From Candidatus Omnitrophota bacterium (GTDB lineage: Bacteria > Omnitrophota > Gorgyraeia > JABMRN01 > RBG-13-46-9): DNA of 43,652 bases. Location of the stretch: NCBI GenBank assembly GCA_016782425.1, contig JADHYN010000008.1, forward strand, positions 1 to 43,652, in the 5' to 3' direction. The notes below the pieces were generated by a model that was given only the letters and a program-made list of their open reading frames with translations, ran no database searches and was not told the DNA's origin. Both the position numbers and the translations under genes were made by a program. The stretch's first letter is position 1; each line of letters begins with the position of its first letter. Of this stretch, positions 1 through 43,652 are shown piece after piece.

Positions 1-43
1 TAGCGCTTGCTAAACTACTTGCCAAATATATCACTTAAAGATA

Positions 44-2275
44 ATGATACAATTATACGGTCTATCAAACCTAATTGGCGCTGTAACTAATTCAACCATA
101 GCTTTATTTGTTTATTTTAAAGGGCGCCATAGTAAGCTTTCTAAAATATGGGCGTTTTTTACTTTTTGCGTTGCCATCTATGGATTTGGCGCATATATGG
201 CGGTTACAGCGCAGAATTATGATTCGGCGTTTTTCTGGTGGCAGGTATCATATGTAGGCGTTATTCTTTTACCAGCTCTTTTCCTGCACTTTGTCCTTTC
301 CTTTCTCGAAATAAAAAAACCGATTCTGCTTAATGTAGTTTACGTAATTACATTTTTGATTTGGATAGCAAACATAGTTAGCAAAAATTTATTCATAGGA
401 CACGTAAGTTTGCTTTTTACCGATTCTAGAATTTATAAACCTGCTTGGTGGGTTTACCCTCCAGGACCACTTCATATTTTTCATACCCTCATACTTTATT
501 TTGGATTATTAACTTATGCAATGATTCTTTTAATAAAATCTTATCGTAGTGCAAGTCGATTTAAACAAAACCAAATTAAATATTTCTCTATCGCAATGAT
601 CTTGGGATTTGCTGGAGGAGGGACATCGTATTTACCTTGCTTTGGCATAAATCTATATCCAGTTTTCAATATAACGGTACCGCTGTATACATTTATAATT
701 GCCTATACTATTATTCGCCACCAACTTATGGATATATCTGTAGTCATAAAGAAGACTCTCGTTTTTGCGAGCCTGTTTGCAATAGTCTTAGGAATATTTA
801 TCGGTATAACACTAATAACTCAAGAATTGATCGTAGGTGGTAAGATTTTAGGTTTGGCGATAAGTTCAATAATTATCATTTTTGCCGTGCGACCGCTGGA
901 AGATTTTCTTGTAAAAGTAACCGATAAGTATCTGTTCCAAAAAAAGTATGATTATAAACAGATTCTCAAATCCTTTATTGATGAAGTTATTACCGTATTA
1001 AGCCTTGACAGAATACTTGAGAGCACAATCGATTTGCTTAACAAAACGCTTCATCCGAAAAACGTAGACATTCTACTTTTTAATAAACATGAGGATAAAT
1101 ATGTTTCATATAAGGCTATCAAACGCAACGAAATTCTTACAGTGGGAAACGATGCGCAGCTTATACTGCTTCTAAAGTCTACAAATGAGATTATATCTAT
1201 GGAGAGTAGTGAATATCTTAGCAATAAGAGCTTAACAAAAGAAATGGAGAAACTGAAAGCCGAACTTATTATTCCACTAACGCTAAATGATGACTTAATT
1301 GGAGTTATGATTTTAGGTAAGAAAAAATCAGATGAAGAGTATAATAAAGAAGATATCGATATATTAACTGACCTTGCGCGTACGGAAGCTATTGCTATAA
1401 AAAATTCCCAAGTGCTAAACGAGCTAGCCGAACAAAAAAAAGTAGCTGATCTGGGGAAGATGATGTCTTTTCTGAGCCATAATATTAATAATCATCTGGG
1501 AAGAGCGCGTAACAGACTCCAAACAATTATGTATACGGAAGATGTTGTTAATAAATTGAAAGACGAAAACCTTTCCTATGACAAACGGAAAGATATTGCT
1601 GAAAAACTATCGCAGCATCTGGATTTAGTAGATAAATATATAGAAGCTAGCGCCTCTGTCGTTAAAAAAGCTAGGGATTTCGCGAAGCCTTCCCAAGGCG
1701 CTTTTGCCTCACTTAACGTAGAAAAGTCTCTTAATACGGCTATAGATATGGTTAAGGAGCTTAAATACAAAAAAAGCGTACGACAGATACCCATTTATCT
1801 TGAAATCGAAAAAGGAATTCCTGGAGCCAATGCGAAAGAAGAAGATTTAAGAGAGGTTACTATAGCAATTCTCGATAATGCGATGGATGCAATAAGGATG
1901 AAAGAGCTTCAATTGGGAAAAGATGAGTCCGATAATGTAAAGGTAAAAGTGGCACATTTAAAAAACGCAAACCAAATAGAGATAAGATTTATAGATACCG
2001 GCATAGGCATTAAACCCGAAGATAAAGAATCTATATTTTTGCCTTATTTTACAACCAAAGGATCCAGCGCTCTTTATGAAAGTTTTGCCAGAAGAAAAGA
2101 AATCGAAAGCGGTAATAGCCAGGAAGATAAGGTAGTAGGCACCGGCCTGGGCCTCGATCTTGTAAAAAACCTTGTAGAAAATCTCATGAAAGGTTCAATG
2201 CGGATCGAAAGCGAATATAAAAAAGGAGCTACTTTTATAGTTAATATTCCGGTATGGTCGGAGACAAGAATATGA
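44..2275 (+). CDS. Membrane sensor histidine kinase (multi-TM, GAF, HATPase)
   Basis: A membrane-bound sensor kinase expected to autophosphorylate on His and pass the phosphate to the receivers encoded just downstream. Residues about 7-290 hold eight or nine hydrophobic segments and resemble the 7TM N-terminal region of histidine kinases. Residues about 310-455 look like a GAF domain. The H-box is SFLSHNINNHLG with candidate phospho-His 479. The ATPase domain has an N-box around Asn612 (AILDNAMDAI), a G1 box DTGIGI from Asp651, an F-box LPYFTTK and a G2 box GTGLGLDLV, so it appears catalytically complete. No clear Shine-Dalgarno precedes ATG 44, so the start is the least certain part. The stop overlaps the next start by ATGA, which indicates translational coupling. 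The signal is unknown; the H-box is of the atypical, non-HisKA kind. Confidence 0.9.
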   Translation: MIQLYGLSNLIGAVTNSTIALFVYFKGRHSKLSKIWAFFTFCVAIYGFGAYMAVTAQNYDSAFFWWQVSYVGVILLPALFLHFVLSFLEIKKPILLNVVYVITFLIWIANIVSKNLFIGHVSLLFTDSRIYKPAWWVYPPGPLHIFHTLILYFGLLTYAMILLIKSYRSASRFKQNQIKYFSIAMILGFAGGGTSYLPCFGINLYPVFNITVPLYTFIIAYTIIRHQLMDISVVIKKTLVFASLFAIVLGIFIGITLITQELIVGGKILGLAISSIIIIFAVRPLEDFLVKVTDKYLFQKKYDYKQILKSFIDEVITVLSLDRILESTIDLLNKTLHPKNVDILLFNKHEDKYVSYKAIKRNEILTVGNDAQLILLLKSTNEIISMESSEYLSNKSLTKEMEKLKAELIIPLTLNDDLIGVMILGKKKSDEEYNKEDIDILTDLARTEAIAIKNSQVLNELAEQKKVADLGKMMSFLSHNINNHLGRARNRLQTIMYTEDVVNKLKDENLSYDKRKDIAEKLSQHLDLVDKYIEASASVVKKARDFAKPSQGAFASLNVEKSLNTAIDMVKELKYKKSVRQIPIYLEIEKGIPGANAKEEDLREVTIAILDNAMDAIRMKELQLGKDESDNVKVKVAHLKNANQIEIRFIDTGIGIKPEDKESIFLPYFTTKGSSALYESFARRKEIESGNSQEDKVVGTGLGLDLVKNLVENLMKGSMRIESEYKKGATFIVNIPVWSETRI

Positions 2276-2637
2276 TAAAAGTACTACTTGTAGATGACGA
2301 TCCAGAAATGAGAACCTGCGTAGGCGGGTTTCTTAAATCAAGAGGCTTTCAAGTAAGTGATGCCAAAACAGGGGAAGAAGCTATTAAATTGGTAAAAGAA
2401 GAGTCCCCTGATAGCGTACTTCTTGATATACATCTATCACAGGGCATAAGCGGAATAGATGTACTTAAACAAATAAAAGAAATCAATCAAAATATAAAAG
2501 TTTTGATGGTTACGGGATTTATAGATCACGAAAAAGAAGCCGAATGTATGAACCTTGGCGCGAACGGATATATAATGAAGCCGATAAACTTCCCCGAATT
2601 AGACAATACGTTGAGAAACAGTATAGGTAAACGCTAA
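2272..2637 (+). CDS. Stand-alone receiver (CheY-like) response regulator 1
   Basis: A single receiver domain of 121 residues with no output domain. It has the acidic cluster VDDDPE at residues 7-12, phospho-acceptor Asp52 in LLDIHL, the switch Thr in MVTGF and the conserved Lys in MKPINF. I chose ATG 2272 rather than the ATG at 2254. It makes the usual ATGA overlap with the kinase stop, sits 8 nt after a GGAG, and gives the family-typical N-terminus MIKVLLVDDD. As the first gene after the kinase it is the most likely direct phosphorylation partner. With no DNA-binding or enzymatic domain it must act by protein contact or as a phosphate shuttle. Confidence 0.9.
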   Translation: MIKVLLVDDDPEMRTCVGGFLKSRGFQVSDAKTGEEAIKLVKEESPDSVLLDIHLSQGISGIDVLKQIKEINQNIKVLMVTGFIDHEKEAECMNLGANGYIMKPINFPELDNTLRNSIGKR

Positions 2638-3104
2638 TGGCAGACTTAGAAAGACTATCTCCGATTCGCGAATTGTTCCATACGTTTATAAGTAAAGTAA
2701 CAAGCCTACAAACTGTTGCATATTTTTTTGCGTATCAACTCAAGGAAGTCTTACGTAATGGTAAAGTTAGCCAACACGTCAACAAAGACATAAAAACAAC
2801 GTTAGACAAGATAGAGAATTACTCCGTGCTGGCTAGAGGTATAATGAAAGAAATCAAAGGGGAGATAGCAAAGATGAGCATCTCCGACCGATGTAAACCT
2901 TTTATCGATTCGATTGAGGAAGCTATAAATAATATTTCTACTCAGATTAAGTGTATTAAAGACACTTATGACAAAACACAGGATTTTGAACATAAAGCCA
3001 ACATTGAGGCTATTGTAGATGAATTCGAAAAGATAGACCCATATTGTCTTACGATCGCGAGTATTTATAGAGACATGAAAGATAAATCCGTTCTGGAGAA
3101 ATAA
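2637..3104 (+). CDS. All-helical protein of unknown function in kinase/receiver operon
   Basis: I do not recognise a family. The 155-residue product is predicted almost wholly helical, has no signal peptide or membrane segment, and starts by a TAATG overlap with the stop of receiver 1. Residues about 10-35 (ELFHTFISKVTSLQ, His15) are followed by a second long helix around residues 50-75 (LDKIENYSVLARGIMKEI). That is loosely the pattern of a DHp helical hairpin, with a candidate His on helix 1. A further helical pair lies at about 85-150. It could be a phosphotransfer or docking protein for the surrounding receivers, or an unrelated helical bundle. The phosphotransfer reading is inference only. 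Confidence 0.75.
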   Translation: MADLERLSPIRELFHTFISKVTSLQTVAYFFAYQLKEVLRNGKVSQHVNKDIKTTLDKIENYSVLARGIMKEIKGEIAKMSISDRCKPFIDSIEEAINNISTQIKCIKDTYDKTQDFEHKANIEAIVDEFEKIDPYCLTIASIYRDMKDKSVLEK

Positions 3105-3117
3105 GAGGATAAAAACT

Positions 3118-3492
3118 ATGGCAAAAATATTTATAGCCGATAACGAACCCGAAATAAACAGGTCGTTAAAAAGCTTTTTTGGACACCTAGGATATGATAC
3201 TGAAGCTGCGAAAGAGATAAAAAACGCCGATAGCATAGTGAAAGAAGCAAGGCTTTTCAACCCGGATATGGCACTTTTAGACGTCAGAATTAATAAGGTG
3301 CTAAATTTGGAGGTGATAAAACAGATAAAAAATGCAAATAAAGCCATCAAGATAATAGTGATGAGCTCATATATGGGCGATAGCGAAAAAGATACAATAC
3401 ATGAGATATTAACTCACGGAGCAGATAATTATCTTGCAAAACCAATCGACTTAAATGAGCTCATGAATATTGTAAAAGAAAGTTTGGTGTAA
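3118..3492 (+). CDS. Stand-alone receiver response regulator 2 (variant acidic pocket)
   Basis: A single receiver domain of 124 residues with candidate phospho-acceptor Asp55 (LLDVRI), a Ser-Ser switch in VMSSYMG and Lys in LAKPIDL. The N-terminal acidic cluster reads ADNEPE, so one of the two Mg-binding Asp positions is Asn (residue 9), unlike the other receivers in the operon. In receiver families this position helps bind the metal, so phosphorylation may be weaker. The gene follows the helical protein by 13 nt with a GAGGAT-type ribosome-binding sequence and ends 1 nt before the next gene. Confidence 0.85.
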   Translation: MAKIFIADNEPEINRSLKSFFGHLGYDTEAAKEIKNADSIVKEARLFNPDMALLDVRINKVLNLEVIKQIKNANKAIKIIVMSSYMGDSEKDTIHEILTHGADNYLAKPIDLNELMNIVKESLV

Positions 3493-3493
3493 A

Positions 3494-3871
3494 ATGATTA
3501 AAATACTACTTGTAGACGACGAAAAGGGCATAACGGAGGCGTTGCAGGGATTTTTTAAGCAAAGGGGTTTTGCGACAAAAACAGCTAATAGCGGAGAAGA
3601 GGCCCTAAAATCGGTAAAGACCGACAAGCCGGACATCGTGTTTCTTGATATAAGGATGAAGGGCGCGAACGGTCTTGATGTACTCGAACAAATTAAGAAA
3701 ATAGACAATAATATAAAGGTAATAATGCTTACCATTCACGAGGAAAAAGAGATGGTCGAAAAAGCATCTGCTTTAGGCGCCGATGAATACATAACAAAGC
3801 CATTCAGGATAGGGTATTTGGAAGAAGTGGTAATCAAAAAAATACAGGAATTAATGAAGGATAAAAAATGA
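3494..3871 (+). CDS. Stand-alone receiver response regulator 3
   Basis: A single receiver domain of 125 residues: acidic cluster VDDEKG, phospho-acceptor Asp in FLDIRM, switch Thr in MLTIHEE and Lys in TKPFRIG. It is more similar to receiver 1 than receiver 2 is; both open MIK-x-LLVDD and continue with a FxKxRGF motif, so a tandem duplication is plausible. Spacing is 1 nt after the previous stop and a 4-nt ATGA overlap into the next gene, so the receivers are almost certainly co-translated. Confidence 0.88.
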   Translation: MIKILLVDDEKGITEALQGFFKQRGFATKTANSGEEALKSVKTDKPDIVFLDIRMKGANGLDVLEQIKKIDNNIKVIMLTIHEEKEMVEKASALGADEYITKPFRIGYLEEVVIKKIQELMKDKK

Positions 3872-4260
3872 CAAAACCGGTTATACTAGTCGTAGACGAC
3901 GAAAAAGACGCGCGTTCAACGATAATCAACTTTCTGGATCAAAGGTATGATTGTGATTTTAAAGAAGCGAATGACGGCGATGAGGCAGTGGCCTTTGTTA
4001 AAGACAAGCCGTGCGACGTTATGTTGCTTGATATCAAAATGCCTAAAAAAAGCGGCATGACTGTCGTTAAAGAAGCAAAGGAGATCAATCCAGAGATCGA
4101 TATATTAATAATATCAGCTTGGGTAAGCGAGGATGTGGCGGAAGAAGCCATGAAATTAGGCGCTACAGATTACGCTATAAAGCCGTTGGATCTCAAAGCC
4201 ATATCATTGAAGTTCGAGAATATATTGAAGAAACGAGGGCAGTGTATCAGTAAGATTTAG
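3868..4260 (+). CDS. Stand-alone receiver response regulator 4
   Basis: A single receiver domain of 130 residues with acidic cluster VDDEKD, phospho-acceptor Asp in LLDIKMP, Ser switch in IISAWVSE and Lys in IKPLDLK. It overlaps receiver 3 by ATGA and is the last gene of the operon; its 3' end overlaps the convergent XRE-cupin gene by 14 nt. No output domain is present. Together with receivers 1-3 this gives one kinase and four domain-only receivers in one transcript. Confidence 0.88.
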   Translation: MTKPVILVVDDEKDARSTIINFLDQRYDCDFKEANDGDEAVAFVKDKPCDVMLLDIKMPKKSGMTVVKEAKEINPEIDILIISAWVSEDVAEEAMKLGATDYAIKPLDLKAISLKFENILKKRGQCISKI

Positions 4261-4837
4261 GATTCTGTATTATTATCGCGCGCGATTTAATCTTCTTTGA
4301 AGGGTTTTCGAAATGATGGGGGATATTGCTGGCAAAAGATAGCGTATCTCCCTTTTTTATAAGATGTTTTTCCTGCCCAATATGGCATAAAACCTCACCC
4401 TGCAATACAATAACGAGTTTTTCAAATCTGTCGATTCCTACAGGGTCTTCCTCCAGTTTTGTAGCTCCTCCCGGTGTAAGGCCAAGTTCCATAGTTAAGA
4501 ATTTTATATTTGACGAGCTTAAAATCTCGGCAATAGCTTTTTCATTATAAAAATACCGGTTCTCCGCTCTCTCTGAATTCTTTATAATTGTAACGATTTT
4601 CGACTCTTCCTGATCCGTGCCCTCTTTTAGTTCTTTAAGCGATATTCCAAGGCCCGTACAAATCTGATATAGGCTTGTTAACCGGATATCCGACCGATAG
4701 CCTTTTTCAAGACGACACAGGCTATAGTAGGTGAGAGCCTTATCTCCGAATATATCGACAAGCTTTTTATGAAACTCTCTCATGCTCAATTTGGCTACGC
4801 GCTTGCGGTAATCGCGGATTTTTTCATACAACTTCAT
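4247..4837 (-). CDS. XRE-family regulator with C-terminal cupin domain
   Basis: A DNA-binding regulator of the HTH-XRE plus cupin class. Residues about 5-75 form the helix-turn-helix (TYYSLCRLEKGYRSDIRLTS), and residues about 110-190 form a small beta-barrel cupin (GEVLCHIGQEKHLIKKGDTL then NIPHHFENP). Such proteins usually sense a small molecule or metal through the cupin and control a neighbouring operon. The ATG is preceded by AAAGGGG and by a good promoter (TTGACA-N17-TAAACT on the minus strand at 4864-4892). It converges on the kinase operon. The target is not evident; the small-ORF operon starting near 5043 is a candidate because the two transcription units diverge. Confidence 0.88.
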   Translation of the reverse strand: MKLYEKIRDYRKRVAKLSMREFHKKLVDIFGDKALTYYSLCRLEKGYRSDIRLTSLYQICTGLGISLKELKEGTDQEESKIVTIIKNSERAENRYFYNEKAIAEILSSSNIKFLTMELGLTPGGATKLEEDPVGIDRFEKLVIVLQGEVLCHIGQEKHLIKKGDTLSFASNIPHHFENPSKKIKSRAIIIQNPKSY

Positions 4838-4863
4838 TTAAAAACGCCCCTTTCTCATATGTA

Positions 4864-4892
4864 AGTTTACCAGATGAATGAATATTTGTCAA
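4864..4892 (-). promoter_or_regulatory. Predicted sigma70 promoter of XRE-cupin gene
   Basis: On the minus strand, TTGACA (4887-4892) and TAAACT (4864-4869) are separated by exactly 17 nt and lie about 30 nt upstream of the XRE-cupin start codon. Seen directly in sequence; activity is inferred. Confidence 0.6.
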
Positions 4893-5042
4893 TAGAAAAT
4901 TGCCTTTTATATATTAAAAATAAAAAACAAGAGCAAATATGCTGACTATTTTATATCTTAATATAAGAGCATAACTCTTTATATTGCAAGTAGTTACGTA
5001 TATTAACTGAATATAATGATTGACCTTTTGCTTTAAGTAAAC

Positions 5043-5070
5043 TTGACAAAAGTCAATTATATGATATACT
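5043..5070 (+). promoter_or_regulatory. Promoter with overlapping TTGAC/GTCAA operator-like inverted repeat
   Basis: TTGACA (5043-5048) and TATACT (5065-5070) are 16 nt apart, a near-consensus promoter for the small-gene operon. The -35 box is itself half of a perfect inverted repeat TTGAC-AAAA-GTCAA (5043-5056), and a further TTGAC lies at 5020-5024. An inverted repeat on the -35 is a typical repressor site, so the operon is probably regulated. The adjacent XRE-cupin protein is one candidate binder, but nothing proves it. The 4893-5042 stretch upstream is AT-rich without other recognisable features. Confidence 0.6.
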
Positions 5071-5093
5071 TGATAGTGAAAGGAGAAAAGATC

Positions 5094-5276
5094 ATGGATA
5101 TTCTCGATAACCTCTATATTGTAAGCGTAAAAAATAAACATTTTTTACCACACGCTGTTTTGTTTGTAATCGGAATGATAGCTAAAAGGACGATCAGAGA
5201 GCATGAAAAGGAAGTTGTTAAATACCTTGGAGACAATATACCTTTGAATCTTCTCGATAGGATCAAGAATGTATAG
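5094..5276 (+). CDS. Small protein of unknown function (60 aa)
   Basis: I do not recognise a family. The ATG at 5094 was chosen because it follows AGGAGAAAAGATC at good spacing and lies 24 nt after the promoter's -10 box; the upstream in-frame codons would lie inside the promoter. The protein has a short hydrophobic patch (HAVLFVIGMIA) followed by a charged helical segment (REHEKEVVKYLGD). It is the first gene of a three-gene operon with a zinc-ribbon protein and another small protein. Confidence 0.65.
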   Translation: MDILDNLYIVSVKNKHFLPHAVLFVIGMIAKRTIREHEKEVVKYLGDNIPLNLLDRIKNV

Positions 5277-5295
5277 CGATAGGCAGGTGAGCATC

Positions 5296-5499
5296 ATGGA
5301 AAAGGTTAAATGTACAAAATGTGGAAGCATAGGATATACAGCTTCTCCCGGAAGCGTGCGATGCTCAAAATGCGGTGGCCAACACGAGGTCGTAATAATG
5401 ACAAAAGAAAATAATAAACCTATAAAGACCGAATCAATTTCTTACCTGCAGAGCTTATCTGTGGGTAATGAAAACCCGGGCACTTTCTGCCGAGATTAG
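5296..5499 (+). CDS. Small zinc-ribbon protein
   Basis: A protein of 67 residues opening with a zinc ribbon: CTKC and CSKC separated by about 14 residues (Cys pairs near residues 5-8 and 23-26). The ATG at 5296 is preceded by AGGTGAGCATC and puts the ribbon at the N-terminus; an earlier in-frame ATG at 5269 overlaps the previous gene. The C-terminal half is polar and unrecognised. Zinc ribbons of this size often bind nucleic acid or a protein partner. An 8-bp inverted repeat, CCGGGCAC (5476-5483) with GTGCCCGG (5499-5506), spans the stop codon. It has no U-tract, so it may be a processing or stability hairpin rather than a terminator. Confidence 0.75.
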   Translation: MEKVKCTKCGSIGYTASPGSVRCSKCGGQHEVVIMTKENNKPIKTESISYLQSLSVGNENPGTFCRD

Positions 5500-5534
5500 T
5501 GCCCGGACCTATATATATGATAAAGAGGTGTGAC

Positions 5535-5783
5535 ATGAAAGTGCTTATAAAAATACGAAACAGCCCCGAGCAGATTTTTCTGGTGGACCTCAAGGGCAAG
5601 ACCCTGATCAAGGATATTAAGGGATATGTTAATGCGAAAAAACTTGATAAGGCAATAGTAGAGACATTGTCTCGGGGAAGATTTGAAAAAGAACTTCGGC
5701 ATGACGAACTGCTATCAGCCAATGCTGATCTGGTCCTTACAAAAAATAATGCTCGCTGGGATATTGTAAAAAACTCAAAGTAA
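5535..5783 (+). CDS. Small protein of unknown function (82 aa)
   Basis: No family recognised. The start at 5535 follows AAAGAGGTGTGAC, and the protein starts MKVLIKIRNSPEQIFL, a beta-strand-like opening, followed by a basic, probably alpha/beta body with no membrane segment. The candidate promoter for the downstream RNA (TTGTAA at 5786) begins 2 nt after its stop codon. It is the last gene of the small operon; no terminator of its own was seen. Confidence 0.65.
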   Translation: MKVLIKIRNSPEQIFLVDLKGKTLIKDIKGYVNAKKLDKAIVETLSRGRFEKELRHDELLSANADLVLTKNNARWDIVKNSK

Positions 5784-5785
5784 TA

Positions 5786-5814
5786 TTGTAAAATGATGAA
5801 TCTTCTGGTATACT
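5786..5814 (+). promoter_or_regulatory. Promoter with extended -10, upstream of structured RNA
   Basis: TTGTAA (5786-5791) and TATACT (5809-5814) are separated by 17 nt, and TG at 5806-5807 one base before the hexamer makes an extended -10. Transcription would start near 5821. No gene start follows for over 100 nt, which supports an RNA product or a leader. Confidence 0.6.
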
Positions 5815-5820
5815 TATAGT

Positions 5821-5918
5821 GTAAAGCAAGCCACGTGATTGCGGAAACATATACCCAAGACAATATCGACAAAGGGTATGGAAAATGTCGATAAAGTGTC
5901 TTGGTTTTTTTTTGTTTT
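5821..5918 (+). ncRNA. Candidate small RNA or attenuated leader ending in intrinsic terminator
   Basis: About 95 nt between the promoter and a very strong terminator. The terminator stem is CCAAGACA (5855-5862) with TGTCTTGG (5897-5904), extended by ATCGACA (5865-5871) with TGTCGAT (5886-5892), followed by nine T at 5905-5913 and four more at 5915-5918. A short stem GCAA (5826-5829)/TTGC (5839-5842) encloses CACGTG. ATACCC (5851-5856) can pair with GGGTAT (5874-5879); it overlaps the first two bases of the terminator stem, so the two folds are mutually exclusive. That is what an attenuator or riboswitch looks like. I could not match it to a known riboswitch class. A free small RNA is equally possible. 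Confidence 0.55.
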
Positions 5919-5934
5919 CAAAGGAGGGTTTTGT

Positions 5935-6003
5935 ATGGGATTAGAGATGTTTTACGCGCTATTACCGTATTTCGGTGTCAAAAATAGGGACACATCCTAT
6001 TAA
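5935..6003 (+). pseudogene. 22-codon ORF after terminator, probably a truncated gene start
   Basis: A strong AAGGAGGG (5921-5928) precedes ATG 5935 at ideal spacing. The reading frame encodes MGLEMFYALLPYFG and then runs into GTGTCAAAAATAGGGACAC and stops at 6003. The last eight residues (VKNRDTSY) come from this motif, which I associate with sequence next to RAYT-type transposases. The simplest reading is the 5' end of a gene, controlled by the upstream attenuator-like RNA, that was cut off by insertion of the mobile element. A genuine 22-residue leader peptide or microprotein is the alternative. Confidence 0.4.
5975..5993. repeat. RAYT-associated inverted repeat GTGTC/GACAC
   Basis: GTGTC (5975-5979) and GACAC (5989-5993) flank AAAAATAGG. 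The motif resembles short palindromes commonly found near REP-associated transposases, and it lies about 550 nt upstream of the transposase gene here. 6004-6155 contains no ORF or promoter that I can support. Confidence 0.4.
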
Positions 6004-6155
6004 AACTAAAAACTACTCACTTTTTTCTTTCCGGCCGGTATACGCACTGTCCGTCGAGGATTCGCATCATTAAACCCACCCGACGCAACTTTTTTAAAAA
6101 ATAATGCAGCAAAACGGCATTTTCTGCGTCTATATATATGAAGGGGGGTGATTTT

Positions 6156-6521
6156 ATGACCGAAAGCGAATTCTGGTTATTCTTAGAACTTTCAAGAGCG
6201 GGCCGGCAAATTCCGGTTGTTTCAGGTTATGTTGACAGCAATGATGAATCGGTCCAAAAAGCCGGTAAATACATCGGAGGCCATTCGGTATTATTCAAAG
6301 GCCACGATAAATTGCCCATCAATGTGATACATGACATGGGCGGGCTTCTTTTGGCAAGACAAACTTCACACAAAGCAAAAGAAGCTATTTTGATAATACT
6401 TGCTCATCATCCTACGGTAGAGGCTCTTGATATCCTGAAAAGGTACAATCAAAATCCGGACCCCGCGCTGAAGTACATGGCGTACTTCGCCCTGGATGAG
6501 TGCCTAATGTGGAATGAGTAA
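6156..6521 (+). CDS. Small helical (HEAT-like) protein of unknown function
   Basis: The ATG at 6156 was chosen because GGGGGGTG lies 5-12 nt upstream; the earlier in-frame ATG at 6138 precedes that site. The 121-residue product is soluble, and its second half (KAKEAILIILAHHPTVEALDIL then DPALKYMAYFALDEC) reads as paired helices like a HEAT or armadillo repeat. It ends 22 nt before the RAYT transposase. It may be cargo, a resident gene, or unrelated to the element. Confidence 0.7.
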   Translation: MTESEFWLFLELSRAGRQIPVVSGYVDSNDESVQKAGKYIGGHSVLFKGHDKLPINVIHDMGGLLLARQTSHKAKEAILIILAHHPTVEALDILKRYNQNPDPALKYMAYFALDECLMWNE

Positions 6522-6543
6522 CCGATAACAAGAAATAGCATAT

Positions 6544-7503
6544 ATGGCCAGGCCGTTGAGAATAGAATATCCGCATGCCTTTTATCATGTGATACAACGC
6601 GGAATAGAAAGGAAGAGTATCTTTGTTTCTGATAGAGATAAAGAGAAATTCCTTTCTTATATTGAGTCTGCAAATAAATCGCACGCCGCGCTCGTCCATA
6701 CTTATGTGCTGATGAACAATCATTATCACCTTATCCTTGAAACACCCAGGGCTAATCTAGTAAAAATAATGCACTACATTAACGCAAGTTATGCCATTTA
6801 TTTCAATGTTAAACGGAAAAGAATGGGGCCTTTATATCAGGGAAGATATAAGGCGATTCTCGTTCAGGAGGAAGAATATCTTCACCATTTATCTCGATAC
6901 ATTCATCTAAATCCCGTAAGGGCAAAAATCGTAAAAGACCCTATTGATTATAAGTGGAGTAGCTATAAATATTTTGTATCAAATGCTCTCCCGCCTAAAT
7001 GGCTTGTAACAGAACCTATTCTTTCAACGTTTAACGCAAATCCAGGCAAAGCAAAAGCTCTATACAGGGATTTTGTGATCTTTGGCATAGAAGAAGAAAA
7101 ATATAACTTTTTGGATAATTTACGAGAAGGTTACGTATTAGGAAATAGTGACTTTTTTGAAAACATAAAAAGAAAAGTATCGTACCGGAAAGATGAGCCC
7201 GAAATACCTGTTATGCGCAAGATAAAACAGCGTGGTCAACCAAGCCTTGGAAACATCCTAGATATAGTAAAAAATATGGCCGCGGAGAATGCTCGCCTGG
7301 AGAGAAAGCTCGTAATATATCTTGCTAAAACGTACACTGATAATTCATTGCGTAATATTGCGTCTTTTTATGGAAATTTAAAATATAAGACTGTCAGCAA
7401 AATATGTGAGCGTATAAAAAAGTTAAGGCAAAAAGATAAGAAGTTCGATGCCCTGTTAAATCAGATGGAAAAAGCCATAGAAATGTCGAATGTCGAGACC
7501 TGA
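6544..7503 (+). CDS. REP-associated tyrosine transposase (RAYT, Y1_Tnp)
   Basis: A single-strand DNA transposase of the IS200/IS605-like Y1 group, RAYT subfamily. The N-terminus MARPLRIEYPHAFYHVIQRG is typical. The HUH metal-binding pair is NNHYHL (residues about 58-63), and LYQGRYKAILV followed by YIHLNPVRAKIV is the RAYT hallmark around the catalytic Tyr region. Residues about 200-319 form a C-terminal DnaA-like helical extension (RNIASFYGNLKYKTVSKICERI). Length 319 fits the longer RAYTs. RAYTs mobilise or maintain short REP palindromes rather than themselves. The gene looks intact. Downstream of it is a GTCGAGACCTGACCCC motif (7493-7508) that I associate with this family's 3' flank. Confidence 0.92.
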   Translation: MARPLRIEYPHAFYHVIQRGIERKSIFVSDRDKEKFLSYIESANKSHAALVHTYVLMNNHYHLILETPRANLVKIMHYINASYAIYFNVKRKRMGPLYQGRYKAILVQEEEYLHHLSRYIHLNPVRAKIVKDPIDYKWSSYKYFVSNALPPKWLVTEPILSTFNANPGKAKALYRDFVIFGIEEEKYNFLDNLREGYVLGNSDFFENIKRKVSYRKDEPEIPVMRKIKQRGQPSLGNILDIVKNMAAENARLERKLVIYLAKTYTDNSLRNIASFYGNLKYKTVSKICERIKKLRQKDKKFDALLNQMEKAIEMSNVET

Positions 7504-7520
7504 CCCCTTATTCCTCCTTG

Positions 7521-7539
7521 AGGCGGTTTTGTTCCGCCT
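7521..7539. repeat. Small GC-rich hairpin downstream of RAYT
   Basis: AGGCGG (7521-7526) pairs with CCGCCT (7534-7539) around a 7-nt loop. It could be a REP-type target or a weak terminator for the transposase. The context CCTTGAGGCGG is shared with the terminator near 16944. Confidence 0.4.
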
Positions 7540-7642
7540 ACGCCAAAGATGAACTTCAAGTAGTTCTGCTTCGGCGGATATCGCAAAACTTCTTTTCTCG
7601 AGCTCCATTTAGAGGTATAATAAACAACAAAGGGAGCGTTAT

Positions 7643-8041
7643 ATGCCATCTGACGTAACAGGCAAAAAAGCTAAAATCGCTATTATAGATGATGAAAAAG
7701 CTTTAGTCGAAACTCTAAAATCCTTTTTAGAAGAAAGGGGTTTTTCTGTAATTAGCGCATATGACGGCGCAAGCGGCCTCGAATTAATAAAAAGAGAAAA
7801 ACCAGATATCATTATATTGGACATTACTATGCCGGAATTGGATGGCAGAGATGTCTTGATACAATTGAAAAAGAACGAAGATACAAAAAGCATTCCCGTT
7901 ATAATGCAAACCGTAAAAAACGAGCCGTTTGACGTGGATTACGGGATGGAATTAGGTGCGGATGACTACCTGCCTAAGCCGTGCGAGGTACACCGTTTAT
8001 TAAAACACATTGACGCTATCCTGGAAAAGAGAAAAGGATGA
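7643..8041 (+). CDS. Stand-alone receiver response regulator 5
   Basis: A single receiver domain of 132 residues: acidic cluster IDDEKA, phospho-acceptor Asp in ILDITMPELDG, and KP in YLPKPCEV. The switch position reads MQTVKNEP. TATAAT at 7616-7621 and AAGGGAGCG precede the start. It is followed by a PilZ protein 6 nt downstream, so a phosphorylation signal and a cyclic-di-GMP effector are probably co-expressed. The cognate kinase could be the one at the left end of the window, but it is not adjacent. Confidence 0.87.
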   Translation: MPSDVTGKKAKIAIIDDEKALVETLKSFLEERGFSVISAYDGASGLELIKREKPDIIILDITMPELDGRDVLIQLKKNEDTKSIPVIMQTVKNEPFDVDYGMELGADDYLPKPCEVHRLLKHIDAILEKRKG

Positions 8042-8047
8042 CCGCCC

Positions 8048-8440
8048 ATGAGTCATAACGAAGAAGTATCATATGGTGGATCCGAAAGAAGGCAATGTAA
8101 AAGAATCAGAAAGTCTTTTGTCATGCGCTTCCGCCAAAAAGATGATGCGGAAGGCGGCTGGAGCATGGTGACGACGAAAAACTTAAGCGCAAAAGGAGCG
8201 ATGTTTACTTACAATAAACCCCTGCCCAAGGACAGCTTTTTGGACCTGAAGATAAACTTTCCCAATATAAACGGACCCATAGAATGCATGGCTAAAATAC
8301 TGCGTTTTGAAAAATATCCGAACAGCTTGCTTTTTAACACTGCTGTTACGTTTACGGATATCGCTGAGAGCGCGAAAAATATAATCAACGAGACAGCTGA
8401 ATCATTCTATCTGCGAAAGGCGGATAGAATCGAACCGTGA
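8048..8440 (+). CDS. PilZ-domain cyclic-di-GMP-binding protein
   Basis: A 130-residue PilZ protein. The c-di-GMP-binding signature is present: an Arg-rich RRQCKRIRKSF at residues about 15-25 and the loop NLSAKGAMF at about 52-60, matching RxxxR and [D/N]xSxxG. Beta-strands continue through IECMAKILRF. In the family such stand-alone PilZ proteins act as adaptors for motility, polysaccharide export or stress responses. The window also encodes a REC-GGDEF cyclase (38446-39342) that could supply the ligand. Confidence 0.87.
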   Translation: MSHNEEVSYGGSERRQCKRIRKSFVMRFRQKDDAEGGWSMVTTKNLSAKGAMFTYNKPLPKDSFLDLKINFPNINGPIECMAKILRFEKYPNSLLFNTAVTFTDIAESAKNIINETAESFYLRKADRIEP

Positions 8441-8477
8441 AGTAGCCCTAAAACGTGTTAAAATTATAGCAATATAG

Positions 8478-8669
8478 ATGATAAAGACTATAATAAGGGA
8501 AGTACTGATATTGCTCGCCTTTGTCCTTCTGGGCATAGCCGGATACAAGATCACCATTTTTGCAAACATATACCTACCGCTTTCAATTACGGGAATTACC
8601 ATGCTCGGAGTGGCTGTAATCGGATACCCGTTATTTTTATTGATCCGTATCATATGGCCCAAGAAATGA
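8478..8669 (+). CDS. Small two-TM membrane protein
   Basis: A 63-residue protein with two hydrophobic segments (residues about 8-28 and 34-57) and a basic C-terminus ending WPKK. No family recognised. No Shine-Dalgarno is visible; a TATAGC hexamer ends 7 nt before the ATG, which fits a leaderless transcript like several others in this window. Confidence 0.6.
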   Translation: MIKTIIREVLILLAFVLLGIAGYKITIFANIYLPLSITGITMLGVAVIGYPLFLLIRIIWPKK

Positions 8670-8767
8670 AAATAGCAACGTTCTGGCCCAGCCGGTAGTA
8701 AAACGGGTGCGCTGGATATGCGAGTTGCCTTACAAGGATTAAAAAATTTGGGAATGTCTTAAAGAAA

Positions 8768-8807
8768 AATAAGGGTGAATAAGGGGAGATAAGGGTTGAT
8801 AAGGGGC
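8768..8807. repeat. Tandem 10-bp repeat, four units (RATAAGGGKN)
   Basis: Four head-to-tail decamers: AATAAGGGTG, AATAAGGGGA, GATAAGGGTT, GATAAGGGGC. The same purine-rich text recurs in the coding linker at 17073-17186. The 8670-8901 gap holds this array, a palindrome and the promoter of the next gene, and otherwise nothing recognisable. Confidence 0.75.
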
Positions 8808-8823
8808 AGGCTTAAGCCTGCCC
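8804..8823. terminator. 20-bp perfect palindrome, possible terminator
   Basis: GGGCAGGCTTAAGCCTGCCC is a perfect 20-bp palindrome; as RNA it would fold to an 8-bp stem with a TTAA loop, followed by TACTGTTTTA. It lies directly after the decamer repeat. The tail is poor in U, so a bidirectional terminator or a repeat element (REP-like) are both possible. Confidence 0.5.
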
Positions 8824-8848
8824 TACTGTTTTATGGGACGGGAATTGG

Positions 8849-8878
8849 TTGCCTTTTCGAAAAACACCGTGTTATAAT
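8849..8878 (+). promoter_or_regulatory. Promoter of acyltransferase gene (duplicated promoter block, copy A)
   Basis: TTGCCT (8849-8854), 18-nt spacer, TATAAT (8873-8878), then an AAGGAGTTAGG ribosome-binding site at about 8888-8898. The whole block of about 50 nt closely matches the block at 12015-12066. Confidence 0.65.
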
Positions 8879-8901
8879 CACTATTCATAAGGAGTTAGGA
8901 C

Positions 8902-9777
8902 ATGAAACGGATCAGGCATTTTATTGAGTATATTCTTTTACGCGCAATGATGGCGCTCGTCAATTTTTTCCCTATCACTATTTCTACCTGGATATCAAGA
9001 AGAATGGGAGATGTTCTTTTTTTGATATTATCGAGTAGAAGAAAAGTTGCCCTTAACAATCTTACCATTGCTTTCTGTAATACCAAATCTGATAGGGAAA
9101 AAAGAAAAATTGCCTTAGAATCTTTTCGTCATTTGATGACTTGCTACATGGAGCTTTTCAGGTTGCCTAAATTCGTAAAAGTGTCAGACAAACACGTCCA
9201 TCTTAATAATTCCGAACTTATTGACGAAGCTTTAGCCAGGGGTAAGGGGATAGTTCTTGTCTTGACGCATCTCGGCTCATGGGAATATCTTTCGTTTCTC
9301 GCGAAACAAAAGAAAAGCCCTGCTACCATATTGGGCAGGATTATCAGAAATCCTTATATCTACAAATGGGTCGAATCGTTAAGAAAAATAGGGGATTTGA
9401 GATATAAGAACAAAGACATTGGTATAAGGTGGATTTTTTCAGAGCTTAAACAAAATCACATGGTAGGTATTGTGATTGATCAATGGGCAGGTAACGAAGG
9501 GCTATGGATCGACTTCTTTTCCAGGCCAACTTCGACAACCTCTCTCCCGGCACGCATGGCAAAACATACAGGAGCTGCCCTTATTCTTGCATATTGCGTT
9601 AGGGTAGCAAGCGGAGAATACGAAATTTACGTAGAACCTGAAATACCTGTTAACAAAGACGATGATAACTGGGTAGAAAACACAACGAAAGAGCTCAACC
9701 GTATTGTGGAGCGCAAAATTCGCGCCTTTCCGGAACAATGGATGTGGATGCATAAACGCTGGAAAAATAAAGGATAA
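8902..9777 (+). CDS. LpxL/HtrB-family lysophospholipid (lipid A-type) acyltransferase
   Basis: An inner-membrane acyltransferase of the LpxL/LpxM superfamily that transfers an acyl chain from acyl-ACP to a lipid A precursor or related lipid. There is a hydrophobic N-terminal segment at residues about 7-28. The catalytic H-x4-E motif reads THLGSWE (residues about 119-125), and the conserved IDQWAGNEG segment lies near 195. The length of 291 is normal. The start follows AAGGAGTTAGGAC. Its nearest neighbours do not reveal the acceptor; similar enzymes also occur in polyene and other acyl-lipid pathways, and this window contains a type II ketosynthase operon, but 30 kb away. Confidence 0.85.
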   Translation: MKRIRHFIEYILLRAMMALVNFFPITISTWISRRMGDVLFLILSSRRKVALNNLTIAFCNTKSDREKRKIALESFRHLMTCYMELFRLPKFVKVSDKHVHLNNSELIDEALARGKGIVLVLTHLGSWEYLSFLAKQKKSPATILGRIIRNPYIYKWVESLRKIGDLRYKNKDIGIRWIFSELKQNHMVGIVIDQWAGNEGLWIDFFSRPTSTTSLPARMAKHTGAALILAYCVRVASGEYEIYVEPEIPVNKDDDNWVENTTKELNRIVERKIRAFPEQWMWMHKRWKNKG

Positions 9778-9789
9778 AAGGAGGGCGCA

Positions 9790-10284
9790 GTGGAGATATT
9801 TGATGCTATAGCAAAAAGGGCAAGCGTGAGAGAGTATAAAGGCGAACCCGTAGATAAGGCGCTTCTTGAAAAACTCGTGGATGCCGGCCGGCGCGCGCCC
9901 AGCGCAAGAAAAGTAGAGCCATGGGAATTTATTGTTGTAACGGATCAGAAGGCACTCAAGGAGCTGGGCCGTATAGCGAATACAGGTTCTTTCATAAAGG
10001 ACGCCGCAGCTTGCATTGTTGTATACTCAAGCGATACTAAATACTATCTTGAAGACGGCGCAGCGGCTACGGAGAATGTACTCATTGCGGTCTCGGGCCT
10101 GGGCCTTGGGGCGTGCTGGGTCGCGGGGGATAAGAAACCCTACGCGAGCGAAGTGTCTGCACTTTTAGGCGTGCCGAAGGAGTTCAAGCTGATAAGCCTC
10201 ATTCCGGTAGGATGGCCGCTTAAAGAACCCTGCCAGGAAAAGAAAAGAAGCCTCGCGGATGTCCTGCACCGGGAAAAATTCTAA
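9790..10284 (+). CDS. Nitroreductase-family flavoprotein
   Basis: A 164-residue FMN-dependent nitroreductase-like oxidoreductase. It has the family N-terminus AIAKRASVREYKGEPV with the Arg-rich FMN-phosphate-binding segment, RRAPSARKVEPWEF (residues about 35-48), and the C-terminal GLGACWVAG and IPVGWP motifs. It starts with GTG at 9790 after AGGAGGGCGCA. The substrate is not predictable. The gene lies 12 nt after the acyltransferase and probably shares its transcript. Confidence 0.88.
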   Translation: MEIFDAIAKRASVREYKGEPVDKALLEKLVDAGRRAPSARKVEPWEFIVVTDQKALKELGRIANTGSFIKDAAACIVVYSSDTKYYLEDGAAATENVLIAVSGLGLGACWVAGDKKPYASEVSALLGVPKEFKLISLIPVGWPLKEPCQEKKRSLADVLHREKF

Positions 10285-10288
10285 TAAA

Positions 10289-10912
10289 ATGCCCGGACAA
10301 AGCTTGAAGGAAATATGCGAGACTGCCATGGAGGCCGGAAGAAGAATAGATCTCTCTGACTGTCATTATGGTGAAACAACCGGAGCGTGCGCTTTTCTCA
10401 AGCGGCCGACCAGTTACTATTTTTTCCTCGCCGGACTGGCCGGATCACAAAATCTTACCCGCACTCTTGAGATAGGGACAAACTCAGGCGGTTCTATCAT
10501 GTCAATTAGTAAGGGCCTCGATAAGCATGGCGTTATAAAGAGTCAACTCGTAACAGTGGATATTGTCCGTAAGAATGAAGAGGGGTTCGTGAAATATCCT
10601 CATGTAAGAAGAATAATAGGCGATTCGCTGAATGAGAAAGTTATAGAAGAAGCAGTCGCTTTGTTTGATGAGGAAATAGACCTTCTTTATCTCGACGCAG
10701 TGCATGAGTACGAACATACGAAGAAGAATATGGATATTTATGCCGGGAGGCTAAATCCGCGTTATGTGGTTCTCGACGATATCAGGCAATGCGATGATAT
10801 GAGGAAATTGTGGGGCGACCTAAAAGTGGAATTTAAAGACAGGGCCTTCGATGCTTCGGATATCAGCGGAAGAAAGGGCGCCGGATTCGGCGTTATAAGG
10901 CGAAGGGCGTAA
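10289..10912 (+). CDS. Class I SAM-dependent methyltransferase (Methyltransf_24-like)
   Basis: A Rossmann-fold methyltransferase-like protein. Motif I is LEIGTNSGGS, followed by TVDIVRK, the LLYLDAVHEYEHTKKN segment typical of the Methyltransf_24 group, and VVLDDI. I placed the start at ATG 10289, just after the nitroreductase stop. The in-frame ATG 10259 would overlap that gene by 26 nt, and neither start has a strong ribosome-binding site. The substrate is unknown. The C-terminus (GAGFGVIRRR) matches the end of the beta-sheet. A related protein is encoded at 28002-28703. Confidence 0.75.
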   Translation: MPGQSLKEICETAMEAGRRIDLSDCHYGETTGACAFLKRPTSYYFFLAGLAGSQNLTRTLEIGTNSGGSIMSISKGLDKHGVIKSQLVTVDIVRKNEEGFVKYPHVRRIIGDSLNEKVIEEAVALFDEEIDLLYLDAVHEYEHTKKNMDIYAGRLNPRYVVLDDIRQCDDMRKLWGDLKVEFKDRAFDASDISGRKGAGFGVIRRRA

Positions 10913-10922
10913 AAGGGGAATT

Positions 10923-11582
10923 ATGCGATACGTTAGTGCAGAAAAGATGCGGAAGATCGACAAGGAGGCCCAGGAGAAATTCGGCATGCCCTCTGTAATC
11001 CTTATGGAGAATGCGGGGAGAGCTGTATATGAAGAGGCGCGGCGAATGCTCGGCGGTTCGAAGAATAAGAAAGTAATTTGCATTTCCGGCAAAGGAAATA
11101 ACGGCGGCGACGGTTTTGTGGCCGCAAGGCACCTCTTGAACAATGGCTTCAAAACAGAAATTTTCATGATAGGCAACCCACAAGAGCTAAAAGGCGACGC
11201 GAAAATTAATTACGAGATACTTCGCAAAATGAAAATCAGAATAAGGCCCTTGAAAAAAGATCCTGCCCTCTTCAACTTCAAAAAACAGTTAAAAAGCGCG
11301 AGCCTTTTGATCGACGCACTGCTTGGGACGGGTATTTCAGGGGAAGTAAAAGAGCCATATGCGAGCGTGATAGAACTCATAAACAGTTCAGAAAAGCCCA
11401 TACTCGCCGTAGATATTCCATCGGGGCTTAACGCGACAGATGGAAGGGCGCCCGGAAGCTGCATAAAAGCCACGAAGACGATTACTTTTGGATTTCCGAA
11501 GACGGGATTTATCAAAAATAACGGCCCGAAGAAAACAGGAAAACTAGTGGTAGCGGATATTTCACTTCCGCGATATAATTGA
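10923..11582 (+). CDS. nnrE: NAD(P)H-hydrate epimerase (YjeF N-terminal domain)
   Basis: Epimerises the R and S forms of hydrated NAD(P)H so that a dehydratase can repair them. The YjeF_N fold is clear: [14 protein letters not shown] (residues about 22-35), [16 protein letters not shown] (about 57-72), and [13 protein letters not shown] with [13 protein letters not shown]. The protein stops after this domain (219 residues), so it is the epimerase alone; the partner ADP/ATP-dependent dehydratase is not in the window. ATG follows AAAAGGGGAATT. Confidence 0.9.
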
Positions 11583-11587
11583 ATTAT

Positions 11588-12007
<420 letters not shown>

Positions 12008-12014
12008 AGCTGAT

Positions 12015-12043
12015 TTGCTTTTTGGAAAACCCCGTGTTATAAT
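12015..12043 (+). promoter_or_regulatory. Promoter, duplicated block copy B
   Basis: TTGCTT (12015-12020), 17-nt spacer, TATAAT (12038-12043), then AAGGAGTTAG (12056-12065). It matches copy A (8849-8900) at most positions, including CGTGTTATAAT and the ribosome-binding site. Confidence 0.65.
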
Positions 12044-12071
12044 TAGCTTATATATAAGGAGTTAGAATAAA

Positions 12072-12113
12072 GTGAAACGTCCCCTTACAATTAGGGACGA
12101 TAAGGGAAAATAA
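12072..12113 (+). CDS. Possible 13-codon leader ORF coupled to next gene
   Basis: GTG 12072 lies 10 nt after AAGGAG and reads through 13 codons (MKRPLTIRDDKGK) to a TAA that overlaps the next ATG as TAATG. Inside it, CGTCCC (12078-12083) and GGGACG (12094-12099) form a 6-bp hairpin. Because the ribosome-binding site of the duplicated promoter block points at this ORF rather than at the next gene, it may drive coupled translation. It may equally be repeat debris that separated the original promoter from its gene. Confidence 0.35.
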   Translation: MKRPLTIRDDKGK

Positions 12114-12946
12114 TGGAAAGAAAAGCAGTGAAAAAGGCTTGTATTTTTTTATTTGCATTTTTGGTGTTTTGCAGCGCATTTTTACCGGATGTGGCTGCGG
12201 AGACAGCCGCGGAGACGATTACGGAGACGGCCGTGGCGCCGGCTCCGGAGGCGATTCCGGAAATCCTTTACGCGACTTCTTACGAATGCCGTGATCTTAA
12301 TGGGGACTTAAGATGGCGGGCCTCGTATGAGCTGAAGCATAAAGAGGGAAATATTTATAGCGTAACTGAAAATGGTAAGGGGGTTTATTCCGGTTTTAGA
12401 GGAAAGGTATCATGGATAGCGGAAATGGAATTCAACGATTCCGGAGTCATCATGAGGCCAATATGGACGAAAAGGCGCGTTTTCAACGAAGCCGGAAAAG
12501 AGATTGCTGTCCAGACGCAGGATTTTGATTTTAACAAAAGAATCGTTACCTGTAGAAAAGAAGACCTTATCGGGAACAAATCCGTAGAGAAAAAGTTTGC
12601 ATTTACAAAGAACGTTATAACCCGCCTTCTTCAAGGGGTTTATACCCGGAGATTTATCGAAAGCGGAGAACCCTCAAGAGATATTCAGCTGGTGAGCCCG
12701 GAGCCTGCACTTTATAACCTTAAGCTTAAGAGGCTGGGGACAGAGGAAATAGAAATAAACGGCCGCAAAAGGAAGGCCTACAAAGTATGCCTGGATCCTC
12801 AATTAGGGGCCCTGAGTTTTATAAAAATCTTTTTACCAAAGGCCTACACCTGGCACTTTGCCAAGCCCAGATTCGAATGGTTAAAATATGAAGGCGTTGA
12901 GAACAGCATAAAATCCCCGATAGTAGAAATAACAATCCTGGATTAA
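12113..12946 (+). CDS. Exported protein of unknown function
   Basis: 277 residues with a signal peptide (KKACIFLFAFLVFCSAFL) and a short low-complexity Ala/Glu/Thr/Pro stretch after it (residues about 27-47). The remainder is beta-rich with charged strands (NGKGVYSGFRGKVSWIAEM). The layout resembles periplasmic DUF3108-type proteins, but I cannot assign a family. It is followed 9 nt later by a CapA-type protein, which suggests envelope-related work. Confidence 0.75.
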   Translation: MERKAVKKACIFLFAFLVFCSAFLPDVAAETAAETITETAVAPAPEAIPEILYATSYECRDLNGDLRWRASYELKHKEGNIYSVTENGKGVYSGFRGKVSWIAEMEFNDSGVIMRPIWTKRRVFNEAGKEIAVQTQDFDFNKRIVTCRKEDLIGNKSVEKKFAFTKNVITRLLQGVYTRRFIESGEPSRDIQLVSPEPALYNLKLKRLGTEEIEINGRKRKAYKVCLDPQLGALSFIKIFLPKAYTWHFAKPRFEWLKYEGVENSIKSPIVEITILD

Positions 12947-12955
12947 TAATCTAAT

Positions 12956-13927
12956 ATGATTCCAATACAACGTTTGCGGATAGCGACGCCCTATGGCGTG
13001 GCTGAAAGCATTAACTGGCTCATAAAAAATGCCCTGGGTCTCAGCAAAAAAAATGCCGGAATTGTTAAAGAAATCCCAAACACCTCTATTTTAAACGAAA
13101 ACACCAGATTCGAATGTAAGCTCGCTTTTATAGGGGACATAATGACCGCTGAAAATAGCTCTGTAAAGATTTCAGACGGGATGAAGGAATTCTTGAGCGA
13201 CGCTGATTATCTCGTAGGGAACTTTGAGGGAGTAATTACTAAAGAGCGAAAAGCGATTCAACCGTTTGCCTTTGATCAGCGGCACGACGAAAATATTATC
13301 GAAATGTTAACGGATCTTTTCGAGCCGCGAAAAACCTATCTTTCCCTTTCTAATAATCACGCCGGAGATTTTGGCGAGGAGGAGTTTTTAAAGTCGGCGA
13401 AGATGCTGGAGACGCGAAATTTCAACGTATTCGGCTGGCGCAAGAAGCCATTTTTTGATATTAATGATAGCATAAGGCTTATTTCGGGTACAATGTGGTC
13501 GAACCGAAACTGTAACTTTATATCGAGGCTCGAAAACGCAAAAAACCACATCAAGCAAGGGGCCTTTAATTTCTTTTACCCCCATTTTGGATATGAGCTT
13601 GAACTTTACCCGCGTCCTGGGATAGTTAAAATGGCAAGAGGCCTGATCCGGGAATTTGATGCTATAATAGGACATCATCCTCATTGCCCGCAACCTGTAA
13701 CAACCGAAGAATTCTCCGGAATCAATAAGCTTCTCGCGTATTCTCTGGGGGATTTTTGCGGCGTCTTAACAACGAAAAAGTATCAATACGGAATCTTGGT
13801 GAAAGCGGAATTGGCCAGGGATGAAAAGAAGAGAATGCTCATCGGTAAAGTCGAATGGCGCTTAACAAAGTGCAGTTCTCTCGGAGACGGAAATTTTATT
13901 GTGAGCTTAAGCGACGACCGCATTTAG
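12956..13927 (+). CDS. CapA-family (poly-gamma-glutamate synthesis-like) metallophosphoesterase
   Basis: A CapA/YwtB-type calcineurin-like phosphoesterase of 323 residues. Metal-binding motifs appear in order: FIGDIMTAE (residues about 60-68), VGNFEGVI, SLSNNHAGDFGEE (Asn-His), FYPHFGYELELYPRPG, IIGHHPHCPQPV and AYSLGDFCG. In CapA proteins this domain supports poly-gamma-glutamate or other polymer handling at the cell surface, but the rest of that machinery is not nearby. There is no obvious signal peptide and no good ribosome-binding site before ATG 12956, so the true start may lie further in. Confidence 0.85.
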   Translation: MIPIQRLRIATPYGVAESINWLIKNALGLSKKNAGIVKEIPNTSILNENTRFECKLAFIGDIMTAENSSVKISDGMKEFLSDADYLVGNFEGVITKERKAIQPFAFDQRHDENIIEMLTDLFEPRKTYLSLSNNHAGDFGEEEFLKSAKMLETRNFNVFGWRKKPFFDINDSIRLISGTMWSNRNCNFISRLENAKNHIKQGAFNFFYPHFGYELELYPRPGIVKMARGLIREFDAIIGHHPHCPQPVTTEEFSGINKLLAYSLGDFCGVLTTKKYQYGILVKAELARDEKKRMLIGKVEWRLTKCSSLGDGNFIVSLSDDRI

Positions 13928-14035
13928 ACCACTATCAGAATTAAGAAAAAAATAGTCAGCTCCCTTATTACGCTGCTGTGACACAAGGCACAGGGGTTTG
14001 TGATAAAATACCTTCTTATTACAAGGAGGGTGACT

Positions 14036-14923
14036 ATGGAAACAAAAATAGAAGTAATGCAAAATATGACACCGGTTGAAAGATTAAAGGGCCACGTATA
14101 CAAACTGTCTCACGAGATAGGGGAAAGGAATATCTACAAGTATGGAAATTTGAATGAGGCGGCGGAATACATCATAGAAAAGTTCAAATCCTTCGGCTAC
14201 GAACCTGAGTTTCAATCTTACAGCGCTTGCGGCAAAATCTTTAAAAATATAATAGTCACAAAACCGGGTGATGAAGAACCCGGCAAAACACTCATTCTCG
14301 GCGCTCACTACGATAGCCACAAAAGTCCGGGCGCAGACGATAACGCGAGTTCTGTCGCGGGCCTTTTAGAGGTAGCGAGAAACCTCCGCGATAAAAAGTC
14401 GGCCTGCACCATAAAGTTTATCGCTTTTGCCAACGAAGAGCCCCCGTTTTTTAAAACGAAAAACATGGGAAGTAGGGTCTATACGAAGGCTGCAAAGGAA
14501 AAAGGTGAAAACATAAAAGGGGCGCTTATACTCGAGATGATAGGGTACTATTCTGATAAGCCGAGATCCCAGCACTATCCGCCGATTTTTAACTTTTTTT
14601 ACCCGAGCGCCGGTAATTTTATAGGCGTTGTCGGAAATTTCAGGTCCAAAGGATTCGTGAAAAATATAGTTTCGTCCTTCAAAACGGGCACGGATTTTCC
14701 GATTGAATGGGTCCTCGGCCCGAGCATTTTACCCGGTATTGATTATTCTGATAACTGGTCCTTCTGGAAAGAGGGATACCCTGCCGTCATGATAACGGAT
14801 ACGGCCTTTTATAGAAACCCGCATTATCACAAAGCGTCAGACACTTACGAAACCTTAAACTACGAAGGCATTTCCGAGGTAGTGAAGGGCCTTACAGCGT
14901 CATTGGCTCAGCTCGCGAATTAA
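14036..14923 (+). CDS. M28-family zinc aminopeptidase-like hydrolase
   Basis: A cocatalytic two-zinc peptidase fold. GAHYDSHKSPGADDNASSVAGLLE supplies the first His and the bridging Asp (near residues 88-101), FANEEPPFF the catalytic and metal-binding Glu pair, and NPHYHKASDTYETL the last His. The ATG at 14036 follows AAGGAGGGTGACT. The product is 295 residues and has no signal peptide, so it is probably cytoplasmic. The metal-ligand set looks complete. The substrate is unknown. Confidence 0.88.
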   Translation: METKIEVMQNMTPVERLKGHVYKLSHEIGERNIYKYGNLNEAAEYIIEKFKSFGYEPEFQSYSACGKIFKNIIVTKPGDEEPGKTLILGAHYDSHKSPGADDNASSVAGLLEVARNLRDKKSACTIKFIAFANEEPPFFKTKNMGSRVYTKAAKEKGENIKGALILEMIGYYSDKPRSQHYPPIFNFFYPSAGNFIGVVGNFRSKGFVKNIVSSFKTGTDFPIEWVLGPSILPGIDYSDNWSFWKEGYPAVMITDTAFYRNPHYHKASDTYETLNYEGISEVVKGLTASLAQLAN

Positions 14924-14981
14924 AAAAATTTTGCAATTATAAATACCTTAAGTATACTTTATATTAGGAAAAAGAAACAAT

Positions 14982-16904
14982 ATGGATAGGAATATTTGTA
15001 AAGTTTTCGCGGAAAGAGTGCTCAAGCATCCTCAGAGCATTGCCATAGAGTGGAAAAAGGACAACCGCTGGGTAAGGATATCTTACGGCGAGCTCTATAA
15101 GAGTATAAAGGTATTAAGCGCTGCTATATCGGGCCTTTACGGAATTAAAAAGGGCGAGAAGGCCGCTATCTTAATAAGCAACCGGCCCGAGTGGCCGGTA
15201 GTTTTTTTTGCTTTGCTTTATGCGGGTGCTATACCTGTACCGATCAACCAGCATGGCGTTTTTGGAGAAATCGAGAATATCCTGGCGGATTCAGAATGTA
15301 AAATCGCGTTCACAGAAGGCAAAATCCCAAACATAAAGATTAAGACCGTAGAGATAGATTCAAGCGAATTTAAACACGCATTTGACTTGTTCCCGGAAGG
15401 CGACAGCGTCACGGAGGCTGATATGACAAGCGACGCCTGCATTATGTATACCTCCGGAACCACCTCAAGCCCCAAAGGCGTAGTGCTTTCACACGGGAAC
15501 CTCTTATCGAATAGCGATTCGCTTTACAAGCTTGGGCTCATGAAGCCGGGGGATGGCGTTGTAGCGGTTCTCCCGCTTTATCACACTTACGCGCTGGTTG
15601 TTACTACTCTTGCCCCGCTTCTTTACGGCGGCAGAGTGATATATCCGGGCAGCATGCGCAGCGAAGAGGTTCTACTTTCCATCAAGGAAGCGCGCGGAGC
15701 TATTTTTATAGGCGTGCCGCTTATTTTTAACGCTTTTCACAAGGCCCTAAAGGATTCGCTTAAAAAGATGCCCGGCTTGGTTCGTTTTTTGATTGGAAAA
15801 ATAGCGGATCTTTTATACGCAGTGCGAAAAGAAACAGGTATAAATCTCTCGAGATATTTCTTTTACAGCGTTCACCAGCGCTTCGGGAAGCATATGTACA
15901 TATTGCTAAGCGGCGGCTCAAAGCTCAAAAAAGAAATTGAAATCGAAATGACCAAATTCGGTTTTACTATACTGAACGGCTACGGCCTTACCGAGACCTC
16001 ACCCGTTTTAACGATGACCCCGCTTAAAAAACCGAAAATCGGATCCGTAGGCATTCCTATAGAAAATGTCGAACTTAAAATAGGACCTAAGAACAAGAAG
16101 GGAACCGGAGAAATACTTGTTCGCGGGCCGAATGTCATGAAAGGATATCATAAAAAAGAAGAGCTGACACGCCAGGTCATGGAGAATGGGTGGTTTAAGA
16201 CGGGGGATATCGGATACCGAGACGAAGAAGGGTATTTATTTCTTACAGGAAGGATGAACGATCTCATTACTCTGGAACTGGGATTAAACATATATCCGGA
16301 TGAGATAGAGAGCGTTTATTCGGCCGGGGTTCCGCTTAAAGAGATATGCGTTTTTGACGCCCCTTCCGAGAGAGGCGTGAAAAAAACGCCTGTTCTCTGG
16401 GCCGTTGCGGTTCCTGATATGGAATTTTTTAAAAAGAAAGGCATAATTAACCCGTATGACACAATAAGAGAGGCGTTTAAAAAGGCTTCGAGAGGATTGA
16501 GCATTCCCGAGAGGCTCATGGGATTTTCGCTGACTCTTGAGGTATTGCCGCGCACGCTTTTGGGAAAAGTTAAAAGGCGCGAGGTTAAGAAGCTTCACGT
16601 CTCCGGCGGAATCAAGGAAACCTTTCCTGTGTCCGAGAAGCCTGTCATGGCGGAAGACCTGGAGATATTAGAGCATCCGGAAGCCGGAAAGATAATAGAC
16701 TGCTTGAAGAACCAGACGAAGGTCAAAGAAATAACCCCGCGCGATTCTTTCGAACTGGACCTGGGTATTGATTTACTCGGGAGAGAGGAACTTGCCTTTG
16801 AACTCGAGAAAAAGATTGGCCTCGTGATAGAAGAGAAAGAGATGATCTCTATCTTTACGGTCGGGGAATTGATAGAGCACGCCCGGAAAGCGAAAAAAGA
16901 TTAA
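14982..16904 (+). CDS. AMP-forming acyl ligase fused to degenerate ACP-like domain
   Basis: An ANL-superfamily enzyme that would activate a fatty or aryl acid as acyl-AMP. Core motifs are YTSGTTSSPKGV (near residue 156), NGYGLTETSP, TGDIGYRDEEGYLFLTGR, and a Lys-containing TLLGKVKR near the C-terminal lobe. Residues about 565-640 are an acyl-carrier-protein-like domain (FELDLGIDLLGREELAFELEKKIG). At the site where carriers have DSL with the phosphopantetheinyl Ser, this protein reads D597-L598-L599. The codon is TTA, one base from the Ser codon TCA. The domain therefore cannot carry an acyl chain in the usual way and may be structural, a docking module or decaying. TATACT at 14953 precedes the start. 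Confidence 0.88.
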   Translation: MDRNICKVFAERVLKHPQSIAIEWKKDNRWVRISYGELYKSIKVLSAAISGLYGIKKGEKAAILISNRPEWPVVFFALLYAGAIPVPINQHGVFGEIENILADSECKIAFTEGKIPNIKIKTVEIDSSEFKHAFDLFPEGDSVTEADMTSDACIMYTSGTTSSPKGVVLSHGNLLSNSDSLYKLGLMKPGDGVVAVLPLYHTYALVVTTLAPLLYGGRVIYPGSMRSEEVLLSIKEARGAIFIGVPLIFNAFHKALKDSLKKMPGLVRFLIGKIADLLYAVRKETGINLSRYFFYSVHQRFGKHMYILLSGGSKLKKEIEIEMTKFGFTILNGYGLTETSPVLTMTPLKKPKIGSVGIPIENVELKIGPKNKKGTGEILVRGPNVMKGYHKKEELTRQVMENGWFKTGDIGYRDEEGYLFLTGRMNDLITLELGLNIYPDEIESVYSAGVPLKEICVFDAPSERGVKKTPVLWAVAVPDMEFFKKKGIINPYDTIREAFKKASRGLSIPERLMGFSLTLEVLPRTLLGKVKRREVKKLHVSGGIKETFPVSEKPVMAEDLEILEHPEAGKIIDCLKNQTKVKEITPRDSFELDLGIDLLGREELAFELEKKIGLVIEEKEMISIFTVGELIEHARKAKKD

Positions 16905-16927
16905 TAAATAGTGATCAACCGAAAAAT

Positions 16928-16964
16928 GCCGCCTCGAGGAAAACCCTTGAGGCGGCTTTGTTTT
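16928..16964 (+). terminator. Intrinsic terminator after acyl ligase gene
   Basis: GCCGCCTC (16928-16935) pairs with GAGGCGGC (16949-16956); the stem continues inward with GAGG/CCCTT around AAAA, and TTTGTTTT follows (16957-16964). Strong stem, short U-rich tail. Confidence 0.8.
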
Positions 16965-16975
16965 GCAGGTATAAT
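16947..16975 (+). promoter_or_regulatory. Promoter overlapping the terminator stem
   Basis: TTGAGG (16947-16952), 17-nt spacer, TATAAT (16970-16975), 22 nt upstream of the chagasin-like gene. The -35 box lies inside the 3' arm of the terminator, so termination and re-initiation share the same DNA. Confidence 0.55.
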
Positions 16976-16997
16976 TAAGACATAAACGAAAGTAAAT

Positions 16998-17777
16998 ATG
17001 AAAAAATTTATTATTATTATAATTCTACTTGCCGTGGGATTAGTGTTATATTTCATGCAGCAGGCGAAAGGGGAATATAAAGGGAAAGAAGGGGTGATAG
17101 GGGAAGATAAAGGGAAAAAAGAGAAAATATGGGAAAATAAGGGGAAAGAGGGGATAATAGGGGAAAATAAAGGTAAAGAAGAAAGTAACATAGTAAATTT
17201 TTACGGCACGATAAAACGCTATTCTGACAGAGGAGGTTTTTACGGCATAGTAGGCGATGACGGAAAAAGCTACAAGCCCATAAACCTTTCCTCCGGCTAT
17301 AAAATTGAGGGCTTGAAAGTGAAGGTAAAGGGAAGAATGGTCAAAAAGGGGCTGCTTTTCAGCCCGCCCTGCAAGTCCATGGAAATAATCGAGATAGAGA
17401 GAGCCAAGCGCGGAGACGTGGCAGGGAACAAGGTTTTTTCGGATCCCGGGCAAACCATTAACATAAGACCGGACGAAACTTTTGTAATTGAACTTGAGGC
17501 AAATCATACTACCGGCTATATCTGGCAACTCGCGACGCCGGTTAATAAAAATATTGTTGAGCCGGTAGATCTTCATTATATAACCAGACAGGATACAGGC
17601 CTTGTTCTCATGGGAGAGGCGGGCAGAGAACGATGGATTTTCAAGGCAGTGGGTCCGGGAGAGGCAGAGATCAAGCTTAAATACGTGCGGCCCTGGGAGA
17701 AGGACAAGCTTCCGGTCAGGGAAGAGACTTTTAGGATAAAAGTAGGTAGAGCACGAAAGGATTCGAGTAATTTGTAA
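16998..17777 (+). CDS. Membrane-anchored protein with repeat linker, OB-like and chagasin (I42) domains
   Basis: Layout: one N-terminal membrane segment (residues 4-20); a charged linker of about four 10-residue repeats (EYKGKEGVIG, EDKGKKEKIW, ENKGKEGIIG, ENKGKEES; residues 26-63); a beta domain at about 66-140 that looks OB-like (FYGTIKRYSDRGGFYGIVGDDG); and a C-terminal chagasin-type cysteine-protease inhibitor domain at about 145-255. The inhibitor loops are recognisable: NHTTGY for the usual NPTTG, GEAGRERW, and YVRPWEK. The protein is probably anchored in the inner membrane facing out. The last residues and stop codon come from the heptamer repeat at 17762. The linker DNA is the same purine-rich repeat seen at 8768. 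Confidence 0.82.
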   Translation: MKKFIIIIILLAVGLVLYFMQQAKGEYKGKEGVIGEDKGKKEKIWENKGKEGIIGENKGKEESNIVNFYGTIKRYSDRGGFYGIVGDDGKSYKPINLSSGYKIEGLKVKVKGRMVKKGLLFSPPCKSMEIIEIERAKRGDVAGNKVFSDPGQTINIRPDETFVIELEANHTTGYIWQLATPVNKNIVEPVDLHYITRQDTGLVLMGEAGRERWIFKAVGPGEAEIKLKYVRPWEKDKLPVREETFRIKVGRARKDSSNL

Positions 17778-17789
17778 TTGGTAATTTGT
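17762..17789. repeat. Heptamer repeat (TAATTKG) copy 1
   Basis: TTCGAG followed by TAATTTG, TAATTGG, TAATTTG. It encodes the final residues and the stop codon of the preceding gene. Copies 2 and 3 are at 19692 and 32131. Confidence 0.8.
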
Positions 17790-17807
17790 GGGAGCGAGCT
17801 GGATAAC

Positions 17808-18251
17808 ATGAAATATACTAAAGGTACGCTTGGGAGGGTGTTCGTGCTTAAATTCGATAACAGAGATATATTTCTCGATGAGCTCAAAAACTTTGCGCGA
17901 AAAGAGCGTGTAAAATCAGCTGTAATGGTTTTTCTCGGGGCGCTTAAAAAAGGTGACATTGTTACGGGCCCTAAAAAAACCAACATACCCCCGAAGCCGA
18001 ACTGGACTTCATTTAAGAACGGGTGGGAAGTGTTTGGGGTAGCTACGATTTTTGCGGGTTCCAAGGGGCCGGAACTTCATGTACACAGCGCCCTCGGGAA
18101 AAAACTTAAAACACTTGCAGGGTGCGTGCGTAAAAATTCCGAAGTTTTTCTTGTGATAGAAGCGGTTGTGTTTGAGCTTAAAGGAGTAAAGGCGTCTAAA
18201 GGCTTTGACCCGCGAACAGGGCTTAACCTTCTTAAGATAATGGGGAAATAA
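17808..18251 (+). CDS. PPC/DUF296-domain protein
   Basis: A 147-residue PPC (plant and prokaryote conserved, DUF296) protein, a trimeric fold sometimes linked to DNA binding but biochemically undefined in most bacteria. Signature segments are VFVLKFDNRDIFLDEL near the N-terminus, VFLGALKKGDIV, the metal-site-like PELHVHSALG (residues about 86-95) and FLVIEAVVFEL. I chose ATG 17808 after GGAGCGAGCTGGATAAC; the in-frame codon at 17778 lies in the heptamer repeat. Confidence 0.85.
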   Translation: MKYTKGTLGRVFVLKFDNRDIFLDELKNFARKERVKSAVMVFLGALKKGDIVTGPKKTNIPPKPNWTSFKNGWEVFGVATIFAGSKGPELHVHSALGKKLKTLAGCVRKNSEVFLVIEAVVFELKGVKASKGFDPRTGLNLLKIMGK

Positions 18252-18272
18252 GAGTAGATAAGGAGGAAGAAG

Positions 18273-18698
18273 ATGAAGAAGATAATTTTTGTAATTCTAA
18301 TTTTATTGTTTTCCGTTAACTGTTACGCGGTGACCAAAGAAGCGGCAGACGATATAAAGGCCTACCTTTTTATACAGGGGAAAACCGCAGAGAAGATGAA
18401 CAAACTGTTTGAAGATCTGGGTGAAGAATCCGTATCCGCAAACTTTGCCCTGGATAAGGTTATAAACTGGAAAATTCGGTACGAGGGAGAAACCGAACCT
18501 CCCCCAGGTGAGGTGAAAGAACTGGACCGGCTCATGAACGATTATTTTTCATTGATGCAGGAATACGTAAGCGCGTGTAAAGCCGAGGACGAGAGAGCCA
18601 AGATGCCTCTAAAACGAAAGATAAGAGAGCTTTACCTGGAGATAACAAGAGAAGAGAGGCAACTTAAGATTAAGATAGGGGGAGGTACGGGGGGATGA
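18273..18698 (+). CDS. Exported helical protein of unknown function
   Basis: 141 residues with a clean signal peptide (KKIIFVILILLFSVNCYA) after a very strong AAGGAGGAAGAAG ribosome-binding site. The mature part is strongly helical and charged, rich in Glu/Lys, and ends in a Gly-rich tail. No family recognised. It overlaps the following hydrolase start by ATGA. The GGGGGG before that start codes this protein's Gly-rich end, so the repeat boundary affects both genes. Confidence 0.75.
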   Translation: MKKIIFVILILLFSVNCYAVTKEAADDIKAYLFIQGKTAEKMNKLFEDLGEESVSANFALDKVINWKIRYEGETEPPPGEVKELDRLMNDYFSLMQEYVSACKAEDERAKMPLKRKIRELYLEITREERQLKIKIGGGTGG

Positions 18699-19687
18699 GT
18701 TCCGAAAGGACGAAAGCCTGCCTGCCGGATAGGCAGGGACGAAGGGACGAAAGGACGATAAGGGGAACGAGGGGGATACTCGCGGCAATTTTTATCACGC
18801 TTTTATTGAGTCACCCTGCCTGCTTGCTCGCCGGTGAAATCACTGAGGGTGAAGTTTTAACCGAAGACAATGTATCAATAGCCTACAGCCACTATAAAAA
18901 CGGTTTTAAAAACGTCGTTATAGTCTGCCCGGGATTTTACAACAGCAAGAAAAACAGATGGATGAAGAAAACGGTAAAGATGCTTTCTTCGGAATACGAC
19001 GTCATAATCTTTGATTTCAGGGGACACGGAGAAAGCAGCGGAAAATTCACATGGGCGGCCCTGGAGGACAGGGACGTAAACGCTATTGTTGATTACGCAA
19101 AGAGAGATGGATATGAAAAAATCGGGATCCTCGGATTTTCTCTGGGAGGAAGCTCCGCTATAAACGCTGCGTCGAAAAGAGAGCGCGACATAACTACAAT
19201 GGTTCTTATAAGCACTCCCACTAGTTTTAAAGCGATAGATTTTCATTTTTGGGAACTAGGCATGTTTGATGACCTATTTGATAATATATCCTGCGGCTGG
19301 GAGGGGAAGGGCGCGAAAACAACGAATAAATTCAAGCCGGAAATAACCCCGATAGAATCAATAAAGAAAATAAAAAGCACCCCAATGCTTTTTATACACG
19401 GTAAAAATGACTGGGTAGTAAAAAGGAAACACTCGGAGGAACTTTTTGCTGCGGCTAACGAGCCGAAAAAGCTCGTGATAATAAAAAAAGACGCTCATGC
19501 CGAAAGGCTCATACAGAAAAGATATGAAGAGATGCGAGAGCTTATACTGGGCTGGTTCGGGGACACTATGAGGGGGGATGGAGTTCCGAAAGGACGAAAA
19601 GACGAAAGGACGAGAGGACGAGAGGACGAAAGGACGAGAGGACGAGAGGACGAAAGGACGAAAGGACGAGAGGACGATAAGGAATAA
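18695..19687 (+). CDS. Exported alpha/beta hydrolase with repeat-derived ends
   Basis: A periplasmic or membrane-tethered alpha/beta hydrolase. The core has IIFDFRGHGESSGKFT (oxyanion region), the nucleophile elbow GFSLGGSS, FIHGKNDWVV with the acid Asp, and KKDAHAE with the catalytic His. A hydrophobic export segment (GILAAIFITLLLSHPACLLA) begins only after 27 residues encoded by the octamer repeat (ERTKACLPDRQGRRDERT). The last 40 or so residues (RTRGREDE repeated) come from a second octamer array. The core enzyme looks intact; both termini have been built from repeat DNA. The start overlaps the previous stop. Confidence 0.85.
   Translation: MSSERTKACLPDRQGRRDERTIRGTRGILAAIFITLLLSHPACLLAGEITEGEVLTEDNVSIAYSHYKNGFKNVVIVCPGFYNSKKNRWMKKTVKMLSSEYDVIIFDFRGHGESSGKFTWAALEDRDVNAIVDYAKRDGYEKIGILGFSLGGSSAINAASKRERDITTMVLISTPTSFKAIDFHFWELGMFDDLFDNISCGWEGKGAKTTNKFKPEITPIESIKKIKSTPMLFIHGKNDWVVKRKHSEELFAAANEPKKLVIIKKDAHAERLIQKRYEEMRELILGWFGDTMRGDGVPKGRKDERTRGREDERTRGREDERTKGREDDKE
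18705..18760. repeat. Octamer repeat AGGACGAR interrupted by palindrome
   Basis: Octamer units (AGGACGAA, AGGGACGA, AAGGACGA) surround a CCTGCCT (18717-18723)/AGGCAGG (18731-18737) inverted repeat. Its left flank GAGTTCCGAAAGGACGAAA recurs at 19581-19599. It encodes the N-terminus of the hydrolase. Confidence 0.75.
19591..19678. repeat. Octamer array AGGACGAR, eleven units
   Basis: Eleven consecutive 8-bp units, mostly AGGACGAA or AGGACGAG, ending AGGACGAT. Three units equal 24 nt, giving an 8-residue protein repeat RTRGREDE at the hydrolase C-terminus. Change by one unit would shift the frame. Confidence 0.9.
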
Positions 19688-19691
19688 GTGG

Positions 19692-19725
19692 TTCGAGTAA
19701 TTTGTAATTGGTAATTTGTAATTTA
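19692..19725. repeat. Heptamer repeat (TAATTKG) copy 2
   Basis: TTCGAG followed by TAATTTG, TAATTGG, TAATTTG, TAATTTA, directly after the hydrolase stop codon. It also provides the -35-like TTGGTA used below. Confidence 0.8.
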
Positions 19726-19736
19726 TAGGATATAAT
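19708..19736 (+). promoter_or_regulatory. Promoter of antiporter gene formed partly by repeat
   Basis: TTGGTA (19708-19713) inside the heptamer repeat, 17-nt spacer, TATAAT (19731-19736). The -10 ends 8 nt before ATG 19745, so the transcript would be leaderless or nearly so. Confidence 0.5.
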
Positions 19737-19744
19737 ATTACGAA

Positions 19745-20968
19745 ATGAACAGTTTATTGCGCTTAGGGCTTATTATTTTTATAGGATTTGTGCTCGGGCA
19801 GGAGCTCAAGAGGTTAAAATTCCCCAAGATAGTAGGCTATATTATTGCCGGGGTTATCCTGAACCCGAACATATGCCCTTTTGTTCCGATAGATATCACT
19901 GATCGGACAGACGTTATAGAAAACATGGCCATAGCATTTATTGCGTTTGCCGTTGGTGGAACCATAGTAATCCCGGAAATAAAAAAGCTCGGTAAGGGCA
20001 TACTCTATATTACCCTCTGCGAGGCGGAGATGGCCTTTATTTTTCTCCTGACAGGATTTCTTATAGTTCTTCCTTTCATCATACCGGCGGCGAAAGGCGC
20101 ATGGGCAGCAAGCATTATTCCCTTCAGCCTCATAATCGGGTGCATAGGCTCGCCCACGGACCCGTCAGTAGCGCTTGCGGTTACGCATGAGTATAAAGCC
20201 AAGGGCGAGGTTGCCTCTACCATGCTTACTGTAGCCGCGTTCGACGACGTTTTGGGGATAGTAAACTATAGCGTTGCCATAGTAATTGCAAAAACGCTAA
20301 TCTCGCATGCCTCTTTCAGCATTTACAAGACATTGTTAACGCCCGCTCTTATAATAGCCGGTTCAGTGGCGCTGGGCGCGGGGCTCGGCGTAGTCTTTAA
20401 TTTCATTACAAAAAGGCTTAAGGACATGCACGAGGGATCGCTTTTTGTGCTTATCTTGAGCCTAATCGCTCTTTGCTGGGGCCTGGCAACGTTTACGGGC
20501 GCGGAAGAAATACTATCAATAATGATAATGGCCATAGTCGTTACAAATTTCAATCCGCACGCAAAGCAGATTTTCAGCATGCTTTCAAAGTATTTTGAAG
20601 AGCTCATATTTCTTATATTCTTTGTTCTTAGCGGGATGCATCTTACATTTTCAGGCGCCTGGATCGCTGTCGGGCTTTTGGTGTGTTTTGTCATATTCAG
20701 GATAGCCGGGAAATTTATAGGAACCGCACTTGGCGCGAGCCTTGCGAATGCCTCGCCGAACGTGAAAAAATATACTGCAACGGGCCTCATACCCTTCGGG
20801 GGAATCGTCATTGGCCTTGCGCTTATTACGCAGCAGGACCCTGTATTCAAGGATATATCCGGGTACCTGGTAAACCTGGTGGTCGCCGCGACAATCGTAA
20901 ACGAGATAATAGGGCCATTTTTTGTGAAAAAAGCGCTTAAGGGCTCGGGGGAAATCGTAAAATCATGA
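19745..20968 (+). CDS. Cation:proton antiporter (CPA2/NhaP-like)
   Basis: A polytopic membrane protein of 407 residues with about eleven to thirteen hydrophobic segments, of the Na+/H+ exchanger (CPA) superfamily. The N-terminus GFVLGQELKRLKFPKIVGYIIAGVILNPN is typical of the first two helices. IGCIGSPTDPSVALAVTHEYKAKGEVASTMLTVAAFDDVLGI contains the central acidic DD-type motif, and a second unwound-helix region lies near residue 330. It exchanges a monovalent cation for protons; no regulatory TrkA-N domain is attached. The stop overlaps the next gene by ATGA. Confidence 0.88.
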   Translation: MNSLLRLGLIIFIGFVLGQELKRLKFPKIVGYIIAGVILNPNICPFVPIDITDRTDVIENMAIAFIAFAVGGTIVIPEIKKLGKGILYITLCEAEMAFIFLLTGFLIVLPFIIPAAKGAWAASIIPFSLIIGCIGSPTDPSVALAVTHEYKAKGEVASTMLTVAAFDDVLGIVNYSVAIVIAKTLISHASFSIYKTLLTPALIIAGSVALGAGLGVVFNFITKRLKDMHEGSLFVLILSLIALCWGLATFTGAEEILSIMIMAIVVTNFNPHAKQIFSMLSKYFEELIFLIFFVLSGMHLTFSGAWIAVGLLVCFVIFRIAGKFIGTALGASLANASPNVKKYTATGLIPFGGIVIGLALITQQDPVFKDISGYLVNLVVAATIVNEIIGPFFVKKALKGSGEIVKS

Positions 20969-21660
20969 AATTAAAGATTATTATTTTAAGCGCAATACTT
21001 TTATTATACGGGCACGCATCTCTTCACGCTGCGCCGTCGAACGGAACAAGAATACCCCCGGCCTGGAAATTCGAGACAGGCTATGAATACAATAATATGT
21101 TCAAAAGTGAGCTCGCTCGCTCTTATGGTAACATAAGGACCCAGGATCATTTTTTTACGCTTTCAATAGGAATATTAGACTGGCTTTCGCTAGACGGTAA
21201 GATAGGCGTGGGAAACTTAACGCAAAAAGGCGGGATACACTTTCCCAAAATTGAATACAACACGAGCTTTGCCGGAGGCTACGGGTTCAGAATCAAGGCC
21301 TTTGAATATGAAAAGCTTGGCTTTCAGCTCACGGTCGGGGCCCAGCACATATGCGTTCACCCGCAGGATAGGCATATCAATGATAATAAATTCGGATCTA
21401 TTTTAGACGACTGGCAAGTATCGGCGCTCGCGTCAAAAGATATAAAGTTCGTAAGGCCGTATGTAGGTATTAAGCTTTCGGACTGCGAGCTCATTTATGA
21501 GATTAACGACCATGATAAAAAACGCCGCTTTGCCCGCAACCACGTGGGCCTTATAACAGGAGCGGAAATTTTTCTTCTCAAGAAGAAACTCAAGGCTACT
21601 ATCGAGGGAAGGTTTTTTGACGAAACGGCTTTGTCGGCCGGAATTTCTTACCTTTTTTAA
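20965..21660 (+). CDS. Outer-membrane beta-barrel candidate
   Basis: 231 residues with a signal peptide (LKIIILSAILLLYGHASLHA), then alternating amphipathic strands (HFFTLSIGILDWLSLDGKIGVG, PYVGIKLSDCELIYEI) and a C-terminal SAGISYLF ending in Phe, the usual outer-membrane insertion signal. The number of strands is compatible with an 8-12-stranded barrel. It is translationally coupled to the antiporter. The ligand or role is unknown. Confidence 0.72.
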   Translation: MKLKIIILSAILLLYGHASLHAAPSNGTRIPPAWKFETGYEYNNMFKSELARSYGNIRTQDHFFTLSIGILDWLSLDGKIGVGNLTQKGGIHFPKIEYNTSFAGGYGFRIKAFEYEKLGFQLTVGAQHICVHPQDRHINDNKFGSILDDWQVSALASKDIKFVRPYVGIKLSDCELIYEINDHDKKRRFARNHVGLITGAEIFLLKKKLKATIEGRFFDETALSAGISYLF

Positions 21661-21674
21661 AAAGGAGGTGCAGT

Positions 21675-21926
21675 GTGGTTTTAACCGTAATAAATCTGGC
21701 GCTTTGCGTAATCGTAGTGGGGCTCGGGTACCTGGCGCATAAAAAGCACAAGGATATGCTTTCGGCTTTTACCGCGGTCGGATTCGCCCTTTTCGGGATA
21801 TCACACGCTGTGACGCTTATAGGCCTGGGGGGAAAGTTTGTTAACTTCTTAATCATTATAAGGATACTCGCCTATCTTCTCATCGCGTTCGCATTGTTCA
21901 TGACCATCAGCGAAAAAAATAGCTGA
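21675..21926 (+). CDS. Small membrane protein (three hydrophobic segments)
   Basis: 83 residues starting with GTG 21675 after an ideal AAAGGAGGTGCAGT. Hydrophobic segments are at residues about 2-20, 31-48 and 54-78. No family recognised. It belongs to a run of small envelope proteins following the barrel gene. Confidence 0.7.
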   Translation: MVLTVINLALCVIVVGLGYLAHKKHKDMLSAFTAVGFALFGISHAVTLIGLGGKFVNFLIIIRILAYLLIAFALFMTISEKNS

Positions 21927-21946
21927 TTAATATTAAGGAGGGTTTT

Positions 21947-22108
21947 ATGCAGGCCGGAAACGTAGTTAATTCTGTTTTATTGGGCGTAGGCCTTCTTTTA
22001 CTTCTCGCGGCCGCATTTGACATAACGCCGCATATGGACAATGTGCTCGTATTTTTAGGTATAGCGTGCTTTATAATAGCGGGCGTAGCAAGGAGGATCA
22101 TGAAATGA
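21947..22108 (+). CDS. Small two-TM membrane protein (53 aa)
   Basis: ATG 21947 follows AAGGAGGGTTTT. The 53 codons give two hydrophobic segments (SVLLGVGLLLLLAAAF and NVLVFLGIACFIIAGVA) joined by DITPHMD and ending RRIMK. The stop overlaps the next start as ATGA. It is too short to be found by length-filtered gene calls, but the ribosome-binding site, coupling on both sides and composition support it. Function unknown. Confidence 0.72.
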   Translation: MQAGNVVNSVLLGVGLLLLLAAAFDITPHMDNVLVFLGIACFIIAGVARRIMK

Positions 22109-22377
22109 GGATTTTTATATTTCTTTTAATCGCGGGATTTCTTTTTTCCGGATTAGCCCGGGCAGAGTCTGGTGACGATAGCGTAACGGGCCTGAAGGAT
22201 GAAAGTGAATTTGTCCACGGAGATGTCTCAATACAAAAAGGTTACGGAGACGGGTATGTTACAGGCGACGACGGCCAGACGCATTCTGTGATGGACGTTG
22301 AAGAAACCGGCAACGGTTCTTACGAGGGCTACGACGCAGAAGGTGATTCTTACGGCCTCGAGTCTGACAAAGATTAA
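22105..22377 (+). CDS. Small exported acidic protein
   Basis: The ATG at 22105 was chosen because it overlaps the previous stop (ATGA), follows AAGGAGGATC, and gives a signal peptide (RIFIFLLIAGFLFSGLARA). The mature part of about 70 residues is acidic and Gly-rich with beta-like GDGYVTGDDGQTHSV and GSYEGYDAEGDSYG segments. No family recognised. It converges on the minus-strand operon with an 8-nt gap and no terminator visible. Confidence 0.72.
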   Translation: MRIFIFLLIAGFLFSGLARAESGDDSVTGLKDESEFVHGDVSIQKGYGDGYVTGDDGQTHSVMDVEETGNGSYEGYDAEGDSYGLESDKD

Positions 22378-22385
22378 GAAAAAAT

Positions 22386-23504
22386 TTATTTCCTGCCGCA
22401 AGTTCCTGAGACGTGCTGGCCTTCAGCCGAACCATAGCCGCTACTGCCTTGCGACATTTGAGCGGCCACAGCGCCTGCCAATGCGCCCATCATCTGCATA
22501 CTTTGTCTGGATGCCTGCTGTTGTTGCTGCTGCTTTAGCTGGCTTGCCCGATAATCAACCGTAGATGGTATTCTGGTGACAAAAATAGACGGCCGGTATA
22601 TCTGGCCGGGAGGCCGTATACCACCCGGGCTCCTATAGCCGCGATACCAATTTCTTGCGATTCTTTGATTCTGGTATTTAAGGCAGGCATCCATTTTATA
22701 TCCTATACCATAACTCGGATCATTAATAATACGATTTAATTCAGCCTCTGTCATCATGGGGTCTGTCGCTGCGCGCACCCAGTTAGACGGATTTGACCGG
22801 CGTACTCTATTCCGAAGGATATTTACAACAGTAGGGTTTACAGTTTGAAAAGCTGCCGGGTCATAGAAATCAATAACGCCCATGTTGGTAAAAGTTTCTG
22901 CGTAAGGACTTGATTCCGTACCATACTTCTCTTTATATGCTTCGTGTTTTGCCCTGTCCTTCGGGTCAACAGTGTAAATATTTCCTCCGTGAACAGCACC
23001 GTCCAGAACTCCCATAACAGCAACAGGGGACTCAACCGCGTATTCCCAACTACCCGGCGAAACTGAGGAGGCTATTGGCGGTTTTGCGGGAGTTGTGACA
23101 GGTGTTTTATCAGGAAGAGGCTCTATAATTTTTGGCGGGGGATCGCGGACAACGTTAACGTCTACTTCTCCAGGACTCATGCGCGCTCCGCGATTGGGTC
23201 GAGGAACACCGGAGGATGGAGCATCTCTTAGCCCGTGCGGGTCAGGGCTTCCCTTTGCATCGTCTCCCTCTAAAGTGCTTTGTTCGGGAGTCACAGTCTG
23301 ATGATAAGGGGTTTTGGCTTTCATTTCCTCTTTTGTGGTTGGCATCCCAAGAATAGTTCTTATCCTGTCTGTGGTGGTAGCATCCAAAGTTTTGCTCTCG
23401 GTACTGCCGCCGCCACCTCCGGCATCGTCCGCAGCTTTTGAAATTACAATTGCAGTCATGTAAATCACAAAAAATACCACACAAAATATTATTTTTTTCT
23501 TCAT
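22386..23504 (-). CDS. Exported Pro/Gly/Gln-rich protein of unknown function
   Basis: The start at 23504 (MKKKIIFCVVFFVIY) was chosen because GGAGA precedes it and it yields a signal peptide; upstream in-frame codons belong to the end of the TPR gene. 372 residues: a Gly-rich linker after the signal, a Pro-rich disordered region to about residue 160, a mixed region, then a run of six or seven Gln (LKQQQQQQASRQ) and a Gly/Ser/Ala tail with Cys near the end (GTCGRK). No family recognised. It is the last gene of the TPR operon. Confidence 0.72.
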   Translation of the reverse strand: MKKKIIFCVVFFVIYMTAIVISKAADDAGGGGGSTESKTLDATTTDRIRTILGMPTTKEEMKAKTPYHQTVTPEQSTLEGDDAKGSPDPHGLRDAPSSGVPRPNRGARMSPGEVDVNVVRDPPPKIIEPLPDKTPVTTPAKPPIASSVSPGSWEYAVESPVAVMGVLDGAVHGGNIYTVDPKDRAKHEAYKEKYGTESSPYAETFTNMGVIDFYDPAAFQTVNPTVVNILRNRVRRSNPSNWVRAATDPMMTEAELNRIINDPSYGIGYKMDACLKYQNQRIARNWYRGYRSPGGIRPPGQIYRPSIFVTRIPSTVDYRASQLKQQQQQQASRQSMQMMGALAGAVAAQMSQGSSGYGSAEGQHVSGTCGRK

Positions 23505-23508
23505 TTTG

Positions 23509-24753
23509 TTATTCTCCAATCTTGTTAATGTTCTGCCGTACAGATTGGGCAAGGTTCGCAATATTTGCTAAAAACTCCTCGAGTGATTCATTCATAGGAT
23601 ACCGCTGGGCAGTTTCCAGGTCTTCCATGCAGGCGTTAAGCCGGTCATTTAGCGCTTCTTTATTCTGCCTTATCCATTCAGGGTCTTTATCCATGTGCTC
23701 CAGAACGTAGTTAAGGTAAAGATAAGATCTGAAAAGATAACTGATCCCGACAGCGTTTTTACTTTCATTTGTGTCAAGTTTTTTTAGAAGCGCGAGGCGT
23801 TTATTCACGAATTCCGGAACAGCTTCATATTTGCCCGTATTTATCATTGTATTTAATACATCAAGATCGACTACGCATTGCGTTTCGATTTTCATATTTT
23901 TCAGGTAGTTACGCCCTTCATAGTCTACCCGTAGGATATATTTTTTAACTACTTTCAACAATTTGTCATCGAGAGCAACATAACTTTTTAATAGTTCCTG
24001 CTGCCGGGGAGTAGTAAGATAATCCTTGGCGCGCGCATAATAATTGGCAGCATATGAAAGTGGATGGTACGCTCGCCTGAACCACTCCATTACAGTATAA
24101 TTGGAATCGTTTGACTTGATCTTTTGCGCGTATTGTTTTCCTATTATGAAGTAGCTCAACCCTTTAGCCATGTATAAAAAACCGGTTGTTTGCTTTTCGC
24201 CCGGATTCAACGATAGAGCGGTATCGAAAAGGACAACGGTAAGCTGCAGGTTTTCTCTGGCTGCATCAAGATCATTTTTATTATAAAGCGCTATACCCTT
24301 ATCAAAGTATTCTATGCCTCTCTGAAAAAACACAGCACTTTCTGATATGGTAGATTGTTCATTTTGCTGCTCAAGAGTTTCTGCCATTGTTTTAAGGCGG
24401 TAATAGGCCAGGCTTCCGACCTCTCCGGAGGGATCAAGAGTAATAGTTTGCGCGTAATTATCAGAGGCTTCATTGTATTCCCCGAGTTTTTCATATATCC
24501 TACCGCGGTTTTGATAAAGTATGGCGCTGTCAGGGAATCGTTCGAGTGCCCTGTCAATCTCTGTCAACGCGCCCTCGTAATCACCCTCACCGGCCAATTT
24601 GAGAGCAAGTTCGTTAAAATGCGGAGCCGGTCTATCTACGTCGGTATAACCTCGCCAGAACTCGTTTGCAAAATCCGTAAGAGGTAGCCAGAAAATAAAA
24701 AGTAACCCGATAATGATTACGATAGGAATTGCTATATATGCCACCTTTTTCAT
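23509..24753 (-). CDS. TPR-repeat membrane-anchored protein
   Basis: A 414-residue protein with one N-terminal membrane segment (VAYIAIPIVIIIGLLFIFWL) and tetratricopeptide repeats at residues about 45-115 (EGDYEGALTEIDRALERFPDSA, then YQNRGRIYEKLGEYNEASDNY), followed by a long helical region. It probably scaffolds a periplasmic or membrane complex. The gene lies one base after the stop of the upstream TPR gene and 4 nt before the exported protein, so the three form one operon. Confidence 0.8.
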   Translation of the reverse strand: MKKVAYIAIPIVIIIGLLFIFWLPLTDFANEFWRGYTDVDRPAPHFNELALKLAGEGDYEGALTEIDRALERFPDSAILYQNRGRIYEKLGEYNEASDNYAQTITLDPSGEVGSLAYYRLKTMAETLEQQNEQSTISESAVFFQRGIEYFDKGIALYNKNDLDAARENLQLTVVLFDTALSLNPGEKQTTGFLYMAKGLSYFIIGKQYAQKIKSNDSNYTVMEWFRRAYHPLSYAANYYARAKDYLTTPRQQELLKSYVALDDKLLKVVKKYILRVDYEGRNYLKNMKIETQCVVDLDVLNTMINTGKYEAVPEFVNKRLALLKKLDTNESKNAVGISYLFRSYLYLNYVLEHMDKDPEWIRQNKEALNDRLNACMEDLETAQRYPMNESLEEFLANIANLAQSVRQNINKIGE

Positions 24754-24754
24754 G

Positions 24755-25396
24755 TTACCTCTCGCTTCCCAATGTCTTAAGATTCTCGCGTGCCATTTTC
24801 CCTATTTTGCTTTCGGGATCAAGCTCACAGGTTTTTTTCCAATCCTTCTCTGCCATATCGTCATTACCTATCTTATAATAAGTAATACCGCGGTAAAAAT
24901 ACGCGTCTGCAAAACGCGGATTTATTTTAATAGCGCTTGTCAGGTCCTTAATTGCTTCATCAAATTTACCGAAATAATAATAGGCCTTAGCTCTGAAATA
25001 ATAATCTTCAGCCGTTGATTTTGCGTTAGGGGCTTCATTTATGTTTTTTGTTGCTGCATCTATGACTTGTGTATATTTTTCATCAAGGTCTGCTATTTGA
25101 GCGCTAATTTTAGTTTCAGCTTCTTTTGAAGTAGGCCCTTTTTCTAAGCGTCTTATGCGTTCCTGGGTTTCTTTCATGGATTTTTTAGCGTACTCGCTTG
25201 CAACGCGCGTCTCTCTTAGATTTTTTAAAATCCACAAAAAACCCAGAATAAACAAAATTGCCACGATCACAACCCCAATTCGTACTGATTCTTTCCTGTT
25301 TTTTATAAATACAATCGTCAGGATAACCGGAACCGAAACCAGTATCAAATATCGCGAAAATATCCCAAACATATAGCTAAAAGAGTGACTTTCCAT
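24755..25396 (-). CDS. Two-TM protein with coiled coil and TPR
   Basis: First gene of the minus-strand operon. 213 residues: two N-terminal membrane segments (about 9-29 and 38-57), a coiled-coil stretch (RRLEKGPTSKEAETKISAQI) and two or three TPRs from about residue 120 (YYFRAKAYYYFGKFDEAIKDL, FYRGITYYKIGNDDMAEKDW). The ATG at 25396 follows AAAGGAGATTTCGC. With the second TPR protein it suggests a membrane-associated assembly of unknown purpose. Confidence 0.8.
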   Translation of the reverse strand: MESHSFSYMFGIFSRYLILVSVPVILTIVFIKNRKESVRIGVVIVAILFILGFLWILKNLRETRVASEYAKKSMKETQERIRRLEKGPTSKEAETKISAQIADLDEKYTQVIDAATKNINEAPNAKSTAEDYYFRAKAYYYFGKFDEAIKDLTSAIKINPRFADAYFYRGITYYKIGNDDMAEKDWKKTCELDPESKIGKMARENLKTLGSER

Positions 25397-25475
25397 GCGA
25401 AATCTCCTTTCTGTGTGTCAAAAACAAGTTTAGCATAATTACGGATTATGGCAAGGGCAGGGCGCATATTTTTGC

Positions 25476-25505
25476 TTGCAAGGGCTTTATAAGAGGAAGT
25501 ATAAT
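25476..25505 (+). promoter_or_regulatory. Promoter of tatD-rlmN transcript
   Basis: TTGCAA (25476-25481), 18-nt spacer, TATAAT (25500-25505). Only 10 nt separate the -10 from ATG 25516, and no ribosome-binding site is visible, so the transcript is probably nearly leaderless. Confidence 0.55.
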
Positions 25506-25515
25506 CTATAGCAAT

Positions 25516-26301
25516 ATGGAGCCTTCTATAATAGATACTCACGCGCACCTGAATGATATGGCTGATCTCGCGAACGTTCTTGCCAGGGCAAAGGCGGCCG
25601 GTATTCGGGCCATAGTCGCTGTCGGCGTAAACCATGATTCCGATAAAAAGACCCTGGAAATCGTAAGTCGCTTCAATAACCCGGAAATTTACCCTCCCAT
25701 ATATCCGGCGATAGGACTTCATCCGGGAGATATAAATACTTCTGAGCCAGAAGGCTTATTTGACTTTATAGAGGAAAATATTGATAAAATTGTTGCCATA
25801 GGCGAAAGCGGGCTTGATTACTGGTACAAAGAAGCGCGCAAAGATGGCCCTGCCAGAGAGCTTCAAGGCCGTGTTTTTGCAAAGCAGGTTGATATCGCAA
25901 AGCGACATGATAAACCCATAGTCATACATTCACGCGGGGCATGGAAAGAATGCCTTAAAAAGACAAAAGAAGCCGGGATAAAAAGAGCCGTGTTCCACTG
26001 GTATAGCGGGCCGGAAGACGTGTTGCGGGAAATACTCGCCGAAGGGTATTTTATGTCTGCCGCGCCTTCCTGCGAATACAGCCCGGAGCACAGGAAGGCT
26101 ATAGAAACCGCGCCTCTTGAGAGAATGCTGCTTGAGACAGATTCGCCCGTAGTCTACAAACCTGCTTCGGGCAGGTATAAATCAGAACCGAAAGACGTTG
26201 CGCGGGTGCTTAAAGAAGTCGCGAAGATAAAAAACGTACCTGAAGAAGAGGTTGCTGTTATGACAACCCGAAATGCAGGGGCATTTTTTAATCTGTCATG
26301 A
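25516..26301 (+). CDS. TatD-family metal-dependent hydrolase
   Basis: A TIM-barrel metallo-hydrolase of the TatD deoxyribonuclease family, 261 residues. Metal ligands are visible: DTHAHLND (His9, His11), GESGLDYW, VIHSRGAW, VFHWYSG and LLETDSPVVY. TatD enzymes act as 3'-5' exonucleases or, in archaeal-like groups, on other phosphoesters. The stop overlaps the next gene by ATGA. Confidence 0.9.
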   Translation: MEPSIIDTHAHLNDMADLANVLARAKAAGIRAIVAVGVNHDSDKKTLEIVSRFNNPEIYPPIYPAIGLHPGDINTSEPEGLFDFIEENIDKIVAIGESGLDYWYKEARKDGPARELQGRVFAKQVDIAKRHDKPIVIHSRGAWKECLKKTKEAGIKRAVFHWYSGPEDVLREILAEGYFMSAAPSCEYSPEHRKAIETAPLERMLLETDSPVVYKPASGRYKSEPKDVARVLKEVAKIKNVPEEEVAVMTTRNAGAFFNLS

Positions 26302-27335
26302 AAAAACAAGATATAAAAAACTTAACACCCGATGAGCTAAAAAAAGAAATTGTTGCTCTCGGAGAAAAGCCTTACAGGGCCAGCCAGATCCTAACATGGA
26401 TTTACGGAAAGAGAGTTTTTTCTTTTGACAGGATGAAAAATATTCCCGGCTCGCTCAAAGATAAATTAAAGGAACGCTATTTGTTGGGTGGCCTTACTCT
26501 TCTGGATAGCCCGGAATCTAAAGACGGGACCCTAAAATTTCTGTTTGAACTTGAAGACGGAAGAAGAATCGAAAGCGTTCTCATACCTTCCGGCGGACGC
26601 TCGACGCTTTGTCTTTCTGCACAGGTCGGATGCAAGTTTGCCTGCAATTTCTGCGCAAGCGGAATAAGGGGCTTTGTAAGGAACCTTGAAACATGCGAAA
26701 TCCTGAACCAGATAGTTTTTGTAGAAAATAATGTAAATAATAAAGCGACGAACTACGTCTTTATGGGTATGGGAGAGCCGCTTGATAATTACGAAAATGT
26801 AATAAAAGCCATAAGGATAATGAATTCCCCGGAATGCATGAATATAGGCTCAAGGCGCATAACGCTCTCGACATGCGGTATTGTTACCGGCATAGAGAGA
26901 CTGAAAGATGAAAACCTCAAGATTAATCTCTCACTGTCAATTCACGCGGCCAATGACCCGCTAAGGAGTTCGCTCATGCCGGTAAATAAAAAATACCCCC
27001 TTCCCGAACTTCTTATTGCCTGCGGGAATTTTCTGTCCGGAGGCGGGAGAATGCTAACTCTTGAATACGTTATTATAGGGGGGATAAACGATTCCTTGAA
27101 AGACGCAGACGAATTTTCAAAGATAGCCCGGTCGCTCAAAGCGAAAGTAAATCTCATACCTTACAGTCCCGTGTCTTCTTTAAAATACAAAGCGCCTTCA
27201 GGGGAAAGTGTAAGAGCATTCATGGATGAACTTAACAGGAAGCGCGTTACGGCAACATTGCGGGCATCTAAAGGTAAAGATATTAACGCAGGCTGCGGTC
27301 AGCTTGTGTTGCGGAATGCAGAAAAAATGATATAA
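26298..27335 (+). CDS. rlmN: Dual-specificity rRNA/tRNA adenine-C2 methyltransferase RlmN
   Basis: A radical-SAM methyltransferase that modifies A2503 of 23S rRNA and A37 of some tRNAs. The cluster motif CKFACNFC gives Cys112, Cys116 and Cys119; the family N-terminus PYRASQILTWIYGKRV, the GMGEPLDNYENV motif and SLSIHAANDPLRSSLMP are present. The second catalytic Cys is Cys333 in NAGCGQL. Length 345 is normal. Housekeeping gene, coupled to tatD. Confidence 0.95.
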   Translation: MKKQDIKNLTPDELKKEIVALGEKPYRASQILTWIYGKRVFSFDRMKNIPGSLKDKLKERYLLGGLTLLDSPESKDGTLKFLFELEDGRRIESVLIPSGGRSTLCLSAQVGCKFACNFCASGIRGFVRNLETCEILNQIVFVENNVNNKATNYVFMGMGEPLDNYENVIKAIRIMNSPECMNIGSRRITLSTCGIVTGIERLKDENLKINLSLSIHAANDPLRSSLMPVNKKYPLPELLIACGNFLSGGGRMLTLEYVIIGGINDSLKDADEFSKIARSLKAKVNLIPYSPVSSLKYKAPSGESVRAFMDELNRKRVTATLRASKGKDINAGCGQLVLRNAEKMI

Positions 27336-27354
27336 TATAAAATAAGGAGAAAAA

Positions 27355-27717
27355 GTGACGAAGCGCTTTATGTTATATCTTTTTAGATGGCAACTTAGCA
27401 CACCTATATTATGGCTTGTGGTCAGGCACCTGGGCGCGGGCATAGGCGCTACAATTATAGCTAACCTTATAGGAGGCAGTATTTTTTTCTGGGTAGACAG
27501 GTTTATTTTTACCTCAAAAGCAGTGGAGCTGTGGCATTTTAAAGAAAAAGGCGTTTGCGATAGCTGCGGTAAGGAAACTAGCCTTTGGCGGCTTGCAATG
27601 GCGCCTAATTACGATCGCCGCGACGCAAATCCGAAATTCTACTGTTTTAAATGTTCGAAAAAAAGAACCGATGAGCTGAGGCAACAGGGCATAAAAATAA
27701 GAGGAAGATCAAGATAA
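27355..27717 (+). CDS. Membrane protein with C-terminal zinc ribbon
   Basis: 120 residues from GTG 27355 after AAGGAGAAAAA. Two hydrophobic segments at residues about 7-24 and 29-50 (IGATIIANLIGGSIFFWVDRFIF) resemble the end of a GtrA-like membrane protein. They are followed by a zinc ribbon with CDSC (near 63-66) and CFKC (near 99-102) and a basic tail (KIRGRSR). I recognise the pattern but not a named function. The cytosolic ribbon with a basic tail might bind nucleic acid or ribosomes. Confidence 0.75.
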   Translation: MTKRFMLYLFRWQLSTPILWLVVRHLGAGIGATIIANLIGGSIFFWVDRFIFTSKAVELWHFKEKGVCDSCGKETSLWRLAMAPNYDRRDANPKFYCFKCSKKRTDELRQQGIKIRGRSR

Positions 27718-27732
27718 AGAAAAGAGGCATAG

Positions 27733-28002
27733 ATGACGGAAAAAATAGCTTTTATCGCGGCAATAGTACTTCCTTTCTGGAACATACCCCTTATTATCAG
27801 GATTGTTAAACGTAAGTCCTCAAAAGATATCAGCCTTTATTGGGCGCTCGGGGTATGGACGTGTTTTCTCTTGATGGCGCCGGAAGCCTTTCGTTCAGAC
27901 GATGTAGTGTGGCGCACATTTAATATCGTGAATTTGGTCTTCTTTACCGGCGTTGTAGTTACAGTAATAGCGTATAGGGTAGGAAACAGGGGTAAGGGGT
28001 AG
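27733..28002 (+). CDS. PQ-loop/SemiSWEET-like three-TM protein
   Basis: 89 residues with three membrane segments. The first contains PFWNIPLIIRIVKRKSSKDISLYW, which matches the PQ-loop/MtN3 repeat pattern (kinked helix followed by a KRKSSKDIS loop), although the usual Pro-Gln is Pro-Phe here. Single three-TM repeats of this type dimerise into sugar or small-molecule carriers (SemiSWEETs). The substrate is unknown. The stop TAG overlaps the GTG of the following methyltransferase. Confidence 0.75.
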   Translation: MTEKIAFIAAIVLPFWNIPLIIRIVKRKSSKDISLYWALGVWTCFLLMAPEAFRSDDVVWRTFNIVNLVFFTGVVVTVIAYRVGNRGKG

Positions 28003-28703
28003 TGAATAGAGTTCACGTAATACAAGAGCTTATAGACCGGAAAAAAGCTGAAACGTATCTCGAAATAGGCTTTGGTTACGGGGACGCCTTCCTTAATATA
28101 AAGGCCCCGCGCAAAATCGTAGTTGACCCGAAGTTTGTAATACTCAAAAAAAGGGTACTCAAGTATTTTGCAAAAAATATCTCGAAAAACATACCCAACC
28201 GTTATCACAGGATGACAAGCGATTATTTCTTCGAGAGAAAGCAGCACATCCTGCGCCGGTTTCCGCCGGATGTTATTTTTGTAGACGGCCTGCACACCCA
28301 CGAACAATCCTTAAAAGATGTCTTTAACGCGCTCAAGTTCCTTAATAAAAACGGCATTATCGTCCTTCATGACTGTAACCCGCTTTCGGAAGCGGTGGCG
28401 TATCCGGCGCGCTCGTACAGGGAGGCAAAAGATGCCTGTCCTTCCGGCTGGAACGGATTCTGGAGCGGTGACGTTTGGAAAACAGCCGTCTACGTAAGGT
28501 CAAAAATGACGGATCTGGAGATGTTTGTTCTGGATTTTGACACGGGCCTCGGAATAATCACAAGAAAAAAAGAAAATAATCCGCTAGAGTTTTCTGAAGA
28601 AAAAATAGAAAGGCTTTCCTACGCTGATCTTGAAAAGGATCGCGCGAGGCTCCTTAACGTAAAAGATGAAGAATATTTCAGGGAATTCGTAAAAACGCTG
28701 TGA
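28002..28703 (+). CDS. Class I SAM-dependent methyltransferase (Methyltransf_24-like)
   Basis: 233 residues, Rossmann-fold. Motif I is YLEIGFGYGDAF (about 20-30), then VIFVDGLHTHEQSLKDV and GIIVLHDCNP, the pattern of the Methyltransf_24 group that often modifies sugars or lipids. It is of the same type as the protein at 10289. The GTG start at 28002 overlaps the previous stop by one base after GGTAAGGGG. The acceptor is unknown. Confidence 0.82.
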   Translation: MNRVHVIQELIDRKKAETYLEIGFGYGDAFLNIKAPRKIVVDPKFVILKKRVLKYFAKNISKNIPNRYHRMTSDYFFERKQHILRRFPPDVIFVDGLHTHEQSLKDVFNALKFLNKNGIIVLHDCNPLSEAVAYPARSYREAKDACPSGWNGFWSGDVWKTAVYVRSKMTDLEMFVLDFDTGLGIITRKKENNPLEFSEEKIERLSYADLEKDRARLLNVKDEEYFREFVKTL

Positions 28704-30271
28704 GGAAAAACAATAAAAGACAGAGCTGGGGCTCACAGATCGGCATAATCCTCGCAGTAGCCGGTTCAGCCGTGGGCCTGGGAAATTTCCTAAGGTTTCC
28801 CGTGCAGGCGGCATCAAACGGCGGCGGGGCCTTTATGATACCCTATTTTGTAGCGCTTTTTCTTGTGGGGCTACCTCTCATGTGGGTTGAGTGGACGCTC
28901 GGCCGTTTCGGCGGCGGTTTCGGGCATTCAACCGCGCCAGGGGTATTCCATACCGTATGGAGAAAAAATCGTTTTATAAAATACTTCGGCGTTATCGGGA
29001 TATTCGGGCCCCTCATCATCTTTATTTACTATACCTACATAGAATCCTGGACGCTCGCATACAGCTTTTTCGCTCTTTTAGATAAATATTCCGGTGCTAC
29101 GACCCAGGGAGCCATGCAGAGTTTTCTGAGGGGGTTTCAGGGGCTTGAAAAAAATAGCTTTTTTACAAGCATGATCCCTGCTTACATATTTTTTCTCATT
29201 GCATTTACCTTAAACATGAGCGTTCTTTACCATGGCATAAAAGGCGGGATAGAGCGTCTTGTAAAGATCGCTATGCCGATTCTTTTCATCTGTGCGGTTG
29301 CTTTGGTTATACGCGTTTTAATGCTGGGGGCGCCTAACGCTTCAAAACCAACCTGGAACTTGCTTAACGGCATGGGGTTTTTGTGGAACCCGCAATTCGA
29401 GGCATTGAAATCGGCCAGGGTGTGGCTTGCCGCTACGGGGCAGATATTTTTTACCTTGAGCGTGGGCATAGGCGTAATCCTGACCTACGCCAGCTATCTT
29501 TCCAAGACGGACGACGTTGCGCTTTCGGGACTTTCGGCCGTAAGCGTAAACGAATTTGTGGAAATCATCCTGGGCGCGAGCATTGTAATCCCGGCAGCGT
29601 TTGTATTTTTTGGCCCGGGACAGGTTACCGAGGTTGCAAAGTCAGGCGCATTCAATCTAAGCTTTGTTACGATGCCCCTCATATTCGAACAGATACCATG
29701 GTCCGCGCTTTTCGGATTCGTATGGTTTTTTCTTTTATTTGTCGCTGGGATCACCTCGTCGGTCAGCCTGGCCCAGCCTGCCATAGCTTTTCTCGAGGAT
29801 GAATTTAATATTAGCAGGAAAAAGGCAATGTGGATTTTCGGACTGGCCACCTTTATATTGTGTCAGCCGGCCATATTTTTTCTGGGCCATGGCGTAGTGG
29901 ACGAACTGGACTTCTGGGGAGGGACATTCTGCCTGGTTGTTTTCGCGACCGTCGAGATAATCCTTTTCGGCTGGGTATTCGGCATGGACAAGGCCTGGGA
30001 GGAAATACACCGCGGCGCTGACATGAGGGTGCCAAAAATATACAAATTCATAATAAAATACGTGACACCTTCGTTTCTAATTACTCTGCTTACCGTATGG
30101 TTTTGGCAGGAATGGCTCCCGATAATTTCAATGCAGAACGTAGCGCCTCAGGATAAACCCTATGTGCTGGGGACGCGCATACTGCTTTTAAGCATATTTC
30201 TTATTTTAAGTTTTCTTGTAAGGGCGGCATGGAAAAAGAGGCGCACCGGTAAACAGGAAGTTGTGGCATGA
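28700..30271 (+). CDS. Neurotransmitter:sodium symporter (NSS/SNF) family transporter
   Basis: A LeuT-fold sodium-coupled amino-acid transporter of 523 residues with about twelve membrane segments. The signature AVAGSAVGLGNFLRFPVQAASNGGGAFMIPY in TM1-2 carries the sodium and substrate site, and the TM8 region has FFLLFVAGITSSVSLAQP. GTG 28700 overlaps the methyltransferase stop by 4 nt. Substrates in this family include alanine, methionine, tryptophan and leucine. The final ATGA couples it to a 31-residue ORF that is probably its small subunit. Confidence 0.92.
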   Translation: MRKNNKRQSWGSQIGIILAVAGSAVGLGNFLRFPVQAASNGGGAFMIPYFVALFLVGLPLMWVEWTLGRFGGGFGHSTAPGVFHTVWRKNRFIKYFGVIGIFGPLIIFIYYTYIESWTLAYSFFALLDKYSGATTQGAMQSFLRGFQGLEKNSFFTSMIPAYIFFLIAFTLNMSVLYHGIKGGIERLVKIAMPILFICAVALVIRVLMLGAPNASKPTWNLLNGMGFLWNPQFEALKSARVWLAATGQIFFTLSVGIGVILTYASYLSKTDDVALSGLSAVSVNEFVEIILGASIVIPAAFVFFGPGQVTEVAKSGAFNLSFVTMPLIFEQIPWSALFGFVWFFLLFVAGITSSVSLAQPAIAFLEDEFNISRKKAMWIFGLATFILCQPAIFFLGHGVVDELDFWGGTFCLVVFATVEIILFGWVFGMDKAWEEIHRGADMRVPKIYKFIIKYVTPSFLITLLTVWFWQEWLPIISMQNVAPQDKPYVLGTRILLLSIFLILSFLVRAAWKKRRTGKQEVVA

Positions 30272-30363
30272 ATAAATCCGGGTGGATTTTTTTAATTACA
30301 TGCTGGAGTTCCATTATTTTGCTTATGATATTTTGTTTTTATAAGATTTTTACAAAAAAATAG
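30268..30363 (+). CDS. Tiny single-TM protein, candidate NSS transporter small subunit
   Basis: 31 codons from ATG 30268, overlapping the transporter stop as ATGA. The product is one hydrophobic helix (GWIFLITCWSSIILLMIFCFYKIF) with a short basic tail (TKK). Small one-helix partners encoded directly after NSS transporters, such as the MetS-type subunit of methionine/alanine importers, are known, and position, size and topology match that role. Family membership is inference. Confidence 0.6.
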   Translation: MNKSGWIFLITCWSSIILLMIFCFYKIFTKK

Positions 30364-30380
30364 TAAAGAAAGGAGCTCTT

Positions 30381-30773
30381 ATGAAATGCGCATTTTTAGT
30401 CTGTATGTTTATTTTTCTGACAACGACATGTTTATTCGCGGGGTCGGCAACTGACGCGACCATAGCGGCTACAGCGCCTCAGGAATATTCGTCGCAAACA
30501 ATAGCAGGCGATTTTGACAAGTCCGACGCAAGGCAATACGATAAAGTCGGCAAGGTCCAGTGGGAGGGGAAGGAACTTGTTGGGCCGGGCTATGCTTTTC
30601 CCACGAGCGACAAATTGCTTGAGCAGGAAGCAAAAGCCTTTGGCATTTCGCAGGATGAAGTAGGCGATTACGTCATGGAGGTAAAAGCCATGAACATGGA
30701 TTATACTGCCGGCGGCCTCACGAAGACCGAGTATGTGCAAAGGAAGAGAGAGCTTCTAAGCTTACTCAAGTAA
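30381..30773 (+). CDS. Exported protein of unknown function (130 aa)
   Basis: Signal peptide (KCAFLVCMFIFLTTTCLFAG) after AAAGGAGCTCTT. The mature part of about 110 residues has an N-terminal flexible Ala/Thr stretch, a central GKELVGPGYAFPTS segment and a helical C-terminus (VQRKRELLSLLK). The C-terminal part might be a short SHOCT-like helical region, but I cannot assign it. It ends 3 nt before the glycosidase gene. Confidence 0.72.
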   Translation: MKCAFLVCMFIFLTTTCLFAGSATDATIAATAPQEYSSQTIAGDFDKSDARQYDKVGKVQWEGKELVGPGYAFPTSDKLLEQEAKAFGISQDEVGDYVMEVKAMNMDYTAGGLTKTEYVQRKRELLSLLK

Positions 30774-30776
30774 GAA

Positions 30777-32138
30777 ATGGATTTTCCGAAGGACTTTACA
30801 TGGGGGGCGGCAACGTCTGCCTATCAGATAGAAGGCGCCTGGAACGAAGATGGCAGGGGTGCGTCGATCTGGGACACGTTCACCCGCCAAAAGGGACGAA
30901 TTGAAGATTCTTCAAACGGTGACGTAGCGTGCGATCACTACCACCGTTTTAAGGAAGACGTCTCTTTAATGAAAGAGATTGGCGTCAAGGCCTATCGTTT
31001 TTCCGTATCATGGAGCAGGATCTTACCGCTCGGACGCGGCAAAATAAATCCGAAGGGGCTTGATTTTTACAAGAGACTTGTCGACGAGCTGCTTAAAAAC
31101 GGGATCATCCCGTTCGCAACGCTTTACCACTGGGATCTTCCGCAGGCACTGGAAGATGAGGGTGGTTGGCGCTCGCGCGAGACAGCTTTTGCTTTTTCAG
31201 AGTACGCAGATGTATTAAGCCGCTCTTTAGGCGACAGGATAAAACACTGGATAACTCATAACGAGCCGTCCGTGGCTGCGTTTTCAGGCTATCAATACGG
31301 CGATCATGCCCCCGGCGTAAAGGATCTTAAGGCCGCGCTTCGAGTGTCGCACCATCTTTTACTATCACACGGCTTAGCCGTACCCATCCTTAAAAAAAAT
31401 TCACCTGATTCAGAAATAGGAATTACTCTTGTTAATATTCCGGCAGAACCGGCTTCAAAAAGCGCCAAGGACCGTGAAGCGGTAAGAAGCTTCGACGGTT
31501 ATTATAACAGATGGTTTTTAGATCCTTTGTATGGACGGGGATATCCTGAGGATAAGCTGGGAGAATATATTCAGAGCGGTGATTTGCCGGAAAGAGAAAA
31601 GAGTTTTATAAAAAAAGATGATCTTGAGAAAATCGCGTCGCCTTTTAATTTTCTCGGGATTAATTATTACTTCCGTCTATTAATAAAAAATGAAATATTA
31701 CCAAACGGAGAAAAGCATTTTGCAAGCGTTCCGCCTAAAGGGAAGGCCGGATACACGGAAATGGGCTGGGAGGTTTATCCCGCGGGATTGTATAATGCAT
31801 TGAAGAGAGTTTCCGCGGATTATAACCCGGCAAAAATATACATTACAGAAAACGGGGTGAGCTATTCCGACGGGCCGGGAAAAGACGGGAAGGTTCATGA
31901 TGCAAAGCGGATAGAGTACTTAAAAAATCATTTTTTAGAAGCTTACCGCGCGTTCAAAGAGGGAGTTCCGTTAAAAGGTTATTTTGTCTGGTCGCTTCTC
32001 GATAATTTCGAATGGGCAAAGGGCTTTAGTCAGCGGTTTGGAATAATTTGGGTGGATTATAAAACCCAAAAGCGTATAATAAAGGACAGCGGATTATGGT
32101 ATCGTAAAGTAATAGAAGGAGAGAAGGGATTAGAGTAA
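30777..32138 (+). CDS. GH1 beta-glucosidase/6-phospho-beta-glycosidase family
   Basis: A TIM-barrel glycoside hydrolase family 1 enzyme of 453 residues without a signal peptide, hence cytoplasmic. The N-terminal signature FTWGAATSAYQIEGAWNEDG is intact. The acid/base Glu163 is in THNEPS and the nucleophile Glu358 in ITENG. The aglycone/glycone residues DNFEWAKGFSQRFGIIWVDY favour a plain beta-glucosidase, since the Ser/Lys/Tyr phosphate-binding set of 6-phospho enzymes is not obvious. The stop TAA falls in the heptamer repeat copy 3. Confidence 0.93.
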   Translation: MDFPKDFTWGAATSAYQIEGAWNEDGRGASIWDTFTRQKGRIEDSSNGDVACDHYHRFKEDVSLMKEIGVKAYRFSVSWSRILPLGRGKINPKGLDFYKRLVDELLKNGIIPFATLYHWDLPQALEDEGGWRSRETAFAFSEYADVLSRSLGDRIKHWITHNEPSVAAFSGYQYGDHAPGVKDLKAALRVSHHLLLSHGLAVPILKKNSPDSEIGITLVNIPAEPASKSAKDREAVRSFDGYYNRWFLDPLYGRGYPEDKLGEYIQSGDLPEREKSFIKKDDLEKIASPFNFLGINYYFRLLIKNEILPNGEKHFASVPPKGKAGYTEMGWEVYPAGLYNALKRVSADYNPAKIYITENGVSYSDGPGKDGKVHDAKRIEYLKNHFLEAYRAFKEGVPLKGYFVWSLLDNFEWAKGFSQRFGIIWVDYKTQKRIIKDSGLWYRKVIEGEKGLE

Positions 32139-32166
32139 TTTGTAATTGGTAATTTGTAATTTGTAG
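32131..32166. repeat. Heptamer repeat (TAATTKG) copy 3
   Basis: TAGAG followed by TAATTTG, TAATTGG, TAATTTG, TAATTTG, TAG. The first TAA is the stop codon of the GH1 gene. No promoter-like -10 follows, unlike copy 2. Confidence 0.8.
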
Positions 32167-32177
32167 AGGGGGGATAT

Positions 32178-33347
32178 ATGCGTTTAAGATTTAGGATCGC
32201 GGTAATTTGCGGGGTTCTGTTTTTAGCAGGGTGTAGTTCCGTTCCGATACGATTATCCGAATCATACCTGACGACGCACCTTTACAAACGCATACCCTAC
32301 AAAACCGAAGGAAAATACAGGGTCGTTGATATTTTTTACGCGACTTCAAGAGACGTGAAGCCGGAAGAAAATACCCTGGATTACTTCGCGCCAAAGATCG
32401 GACAGAATACTTCGTATGGATACGTAGAGGCAAAAATAGACCCGCGCCTCACGATCGGAAAGATGCTTCCGGCCTGGTATAAAAGGCATAGCGTTGTCGG
32501 GGTGCAGAAATTTGTGCCACTCGAGAAAGAAACATTCCTTTCATCGCTTTCAAGCGTGGTAAAAGATTCACCGCACAAATCCGTGCTTGTTCTTGTATTT
32601 GGCTATAAAGACAGTTTTGAATATACCGCGATAAAAGCCGCTTATTACAGCTACCTCCTGGATATAAATACTCCGATCGTGCTTTTTGACTGGCCCGGCG
32701 ATCAGCCGGTAAGTATAGGAGGTTATTCAAAAGCCAGGAAGTACGCGATTGATTCCGGTGCGCATCTTGCCGCCGTGTTATGTGGAATTATACGGGAGGT
32801 CAAGCCAAAAAGGTTGTGGATAGAATCATCTAGCCTTGGATGCCAGGTCGTATGCAGCGCCTTTGAACAAATGTGCAAAGATAGTACTTTTGCCGATAGT
32901 GACACGGAAATCGAGCATGTTATACTTTCAGCGCCTGACGTATCTGATAAGGAATTTAACGAGGAGTTTAAAAAAGAAATAACAGCGCTTTCAAAAAGAA
33001 TAACCACGTATGTTTCTTCAAACGACGAGGCGCTTCTTTTGACCGGGTTTTTAGACGGCGAAAAGAAACTTGGCCGCGAGACAGTGCGCAAGATCGACCC
33101 AGAACAAATAGCCGAGGCAAAGGATATACTTTATATCAAGTCTCTTATCCCGGACAAGGTGGCGCTTGTAGACGTAACGCACGTAAACAAAGCGTCCTAT
33201 AAACACGGGTATTACCTTGAGAGTCCGGAATATTTTGATGATCTCTATCTTCGCATATTAGAAGAACCGCCGCATAAAAATAGGCGGTTATACCTTTTGA
33301 AGTATAAAGGAGACACGGATTATTGGGTGTTGAAAGGGGATAGCTAA
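32178..33347 (+). CDS. Lipoprotein with DUF900-like alpha/beta-hydrolase domain
   Basis: 389 residues. A lipoprotein signal with lipobox LAGC (Cys19) follows a GAGGGGGGATAT ribosome-binding site. The body resembles DUF900 hydrolases: VDIFYATSRD near residues 50-59, LVLVFGYKDSFEYTAIKAA where the family has a GY/GF-N oxyanion loop, IVLFDWPGDQ, and the nucleophile elbow as ESSSLGCQV instead of the usual HSMGN. The catalytic Ser is retained but its surroundings are unusual. It is probably inner- or outer-membrane attached. The substrate is unknown. Confidence 0.8.
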   Translation: MRLRFRIAVICGVLFLAGCSSVPIRLSESYLTTHLYKRIPYKTEGKYRVVDIFYATSRDVKPEENTLDYFAPKIGQNTSYGYVEAKIDPRLTIGKMLPAWYKRHSVVGVQKFVPLEKETFLSSLSSVVKDSPHKSVLVLVFGYKDSFEYTAIKAAYYSYLLDINTPIVLFDWPGDQPVSIGGYSKARKYAIDSGAHLAAVLCGIIREVKPKRLWIESSSLGCQVVCSAFEQMCKDSTFADSDTEIEHVILSAPDVSDKEFNEEFKKEITALSKRITTYVSSNDEALLLTGFLDGEKKLGRETVRKIDPEQIAEAKDILYIKSLIPDKVALVDVTHVNKASYKHGYYLESPEYFDDLYLRILEEPPHKNRRLYLLKYKGDTDYWVLKGDS

Positions 33348-33349
33348 AA

Positions 33350-34138
33350 ATGAAAACATGGAGTAAATTTTACTGCGGAATGATCGATAGAAACATAGGC
33401 GTGCTTTCGAGCGAGGAACAGGAGAAGTTAAGAAAAAGCTGTGTCGTCGTAGCGGGCTGCGGGGGTATGGGCGGCGTTTCCGCAAAACAGCTCGTGAGGC
33501 TTGGCGTAGGGCACGTGAAAATAGCGGATTTTGACTCGTTCGCGATACATAATTTAAGCCGCCAGTGCGGCTCGACGTCATTGAACCTCGGAAAAAATAA
33601 AGCAGAGGTTCTCTCCGGGTATTTTAAAAGCATAAATCCTGAATTAAAGCTGGATGTTTTTAATAAAGGCGTTACATTGGAGAACGTTCAGGAATTTGTT
33701 CAGGGCGCGTCTATTGTAATAGATGGGACGGATTATTCACGTATCATGGATACAGTGGCCATGTATAGGGCAGCGCGCGCTCTCGGAATATGCGTCATAA
33801 GTCCGCAGGCGATAGGCTTTGGCGCGAGTGTCCTTGTTTTCGGGCCCGAGACAGTTTCTTTTGAAGAATATATCGGGCTTTCGCCGGACCCTTCAAAGGT
33901 AGCGATCGAGAAGCTGGCGCCCTATATCCCAACATACGCTGATAAAGAAATCGTGAAAAAAGCTATCATGAAAGAGATTAATATCCCGAACCTTATCATG
34001 CAGCAGCACCTGGGGACGTCAATAGCTGTTTCCGAGGCGGCAATGCTTATACTGGGAAGAATAAGCCGGCCAAAAGGGCCGAATCCGAGAATTTTCATCG
34101 TCGATTTACAGGACCGTAAATTCGAAGTAAGAGATTAA
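33350..34138 (+). CDS. ThiF/MoeB/HesA-like E1-type adenylating enzyme
   Basis: 262 residues of the ThiF superfamily, which adenylate the C-terminus of ubiquitin-like proteins or a small acid. The nucleotide-binding motif VVVAGCGGMGGVSAKQLVRLGVG lies at about 31-53, the catalytic DFDSFAIHNLSRQ at about 60-72, and IVIDGTDYSRIMD follows. The two CxxC zinc pairs of MoeB are absent. No partner ubiquitin-like or ThiS-like gene is in the window. It follows the DUF900 lipoprotein by 2 nt, an unusual pairing. The 3' end overlaps the convergent lipoprotein gene by 4 nt. Confidence 0.85.
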   Translation: MKTWSKFYCGMIDRNIGVLSSEEQEKLRKSCVVVAGCGGMGGVSAKQLVRLGVGHVKIADFDSFAIHNLSRQCGSTSLNLGKNKAEVLSGYFKSINPELKLDVFNKGVTLENVQEFVQGASIVIDGTDYSRIMDTVAMYRAARALGICVISPQAIGFGASVLVFGPETVSFEEYIGLSPDPSKVAIEKLAPYIPTYADKEIVKKAIMKEINIPNLIMQQHLGTSIAVSEAAMLILGRISRPKGPNPRIFIVDLQDRKFEVRD

Positions 34139-34668
34139 ATCGCGGCGGCGGCGATCGTGGCTGCTATGCCGATAAGGTTCATGAGAATCTCGCGGCTTGT
34201 ATCAATCAGGTTTCGCTTCCCGAGCTCTTTCCGGATGGCTTTTGTCGAGGTAGCGTAGATAATTCTGTAGCCTTCTTCATCTTCCGAGAGTTCAATATCC
34301 CGCACGCCTTCATAGGTGCCGAGCCGCGAGGCGTAAAGCTCGTGAAGCTTAAGAAGCTCGGCGTTCGGCAAGCTGCTAATCTTAACGGGCTCATACTTAA
34401 GGTCAAATATTCCGGATCCGCGTACCAGCTTTGAGCGCTTGCGTTTTAATTTCTTCAGGTATTCACCAAAAGCTATATTTTTTGCCATTTCACCTTCGTA
34501 ATCCTGCGGTGATAAATTGTAAATAATAGTTCCGAAGCGAAGCGCCTCTCCGTCTTTTGCGCCTTTCATCCTGGAAGATATATCATAGACGGGCTCAGAA
34601 GAGCCTTTCGGCACCGTGGCGCAACCTGTTAATGAAAAACACAATAATATCGCAATAATTTTCCGCAT
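34135..34668 (-). CDS. Small lipoprotein of unknown function
   Basis: The start at 34668 was chosen because it gives a lipoprotein signal (RKIIAILLCFSLTGC, lipobox LTGC) and lies 6 nt after a TATAAT; the upstream in-frame codon would lie in the promoter. 177 residues, alpha/beta, charged, with a hydrophobic Ile/Ala-rich C-terminal helix (LIGIAATIAAAAI) that may contact the membrane. No family recognised. Confidence 0.75.
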   Translation of the reverse strand: MRKIIAILLCFSLTGCATVPKGSSEPVYDISSRMKGAKDGEALRFGTIIYNLSPQDYEGEMAKNIAFGEYLKKLKRKRSKLVRGSGIFDLKYEPVKISSLPNAELLKLHELYASRLGTYEGVRDIELSEDEEGYRIIYATSTKAIRKELGKRNLIDTSREILMNLIGIAATIAAAAI

Positions 34669-34674
34669 ACGAGA

Positions 34675-34703
34675 ATTATACACCCTATCGAGCGTTGTCA
34701 CAA
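34675..34703 (-). promoter_or_regulatory. Promoter of minus-strand lipoprotein gene
   Basis: On the minus strand TTGTGA (34698-34703), 17-nt spacer, TATAAT (34675-34680). The -10 ends 6 nt from the ATG, implying a leaderless mRNA. Confidence 0.6.
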
Positions 34704-34721
34704 GTTAAGAAAAGATAAGGC

Positions 34722-34750
34722 TTGAGGCGTATAAGTTTTAAGGGTATAAT
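34722..34750 (+). promoter_or_regulatory. Promoter of polytopic membrane protein gene
   Basis: TTGAGG (34722-34727), 17-nt spacer, TATAAT (34745-34750). ATG 34758 starts 7 nt after the -10, again implying a leaderless mRNA. It diverges from the lipoprotein promoter, about 18 nt away. Confidence 0.6.
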
Positions 34751-34757
34751 TTAATTC

Positions 34758-36065
34758 ATGAAAAATCAAAACTATAAAGAAATAATAAACCTCTCCTGGC
34801 AACGCACTCTCACGGTTCTCTTCAGGCCCTTTCGCCTTAAAAAATGGATGTTTTTAGGACTTATTGTCATATTCGCCGGGCAGCTCGGAGGCTTTAATTT
34901 TAACTTTAATCTTAAAGGCGCCGACAAAATTAACATGCAGTTTAACGCCATCCCGGAGGTGATCAGCCAGAATTTCGCACTGGTATTTCTTATATTGCTG
35001 GCCGCCATAGCTATTCTTGCAATAATACTTTTATGGATCTTCATAAAATCCGTCTTTTCATTCATATTTATCGAATCCCTGAGAAAAGACGAAGCCTCTA
35101 TTCGTATACCTTTTCACAGAAACAAGGCGCTCGGCGCCTCGTACTACCGATTTAGCGTGGGATTTTTCCTGGCGATAGTGTTTTTAATGGGCGCGCTCGC
35201 AGCCGGCGCTTTTTTTACCAAAATATTTTTCCCCTTCATACTGGCAGCTATCATAGCATTTATTTTTATTGTAATTATAAGTGTTTTCGTGGAAGATTTT
35301 CTACTCGTCATAATGTATTCAGAGAACACGGGCATAAAAAGCGCATGGCAAAAATTCCTGCCTCTTTTGGCTCAAAATGCCGGAAGCTTTTTTTCGTATC
35401 TTCTTATCAAGCTCCTGCTCGGAATAGCCGCGCTTATTATAGGTATAGCGCTTACGATTCTCGGCGTTATCGCGCTTATTCTTATAGGCGGCGGAATAGG
35501 CCTTATAGGATTTCTTATTTATTCGATAATTCCGGCCGGTCTTGTTAAGCTTGTAGCTTTGTGGATACTTGTGGTAGTTGCAGTGCCCATTATCTCATTT
35601 CTTGCATTTTTAGCGCGCCTTATAGTTCTTCCGATAGGTGTATTTTTCCGGCTTTTCTCCATATTTTTCCTGGGAAGCGTTAGTCTCGAGTACGACATTT
35701 TTGCCAAAGAGCCGGCGAAAGAGGACCCCCAAAAATATAAAAAATCCATGGCGATAGTATGGCTCGCGATTTTCGCGCCTCTGGTGCCGATCGCTTTAAT
35801 AATAGGCGCTATTTTTCTCGTAGTGCCTGATATGGCGAAGGCGTCTTTAGAAAAGACCGGCCAGCCGAACATACAGAGTGTTATTATGCAAAAAGTTCAG
35901 CCCCTGAAGCAGAATTTAATAGTGGTCCATCTTAAGAACGGCCGCAAAATTGAAGCGAGCCTGGAGAGAGAGGATGCCGAATCCGTTACCCTTAGCGTAA
36001 AAGGCGGCACGTTTACATTTAATAGAAGGGATATAGAGAAAATTGAAAGGACGAAGGGACGATAG
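34758..36065 (+). CDS. Polytopic membrane protein with C-terminal Sm/SH3-like domain
   Basis: 435 residues with about seven or eight hydrophobic segments (residues about 30-340), Ile/Ala-rich, resembling the glycerophosphodiester phosphodiesterase membrane-domain/DUF4013 type of integral protein. It has no catalytic motif that I can see. The last 50 residues form a small beta domain (LKNGRKIEASLEREDAESVT, then VKGGTFTFNRRDIEKIE) of Sm- or SH3-like pattern. The final ERTKGR comes from the octamer repeat at 36048. There is no ribosome-binding site, which fits a leaderless start. Confidence 0.78.
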   Translation: MKNQNYKEIINLSWQRTLTVLFRPFRLKKWMFLGLIVIFAGQLGGFNFNFNLKGADKINMQFNAIPEVISQNFALVFLILLAAIAILAIILLWIFIKSVFSFIFIESLRKDEASIRIPFHRNKALGASYYRFSVGFFLAIVFLMGALAAGAFFTKIFFPFILAAIIAFIFIVIISVFVEDFLLVIMYSENTGIKSAWQKFLPLLAQNAGSFFSYLLIKLLLGIAALIIGIALTILGVIALILIGGGIGLIGFLIYSIIPAGLVKLVALWILVVVAVPIISFLAFLARLIVLPIGVFFRLFSIFFLGSVSLEYDIFAKEPAKEDPQKYKKSMAIVWLAIFAPLVPIALIIGAIFLVVPDMAKASLEKTGQPNIQSVIMQKVQPLKQNLIVVHLKNGRKIEASLEREDAESVTLSVKGGTFTFNRRDIEKIERTKGR

Positions 36066-36079
36066 GACGAAAGGACGAA
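36048..36079. repeat. Octamer repeat AGGACGAR, four units
   Basis: AGGACGAA, GGGACGAT, AGGACGAA, AGGACGAA. It encodes the C-terminal residues and stop codon (TAG 36063-36065) of the membrane protein and runs to the ribosome-binding site of the next gene. Confidence 0.8.
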
Positions 36080-36092
36080 GGGAAAAAGAGGG

Positions 36093-37124
36093 ATGAGAAT
36101 AAAAAGGTTGATTGTAAATATTGTTGTTCTTTGTATAAGCTGCGTTATTGCTTTGCTTCTGGTTGAAATAGGATTGAGAATATTTTCCCCTGATAAGGGC
36201 GGTGAGCTGATAGTCATCACCTTTTCTGAGGATTTTGCCAAAAAGGACGAGGCCCTTGGCTTTAAAGGTATTCCTTTTGCGCAAGGAGTAAGCTATAACT
36301 GCGAGACAAAGGTTCGCTATAAGCATAATTCACGGGGCTGGCGCGACACTGAACATGCAGTAGAAAAGACAAGCGGAATTTACAGAGCGCTTATGCTTGG
36401 CGATTCCTTCGTCTGGGGCGTAGGCGTCGGCCAGGAGAATATCCTTACGTACGTTCTGGAGGATATCGGCGATAACTTAGAGGTGATAAACGTTTCGTTT
36501 CCGCGCTGGGCCACGGTGAACGAATACCGGTATTTCGAGACAGAGGGAATTCATTATAAGCCTGACATGCTCCTTGTTATGTTTTTTGTGGGCAATGACC
36601 TTATTGGCAACGGTGCCTACGAAAAAGCAGGCTACGAAGGCTGGGAGCCACCGACAAGCGAAAAAAAAGAATATACCTTTCTTAGTTATAAATACATCCA
36701 GGACCACTCCCGTATTTACCGCAGGTGGAAGCGCAAGCGCCGTGACCTGAAAATGAAATGGGGGCTCAAGCCGATTTTTACTGAATACGATAAGAATTCC
36801 CCGGAATGGAAAGCGACAACCGGATGGATAGACAGGTTCAGGGCCCTCGCTGATAAGGAAGGAGTAAAACTTGTTTTTGTGCTGGCGCCCGAAAAGGAGC
36901 AGTTTTTTATTTCAAAAGGGCGCTATAAACCGCAAGAGATGCTTATAGATTATATGAAAAAGAATGGCGTCGCATATCTTGACCTTTTGCCGGCATTTGA
37001 GAAGAGGTGCGGAAAAAACGGGCAGAACCGGGGTTACTTCAGGTATGACGGGCACTGGAACGAGCTTGGACATCGCGTAGCGGCAGAAGAAATTTATAAA
37101 TTTATAGAAAAGGAGAGGCCATGA
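36093..37124 (+). CDS. Membrane-anchored SGNH-hydrolase-like protein A
   Basis: 343 residues with an N-terminal membrane anchor (LIVNIVVLCISCVIALLLVEIGL). SGNH blocks: GDSFVWGVGV (nucleophile Ser, near residue 108), the Gly/Asn region VMFFVGNDL (GND), and the catalytic DGHWNELGH near the C-terminus. Such proteins are esterases or acetyltransferase-like enzymes on envelope or exported polysaccharide. The start follows AGAGGG. It overlaps its paralogue by ATGA. Confidence 0.85.
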   Translation: MRIKRLIVNIVVLCISCVIALLLVEIGLRIFSPDKGGELIVITFSEDFAKKDEALGFKGIPFAQGVSYNCETKVRYKHNSRGWRDTEHAVEKTSGIYRALMLGDSFVWGVGVGQENILTYVLEDIGDNLEVINVSFPRWATVNEYRYFETEGIHYKPDMLLVMFFVGNDLIGNGAYEKAGYEGWEPPTSEKKEYTFLSYKYIQDHSRIYRRWKRKRRDLKMKWGLKPIFTEYDKNSPEWKATTGWIDRFRALADKEGVKLVFVLAPEKEQFFISKGRYKPQEMLIDYMKKNGVAYLDLLPAFEKRCGKNGQNRGYFRYDGHWNELGHRVAAEEIYKFIEKERP

Positions 37125-38308
37125 GGCGCATGATACGCTTGCTTATCGTGATATGTATCATACTCGGGTTAGTTCTCGCGGTGGGTGAGATTTACACGCA
37201 AAAAAAATACAAAAGGCCCTATTTAACCGGTTTCATGGAGGCGCACCCTGTTTTCCACCACTTGCCGCAGGCGAATTACCGCGGCGAGATGAAAAGCGAG
37301 GGTGATTTTGATTTTGAGTTCACCACTAATAACAGGGGCATGCGCGGCCCGGGAGATTACGTTTACGAAAAGCCGGAGGGCGTGTTTCGTATCGCGGTTT
37401 TGGGTGATTCCTTCGTATTCGGCGTGGGCGTAGGCGAAGAGAAAACAGCCGTATTTTTACTTGAGGAGCTTTTAAACAAAACGAAACCCGGCGGCGCGAG
37501 CTACGAGGTTCACAACTTTGGCGTCAACAGTTTTTCCCCGGTTCTCGAGTACATATATTTAAAGGAAGAGGTTGTTAAATACAAGCCGGACCTTGTTGTG
37601 CTTATGCTTGACGCCTGCGACATTCAGGATGATTACTTTTACGAACCCCGTCTTGTTTACGACGAAAGCGGAAATATTACCGGGTGTGATCCCCTGAAAA
37701 TAAACGGAAAATCCGACATTTACGCGTTTCTTCTTAAGCATTCAAGCTTTTTGAACACGCTGGACCATAAGCTTATAGAATCATTCAGAAAAATGAAGGC
37801 CATAGGACTTAAAAGGTATTTCTCTAATAAGATCAACGGAATAAGGAACAAGACGGATATTCTTACCGTGAGGGACCGCGATAATATTTATTTTGACCGA
37901 TTTCTCATGTTCCGGGAAGACAAAGACATCGATATCGTTATGAAACACTGGCAGAGAACAGAGCGTTTCCTGATGCTTATAAAAAAGTTTCTCGATAAGC
38001 GTGAGATACCGCTTGTCATGGTGCTGTACCCGTACGGGCATCAGGTTGGCCAGAGGCAGTGGTCGAAGGGGAGATCCTATTGGGCCTTTGACAGAAACCG
38101 GGTGTATTACCCGCACTGGGGATTTTCCGTAATAGAGGAATTTGCCGGGAACAGGGATATAAATGTTATAAACCTCTATGAAAGGTTCAGGGACAGGAAG
38201 CATGAGAAGCTCTATTATAATAACGACGGGCACTGGACCGAAGAGGGGCAGCGCATAGCGGCAGAAGGCATTTTCAATTCCGATATCTTCCAGAAAGCGC
38301 TAAAGTAG
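37121..38308 (+). CDS. Membrane-anchored SGNH-hydrolase-like protein B
   Basis: 395 residues, same plan as the preceding gene: an N-terminal anchor (LLIVICIILGLVLAVGEI), GDSFVFGVGVGEE (Ser near residue 99), VVLMLDACDIQDD where protein A has GND, and DGHWTEEGQRIAAEG. The Asn block is DACD rather than GND, so the oxyanion hole is altered. The pair probably arose by duplication and may act in sequence or as a dimer on the same glycan. Confidence 0.85.
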   Translation: MRRMIRLLIVICIILGLVLAVGEIYTQKKYKRPYLTGFMEAHPVFHHLPQANYRGEMKSEGDFDFEFTTNNRGMRGPGDYVYEKPEGVFRIAVLGDSFVFGVGVGEEKTAVFLLEELLNKTKPGGASYEVHNFGVNSFSPVLEYIYLKEEVVKYKPDLVVLMLDACDIQDDYFYEPRLVYDESGNITGCDPLKINGKSDIYAFLLKHSSFLNTLDHKLIESFRKMKAIGLKRYFSNKINGIRNKTDILTVRDRDNIYFDRFLMFREDKDIDIVMKHWQRTERFLMLIKKFLDKREIPLVMVLYPYGHQVGQRQWSKGRSYWAFDRNRVYYPHWGFSVIEEFAGNRDINVINLYERFRDRKHEKLYYNNDGHWTEEGQRIAAEGIFNSDIFQKALK

Positions 38309-38361
38309 GCTATACTTAAAAGTGATTATGCAGATTGTTTGCTCAAAAAATTGTGCAACAA

Positions 38362-38435
38362 AGATTACACAGATTTTAGTTAATATCTCTGTAATCTAGG
38401 TTGCGTATTATTATAAGCAAAAAATCCGTGTAATC
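38362..38435. repeat. Inverted AGATTACACAGA-type repeats with two alternative partners
   Basis: AGATTACACAGA (38362-38373) can pair with TCTCTGTAATCT (38387-38398) at 11 of 12 positions. The overlapping GATTACACAGATTTT (38363-38377) can pair with AAAATCCGTGTAATC (38421-38435) at 14 of 15. It lies in the gap before the diguanylate cyclase gene and may be a degenerate dispersed repeat or a leader structure. Confidence 0.7.
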
Positions 38436-38445
38436 ATAATAAAAA

Positions 38446-39342
38446 ATGAATAAAAAGACTAAAATCCTTGTATGCGATGACGAGAAGAGCATACGCAGCG
38501 TGCTGAAGGTTATTCTCGAGTCCGAAGGGTACGAGGTCATAATCGCCTCGACCGGCAGGGAGGCCGTAGAGATTTTCAAGAAAGACCCACCGTCTCTCAT
38601 TCTCCTGGATGTATCTATGCCCGGGATGACCGGTTTTGAGGTCATGGACAATATAAAGGAATATTTCGGAGAAAACTACATACCTATATTGTTTCTTACA
38701 GCGAGTATAAAAATAGACGATAAGCTCAGGGCCCTTCACCGAGGAGCAGTGGATTACCTGGTAAAGCCGGTGTCGCCAAAAGAGCTTATCCTGCGTATAC
38801 AGAATTTCCTTGAAATAAAGGCAAAACATGATGAGCTTAAAAAAGAAGCCACTTTCGACTGGATGACAGGGGCCCTGAACCGCGCCCACTTCATAAGGCA
38901 GGCTCGCGAAGAGCTCGACAAGGCCCTGAGGAATAACTTTTCGGTAGCTATCATTCTTCTGGATATAGATAATTTTAAAGAGATAAACGACACGAAAGGC
39001 CACGCTGCGGGGGATAGGGTCATAAGGGAGTTCGCTGACAGAATAAAGAAGCTTATTCGGAAAATAGACCTTTTCGGCCGTTTCGGCGGGGACGAATTCA
39101 TAATAATGCTTTCTCACAAGACCGAAGAAGAGGCTAAAAGCGTCTCAGAAAGGCTTCTTAGCATGTTGAGTAAGCCCATTGTCTTTGAAAAGGAGAAGAT
39201 ACGGGCAACCGCTAGCATAGGCATATCGCAAAAAGAGGTTGGAAGCGCTCCATCTGACCTTGAAAAGCTTACCCAGCTTGCTGATCAGGGCCTCTATGCT
39301 GCCAAATCCAAAGGCGGCAATACCTATATTGTTAAATCCTAA
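38446..39342 (+). CDS. REC-GGDEF diguanylate cyclase
   Basis: 298 residues: a receiver domain at about 5-120 (CDDEKSI acidic cluster, phospho-acceptor Asp in LILLDVSMPG, KP in VKPVSP) and a GGDEF domain at about 135-296. The active site is G214-G215-D216-E217-F218, and the product-inhibition I-site is present as R205-K-I-D208. It should make cyclic-di-GMP when phosphorylated. The PilZ protein at 8048 is a possible effector. No ribosome-binding site is evident at ATG 38446. The cognate kinase is not adjacent. Confidence 0.93.
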   Translation: MNKKTKILVCDDEKSIRSVLKVILESEGYEVIIASTGREAVEIFKKDPPSLILLDVSMPGMTGFEVMDNIKEYFGENYIPILFLTASIKIDDKLRALHRGAVDYLVKPVSPKELILRIQNFLEIKAKHDELKKEATFDWMTGALNRAHFIRQAREELDKALRNNFSVAIILLDIDNFKEINDTKGHAAGDRVIREFADRIKKLIRKIDLFGRFGGDEFIIMLSHKTEEEAKSVSERLLSMLSKPIVFEKEKIRATASIGISQKEVGSAPSDLEKLTQLADQGLYAAKSKGGNTYIVKS

Positions 39343-39375
39343 CGTATAACTTATCTTGCTAACTCGTCATTCGTC

Positions 39376-39491
39376 AATCGGTTGCGGTTGTGTCGCGAGA
39401 AACGGTTGCGTCTATGGGTTGCGAGGCTAAAACGCACGCAACCGAACGACGATCGACGTTTCGCGAGACGCGACCGATTAACACAACCGCA
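39376..39491. repeat. Long imperfect palindromic element (GGTTGCG-rich)
   Basis: The arm 39376-39404 pairs imperfectly with 39457-39479 (AATCGGT with ACCGATT at the ends, CGCGA/TCGCG and AAACG/CGTTT inside). Inside it, CGGTTGCGT (39403-39411) pairs perfectly with ACGCAACCG (39436-39444). An alternative 11-bp pairing is TGCGGTTGTGT (39383-39393) with ACACAACCGCA (39481-39491). It is CpG-rich compared with its surroundings. It could be a MITE, a REP-type element or a structured RNA. Short overlapping ORFs here look like shadows. Confidence 0.65.
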
Positions 39492-39528
39492 GCCGGGCCT
39501 TATATGGTCTACTTTAAGCCTACCACCC

Positions 39529-39556
39529 TTGACAAATCCGGTTTCCTCATTATACT
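39529..39556 (+). promoter_or_regulatory. Strong promoter of HTH/ketosynthase operon
   Basis: TTGACA (39529-39534), 16-nt spacer, TATACT (39551-39556), the same boxes and spacing as the promoter at 5043. The leader of about 90 nt contains two ATTAACGC units and an AT-rich ATATATTA/TAATATAT inverted repeat, then AAAGGAGAGGTG before ATG 39656. Confidence 0.65.
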
Positions 39557-39655
39557 TAATAGCACCCCTTAGTATTATATATTAACGCGTATTAACGCAT
39601 AGTAATATATATTAAGCTGTATAACCATATATAATTAAAGGAGAGGTGTCTCAAA

Positions 39656-39850
39656 ATGACAAATAGTAATAAGCCAAGTCTCATGACGATCGACGAGGTC
39701 GCGAAGTATCTGCGCCTTAAGAAGGTAACTATTTACAAGCACGTGCAGGACAGGAAGATTCCGGGCTTCAAGGTCGGATCAGCGTGGCGGTTCAAAAAAA
39801 CATCCGTAGATAAGTGGATCACGGACAAAGAACACAAAAATAACAAGTAA
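39656..39850 (+). CDS. Excisionase-family small HTH DNA-binding protein
   Basis: 64 residues of the HTH_17/excisionase (BldC-like) type: LMTIDEVAKYLRLKKVTIYKHVQDRKIPGFKVGSAWRFKK followed by DKWI, the full winged-helix signature. Such proteins are recombination directionality factors or small transcription regulators. No integrase is in the window. The strong promoter and its position 36 nt before the ketosynthase operon favour a regulator of that operon. Confidence 0.9.
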   Translation: MTNSNKPSLMTIDEVAKYLRLKKVTIYKHVQDRKIPGFKVGSAWRFKKTSVDKWITDKEHKNNK

Positions 39851-39886
39851 GCAGGCCGCGATATTTTTTTCAGGACATTTTTAACT

Positions 39887-41125
39887 ATGGAAAAAAGAAT
39901 TGTTATTACAGGAATAGGCGTATTAGCGCCGAACGGGATCGGGAAAAATGCGTTCTGGAAGGCGCTCAAAGAAGGCGTATCCGGAATAAAGCCTGTTACG
40001 CTTTTCAATATGTCTAATTTACGGACAAAATTAGGCGGGGAGATAAGCGATTTGAACCCGGAAGCAATGCTTGGGCCAAAGGGGCTGCGTAATTTAGACA
40101 GGACCACAATTCTTGCACTAGCAGCTTCAAAGCTGGCGTTAGAAGATTCAAAGCTTACATTCCCTATACCTGAAGATGATACTGATAGCTATGGCGTTTC
40201 CCTTGGGTCTACCCTTGGAAGCGTACGCTCAATAAGCGAATTCGACAAAGAGTCACTTCGGGAAGGGCCACGCGCAGTAAATCCGGCACTTTTCCCTAAC
40301 ACGGTTATAAATTCTCCGGCAAGCCATATAGCGATACGATTTAATATACAGGGGTTCAACAGCACCATTGCGACAGGATTCTGCTCGAGCCTGGACGCTA
40401 TTTATTACGCGCTTAACATGATGAAGCTTTATGATTATTCTGTCGTGCTAGCGGGAGGCGTGGAGGAGATGTGCGAGCAGACTTACAAAGGGTTTTATAA
40501 ATTAGGCGAGCTTTCCGGATCGAAGGCGGGAAGAGAAGAAATAAACTGCCCTTATGATAGAAGAAGAAACGGCATCATGTTCGGAGAGGGGGCTTCACTC
40601 ATTATTCTGGAAGAGCTGAATCACGCCAAAGACAGGGGCGCGAAGATTTACGCGGAGATTCTTGGATATGGCACTTCTTTTGACCCTAAAAGCCAAAACA
40701 TTTGTAACCCCAAAGCCGAGGGCGCTACCGAGGCGATGAAGAATTGCATACACGACGCCGGTATGCAGGGCGAAGATATAGATTACATAAGTTCAACCGG
40801 CAATTCTACGCTTGATTGTGATGTCATGGAAACAAGGGCGATAAAAAATGTGTTCAATAAGCGCGCCAAGGAAATTCCGGCAAGCGCCATAAAATCAATG
40901 ATAGGAGACAGTTTTTCAGCAGGCGGGGCGATGAACCTGGCCGCTTCGATTGGCGCGCTTTCCGAGAGCTTCATGCCGCCCACGATAAATTACGAAGAGC
41001 CGGACCGGCGATGCGACCTGGATTACGTGCCGAATGAATCGCGGGAAGCGAAAGTTGATAAAGTTCTTATTAATTCGTTCAGTCCTACGGGGAATAATTC
41101 GAGCCTGATCATCGGAGCGATATAA
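39887..41125 (+). CDS. Ketosynthase-like protein lacking all catalytic residues (chain-length-factor-like)
   Basis: A 412-residue thiolase-fold protein of the beta-ketoacyl-ACP synthase II family. The N-terminus MEKRIVITGIGVLAPNGIG is canonical. Gap-free alignment with the downstream ketosynthase puts Phe165 (ATGFCSSLDA) at the nucleophile Cys; a Cys follows at 166 but out of register. The first active-site His is Thr304 (SSTGNST for SAHGTGT) and the second is Asp341 (KSMIGDSF for KSMLGHT). It should not condense on its own. This is the pattern of a KS-beta or chain-length factor that pairs with a true ketosynthase. The TAATG overlap couples it to the ketoreductase. Confidence 0.87.
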   Translation: MEKRIVITGIGVLAPNGIGKNAFWKALKEGVSGIKPVTLFNMSNLRTKLGGEISDLNPEAMLGPKGLRNLDRTTILALAASKLALEDSKLTFPIPEDDTDSYGVSLGSTLGSVRSISEFDKESLREGPRAVNPALFPNTVINSPASHIAIRFNIQGFNSTIATGFCSSLDAIYYALNMMKLYDYSVVLAGGVEEMCEQTYKGFYKLGELSGSKAGREEINCPYDRRRNGIMFGEGASLIILEELNHAKDRGAKIYAEILGYGTSFDPKSQNICNPKAEGATEAMKNCIHDAGMQGEDIDYISSTGNSTLDCDVMETRAIKNVFNKRAKEIPASAIKSMIGDSFSAGGAMNLAASIGALSESFMPPTINYEEPDRRCDLDYVPNESREAKVDKVLINSFSPTGNNSSLIIGAI

Positions 41126-41868
41126 TGTTATTAAAGGATAAAGTAGCTATAGTTACAGGCGGATCGCGTGGCATAGGGCGCGCTATTGTAGAGGAATTTG
41201 TGAGGGAAGGCGCTAATGTCGCTTTTAATTTTTTAAAAAGCGAAGAAAAAGCGCTCGAGCTGAAAAAAGAAATTGAGAAAAAAGGGCGTAAGGCCCTTAT
41301 CTTTCGCCAGGATGTCAAAGACTACGAGGCTATAAAAGTAATGGTGGAAGGCATAAGAAGCGAATTCGGGCGACTTGATATTATCGTGAATAATGCAGGG
41401 ATTCTTCGCGATAAAGCCCTGATGCTAATGGAGGAGCAGGACTGGGAGGACGTGATAGCTACCAACCTGTCCGGCGCGTTCAATCTTATACGGGCCTCAA
41501 TAGTTACGTTTATGAAGCAAAAAAGCGGGAACATCATAAACCTGACTTCTGTAGCCGGTATTAAAGGTATGCCGAGGCAGGTCAATTATTCTGCCAGTAA
41601 GGCAGGGATCATAGGCCTTACGAAGTCGCTCGCGCGGGAAGTGGGCTCCTATAATATAAGGGTCAACGCTATCGCGCCGGGTTACATAGATACGGATATG
41701 GTGAAGGATTTGAAAGAGAACTTTAAGAAGGAGATCCTTAAGGCTATTCCCTTGGGGAGATTTGGACGGAGTGAGGAAGTCGCACGCGTCGCGTCATTTC
41801 TCGCTTCGGATCAGGCTAAATACGTCACCGGTCAGGTGATAACCATTGACGGGGGTTTGGCTATGTAA
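41125..41868 (+). CDS. fabG: 3-oxoacyl-ACP reductase (FabG-type SDR)
   Basis: A short-chain dehydrogenase of 247 residues. The NADPH motif is VTGGSRGIGRAI, NNAG is at about 86-89, the catalytic Ser is in NLTSVAG and the Tyr-Lys pair in NYSASKAG; the C-terminus QVITIDGGLAM is typical of FabG. It reduces 3-oxoacyl-ACP in fatty-acid or polyketide elongation. It lies inside the type II operon, overlapping the previous gene by 1 nt and 13 nt before the ACP gene. Confidence 0.92.
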   Translation: MLLKDKVAIVTGGSRGIGRAIVEEFVREGANVAFNFLKSEEKALELKKEIEKKGRKALIFRQDVKDYEAIKVMVEGIRSEFGRLDIIVNNAGILRDKALMLMEEQDWEDVIATNLSGAFNLIRASIVTFMKQKSGNIINLTSVAGIKGMPRQVNYSASKAGIIGLTKSLAREVGSYNIRVNAIAPGYIDTDMVKDLKENFKKEILKAIPLGRFGRSEEVARVASFLASDQAKYVTGQVITIDGGLAM

Positions 41869-41881
41869 ACGGGGGTGTAAT

Positions 41882-42139
41882 ATGCCCGAGGTAATTATGG
41901 AAAATTTAGAAAAAGAACTAAGAAGTATAATAGCGGAGATTACGGAGATAGAGCCGGAAAAGATTACCATGGAGGCGCGCTTTGTGGAGGACCTTGGCAT
42001 GGACTCCATGATGGCTCTCGAAATCCTGGCTTCGATCGAGAAGAAGTATAAGATTCAAATTCCGGAAAGCAAGCTCATGTCTTTGCTTAGTTTGAAAGAC
42101 ACAGTAAATCTGACTACCGAATACCTTAAGCAGGGGTGA
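41882..42139 (+). CDS. Acyl carrier protein
   Basis: 85 residues, acidic and helical. The phosphopantetheine attachment Ser is present in EDLGMDSMMALEIL. The variant DSMMALEI rather than DSLDTVEL suggests a specialised carrier rather than the housekeeping AcpP. The start at 41882 follows GGGGGTGTAAT; an internal ATG at 41897 is a weaker alternative. It carries the growing chain for the ketosynthase pair, reductase and dehydratase of the same operon. Confidence 0.9.
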   Translation: MPEVIMENLEKELRSIIAEITEIEPEKITMEARFVEDLGMDSMMALEILASIEKKYKIQIPESKLMSLLSLKDTVNLTTEYLKQG

Positions 42140-42140
42140 T

Positions 42141-42563
42141 ATGATTACTATAGAAGAAATTAAAAAACTTATTCCGCAGAGATACCCTTTTTTAATGATC
42201 GACAGGGTTATGGAACTCGAAACGGAAAAGTCCATAACAGCGTATAAAAACATATCAGCAAATGAATCGTTTTTTAACGGGCATTTTCCGGATAATCCCA
42301 TTTTCCCCGGAGCGTTCACCGCTGAAGCAATGGCGCAGGCAGCTTGTGTGTTACTCAAGAAAAGCATCCCGGATCTGGAAGCGAAGGCTTTTTATGTAAC
42401 AAATATAAAAATACGGTTTTCAAAAGTCGTAATTCCCGGTGACCAACTAAAAGTAATTATAAAAACAGTCAAGATGACGCGCATGGGCGGCGTATTTGAG
42501 ACAGAAGCAAAAGTTAATAACGATACCGTAGCAAAAGGAGAAATGACCTTTGCGTGTAAATAG
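42141..42563 (+). CDS. fabZ: 3-hydroxyacyl-ACP dehydratase (FabZ-type)
   Basis: A hot-dog-fold dehydratase of 140 residues. The N-terminus IPQRYPFLMIDRV and the catalytic GHFPDNPIFPGAFTAEAMAQAA contain the His and Glu of the FabZ active site. The product would be trans-2-enoyl-ACP. No enoyl reductase is seen in the visible part of the operon, which would leave double bonds in the chain if none follows beyond the window. It overlaps the next ketosynthase by 14 nt. Confidence 0.9.
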   Translation: MITIEEIKKLIPQRYPFLMIDRVMELETEKSITAYKNISANESFFNGHFPDNPIFPGAFTAEAMAQAACVLLKKSIPDLEAKAFYVTNIKIRFSKVVIPGDQLKVIIKTVKMTRMGGVFETEAKVNNDTVAKGEMTFACK

Positions 42564-43652
42564 AAGAGTCGTGATAACAGGTTTAGGCGCTGTTACGTCC
42601 ATCGGGATAGGAAAGGATGATTTCTGGAAGAACCTTATTTCCGGCACATCCGGTATAAGCGAGATAGAACGGTTTGATACCTCAAAATTTGGTATTAAAC
42701 GCGGTGGAGAAGTAAAAAATTTCAAACCGGAAAACTTTATGTCTAAATCGACTGCAAAAAAAATAGGCCGTGGTTCACAACTGGCAATAGCGGCTACAAA
42801 ACTTGCCCTTGAAGACGCGGATATCAATTTAAAAAAACATAAAGCAAAAGATCTGGGTATTATCATAGGAAGCACAATGGGCGAGTCGCCTTATATAGAA
42901 CTTATTGACAGATTTTGGATACAAAAAGGTGAAGAGGGAGTTTATTCTTCCAACGTAGCCAAATTTCCGGTTAATAATCTTTCAGATAACGTAGGGTATT
43001 GCTTTGGCATAACAGGTGATAATTGCGTGATACCTACAGCTTGCGCGGCCGGCAATTATTCTATAGGATTTGCCTTTGACCTTATACGCACCGGCAGGCG
43101 TGAAATGATGCTTGCAGGTGGTGCTGATCCTCTTTCCAGGCTTGCCTTTACCGGTTTTCAGAGGCTCTTTGCCATGGCGCCTGAAAAATGCCAGCCATTT
43201 GATAAGAATAGAAAAGGAATGATAGTCGGCGAAGGCGCTGCTATTCTGGTTCTCGAGCCGATAGAGGATGCACTTAAGAGAAAAGCCTTTATATATGCTG
43301 AAATTTTAGGCTATGGTTTAAGCTGTGACGCGTTCAACATGACGATACCCAGCAAAAAAGGAATAAGAAAAGTTATAGAAAAGGGTTTAAAAAATAGCAG
43401 TGTAAAAAAAGAAGAGGTGGATTACATATCTGCCCATGGGACCGGAACCGGGCCGAACGATAAAACAGAGACAGCATCCATAAAAGACGTATTCGGAACT
43501 CTTGCCGGAAGCATACCTATAAGCTCGATAAAGTCAATGCTGGGGCACACTATGGGAACAGCAAGTGCGCTGGAGGCAATAACCTGTTCTCTGGTTATTT
43601 CCAATAGCGTTATTCCCCCCACCATGAATTATGAAACGCCTGATCCGGAATG
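42550..43652 (+). CDS. Beta-ketoacyl-ACP synthase, catalytically complete (partial, runs off window)
   Basis: The reading frame is open to the end of the window. The start is most likely TTG 42550: an in-frame TGA lies just upstream at 42544, and AAAAGGAG ends 9 nt before it, giving MRVNRRVVITGLGAVTSIGIG. The active-site triad is complete: Cys165 (PTACAAGN), His296 (SAHGTGTGP) and His333 (KSMLGHTMG). It should be the condensing subunit that pairs with the inactive paralogue at 39887. The C-terminus is missing (about 40 residues by comparison with that paralogue). Confidence 0.9.
   Translation, partial: MRVNRRVVITGLGAVTSIGIGKDDFWKNLISGTSGISEIERFDTSKFGIKRGGEVKNFKPENFMSKSTAKKIGRGSQLAIAATKLALEDADINLKKHKAKDLGIIIGSTMGESPYIELIDRFWIQKGEEGVYSSNVAKFPVNNLSDNVGYCFGITGDNCVIPTACAAGNYSIGFAFDLIRTGRREMMLAGGADPLSRLAFTGFQRLFAMAPEKCQPFDKNRKGMIVGEGAAILVLEPIEDALKRKAFIYAEILGYGLSCDAFNMTIPSKKGIRKVIEKGLKNSSVKKEEVDYISAHGTGTGPNDKTETASIKDVFGTLAGSIPISSIKSMLGHTMGTASALEAITCSLVISNSVIPPTMNYETPDPE

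Follow-up and report, generated by a model that had tools for sequence, protein, structure and literature searches.

A partner ketosynthase (KS) with a lost active site was described for the anammox 'ladderane' cluster in 2009, and another protein, Kuste2805, was tabulated in the same year with Phe163, Asn298 and Glu333 (PMC2649909). A dead partner by itself is no surprise. Other type II systems share parts of the same logic. Iga11-type systems form polyenes through condensation, reduction and dehydration (PMC7949117), and the ishigamide highly reducing type II polyketide synthase (hr-t2PKS; Iga10/11/12/13/16; PDB 6kxd-6kxf) combines a KS and chain-length factor (CLF) with an acyl carrier protein (ACP), a ketoreductase (KR) and a dehydratase (DH) and has no enoyl reductase, as is the case for the operon described here. 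Aromatic type II polyketide synthases (PKSs) use a similar heterodimer logic with a KS-beta that likewise lacks the Cys and both His, and the aryl polyene ApeO-ApeC system resembles the present one in its polyene logic and its pairing of KS-CLF with KR and DH. The Omnitrophota operon analyzed here is of the kind already known from anammox bacteria, and adds a further member to it.

Gene content of two Omnitrophota operons

The window, a stretch of 43,652 nucleotides, is the whole of contig C42 of an Omnitrophota MAG and ends with the contig at position 43652. Six forward-strand genes close it, beginning with a 64 aa HTH_17 (excisionase/MerR-like) DNA-binding protein (39656..39850; Pfam PF12728, E 2e-16) and a non-catalytic, CLF-like ketosynthase partner (39887..41125) assigned by residue positions, predicted fold, PDB match and tree. 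These are followed by a 3-oxoacyl-ACP reductase (FabG-type KR; 41125..41868; TIGR01830 above cut-off), an ACP (41882..42139; PF00550, E 8e-15), a 3-hydroxyacyl-ACP dehydratase (FabZ-type DH; 42141..42563; NF000582 above cut-off) and a catalytic KS with a TTG start (42550..43652). The translations and coordinates show that the FabG, ACP, FabZ and KS genes abut or overlap in a single operon. A 55-78% identical HTH_17 gene sits directly 5′ of the partner both in relatives belonging to the family and in a second copy of the operon in the same genome, and the HTH_17 product is a candidate regulator of the operon. Motifs of the accessory proteins are preserved: FabG has intact catalytic motifs (GGSRGIG, YSASK), FabZ retains GHFPxxPxxPGxxxxE, and the ACP retains the Ser of its DSMMALE phosphopantetheine motif, a motif that occurs in 31 of the 64 ACPs encoded by related clusters. 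The best PDB matches of the ACP are 7qv0_D, 7auf and 9s5i_E, and that of FabZ is 7qv0_A, a dehydratase co-crystallized with ACP chain 7qv0_D.

The second operon, C35, is uncut. Partner, FabG, ACP, FabZ and KS are followed there by tailoring genes for a thioester reductase, a GMC oxidoreductase, a nitroreductase and a CrtI-like (phytoene-desaturase-like) enzyme. Its open reading frames include no radical-SAM/B12 enzyme, a histidine kinase following the CrtI-like gene, and the operon contains neither NRPS, amide tailoring, cyclase or aromatase genes nor Ape genes of the ApeR, MMPL transporter, LolA or glycosyltransferase type. No contig that carries the window operon onward was found in the assembly, which contains neither a second CrtI gene nor a second thioester reductase gene. 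The window contig was considered as a contaminant and this was rejected on GC and tetranucleotide profiles that match the MAG, a comparison that a contaminant from the same family would pass. The AT-rich copy of the operon is C35 and not the window contig. Of the related loci, 51 extend 5.5 kb or more downstream; a KS is present in 45 of them and a CrtI-like gene in 38. The CrtI-like gene adjoins the operon in the close relatives L073 and L076, which also carry a third KS. Pairing of partner and KS is not universal, since L082, L085, L090 and L102 carry the partner with FabG/FabZ and no adjacent KS.

Active-site residues and descent of the ketosynthase pair

The KS at 42550 is incomplete because the contig stops at 43652, leaving 367 of about 405 residues. 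These include Cys165, His296, Lys328 and His333, and the catalytic residues are intact in 68 of 68 homologous KSs. The 412 aa partner has both thiolase halves and reads Phe165, Thr304, Lys336 and Asp341. Recounting on the translations thus confirms the claim of an earlier note on this DNA that an active KS stands beside a partner lacking the catalytic triad. All 72 homologous partners keep the Lys, have Glu or Asp at the second His and lack the Cys, in whose place a hydrophobic residue almost always stands (F 42, Y 13, V 12). The loss pattern is not due to chance, because it is kept across these 72 partners and the 68 KSs. Cys166, directly after Phe165, was considered as a shifted nucleophile and dropped, Cys occupying this position in 17 of the 72 partners (Thr in 38, Ser in 13).

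The predicted partner structure is a KS fold (pLDDT 91, pTM 0.91), and a structure search confirmed no more than the KS fold, with 9s5h absent from the matches listed. By sequence, the best PDB matches of the partner (9s5h_C, E 4.5e-115) and of the KS (9s5h_B, E 2e-132; second, Iga11 6kxd_A) are separate chains of a single solved complex, 9s5h/9s5i, whose ACP chain 9s5i_E is close to the window ACP. Chain 9s5h_C is 90% identical to a Brocadia sapporoensis protein, and its residues V-N-K-E agree with those tabulated for Kuste3606, a non-canonical FabF, in Rattray 2009; judged by sequence, the two KS chains are almost certainly Kuste3605 and Kuste3606 of the anammox 'ladderane' cluster (kuste3603-3608). 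Kuste3605 is 55% identical to the window KS and Kuste3606 48% identical to the partner, and the anammox and window partners have in common a hydrophobic residue at the Cys, a polar residue at the first His, the Lys, and an acid at the second His. The partner family occurs in Omnitrophota, Nitrospirota and anammox Planctomycetota with the same active-site pattern across the three phyla.

In phylogenetic analysis the partner falls in a CLF clade (100/100) with anammox (9s5h_C, Brocadia L120) and Nitrospirota partners, apart from the FabF clade (100/100), bearing out the earlier proposals that it lies outside FabF and forms a pair of the KS-alpha/KS-beta kind. Its identity as a housekeeping FabF is rejected by its residues (no Cys-His-His triad), by the tree and by the AU test, in which a single clade of partner and FabF is weakly rejected (p 0.04). 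The term 'paralogue' used in the earlier note holds in the deep sense only; duplication of the adjacent KS is rejected (AU p 1e-59), indicating separate descent. In sum, the partner is a member of a conserved family, not a FabF or a pseudogene, and residues, clade and the adjacent canonical KS, ACP and FabZ all place the window pair, at the level of sequence, in the anammox/'ladderane-type' KS-CLF family. ACP and FabZ are common to the anammox cluster and the window, and the CrtI-like gene to the anammox cluster and C35. The gene order differs, however, being HTH-CLF-FabG-ACP-FabZ-KS in the window and ACP-FabZ-KS-CLF-CrtI-radical SAM in anammox, and FabG lies inside the Omnitrophota operon, unlike in the anammox cluster. 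In anammox (L120) the neighbor of the CrtI gene encodes a radical-SAM/B12 enzyme, whereas C35 instead has the thioester reductase, GMC oxidoreductase and nitroreductase.

The window KS groups with the Streptomyces hr-t2PKS KS (99 in a quick tree, 91/99 in a later one), the position of Iga11 Glu115 is acidic in 57 of 60 KSs, and Iga12 has an acid at the second His as does the window partner. Iga11 Asp113, for which a role in driving release for reduction by product repulsion has been proposed, is Met in the window KS, with a conserved acid two residues further on instead. The Iga12-like CLF is only about 24% identical to the window CLF and has lost the Lys; the quick tree puts it within the CLF clade, yet on a very long branch, and its PDB matches are Iga12 and next 9s5h_C. 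The NRPS and amide tailoring genes of the Iga system are not in C35, which has the CrtI-like gene in addition. Aromatic KS-beta proteins form a separate clade (100/99) and read Gln-Asp-Lys-Arg where the window partner reads Phe-Thr-Lys-Asp, although the AU test does not reject a single shared ancestry for the two kinds of CLF (p 0.16). These aromatic residues, together with those of Kuste2805 (PMC2649909), contradict the earlier view that loss of Cys and both His departs from the textbook set. The comparison with aryl polyene synthesis made there likewise does not identify the nearest relative, since ApeC is a CLF of roughly half the length (the E. coli CFT073 protein has 240 aa and the window partner 412 aa), ApeO is distant in the tree, and the best matches are 9s5h/9s5i and the ishigamide-type KS.

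A probable polyene pathway and its alternatives

The reading that we consider likely is that the pair is an anammox/'ladderane-type' KS-CLF heterodimer, related to hr type II PKSs, which together with KR and DH builds a linear polyene on the ACP that is then tailored by CrtI-like and reductase enzymes. Gene content, active-site states and family membership are directly observed, as are the CrtI-like and reductase genes of C35 and of relatives. Formation of the heterodimer and docking of the ACP are expected by analogy with homologues. The subunit at 42550 would perform all decarboxylative condensations, while that at 39887, having no nucleophile, would have a structural role, closing the dimer and shaping the distal end of the acyl pocket, and would thereby set chain length. 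With the growing chain carried by the ACP, each beta-keto intermediate would be reduced by FabG and dehydrated by FabZ, KR and DH presumably working in every cycle, unlike in aromatic PKSs, and, a dedicated enoyl reductase being absent, elongation would yield a linear polyene. The CrtI-like flavoenzyme may next isomerize, desaturate or saturate the polyene, and the thioester/acyl-ACP reductase may release or reduce the chain. Pathway logic is the basis for the proposed chain-length control and CrtI-like reaction, and for polyunsaturated (polyene) lipids as the probable product; the earlier suggestion of a polyene or partly reduced acyl chain, and not a housekeeping fab cluster, is supported. 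Several observations count against a polyene-forming heterodimer: the change of Asp113 to Met, the loci with no adjacent KS, and a FabK-like enzyme encoded on C49 of the same genome (scoring below the cut-off of its family), which could be a source of enoyl reduction for the operon. Also counting against it, we know of no product of this family in Omnitrophota.

KSQ domains and some KS-beta proteins have been proposed to act in decarboxylative priming, and the partner might analogously be a catalytic helper that decarboxylates malonyl-ACP to prime the chain, using its Lys together with the acidic residue that replaces the second His. The strong constraint on these two positions in all 72 partners exceeds the obvious need of a purely structural subunit, but both His that stabilize the transition state for decarboxylation are lost and the Cys position is mostly bulky and hydrophobic instead of the KSQ-type Gln, making this role unlikely; the Lys and the acid may simply maintain the local fold. 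It is also rather improbable that the operon, instead of being a secondary pathway, serves as the main fatty acid synthase, specific to this lineage and perhaps making unsaturated membrane lipids. The assembly has only four KS genes, all within the window and C35 operons, and a plsX-fabH-fabD group on C2 has no fabG, acpP or fabF neighbors. However, completeness of the MAG is 82%, and other genomes of the class, G001, G005 and G007 of the same family among them, carry a separate FabF that shares about 50-52% identity with the E. coli protein. The operon is also patchy, occurring in roughly one in four of the 285 genomes sampled (E below 1e-94).

Ladderane-like cyclized lipids, as in anammox bacteria, are a quite improbable product, even though the KS, CLF, ACP, FabZ and CrtI-like genes are orthologous to the anammox cluster and ladderane-type clusters are annotated and expressed in Cariaco Basin Omnitrophota (PMC9902471). 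The uncut C35 operon encodes nothing equivalent to the anammox radical-SAM/B12 enzyme, and Desulfotalea with syntenic clusters produced polyunsaturated hydrocarbons and no ladderanes (PMC2649909). Finally, that the partner is a functionless, decaying duplicate is scarcely conceivable despite the loss of every catalytic residue except the Lys, being refuted by conservation of the identical active-site pattern in three phyla, and the open frame, the confident KS fold and a dN of 0.10 versus a dS of 1.8 between close relatives (pairwise dS being saturated for most comparisons involving the window copy) argue against it as well.

Implications for ladderane and polyene lipid synthesis

A wider, tentative possibility is that Omnitrophota and Nitrospirota share a widespread anaerobic polyene-lipid pathway in which the anammox KS-CLF-ACP-DH-CrtI core is joined to lineage-specific reductive tailoring to make an undescribed class of lipid or hydrocarbon. 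If so, the anammox pathway would be this polyene pathway to which radical-SAM cyclization is added. The invariant Lys and acid of a 'dead' ketosynthase offer a concrete mutational handle on what a chain-length factor requires. How ladderanes are made is, to our knowledge, a long-standing open question, and the KS-CLF core of their synthesis is not genetically separable in anammox bacteria. Because Omnitrophota keep this core and the radical-SAM gene is absent from the uncut operon examined, they provide a natural comparison for ladderane synthesis: if the Omnitrophota relatives make linear polyenes, the core would be a polyene synthase and cyclization a later step.

Organization of the operon and its sister copy

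The window makes up all 43,652 bases of contig C42 in a 1.32 Mb MAG (49 contigs, 82% complete), with Candidatus Omnitrophota as its close relatives among named genomes. The operon (39887-43652) runs partner, FabG, ACP, FabZ and KS, with genes that overlap or abut and a small HTH_17 gene immediately upstream of the partner, the ketosynthase-like protein at 39887 resembling a chain-length factor (CLF). The ketosynthase (KS), whose TTG start codon lies at 42550, is incomplete, as the contig ends after 367 of its ~405 residues; motifs in FabG, FabZ and ACP are intact. An uncut sister operon (L005) occupies the minus strand of contig C35 in the order GGDEF response regulator, HTH_17, partner, FabG, ACP, FabZ, KS, thioester-reductase-family enzyme, GMC oxidoreductase, nitroreductase, CrtI-family flavoenzyme and histidine kinase, and shares 74% (partner), 83% (FabG), 65% (ACP), 45% (FabZ) and 59% (KS) identity with the window. 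The base composition of the window contig fits the rest of the genome, the AT-rich operon being that on C35. The closest relatives of the window operon, L073 and L076 (partner and KS ~70-72% identical), carry a CrtI-like enzyme and a third ketosynthase as the next recognisable genes past KS, with a few unrelated ORFs preceding the CrtI-like gene in L073, and by analogy the same two genes are expected beyond 43652.

Not far from the operon in the window (38446-39342), in L005 (18607-19488) and in a relative's locus L019 (8218-9108) is a gene for a receiver-GGDEF response regulator, and its presence near both copies and the relative's operon suggests c-di-GMP-linked control. A histidine kinase of one family lies 3′ of the CrtI-like gene in many clusters (L005, 7558-9699; L017, 6673-8811; L020, 12023-14167); a kinase is present near 24 of 51 partners. 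The L019 operon (11979-15365; in G007, a same-family genome assembled as a single contig) ends after ACP, without FabZ and KS, which may be a scaffolding gap because an N-run lies nearby in the assembly. Separately, 23-30 kb upstream in the window, is a lipid-related stretch encoding an LpxL-type acyltransferase (8902-9777), a nitroreductase (9790-10284) and an AMP-ligase bearing a carrier-protein domain at its C-terminus (14982-16904).

Catalytic residues and ancestry of the partner

The earlier note had read the KS triad as Cys165/His296/His333 and the partner positions as Phe165/Thr304/Asp341, numbering that is correct; absent from its account is the active-site lysine, which the partner retains (Lys336). 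Scanning named genomes turned up 79 loci, spread over Omnitrophota, Nitrospirota/Thermodesulfovibrionia, Planctomycetota (anammox Brocadiales among them) and a few further taxa, from which 72 partners and 68 KSs were aligned with E. coli FabF and read at the Cys/His/Lys/His positions. Partners carry F (42), Y (13), V (12), M (3), I (1) or A (1) for Cys; N (27), S (25), C (8), T (4), A (4), G (3) or D (1) for the first His; Lys in 72/72; and E (65) or D (7) for the second His. All 68 KSs (60 cognate, eight of the third kind) retain C-H-K-H. Chance or decay as the source of this pattern is countered by its conservation across the 72 partners, by a predicted structure with a complete KS fold (pLDDT 91, pTM 0.91), which FabF structures match at TM ~0.95, and by dN of 0.10 against dS of 1.8 between two close relatives. 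The earlier note placed the loss of Cys and both His outside the textbook set; aromatic CLFs show the same loss (Gln-Asp-Lys-Arg), and Kuste2805 was listed with Phe/Asn/Glu as early as 2009 (PMC2649909).

In a careful tree computed without the four catalytic columns, the partners form one clade (100/100) with the anammox protein inside; FabF is separate (100/100), as are aromatic KS and aromatic CLF, each on its own. Topology tests reject an origin of the window partner from the adjacent KS (AU p 1e-59) and, weakly, a joint partner and FabF clade (AU p 0.04); they do not reject a single clade of partner and aromatic CLF (AU p 0.16).

Partner and KS both find their best PDB sequence match in the entry pair 9s5h/9s5i, each in a chain of its own: chain C for the partner (E 4.5e-115) and chain B for the KS (E 2e-132). 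Chain E of 9s5i is among the three best PDB matches of the window ACP, and 7qv0 is the best match for both FabZ (its dehydratase) and ACP (its carrier protein). 9s5h_C is 90% identical to a Brocadia sapporoensis protein and carries Val163, Asn298, Tyr300, Gly302, Lys328 and Glu333, the residues listed by Rattray et al. 2009 for Kuste3606 of Kuenenia stuttgartiensis (PMC2649909). On these grounds 9s5h is probably the anammox Kuste3605/3606 complex, the organism being read from sequence since the PDB listing gives none. Gene order differs in the anammox loci (L120): ACP-FabZ-KS-partner-CrtI, then a radical-SAM/B12 enzyme.

The KS of the window falls in one group with 9s5h_B and with a highly reducing type II KS from Streptomyces (99 in one tree, 91/99 in the careful tree). 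Its second best PDB match is Iga11, and for an Iga12-like CLF the PDB match next after Iga12 is 9s5h_C. Asp113 of Iga11 is Met in the window KS, but an acid two residues later is present in 57/60 KSs and Iga11 and absent from FabFs. Aryl polyene synthases, to whose logic the earlier note compared the pathway, are not the nearest relatives, the aryl polyene CLF being half-size.

Distribution and further ketosynthases

By a table count at E below about 1e-94 (FabF starts to match near 1e-92), ~68-71 of 285 sampled genomes of the phylum have the partner, and every one of them belongs to the same class. Outside the two operons no FabF was found in this incomplete assembly, and none adjoins plsX-fabH-fabD on C2; because related genomes, three of the same family among them, carry a separate FabF, assembly incompleteness is the more likely explanation.

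At L082 (partner at 8001-9239), L085, L090 and L102, in four genomes, partner and FabZ (mostly with FabG) occur without adjacent KS or ACP and adjoin riboflavin-synthesis-like genes; these represent an orphan lineage of CLFs in housekeeping surroundings. The third ketosynthase, on a very long branch and with Cys-His-Lys-His intact where aligned, adjoins the CrtI-like gene in many clusters (L073, 15092-16296; L076, 12283-13171) and also occurs in L094, L098, L104, L106, L111, L113 and L117. In two Omnitrophota genomes (L161, G034:C1; L162, G036:C18), KS and CLF genes lie in tandem as pairs akin to those of aromatic type II PKS, the CLFs having Arg-Asp-Lys-Asn at the four catalytic positions.

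Proposed mechanism and product

Gene content, the state of the active sites and family membership are shown by the sequences. By homology to 9s5h/9s5i and to Iga11-Iga12 (PMC8358021, PMC7949117), partner and KS would form a heterodimer, and ACP would dock to it so that condensation takes place on the KS cysteine. Pathway logic would have the ketoreductase (FabG) and dehydratase (FabZ) act every cycle, and since the uncut C35 operon holds no enoyl reductase, the ACP-bound chain would be a linear polyene. A CrtI-like enzyme is present in 38 of the 51 related loci having enough downstream sequence, and the CrtI family acts on polyenes. The thioester reductase (TIGR01746) would release an aldehyde or alcohol; other relatives have an acyl-ACP-reductase-like protein (TIGR04058/PigE) that would do so in its place.

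Ladderane-type clusters have been reported before in Omnitrophota, with expression measured (PMC9902471). Desulfotalea, whose clusters are syntenic with those of anammox bacteria, produces hydrocarbons (C31:8 and C31:9) but no ladderanes (PMC2649909). The window operon is a real, conserved and functional KS-CLF operon, and the Desulfotalea precedent favours a polyene over a ladderane as its product.
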